Origin: a bacterium
Lineage (GTDB): Bacteria; ARS69
Assembly (NCBI GenBank): GCA_025774865.1
Contig: JALGZO010000523.1
Coordinates: 1 to 6,504, forward strand
Direction of reading: 5' to 3'
DNA: 6,504 bases
Shown here piece by piece: positions 1 to 6,504 of this stretch. Every line of letters starts with the position of its first letter. The first letter of the stretch is position 1. Under the pieces are notes generated by a model that was not told where the DNA came from, did no database searches, and worked only from the letters and a program-made list of their open reading frames with translations. The position numbers and the translations under genes were made by a program.

Positions 1-1418
1 CTCGGGAGCTCGTTCCGGCTTCGCGAGACGAAGATGACGCTCTCCCCCAGATCCGGCAATCGACCGCACGAACGTGTGAAGACGGGGTCCCAGGGGAGGA
101 ACGACTCGGCGTCCCGGCCCCAGTCGTGCACGATTGCGAACGCGAGGCCGTAGTCGTCGCTGCACACGCGGGGCGGCGGCCCCGTGCGGTCAGGGCGCGG
201 GAGATCCAGCTCGCAAGATCTGAACTCGGCGAAGCGATCGCTCCAGCGCCGAGTAGACGATACTCCGACCTCCCGCTCGCCCAGGTGGTCGGCGTAGGAG
301 TCGTCGAGCGCGGTCAGGATTCGATTCGACGAGAGTGCGCTCGACTCCCGCAGGACATCGGGACGCAGGCAGAACACGCCTGCCGCGATCGAGAGCACGA
401 TGGATGTCGTGGCGGCCATCACCAGCGGGCGGAGCCGGCGCGAGAGAGAAGCGGCTCCTGCCGGAACGAGCAGGGCGAGCGGCGCCAGAAACCAGTTCCC
501 CTTCGCCTGCCCGAAGAACCCGAACGTAGCGTGCAGCGCGAGAATCAGGCCCGCGATTCCGGCCACGGCGACAGTGGCGCTCGCGGCGGAGCGGATGGAG
601 CGAGCGCCGCCCAGGGCCGCCAGATAGAGGAGCGCCGGCCCTCCGAAAACCGCCGTCTCGAGCGCGGTGATCGCCAAGCGACGGGAAGGGGAGGTCGCTT
701 CGGCAAAGCGGCCGAACTCCCGGAGCCCGGAGAGGATGTGCTGGTCGCGTGAGACAATGAGCAGCGTCCCGGTCGCGGCGAGCACGGCGAGTGCCCCGAC
801 GGCCGCGCGCGGGCTCTCCCGACGGTGCCTCCAGGCCACGACTGCCGCGACCGGCAGGAGGATCGCTCCCGTCAGCTTGGTCAGGGCCACCAGACCCGCG
901 GCCACCGCCGCGGCCAGGAGAGGCCCGGTCTTTCGGCAATCCTCCGCTCCGAGGAGTGCCGCCATCCGATCCGCGAAGAGAAGGAGAAAGAGGCACAGGA
1001 ATGCATCCGGGTGAGCGATTGTCCCCACGTAGTTCTGCCAGGGGGCCGCCGCGAACGCGACACCCGCCCAGCGGGCCGCGCGCGGCGTGGCGCCGAGCCG
1101 AATCGCCAGGCGAATGACCAGCAGAGTGGCTCCGATCGCCGCCAGAGCCCCCGGCAGGCGGAGCCCCAGGGACCCGTCGCCGAACAGGAACGTCGATATC
1201 CGCAGCGCTCCCACCGTGACGAGCGAGTAGCTGGCATCGAGCCCGTGCCAGGCCCAATACCAGTACGCGAGCTCGTCCCGCCCGGGTGCGAGCCGGGAAG
1301 CCACGAAGAGACGCAGGCAGACCAGCGTCAGGAGAATCCAGGATTCGCCCGCTCTGACGAGTGTCCGCAGGGTCGCCCCTCCACGCTGCGGGCTCGCAGC
1401 CGTCCAATGTCGCATCAT
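1..1418 (-). CDS. PMT/ArnT-like membrane glycosyltransferase (partial, C-terminus beyond left edge)
   Basis: Probable integral-membrane glycosyltransferase of the GT-C fold (GT39/GT83, PMT_2-like), which would move a sugar from a polyprenyl-phosphate donor to an envelope acceptor on the periplasmic side. The frame is open for 472 codons without a stop to the window edge. It has the expected pattern of a first hydrophobic helix (about 26-42), an acidic D48-E49 motif in GRDELAYWYW at the start of the first periplasmic loop, and FGDGSLGLRLPGALAA (79-94). A second acidic HPDAF (136-140) lies at the usual TPD position, KLTG follows at 181-184, and QAKGNWFLAP (304-313) matches the family's late aromatic motif. 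A soluble domain follows from about 352. The usual D-x-PP stretch after the first acidic motif is absent. Two tandem ATGs (1418 and 1415) are possible starts; GGCAGG suits the second slightly better. It is transcribed divergently from the tetR operon. The family call is firm; the donor and acceptor are unknown. Confidence 0.85.
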   Translation of the reverse strand, partial: MMRHWTAASPQRGGATLRTLVRAGESWILLTLVCLRLFVASRLAPGRDELAYWYWAWHGLDASYSLVTVGALRISTFLFGDGSLGLRLPGALAAIGATLLVIRLAIRLGATPRAARWAGVAFAAAPWQNYVGTIAHPDAFLCLFLLLFADRMAALLGAEDCRKTGPLLAAAVAAGLVALTKLTGAILLPVAAVVAWRHRRESPRAAVGALAVLAATGTLLIVSRDQHILSGLREFGRFAEATSPSRRLAITALETAVFGGPALLYLAALGGARSIRSAASATVAVAGIAGLILALHATFGFFGQAKGNWFLAPLALLVPAGAASLSRRLRPLVMAATTSIVLSIAAGVFCLRPDVLRESSALSSNRILTALDDSYADHLGEREVGVSSTRRWSDRFAEFRSCELDLPRPDRTGPPPRVCSDDYGLAFAIVHDWGRDAESFLPWDPVFTRSCGRLPDLGESVIFVSRSRNELP

Positions 1419-1450
1419 ACCTGCCGCATCTCGATCTCGGGGAGTCAGGT

Positions 1451-1483
1451 CCCGATCGGAGGATCGAGGGCTTGACGATCGGG
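1451..1483. repeat. 8-base inverted repeat in the divergent intergenic region
   Basis: CCCGATCG (1451-1458) is perfectly complemented by CGATCGGG (1476-1483), with a 17-base spacer. The right arm overlaps the predicted -35 box and touches the first base of operator O1. It could be a second regulator's site, or a hairpin in the 5' leader of the minus-strand glycosyltransferase mRNA. Its function is unknown. Confidence 0.45.
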
Positions 1484-1500
1484 TAAACATCGTTTACTCT
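1472..1500 (+). promoter_or_regulatory. Candidate sigma70 promoter of the tetR operon
   Basis: TTGACG (1472-1477) matches five of six bases of the -35 consensus. After a 17-base spacer comes TACTCT (1495-1500), a weak -10 matching three of six. Transcription would start near 1507. Operator O1 fills the end of the spacer and the -10 box, and O2 covers the predicted start, as expected for a repressed promoter. The -35 is convincing; the -10 is weak. Confidence 0.5.
1483..1497. promoter_or_regulatory. TetR-type operator O1
   Basis: GTAAACATCGTTTAC is a perfect 6-3-6 inverted repeat (GTAAAC / GTTTAC) directly upstream of the tetR gene and overlapping its promoter. Short palindromes next to a tetR gene are the usual autoregulatory sites of this family. 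AT-rich arms stand out against the GC-rich surroundings. Confidence 0.75.
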
Positions 1501-1502
1501 GG

Positions 1503-1517
1503 ATAAACGTTGTTTTC
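1503..1517. promoter_or_regulatory. TetR-type operator O2 (imperfect copy of O1)
   Basis: ATAAACGTTGTTTTC matches O1 at 11 of 15 positions and keeps the inner AAAC-N3-GTTT core; the outer arm bases do not pair. Its centre (1510) is 20 bases from that of O1 (1490), about two helical turns, so two repressor dimers could bind the same face of the DNA. It lies 14 bases before the tetR start codon and overlaps the predicted transcription start. Confidence 0.65.
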
Positions 1518-1531
1518 CCGAGAGGTCCCCC

Positions 1532-2185
1532 ATGCCAGTTCCCACCGCAACGCGGACCGCGGCCACCCTCCATCAAATCGTCGAGGCGACTCGCGCGCTG
1601 CTGGGCCGGAACGACTACGCCTCCCTTTCGATGCGGAGCGTGGCGGCCGAGGCCGGCGTGACGGCCGGGGCGATCTACAAGCACTTCTCCAACAAGCGCC
1701 ACCTCGTCGACCACGTCTGTCACTCCGCTCTGGAGGAGTTCGAGGCCGAGCTTTCCCGAGCGATTACCCCCCTTCCCCCCGGATCGTTCGACCGGGTGAT
1801 CGCACTGGGTACCGCGTACATTCGCTTCGCCACGGAAAAGCCGGAGCAATTCAAGATCCTCTTCACGCCGATCAAACCCGAACCGACGAGACTCCGAGAC
1901 CTTCCGGGTGAAGGCGGCTTTCGCCTGCTCCGGGAATGCGTCGCCGAGGCGATGGACAGCGGCGCAATTCGTAGAGGAGATCCCGATCTCGCCGCATTTC
2001 TTCTTTGGTCCCGCGTCCACGGCATCGTCACCGTCCTGATGGCCTGCGACTTCAGCGAGTCGCTCTCCGTACCCGCGACAGACCTCACACCTCTACGCCT
2101 CTTCGAGATGAGTCGTGATTTCCTGTGGAAGGGATTCGCGCCGCCTTCCGCGGCCGGTCTCGACAGCGTTGGTAAGAAACCTTGA
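1532..2185 (+). CDS. TetR/AcrR-family repressor with WHG-type C-terminal domain
   Basis: A 217-residue one-component transcriptional repressor, of normal length for the family. The N-terminal DNA-binding domain is clear: TLHQIVEATRALL forms helix 1, and the helix-turn-helix spans about 33-52 and ends in GAIYKHF, the family signature. The C-terminal half carries GTAYIRFATEKPEQFKILF (93-111) and LWSRVHGIV (158-166), whose W159, H163 and G164 fit the WHG (TetR_C_33) ligand and dimerisation domain. The ATG at 1532 is preceded by GAGAGG (1520-1525) at a good 6-base distance. The gene is the first of three joined by 4-base overlaps. The two palindromes at 1483-1517 make autorepression, and hence control of the whole cassette, very likely. 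The inducer cannot be read from the sequence. The adjacent membrane acyltransferase-like gene suggests an acyl, lipid or envelope-stress ligand, which is inference only. Confidence 0.93.
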   Translation: MPVPTATRTAATLHQIVEATRALLGRNDYASLSMRSVAAEAGVTAGAIYKHFSNKRHLVDHVCHSALEEFEAELSRAITPLPPGSFDRVIALGTAYIRFATEKPEQFKILFTPIKPEPTRLRDLPGEGGFRLLRECVAEAMDSGAIRRGDPDLAAFLLWSRVHGIVTVLMACDFSESLSVPATDLTPLRLFEMSRDFLWKGFAPPSAAGLDSVGKKP

Positions 2186-3729
2186 ACCGGTCCGGGACGG
2201 GGCGCGCCAACACGCCCGCGCTGTCCTGGCTGTTCTTGGCCGCGGCAGTCCCGCTCCTCTGCGTGGCAAACGGGCGATGGATCCTTCCCCTCGCGGGCTG
2301 GCTGGCGCCGACATTCCTTCTTCTATTCATCCAGTCACGTCCCCCTCTTGTCGGACTGGGTGTCGGCTTCCTCGCACAGTTCCTCGCGTTCTCGTTGAAC
2401 TGGCAGGGCATGATTCCCGTGCCCGGCCTCTGGTACTACCTGGTGACCGGCACGTATGCGGTCGTTTACTTCGCTCCGTTCGCGATTCATCGTTGGCTCG
2501 CGCCTCGCCAATCCGCCGTGCGTTCGACTCTCGTCTTGCCCACGGCTTGGGTCGCGATCGAGTTGATTTTCCAGAGGTTTGCCAGCCCCTACGGGAGCTG
2601 GGCATCGCTCGCCTACACTCAGGTAGACCAACTACCACTTCTGCAACTGAGCACGGTGACCGGTATCGCCGGAATCCACTTCCTGATGCTGTGGTTCGCC
2701 GCCACCTGCTCCTTCGCATGGCAGAACCGCGGCCGGGCTGGGCTGCTCCTGCGGGTTGCGCGCGTCTATTCCGGTGTTCTCGTCGCCGTTTGGGTTTCCG
2801 GTGAGTTGCGAGTTCGCCTCGCTCCCCTCGACGTTGAATCAGTGCGAGTCGCCGGAATCACACCATCCGCGCGTCTCACATCCGATCTCAGGCAGTCGAT
2901 GGCGAAGGTCCCACCCGCTGGCGCACGCCAGAACGCAGCCCGGGAGGCGCTGATCGGGATCGCGGACCAGATCAACGAGGACCTCCTGGAAAGAACCCGT
3001 ACCGAAGCCCATGCGGGATCCGACCTGATCGTCTGGTCCGAGCACGCGGGCAGGGTCACGCCCCGTACCGAGACCCGACTGGTCCAGCAGGCTCAGGAGA
3101 TCGCCGACGAGTTCGAAGTGATCATCGTGATGGGAATGGGTGTCTGGCGCCCTCGAGAGCAACCGTCGTTCGAGAACAAGGCCGTGATCATCTCGGCACA
3201 CGGTGAGCAGGCTGGTACCTACTTCAAGGCGAAGCCCATCGTGGGACAGGAGACATCTTCCCTCGGGAGAGGCGATTCGAACGTGTGGATTCTGGAGTCG
3301 CCGCGCGCCCGCTTCGCAGTACTCATCTGCCACGACTTGGACTTCCCGGGCTTCGTTAGGCAGGCCGGCAGGGCAAACACCGTCGCGCTGTTGGCGCCCT
3401 CGGCAGACTGGGACGCCATCACCCCCCTCCACGCCCGGATGGCGATCCTGCGCGCGGTGGAGAACGGGTGTTCACTCGTGCGGCCCTGCGAGAACGGCCT
3501 CTCTCTTGCGGTCGATCCGCTCGGACGGATCCTCACCTCCCAACTGGACCACGGGCTTGATGGCAATGTAATGGTCGGCCACGTTCCGCTCTTTCGACTG
3601 CGCTCGGCCTATTCCCACATCGGGGACCTCTTCGCCTATCTGTGTGCCCTCGGCTTGATCGCGTTGGCGGCTTCCGGACGACGGACCAAGAGCACTCCGC
3701 GTGGACTCGACGAGGCGATTCCACGATGA
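2182..3729 (+). CDS. Lnt-like membrane carbon-nitrogen hydrolase (apolipoprotein N-acyltransferase homologue)
   Basis: This 515-residue protein has the architecture of Lnt, which transfers a phospholipid acyl chain to the N-terminal cysteine of lipoproteins at the periplasmic face of the inner membrane (E. coli Lnt is about the same length). There are seven N-terminal hydrophobic segments (about 14-30, 33-51, 55-72, 85-101, 115-131, 159-180 and 188-206), a nitrilase domain (about 220-470) and a last membrane helix (482-499). The PYGSWASLAYTQVDQLPLLQ stretch and the HARMAILRAVENG segment are Lnt-like. A catalytic triad can be assigned: E287 (LIVWSEHAG), K349 (YFKAKP) and C383 (LICHDLDFP). E357 lies eight residues after the lysine, like E343 of E. 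coli Lnt. The cysteine is followed by His-Asp rather than Tyr-Glu, which is more like soluble nitrilases. The start is a TTG overlapping the tetR stop; no in-frame ATG occurs before residue 77, and a later start would cut the first helix. It may be a true Lnt, a specialised paralogue or another amidase/acyltransferase. Confidence 0.85.
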   Translation: MNRSGTGRANTPALSWLFLAAAVPLLCVANGRWILPLAGWLAPTFLLLFIQSRPPLVGLGVGFLAQFLAFSLNWQGMIPVPGLWYYLVTGTYAVVYFAPFAIHRWLAPRQSAVRSTLVLPTAWVAIELIFQRFASPYGSWASLAYTQVDQLPLLQLSTVTGIAGIHFLMLWFAATCSFAWQNRGRAGLLLRVARVYSGVLVAVWVSGELRVRLAPLDVESVRVAGITPSARLTSDLRQSMAKVPPAGARQNAAREALIGIADQINEDLLERTRTEAHAGSDLIVWSEHAGRVTPRTETRLVQQAQEIADEFEVIIVMGMGVWRPREQPSFENKAVIISAHGEQAGTYFKAKPIVGQETSSLGRGDSNVWILESPRARFAVLICHDLDFPGFVRQAGRANTVALLAPSADWDAITPLHARMAILRAVENGCSLVRPCENGLSLAVDPLGRILTSQLDHGLDGNVMVGHVPLFRLRSAYSHIGDLFAYLCALGLIALAASGRRTKSTPRGLDEAIPR

Positions 3730-4259
3730 GGCTCCGCGTCCGGTCTCTCTTCGTCTACGGATTCTTCGCATCCTGCCTCGTTCTGGGGACGTCGTCCGTG
3801 GTGACCGGTGCCGACAGCAAGCTGATTCGGTTCCAGATCAAGGACCAGTTCGACCGCGTCCACACAGAGGAGGCACTGAAGTCTCGTGTCGTTCTCGTCC
3901 TCTGCGGTGACCGCGAAGGCAGCCGGTATCAAGGACTTTGGGGGGACCGGATTCGGGACTCACTTCGCGTGAGAGATCGGCTCTCGAGTGTCCTGCTCCT
4001 CGACGTCGCGGATCTCCGCGGCGTTCCCTTCTTCATCAAGGGAAGCGTGAAGCGGAAGTTCCCGAGAGAGAAAGCAGCCTGGGTCCTTCTCGACTGGAAA
4101 GGGCGCTTCGCACAGGCATACTCATTCCAGGCGGACAGTTTGAACCTCGCACTATTCGACCAGACCGGCACGCTCGTTTACCAGGTCGGGGTCCAGGAAC
4201 CGGACCCGGTCGAACTCGAAGTGCTCATGAGCCGGATCGCTCAGCTTCCGCGCGACTGA
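3726..4259 (+). CDS. Exported YtfJ-like thioredoxin-fold protein, possibly a lipoprotein
   Basis: A 177-residue exported protein of unknown function. The N-terminus is a signal peptide: arginines at 2, 4 and 6, then a hydrophobic run. It may be cut by signal peptidase I after TGA (about residue 29), or be lipidated at C17, since FFASC fits a loose lipobox. The mature part has a thioredoxin-like order: a strand with LKSRVVLVLCGDREGS (51-66), a mid-region VADLRGVPFFIKGSVKRKFP (94-113), then AAWVLLDWKGRFAQAYSF and LALFDQTGTLVYQVG, ending in a helix that closes such folds. The layout resembles E. coli YtfJ by recall. There is only one mature cysteine (C60) and no CxxC, so ordinary disulfide exchange is unlikely. 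The ATG at 3726 overlaps the preceding stop by four bases (ATGA) with GAGG at 3712-3715; an upstream in-frame ATG at 3642 lies inside the preceding gene and would lose the signal peptide. Expression is probably coupled to the Lnt-like gene. Confidence 0.8.
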   Translation: MRLRVRSLFVYGFFASCLVLGTSSVVTGADSKLIRFQIKDQFDRVHTEEALKSRVVLVLCGDREGSRYQGLWGDRIRDSLRVRDRLSSVLLLDVADLRGVPFFIKGSVKRKFPREKAAWVLLDWKGRFAQAYSFQADSLNLALFDQTGTLVYQVGVQEPDPVELEVLMSRIAQLPRD

Positions 4260-4279
4260 TCGCGAGGTCCGCCCGCCCC

Positions 4280-4302
4280 GGGGGAAAGCAACCTCTTCCC
4301 CC
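4280..4302 (+). terminator. Weak hairpin after the cassette, possible terminator
   Basis: GGGGGAA (4280-4286) pairs with TTCCCCC (4296-4302) around a 9-base loop, 20 bases after the stop of the YtfJ-like gene. No T-run follows, so it is not a standard intrinsic terminator. It may only slow transcription or protect the 3' end. Confidence 0.35.
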
Positions 4303-4323
4303 ATTCGCCCGTAACCTACCTAT

Positions 4324-4352
4324 CTGTCCGGCGCCGTCGGTCCCGCAATAAT
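4324..4352 (+). promoter_or_regulatory. Weak promoter candidate for the efflux genes
   Basis: AATAAT (4347-4352) matches five of six bases of a -10 box and stands out in GC-rich sequence. CTGTCC (4324-4329), 17 bases upstream, matches the -35 consensus at only three of six. A promoter somewhere in the 171-base gap 4260-4430 is plausible; this exact placement is uncertain. Confidence 0.25.
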
Positions 4353-4410
4353 GACTTCACTCGCGAGGCCGAGAGCCGTACCGTAGCTTCGATGAATCTC
4401 GCGGCCGGAT

Positions 4411-4419
4411 GAGGAGGAG
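4411..4419 (+). promoter_or_regulatory. Strong Shine-Dalgarno for the adaptor gene
   Basis: GAGGAGGAG contains the full AGGAGG core (4412-4417), the strongest ribosome site in the window. The distance from that core to the ATG at 4431 is 13 bases, longer than the usual 5-9, but no other in-frame start lies nearby and this start gives a complete membrane anchor. Confidence 0.65.
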
Positions 4420-4430
4420 AAACCCGGACG

Positions 4431-5663
4431 ATGAAGAAGAGGTACTACTGGATCGGCGCGGCGGTCGTGGTCGTGGGCGGCGTCGCGGGCGGACTGGCGA
4501 TGAGGAGCGGTCGGGACGAGACCCCGACCGTGCAGACCGCCAGCGTGGAAAGGAAGAAGATCGTCCAGAAGGTCGCCGCGAACGGGAAGATCCAGCCCAA
4601 GACGCAGGTCAAGATCTCGGCCGACGTGAGCGCGAAGATCACGAAGCTCCCCATCGAGGAGGGACAGTGGGTGGAGCAGGGCGCGCTGCTGATCGAGCTG
4701 GACCGGGAGCGCTACCTCGCGATCGTCGAACAGGCCGAGGCCCGGGTTCGCTCCGCCCAGGCGAACGCGGACCTCGTGCGCGAGAATCTGAACCAGACTG
4801 AGAAGGAGTTCGTTCGGTCCCGGGAGCTGGTCGCACGCGACCTGGAGTCGCAGTCCGGGCTCGACGCCGTCCAGGCCGCCTACCAGGTGGAGGTGGCGCG
4901 CCACGCATCCTCGCTCGATCAGGTCGAGCAGGCCAGAGCTTCGCTGAAGCAGGCCCGCGACGATCTCTCCAAGACCGCGATCTACGCGCCCATGTCGGGT
5001 ACCGTCAGCGACCTGAACAAGGAGCAAGGCGAGATCGCCATCGGCTCCCAGTTTCAGGAGGACGTGATTCTGGTGATCGCCGACCTCTCGGAGATGGAGG
5101 CCCAGGTCGACGTCGACGAGAACGACATCGTCTCCGTGGAGATCGGACAGCTCGCCGAGATCGAGGTCGACGCTCTTCAGGACCGGAAGCTGACGGGCAC
5201 CGTGACCGAGATCGCGAACAGCGCCAACCTCTCCGCGCAGGGCACGAGCGGTCAGAAGACGGAGTTCGAGGTCACGCTCACGATCACCGATCCCACGGAC
5301 GCCTTGCGCCCGGGGATGACGGCCAGCGCGAACATCCTCACGAAGACGAACGAGAACGCGCTGAGCGTGCCCATTCAGAGCGTGGCCGTCCGTACGGTAG
5401 ATCAGCTCATGCAGGAGGGCGAGACGCGCGAGGATGCCGAGGCGCGCTACACGGCAGATGATGACGGCTTCGTCGAGATCGTCTTCTGCATCGAGGACGA
5501 CCGGGCCGTCGCCAGGCAGGTGAAGACCGGGATCCAGAGCGACGACCTCATCGAGATCCTCGAGGGCCTCGAGGAAGGCGAGGAGATCGTGACCGGCAGT
5601 TACCGCGCGATCTCCAAGGATCTGGAGAACCGCGCCCCCGTGATCATCGACAACGACTCTTAG
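4431..5663 (+). CDS. MacA-like periplasmic adaptor (membrane fusion protein, HlyD/RND-MFP family)
   Basis: A 410-residue adaptor that would link an inner-membrane transporter to an outer-membrane channel. It has a short basic N-terminus and a single membrane anchor (about 5-24). The first half of the lipoyl-like domain follows (about 57-92, with KLPIEEGQWVEQGALLIELD). Next come an alpha-helical coiled-coil hairpin (about 95-178, rich in Ala, Glu and Gln), the second lipoyl half (182-217, with the hallmark YAPMSGTVS) and a beta-barrel (about 220-305, with LRPGMTASANI). A membrane-proximal domain (about 312-395) completes it. The membrane-proximal domain carries an acidic insert at about 323-345 (EGETREDAEARYTADDDG). 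The whole mature protein is strongly acidic. The permease starts 10 bases after its stop, so the two are surely one operon. The family is certain; the substrate is not, since such pairs export peptides, lipids, lipoproteins or drugs. Confidence 0.93.
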   Translation: MKKRYYWIGAAVVVVGGVAGGLAMRSGRDETPTVQTASVERKKIVQKVAANGKIQPKTQVKISADVSAKITKLPIEEGQWVEQGALLIELDRERYLAIVEQAEARVRSAQANADLVRENLNQTEKEFVRSRELVARDLESQSGLDAVQAAYQVEVARHASSLDQVEQARASLKQARDDLSKTAIYAPMSGTVSDLNKEQGEIAIGSQFQEDVILVIADLSEMEAQVDVDENDIVSVEIGQLAEIEVDALQDRKLTGTVTEIANSANLSAQGTSGQKTEFEVTLTITDPTDALRPGMTASANILTKTNENALSVPIQSVAVRTVDQLMQEGETREDAEARYTADDDGFVEIVFCIEDDRAVARQVKTGIQSDDLIEILEGLEEGEEIVTGSYRAISKDLENRAPVIIDNDS

Positions 5664-5673
5664 GCGGAAGCCC

Positions 5674-6504
5674 GTGAAACTGCTGATCGACCTCGGAGAG
5701 TCGTTCCGGATCGCTCTCGAGGCGATGAGCGCCAACAAGGTCCGGGGAGCGCTCACGACACTCGGTATCATCATCGGCATCGTCGCGGTGATCACCACGA
5801 TGACGGCGGCCAACGGGCTGCAGAACACGTTTCGCCAGAGCTTCTCGTCGGTCGGCACGGACGTGCTCTACGTCTCGCGAATGCCCTGGGTCGTCATGAA
5901 CGACTTCTTCCTCTTCCGGAACCGACCGCCAATCGAGCTCCGACAAGCCCGCGAGCTCGAGCAAAAGCTCCGCGGCAAGGGCATCGTCAATCCCACCATG
6001 GACGGTCGCCGGGACGTCAAGTTCCAGGCCAAGACCATCGAGGGTGTGACGATCATCGGCACGACCGAGAAGCAGATGCTCGTATCCAGCGCCAGCCCCG
6101 AGACGGGCCGGTTCCTGATGCCGTTCGACGTGACTCATCGCAAGGCCGTCTGCGTCGTGGGAACCGAAATACGCGACGGGCTGTTCGGCGACGCGGATCC
6201 CATTCACAAGACCCTCAAGATCGGACGCACCGAGTTTCGCGTCATCGGCGTCATGGAGAAGCAGGGCGGCCAAATGTTCGGCGGTCCGAACTTCGATCGC
6301 CAGATCTTCGTCCCGATCACGTCCTACGTGAAGGCGTTCGGCGGCCATCGCGGCCGGCAAGACGTGAACGTCGCGGTCAAGGCTCCGACGCAGGAGGCGA
6401 TGAGTGATCTCGAGTTCGAGATCATCGGCGAGATGCGGAAGGTTCGCCGGCTGCGGCCCTCGGAGCCCGACGACTTCTCCATCAACCAGCTCGACACCCT
6501 GGTG
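5674..6504 (+). CDS. MacB/FtsX-type ABC transporter permease (partial, C-terminus beyond right edge)
   Basis: The first 277 residues of an inner-membrane ABC permease of the MacB family. ESFRIALEAMSANKVRGALT followed by the glycine- and isoleucine-rich helix (about 27-47) is the canonical MacB permease start. A large periplasmic domain (MacB_PCD, about 50-265) follows, with typical pieces: VCVVGTEIRDGLFGD (149-163), an IG-x8-VIGVMEKQGG stretch (183-199) and FVPIT (212-216). DDFSINQLD (266-274) precedes the missing second helix group. There is no nucleotide-binding domain at the N-terminus, so this is a permease-only subunit and needs a separate ATPase, presumably downstream. The start is a GTG at 5674, since no ATG occurs before residue 18; a weak GGCGGAAG (5663-5670) lies just upstream. 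With the adaptor it should form a mechanotransmission-type export machine, as known for MacAB, that pushes a substrate out of the periplasm. Confidence 0.92.
   Translation, partial: MKLLIDLGESFRIALEAMSANKVRGALTTLGIIIGIVAVITTMTAANGLQNTFRQSFSSVGTDVLYVSRMPWVVMNDFFLFRNRPPIELRQARELEQKLRGKGIVNPTMDGRRDVKFQAKTIEGVTIIGTTEKQMLVSSASPETGRFLMPFDVTHRKAVCVVGTEIRDGLFGDADPIHKTLKIGRTEFRVIGVMEKQGGQMFGGPNFDRQIFVPITSYVKAFGGHRGRQDVNVAVKAPTQEAMSDLEFEIIGEMRKVRRLRPSEPDDFSINQLDTLV

What the first reader, a model, noticed from the sequence alone, without database searches (positions are those of the whole stretch)
1532..4259. Coupled cassette: TetR repressor, Lnt-like acyltransferase, YtfJ-like exported protein
Both gene junctions are 4-base overlaps (TTGA at 2182-2185 and ATGA at 3726-3729), so the three products are probably made together under one repressor. 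Lnt is normally a constitutive housekeeping gene, often next to other housekeeping genes; a TetR-controlled copy tied to a small exported protein suggests an inducible envelope or lipoprotein-modifying function. I do not know of a described system with this exact set.
Basis: partly seen in the sequence, partly recalled or inferred. Interest (0 to 1): 0.65.

Follow-up and report, generated by a model that had tools for sequence, protein, structure and literature searches.

The report
Self-regulated operon with non-canonical Lnt paralogue
A poorly known bacterium carries, besides its normal lipoprotein-finishing enzyme (Lnt), a second, altered version tied to its own dedicated TetR switch and to a small exported protein; the switch-plus-enzyme pair recurs in other bacterial phyla, which points to an inducible, undescribed cell-envelope chemistry.

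Summary
TetR, an Lnt-like membrane enzyme and a small exported protein overlap by 4 nt at both junctions. A second genus of the same family carries the same trio and overlaps with different flanks; the genome also has a separate canonical lnt. The Lnt-like protein is not canonical: it keeps the Glu/Lys/Cys triad but has C-H-D instead of C-[YF]-E, lacks the 345-365 arm (Lys-Cys spacing 34 against 49-67) and falls in a separate clade (98/89) that RefSeq calls 'nitrilase-related carbon-nitrogen hydrolase'. TetR followed by this gene recurs in a second small phylum and in Phyllobacterium (4-nt overlap again); all these TetRs share TetR_C_33, and a palindromic operator overlaps each promoter. In both family genomes and on the Phyllobacterium plasmid the operator occurs once, only here, so the repressor looks dedicated to this operon. 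The exported protein is thioredoxin-like without CxxC, distantly YtfJ-like; the full trio was found in only two genera. Most likely function: inducible envelope acyl-transfer or amidase chemistry on a non-lipoprotein substrate. Regulation is well supported by sequence; the chemistry is inferred.

The parts
1472..1500 (+). putative promoter: -35 TTGACG (1472-1477), 17-bp spacer, -10-like TACTCT (1495-1500)
   Evidence: same layout in G004 (TTGACA-17-TACCAT), G388 (TTGACA-17-TAGTCT) and G386 (TTGACA-17-TACTGT), each with a palindrome in the spacer; below the threshold of the consensus scan
1483..1497 (.). operator O1, GTAAACATCGTTTAC, inside the promoter spacer and overlapping the -10
   Evidence: palindrome; conserved in G004 and, as GGTATACAGTGTATACT, upstream of the Phyllobacterium tetR; one place per genome allowing one mismatch
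1503..1517 (.). operator O2, weaker copy, 20 bp downstream of O1
   Evidence: 3 mismatches to O1 on the minus strand; shuffles expect 0.03 matches at this stringency in the whole window
1532..2185 (+). TetR-family repressor with TetR_C_33 domain, 217 aa
   Evidence: G004 orthologue 78% identical
2182..3729 (+). short-arm, C-x-D Lnt paralogue, 515 aa, TTG start overlapping the tetR stop (TTGA 2182-2185); triad E287/K349/C383
   Evidence: G004 orthologue 69% identical
3726..4259 (+). small Sec-type exported protein, thioredoxin-like without CxxC, distantly YtfJ-like, 177 aa, ATG start overlapping the lnt-like stop (ATGA 3726-3729)
   Evidence: model pLDDT 58, VIA Z 10.1 to a thioredoxin-like protein, Foldseek best E 3e-4

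Best explanation
A self-contained, repressor-controlled operon. TetR binds a tandem palindromic operator (O1 in the promoter spacer, O2 just downstream) and so represses its own operon and, as far as the sequence shows, nothing else. When TetR is released, presumably by a small hydrophobic ligand, the cell makes a membrane-embedded, periplasm-facing nitrilase-fold enzyme of a clade distinct from housekeeping Lnt. It probably forms an acyl-thioester on C383 from a membrane lipid and passes the acyl group to a non-lipoprotein acceptor. In this family a small exported thioredoxin-fold protein without a redox motif is made with it as a periplasmic partner. SHOWN by sequence: operon layout, conservation in two genera, separate canonical lnt, unique operator, distinct clade, intact triad, loss of the arm. 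INFERRED: DNA binding and ligand-driven derepression, acyl-enzyme chemistry, non-lipoprotein acceptor, partnership of the small protein.
For: Both junctions overlap by 4 nt here and in G004. Operator overlapping the promoter is conserved; GGTAWACANYGTWTACY with up to 1 mismatch occurs at one place in G000, one in G004, one on the Phyllobacterium plasmid, none in G001-G003. TetR plus short-arm enzyme recurs in f128 and Phyllobacterium, always with TetR_C_33; in G386/G388 the exact palindromes lie only at that locus. Clade split 98/89 against 97/98. Lys-Cys spacing 28-34 and C-x-D in all 16 members against 49-67 and C-x-E in canonical Lnt. Canonical lnt present separately. The 345-365 arm holds residues needed for Lnt function, and W237 and F358 for the second, transfer step; Y388 and E389 are essential.
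Against: No direct evidence for acyl transfer, ligand or acceptor. Most members of the clade are not TetR-linked. The f128 TetRs are not clearly orthologous to the window TetR and their operator sequence differs. The small protein is absent from the other TetR-linked loci. The structure models are weak.
Confidence: 0.5

Rival explanations
1. The enzyme is a membrane amidase or hydrolase, not an acyltransferase: it cleaves an amide-linked lipid, signal or antimicrobial that TetR senses.
For: Nitrilase-superfamily enzymes mostly hydrolyse C-N bonds (PMC5500888). The short Lys-Cys loop (28-34) and C-x-D motif are closer to a soluble CN-hydrolase of this genome (L001: spacing 37, CYD) than to Lnt. 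TetR repressors often sense small hydrophobic compounds (general knowledge).
Against: It keeps the LNT_N membrane domain that gives Lnt access to phospholipid, and the E343 equivalent at the same distance from Lys.
Confidence: 0.28
2. It is an inducible backup Lnt that N-acylates ordinary lipoproteins under stress or Lnt inhibition.
For: LNT_N plus CN_hydrolase, intact triad and E343 equivalent; resistance-like TetR control.
Against: Lacks the 345-365 arm; Y388 and E389 are replaced by H and D; separate clade from all sampled canonical Lnts; below the lnt model cut-off.
Confidence: 0.12
3. An AatD-like system: the enzyme acylates the N-terminus of the small exported protein, which the neighbouring MacA/MacB-like exporter then moves to the surface.
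For: Lnt paralogue, small Sec-exported protein, HlyD/MacA adaptor and MacB-like permease stand side by side here; precedent in PMC7943197.
Against: Predicted mature N-terminus is Asp here, Glu in G004, Ser in G108, not Gly (by eye). MacAB is not next to the trio in G004, and a 171-bp gap separates it here. AatD's published Lys-Cys spacing is 47 (K278, C325) against 34. The small protein is thioredoxin-like and missing at other TetR-linked loci.
Confidence: 0.06

Closest known systems
Apolipoprotein N-acyltransferase Lnt (E. coli; NCBIfam TIGR00546)
   Same: LNT_N membrane domain plus CN_hydrolase domain, Glu/Lys/Cys triad, E343 equivalent eight residues after the Lys
   Different: C-H-D instead of C-[YF]-E, no 345-365 arm, no NDxWFG motif, separate clade, TetR-controlled accessory gene beside a canonical lnt elsewhere
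AatD of the Aat system (PMC7943197)
   Same: An Lnt paralogue with its own substrate, linked to a small exported protein; triad and E343 equivalent conserved
   Different: Lys-Cys spacing 47 against 34; AatD substrate begins with Gly after signal cleavage; exporter genes are part of that system and not conserved here; no TetR described there in the passages read
RefSeq 'nitrilase-related carbon-nitrogen hydrolase' (Salinibacter ruber, Streptomyces, Spirosoma, Blastomonas, Phyllobacterium)
   Same: Same clade, same short loop and C-x-D motif; the Phyllobacterium copy is in a TetR operon with a 4-nt overlap
   Different: An annotation name without a described function in the papers searched; other members sit beside Crp/Fnr, ArsR or histidine-kinase genes, and none has the small exported protein
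YtfJ_HI0045 family (PF09695) / AhpC-TSA thioredoxin-like proteins
   Same: Exported thioredoxin-like protein; the homologue L089 passes the PF09695 cut-off
   Different: The window protein itself has no direct Pfam match and no CxxC

Membership tests
Canonical Lnt | LNT_N and CN_hydrolase domains | tested here: met
   E 5e-11 and 5e-14
Canonical Lnt | Glu/Lys/Cys catalytic triad and E343 equivalent | tested here: met
   E287, K349, C383; E357 eight residues after the Lys
Canonical Lnt | C-Y/F-E at the nucleophile (Y388 and E389 essential in E. coli) | tested here: not met
   C383-H384-D385; all 16 clade members have Asp; essentiality from PMC5500888
Canonical Lnt | 345-365 arm between E343 and C387 | tested here: not met
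   Lys-Cys spacing 34 against 49-67 in canonical sequences; role of the arm from PMC6971011
Canonical Lnt | score above the NCBIfam lnt cut-off and place inside the canonical clade | tested here: not met
   95.6 against 132.9 bits; outside the canonical branch with support 97/98
Canonical Lnt | N-acylation of apolipoproteins | not testable with these tools
   needs complementation or an in vitro assay
AatD glycine acyltransferase system | small substrate with N-terminal Gly after Sec cleavage | tested here: not met
   Asp, Glu or Ser predicted by eye in three homologues; defining feature from PMC7943197
AatD glycine acyltransferase system | conserved linked ABC exporter genes | tested here: not met
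   MacA/MacB adjacent here but not in G004
AatD glycine acyltransferase system | direct sequence relationship to AatD | not tested
TetR-family autorepressor | TetR_N helix-turn-helix and a ligand-type C-terminal domain | tested here: met
   TetR_N 1e-14, TetR_C_33 6e-13
TetR-family autorepressor | palindromic operator overlapping its own promoter, conserved in relatives | tested here: met
   weak support in Phyllobacterium (13 of 17 positions, 23 of 5000 shuffles)
TetR-family autorepressor | DNA binding and ligand-induced release | not testable with these tools
   needs gel shift and reporter assay
YtfJ_HI0045 | match to PF09695 | tested here: inconclusive
   no direct hit; homologue L089 26.5 bits against cut-off 24, other homologues below it
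YtfJ_HI0045 | thioredoxin-like fold | tested here: inconclusive
   low-confidence model, pLDDT 58; VIA Z 10.1, Foldseek E 3e-4

The most novel reading that the evidence does not exclude
The short-arm, C-x-D Lnt paralogues form a distinct enzyme family that acylates or deacylates non-lipoprotein envelope substrates on demand. Each TetR-linked copy is a one-operon regulon, and in this lineage a thioredoxin-fold periplasmic protein without a redox motif serves as acceptor or substrate carrier.
Probability: 0.3. Interest if true: 0.75.

Novelty: new variant of a known kind. Interest (0 to 1): 0.5.

Why it matters
Lnt is studied as an essential housekeeping enzyme and antibiotic target, and one paralogue with a changed substrate (AatD) was established only recently. 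A widespread, arm-less paralogue clade, in some lineages under a dedicated repressor, would mean that membrane nitrilases are used repeatedly for inducible envelope chemistry. It offers a testable system in a cultured Phyllobacterium, and it warns that genes named Lnt or 'nitrilase-related hydrolase' may not finish lipoproteins.

Tried and rejected
(1) Trio as a widespread system: the small-protein profile found no second trio outside the family in 290 genomes, and the plasmid collection gave no match. (2) Sole housekeeping lnt: rejected, a canonical copy exists on C216. (3) MacAB as part of the unit: rejected, not adjacent in G004, and no second copy of the operator in the genome. (4) Small protein as a lipoprotein: Cys17 sits in a marginal lipobox, but the G004 and G108 signal peptides have no Cys. 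(5) Orthology of the f128 TetRs to the window TetR: inconclusive, the neighbouring TetR is only among the best three to four in those genomes, and their upstream regions match the window operator no better than shuffles do. (6) The AlphaFold model of the Lnt-like protein was too poor to compare (pLDDT 48). (7) The genome-contig scan returned only G004's contig. (8) The last genome search, centred on G062, reached one genome and shows nothing. (9) The sigma-70 scan found no promoter over its threshold, so the promoter rests on comparison. (10) Palindromes in single upstream regions are not exceptional on their own (shuffles reach the window's best score in 54 of 300); the case rests on conservation and genome-wide uniqueness. 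(11) Rfam: no RNA. (12) Paper searches gave no description of a TetR-Lnt operon in the open-access library; most subscription papers are not held. (13) Phages: one weak partial match only.

Full report
OBSERVATION. The three ORFs and both 4-base overlaps are as described: tetR 1532-2185, lnt-like 2182-3729, small gene 3726-4259. Domains are TetR_N/TetR_C_33 and LNT_N/CN_hydrolase; the small protein has no direct family match. The window is the complete 6504-nt contig C527 of a 4.7-Mb, 785-contig MAG from a phylum with five held genomes.

SAME TRIO IN A SECOND GENUS. G004 (public contig JALGZR010000023.1) has the same three genes in the same order, 78, 69 and about 60% identical, with 4-nt overlaps and GTG starts at both junctions. 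The flanks differ: a GT39-type gene and MacA/MacB here; an MFS-like gene and protein-kinase genes there (the G004 neighbours were named by eye). Divergence is concentrated in third codon positions. The trio is therefore a real, selected unit, and MacAB is not part of it. Three other genomes of the family have no match to the small gene or to this TetR, and no clear member of the short-arm clade.

CANONICAL LNT IS ELSEWHERE. The genome holds two LNT_N proteins: this one and a 567-aa protein on C216 with the canonical features. On the tree the C216 protein groups with the Lnts of its family relatives. G004 likewise has a second match, in a 586-aa open frame on C170, which I did not examine further.

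THE ENZYME IS A DIFFERENT CLADE. The triad E287/K349/C383 and the E343 equivalent E357 are intact. The residues after the cysteine are H-D instead of Y/F-E, the NDxWFG motif is replaced by SADW, and the Lys-Cys stretch is 34 residues against 49-67 in all canonical sequences sampled. In E. coli Lnt the missing stretch is the mobile 345-365 arm, and Y388 and E389 are essential (PMC5500888, PMC6971011). On an IQ-TREE tree of 46 proteins the 16 short-arm sequences form one side of a branch (98/89) and the 25 canonical ones another (97/98). Members occur on plasmids of Salinibacter, Streptomyces, Hymenobacter, Spirosoma, an Erythrobacteraceae bacterium, Blastomonas and Phyllobacterium, where annotated copies are called nitrilase-related carbon-nitrogen hydrolase or hypothetical protein. 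In the 386-genome sample only four genomes, from two families, carried clear members of this clade, so its distribution there is patchy.

THE TETR PAIR RECURS. In f128, a separate small phylum, G388:C45 and G386:C49 have a TetR immediately upstream of a short-arm enzyme. Phyllobacterium sp. T1293 has TetR and enzyme overlapping by 4 nt. The TetRs tested carry TetR_C_33. With some 30-37 TetR candidates in genomes of about 10 Mb, my estimate is that a same-strand upstream TetR by chance is well under 1% per locus; the two f128 loci are not independent of each other. Other f128 members (L062, L063, L085) and most plasmid members have no TetR, so TetR is one of several regulators attached to this clade: Crp/Fnr, ArsR and histidine-kinase/response-regulator genes are neighbours of others.

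OPERATOR AND REGULON. The window has GGTAAACATCGTTTACT in the 17-bp spacer of TTGACG-TACTCT and a weaker copy 20 bp on. G004 has GGTAAACAGCGTTTACC and Phyllobacterium GGTATACAGTGTATACT. The best match of the window site upstream of the Phyllobacterium tetR is 13 of 17, reached in 23 of 5000 shuffles. Allowing one mismatch, GGTAWACANYGTWTACY occurs at one place in G000, one in G004, one on the Phyllobacterium plasmid and nowhere in G001-G003; the pattern was derived from these three sites, so the point is its absence elsewhere. In G386 and G388 the exact palindromes lie only at the tetR-lnt locus, with extra sites between tetR and the enzyme gene. This supports a dedicated, autoregulatory repressor whose regulon is this operon. 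The f128 operator sequence itself is different.

SMALL PROTEIN. It has a Sec-type signal peptide (by eye), no conserved lipobox and no CxxC; its Cys60 is not kept in the G108 homologue. Homologues match YtfJ_HI0045 and AhpC-TSA. The low-confidence model resembles thioredoxins. The G108 homologue is one open frame with a methionine sulfoxide reductase domain. A thioredoxin-fold partner without a redox motif is the best reading.

MECHANISM. Shown by sequence: layout, conservation, unique operator, distinct clade, intact triad. Inferred from Lnt biochemistry: an acyl-thioester on C383 taken from a membrane lipid. Inferred from the loss of the arm and of the Y-E pair: the acceptor is not an apolipoprotein. 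The AatD precedent shows that Lnt paralogues can change substrate, but its own signature (N-terminal Gly substrate, conserved ABC exporter, Lys-Cys spacing 47) is not met here. Acyl transfer against amide hydrolysis cannot be decided from sequence.

LIMITS. Scores of A9 members come from a profile built partly on them. The genome sample is dominated by unnamed, mostly uncultured lineages. Signal peptide cleavage was judged by eye. The MAG's estimated contamination is 8.3%, although the trio in G004 and the family placement of the C216 Lnt argue that both belong to the lineage.

Noticed in passing
window 4431-6504: HlyD/MacA-type adaptor followed by a MacB-like permease (cut by the contig end), 171 bp downstream of the trio and not adjacent to it in G004.
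   Followed up: partly
window 3-1418, minus strand: PMT_2/GT39-type membrane glycosyltransferase gene, divergent from the operon and cut by the contig end.
   Followed up: no
L088:6842-7891 (G108): Homologue of the small exported protein in one open frame with a methionine sulfoxide reductase (MsrA) domain.
   Followed up: partly
L062:3905-7090 and L063:7761-11309 (G267, G131): Next to the f128 short-arm enzymes lies a large exported protein with two DsbA-like (FxCPFC) repeats at its C-terminus; read by eye only.
   Followed up: no
L022, L025, L040, L044, L048: Other LNT_N-type enzymes with C-x-D and short Lys-Cys spacing that fall outside both the short-arm and the canonical branches: possibly further Lnt-related subfamilies.
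   Followed up: partly
OQ572405.1 (Pseudomonas phage Y3), 15355-16071: A 24-kb phage record contains an lnt-like stretch, possibly bacterial DNA in the record; some PLSDB 'plasmids' of 3-4 Mb with lnt also look like chromosomes.
   Followed up: no
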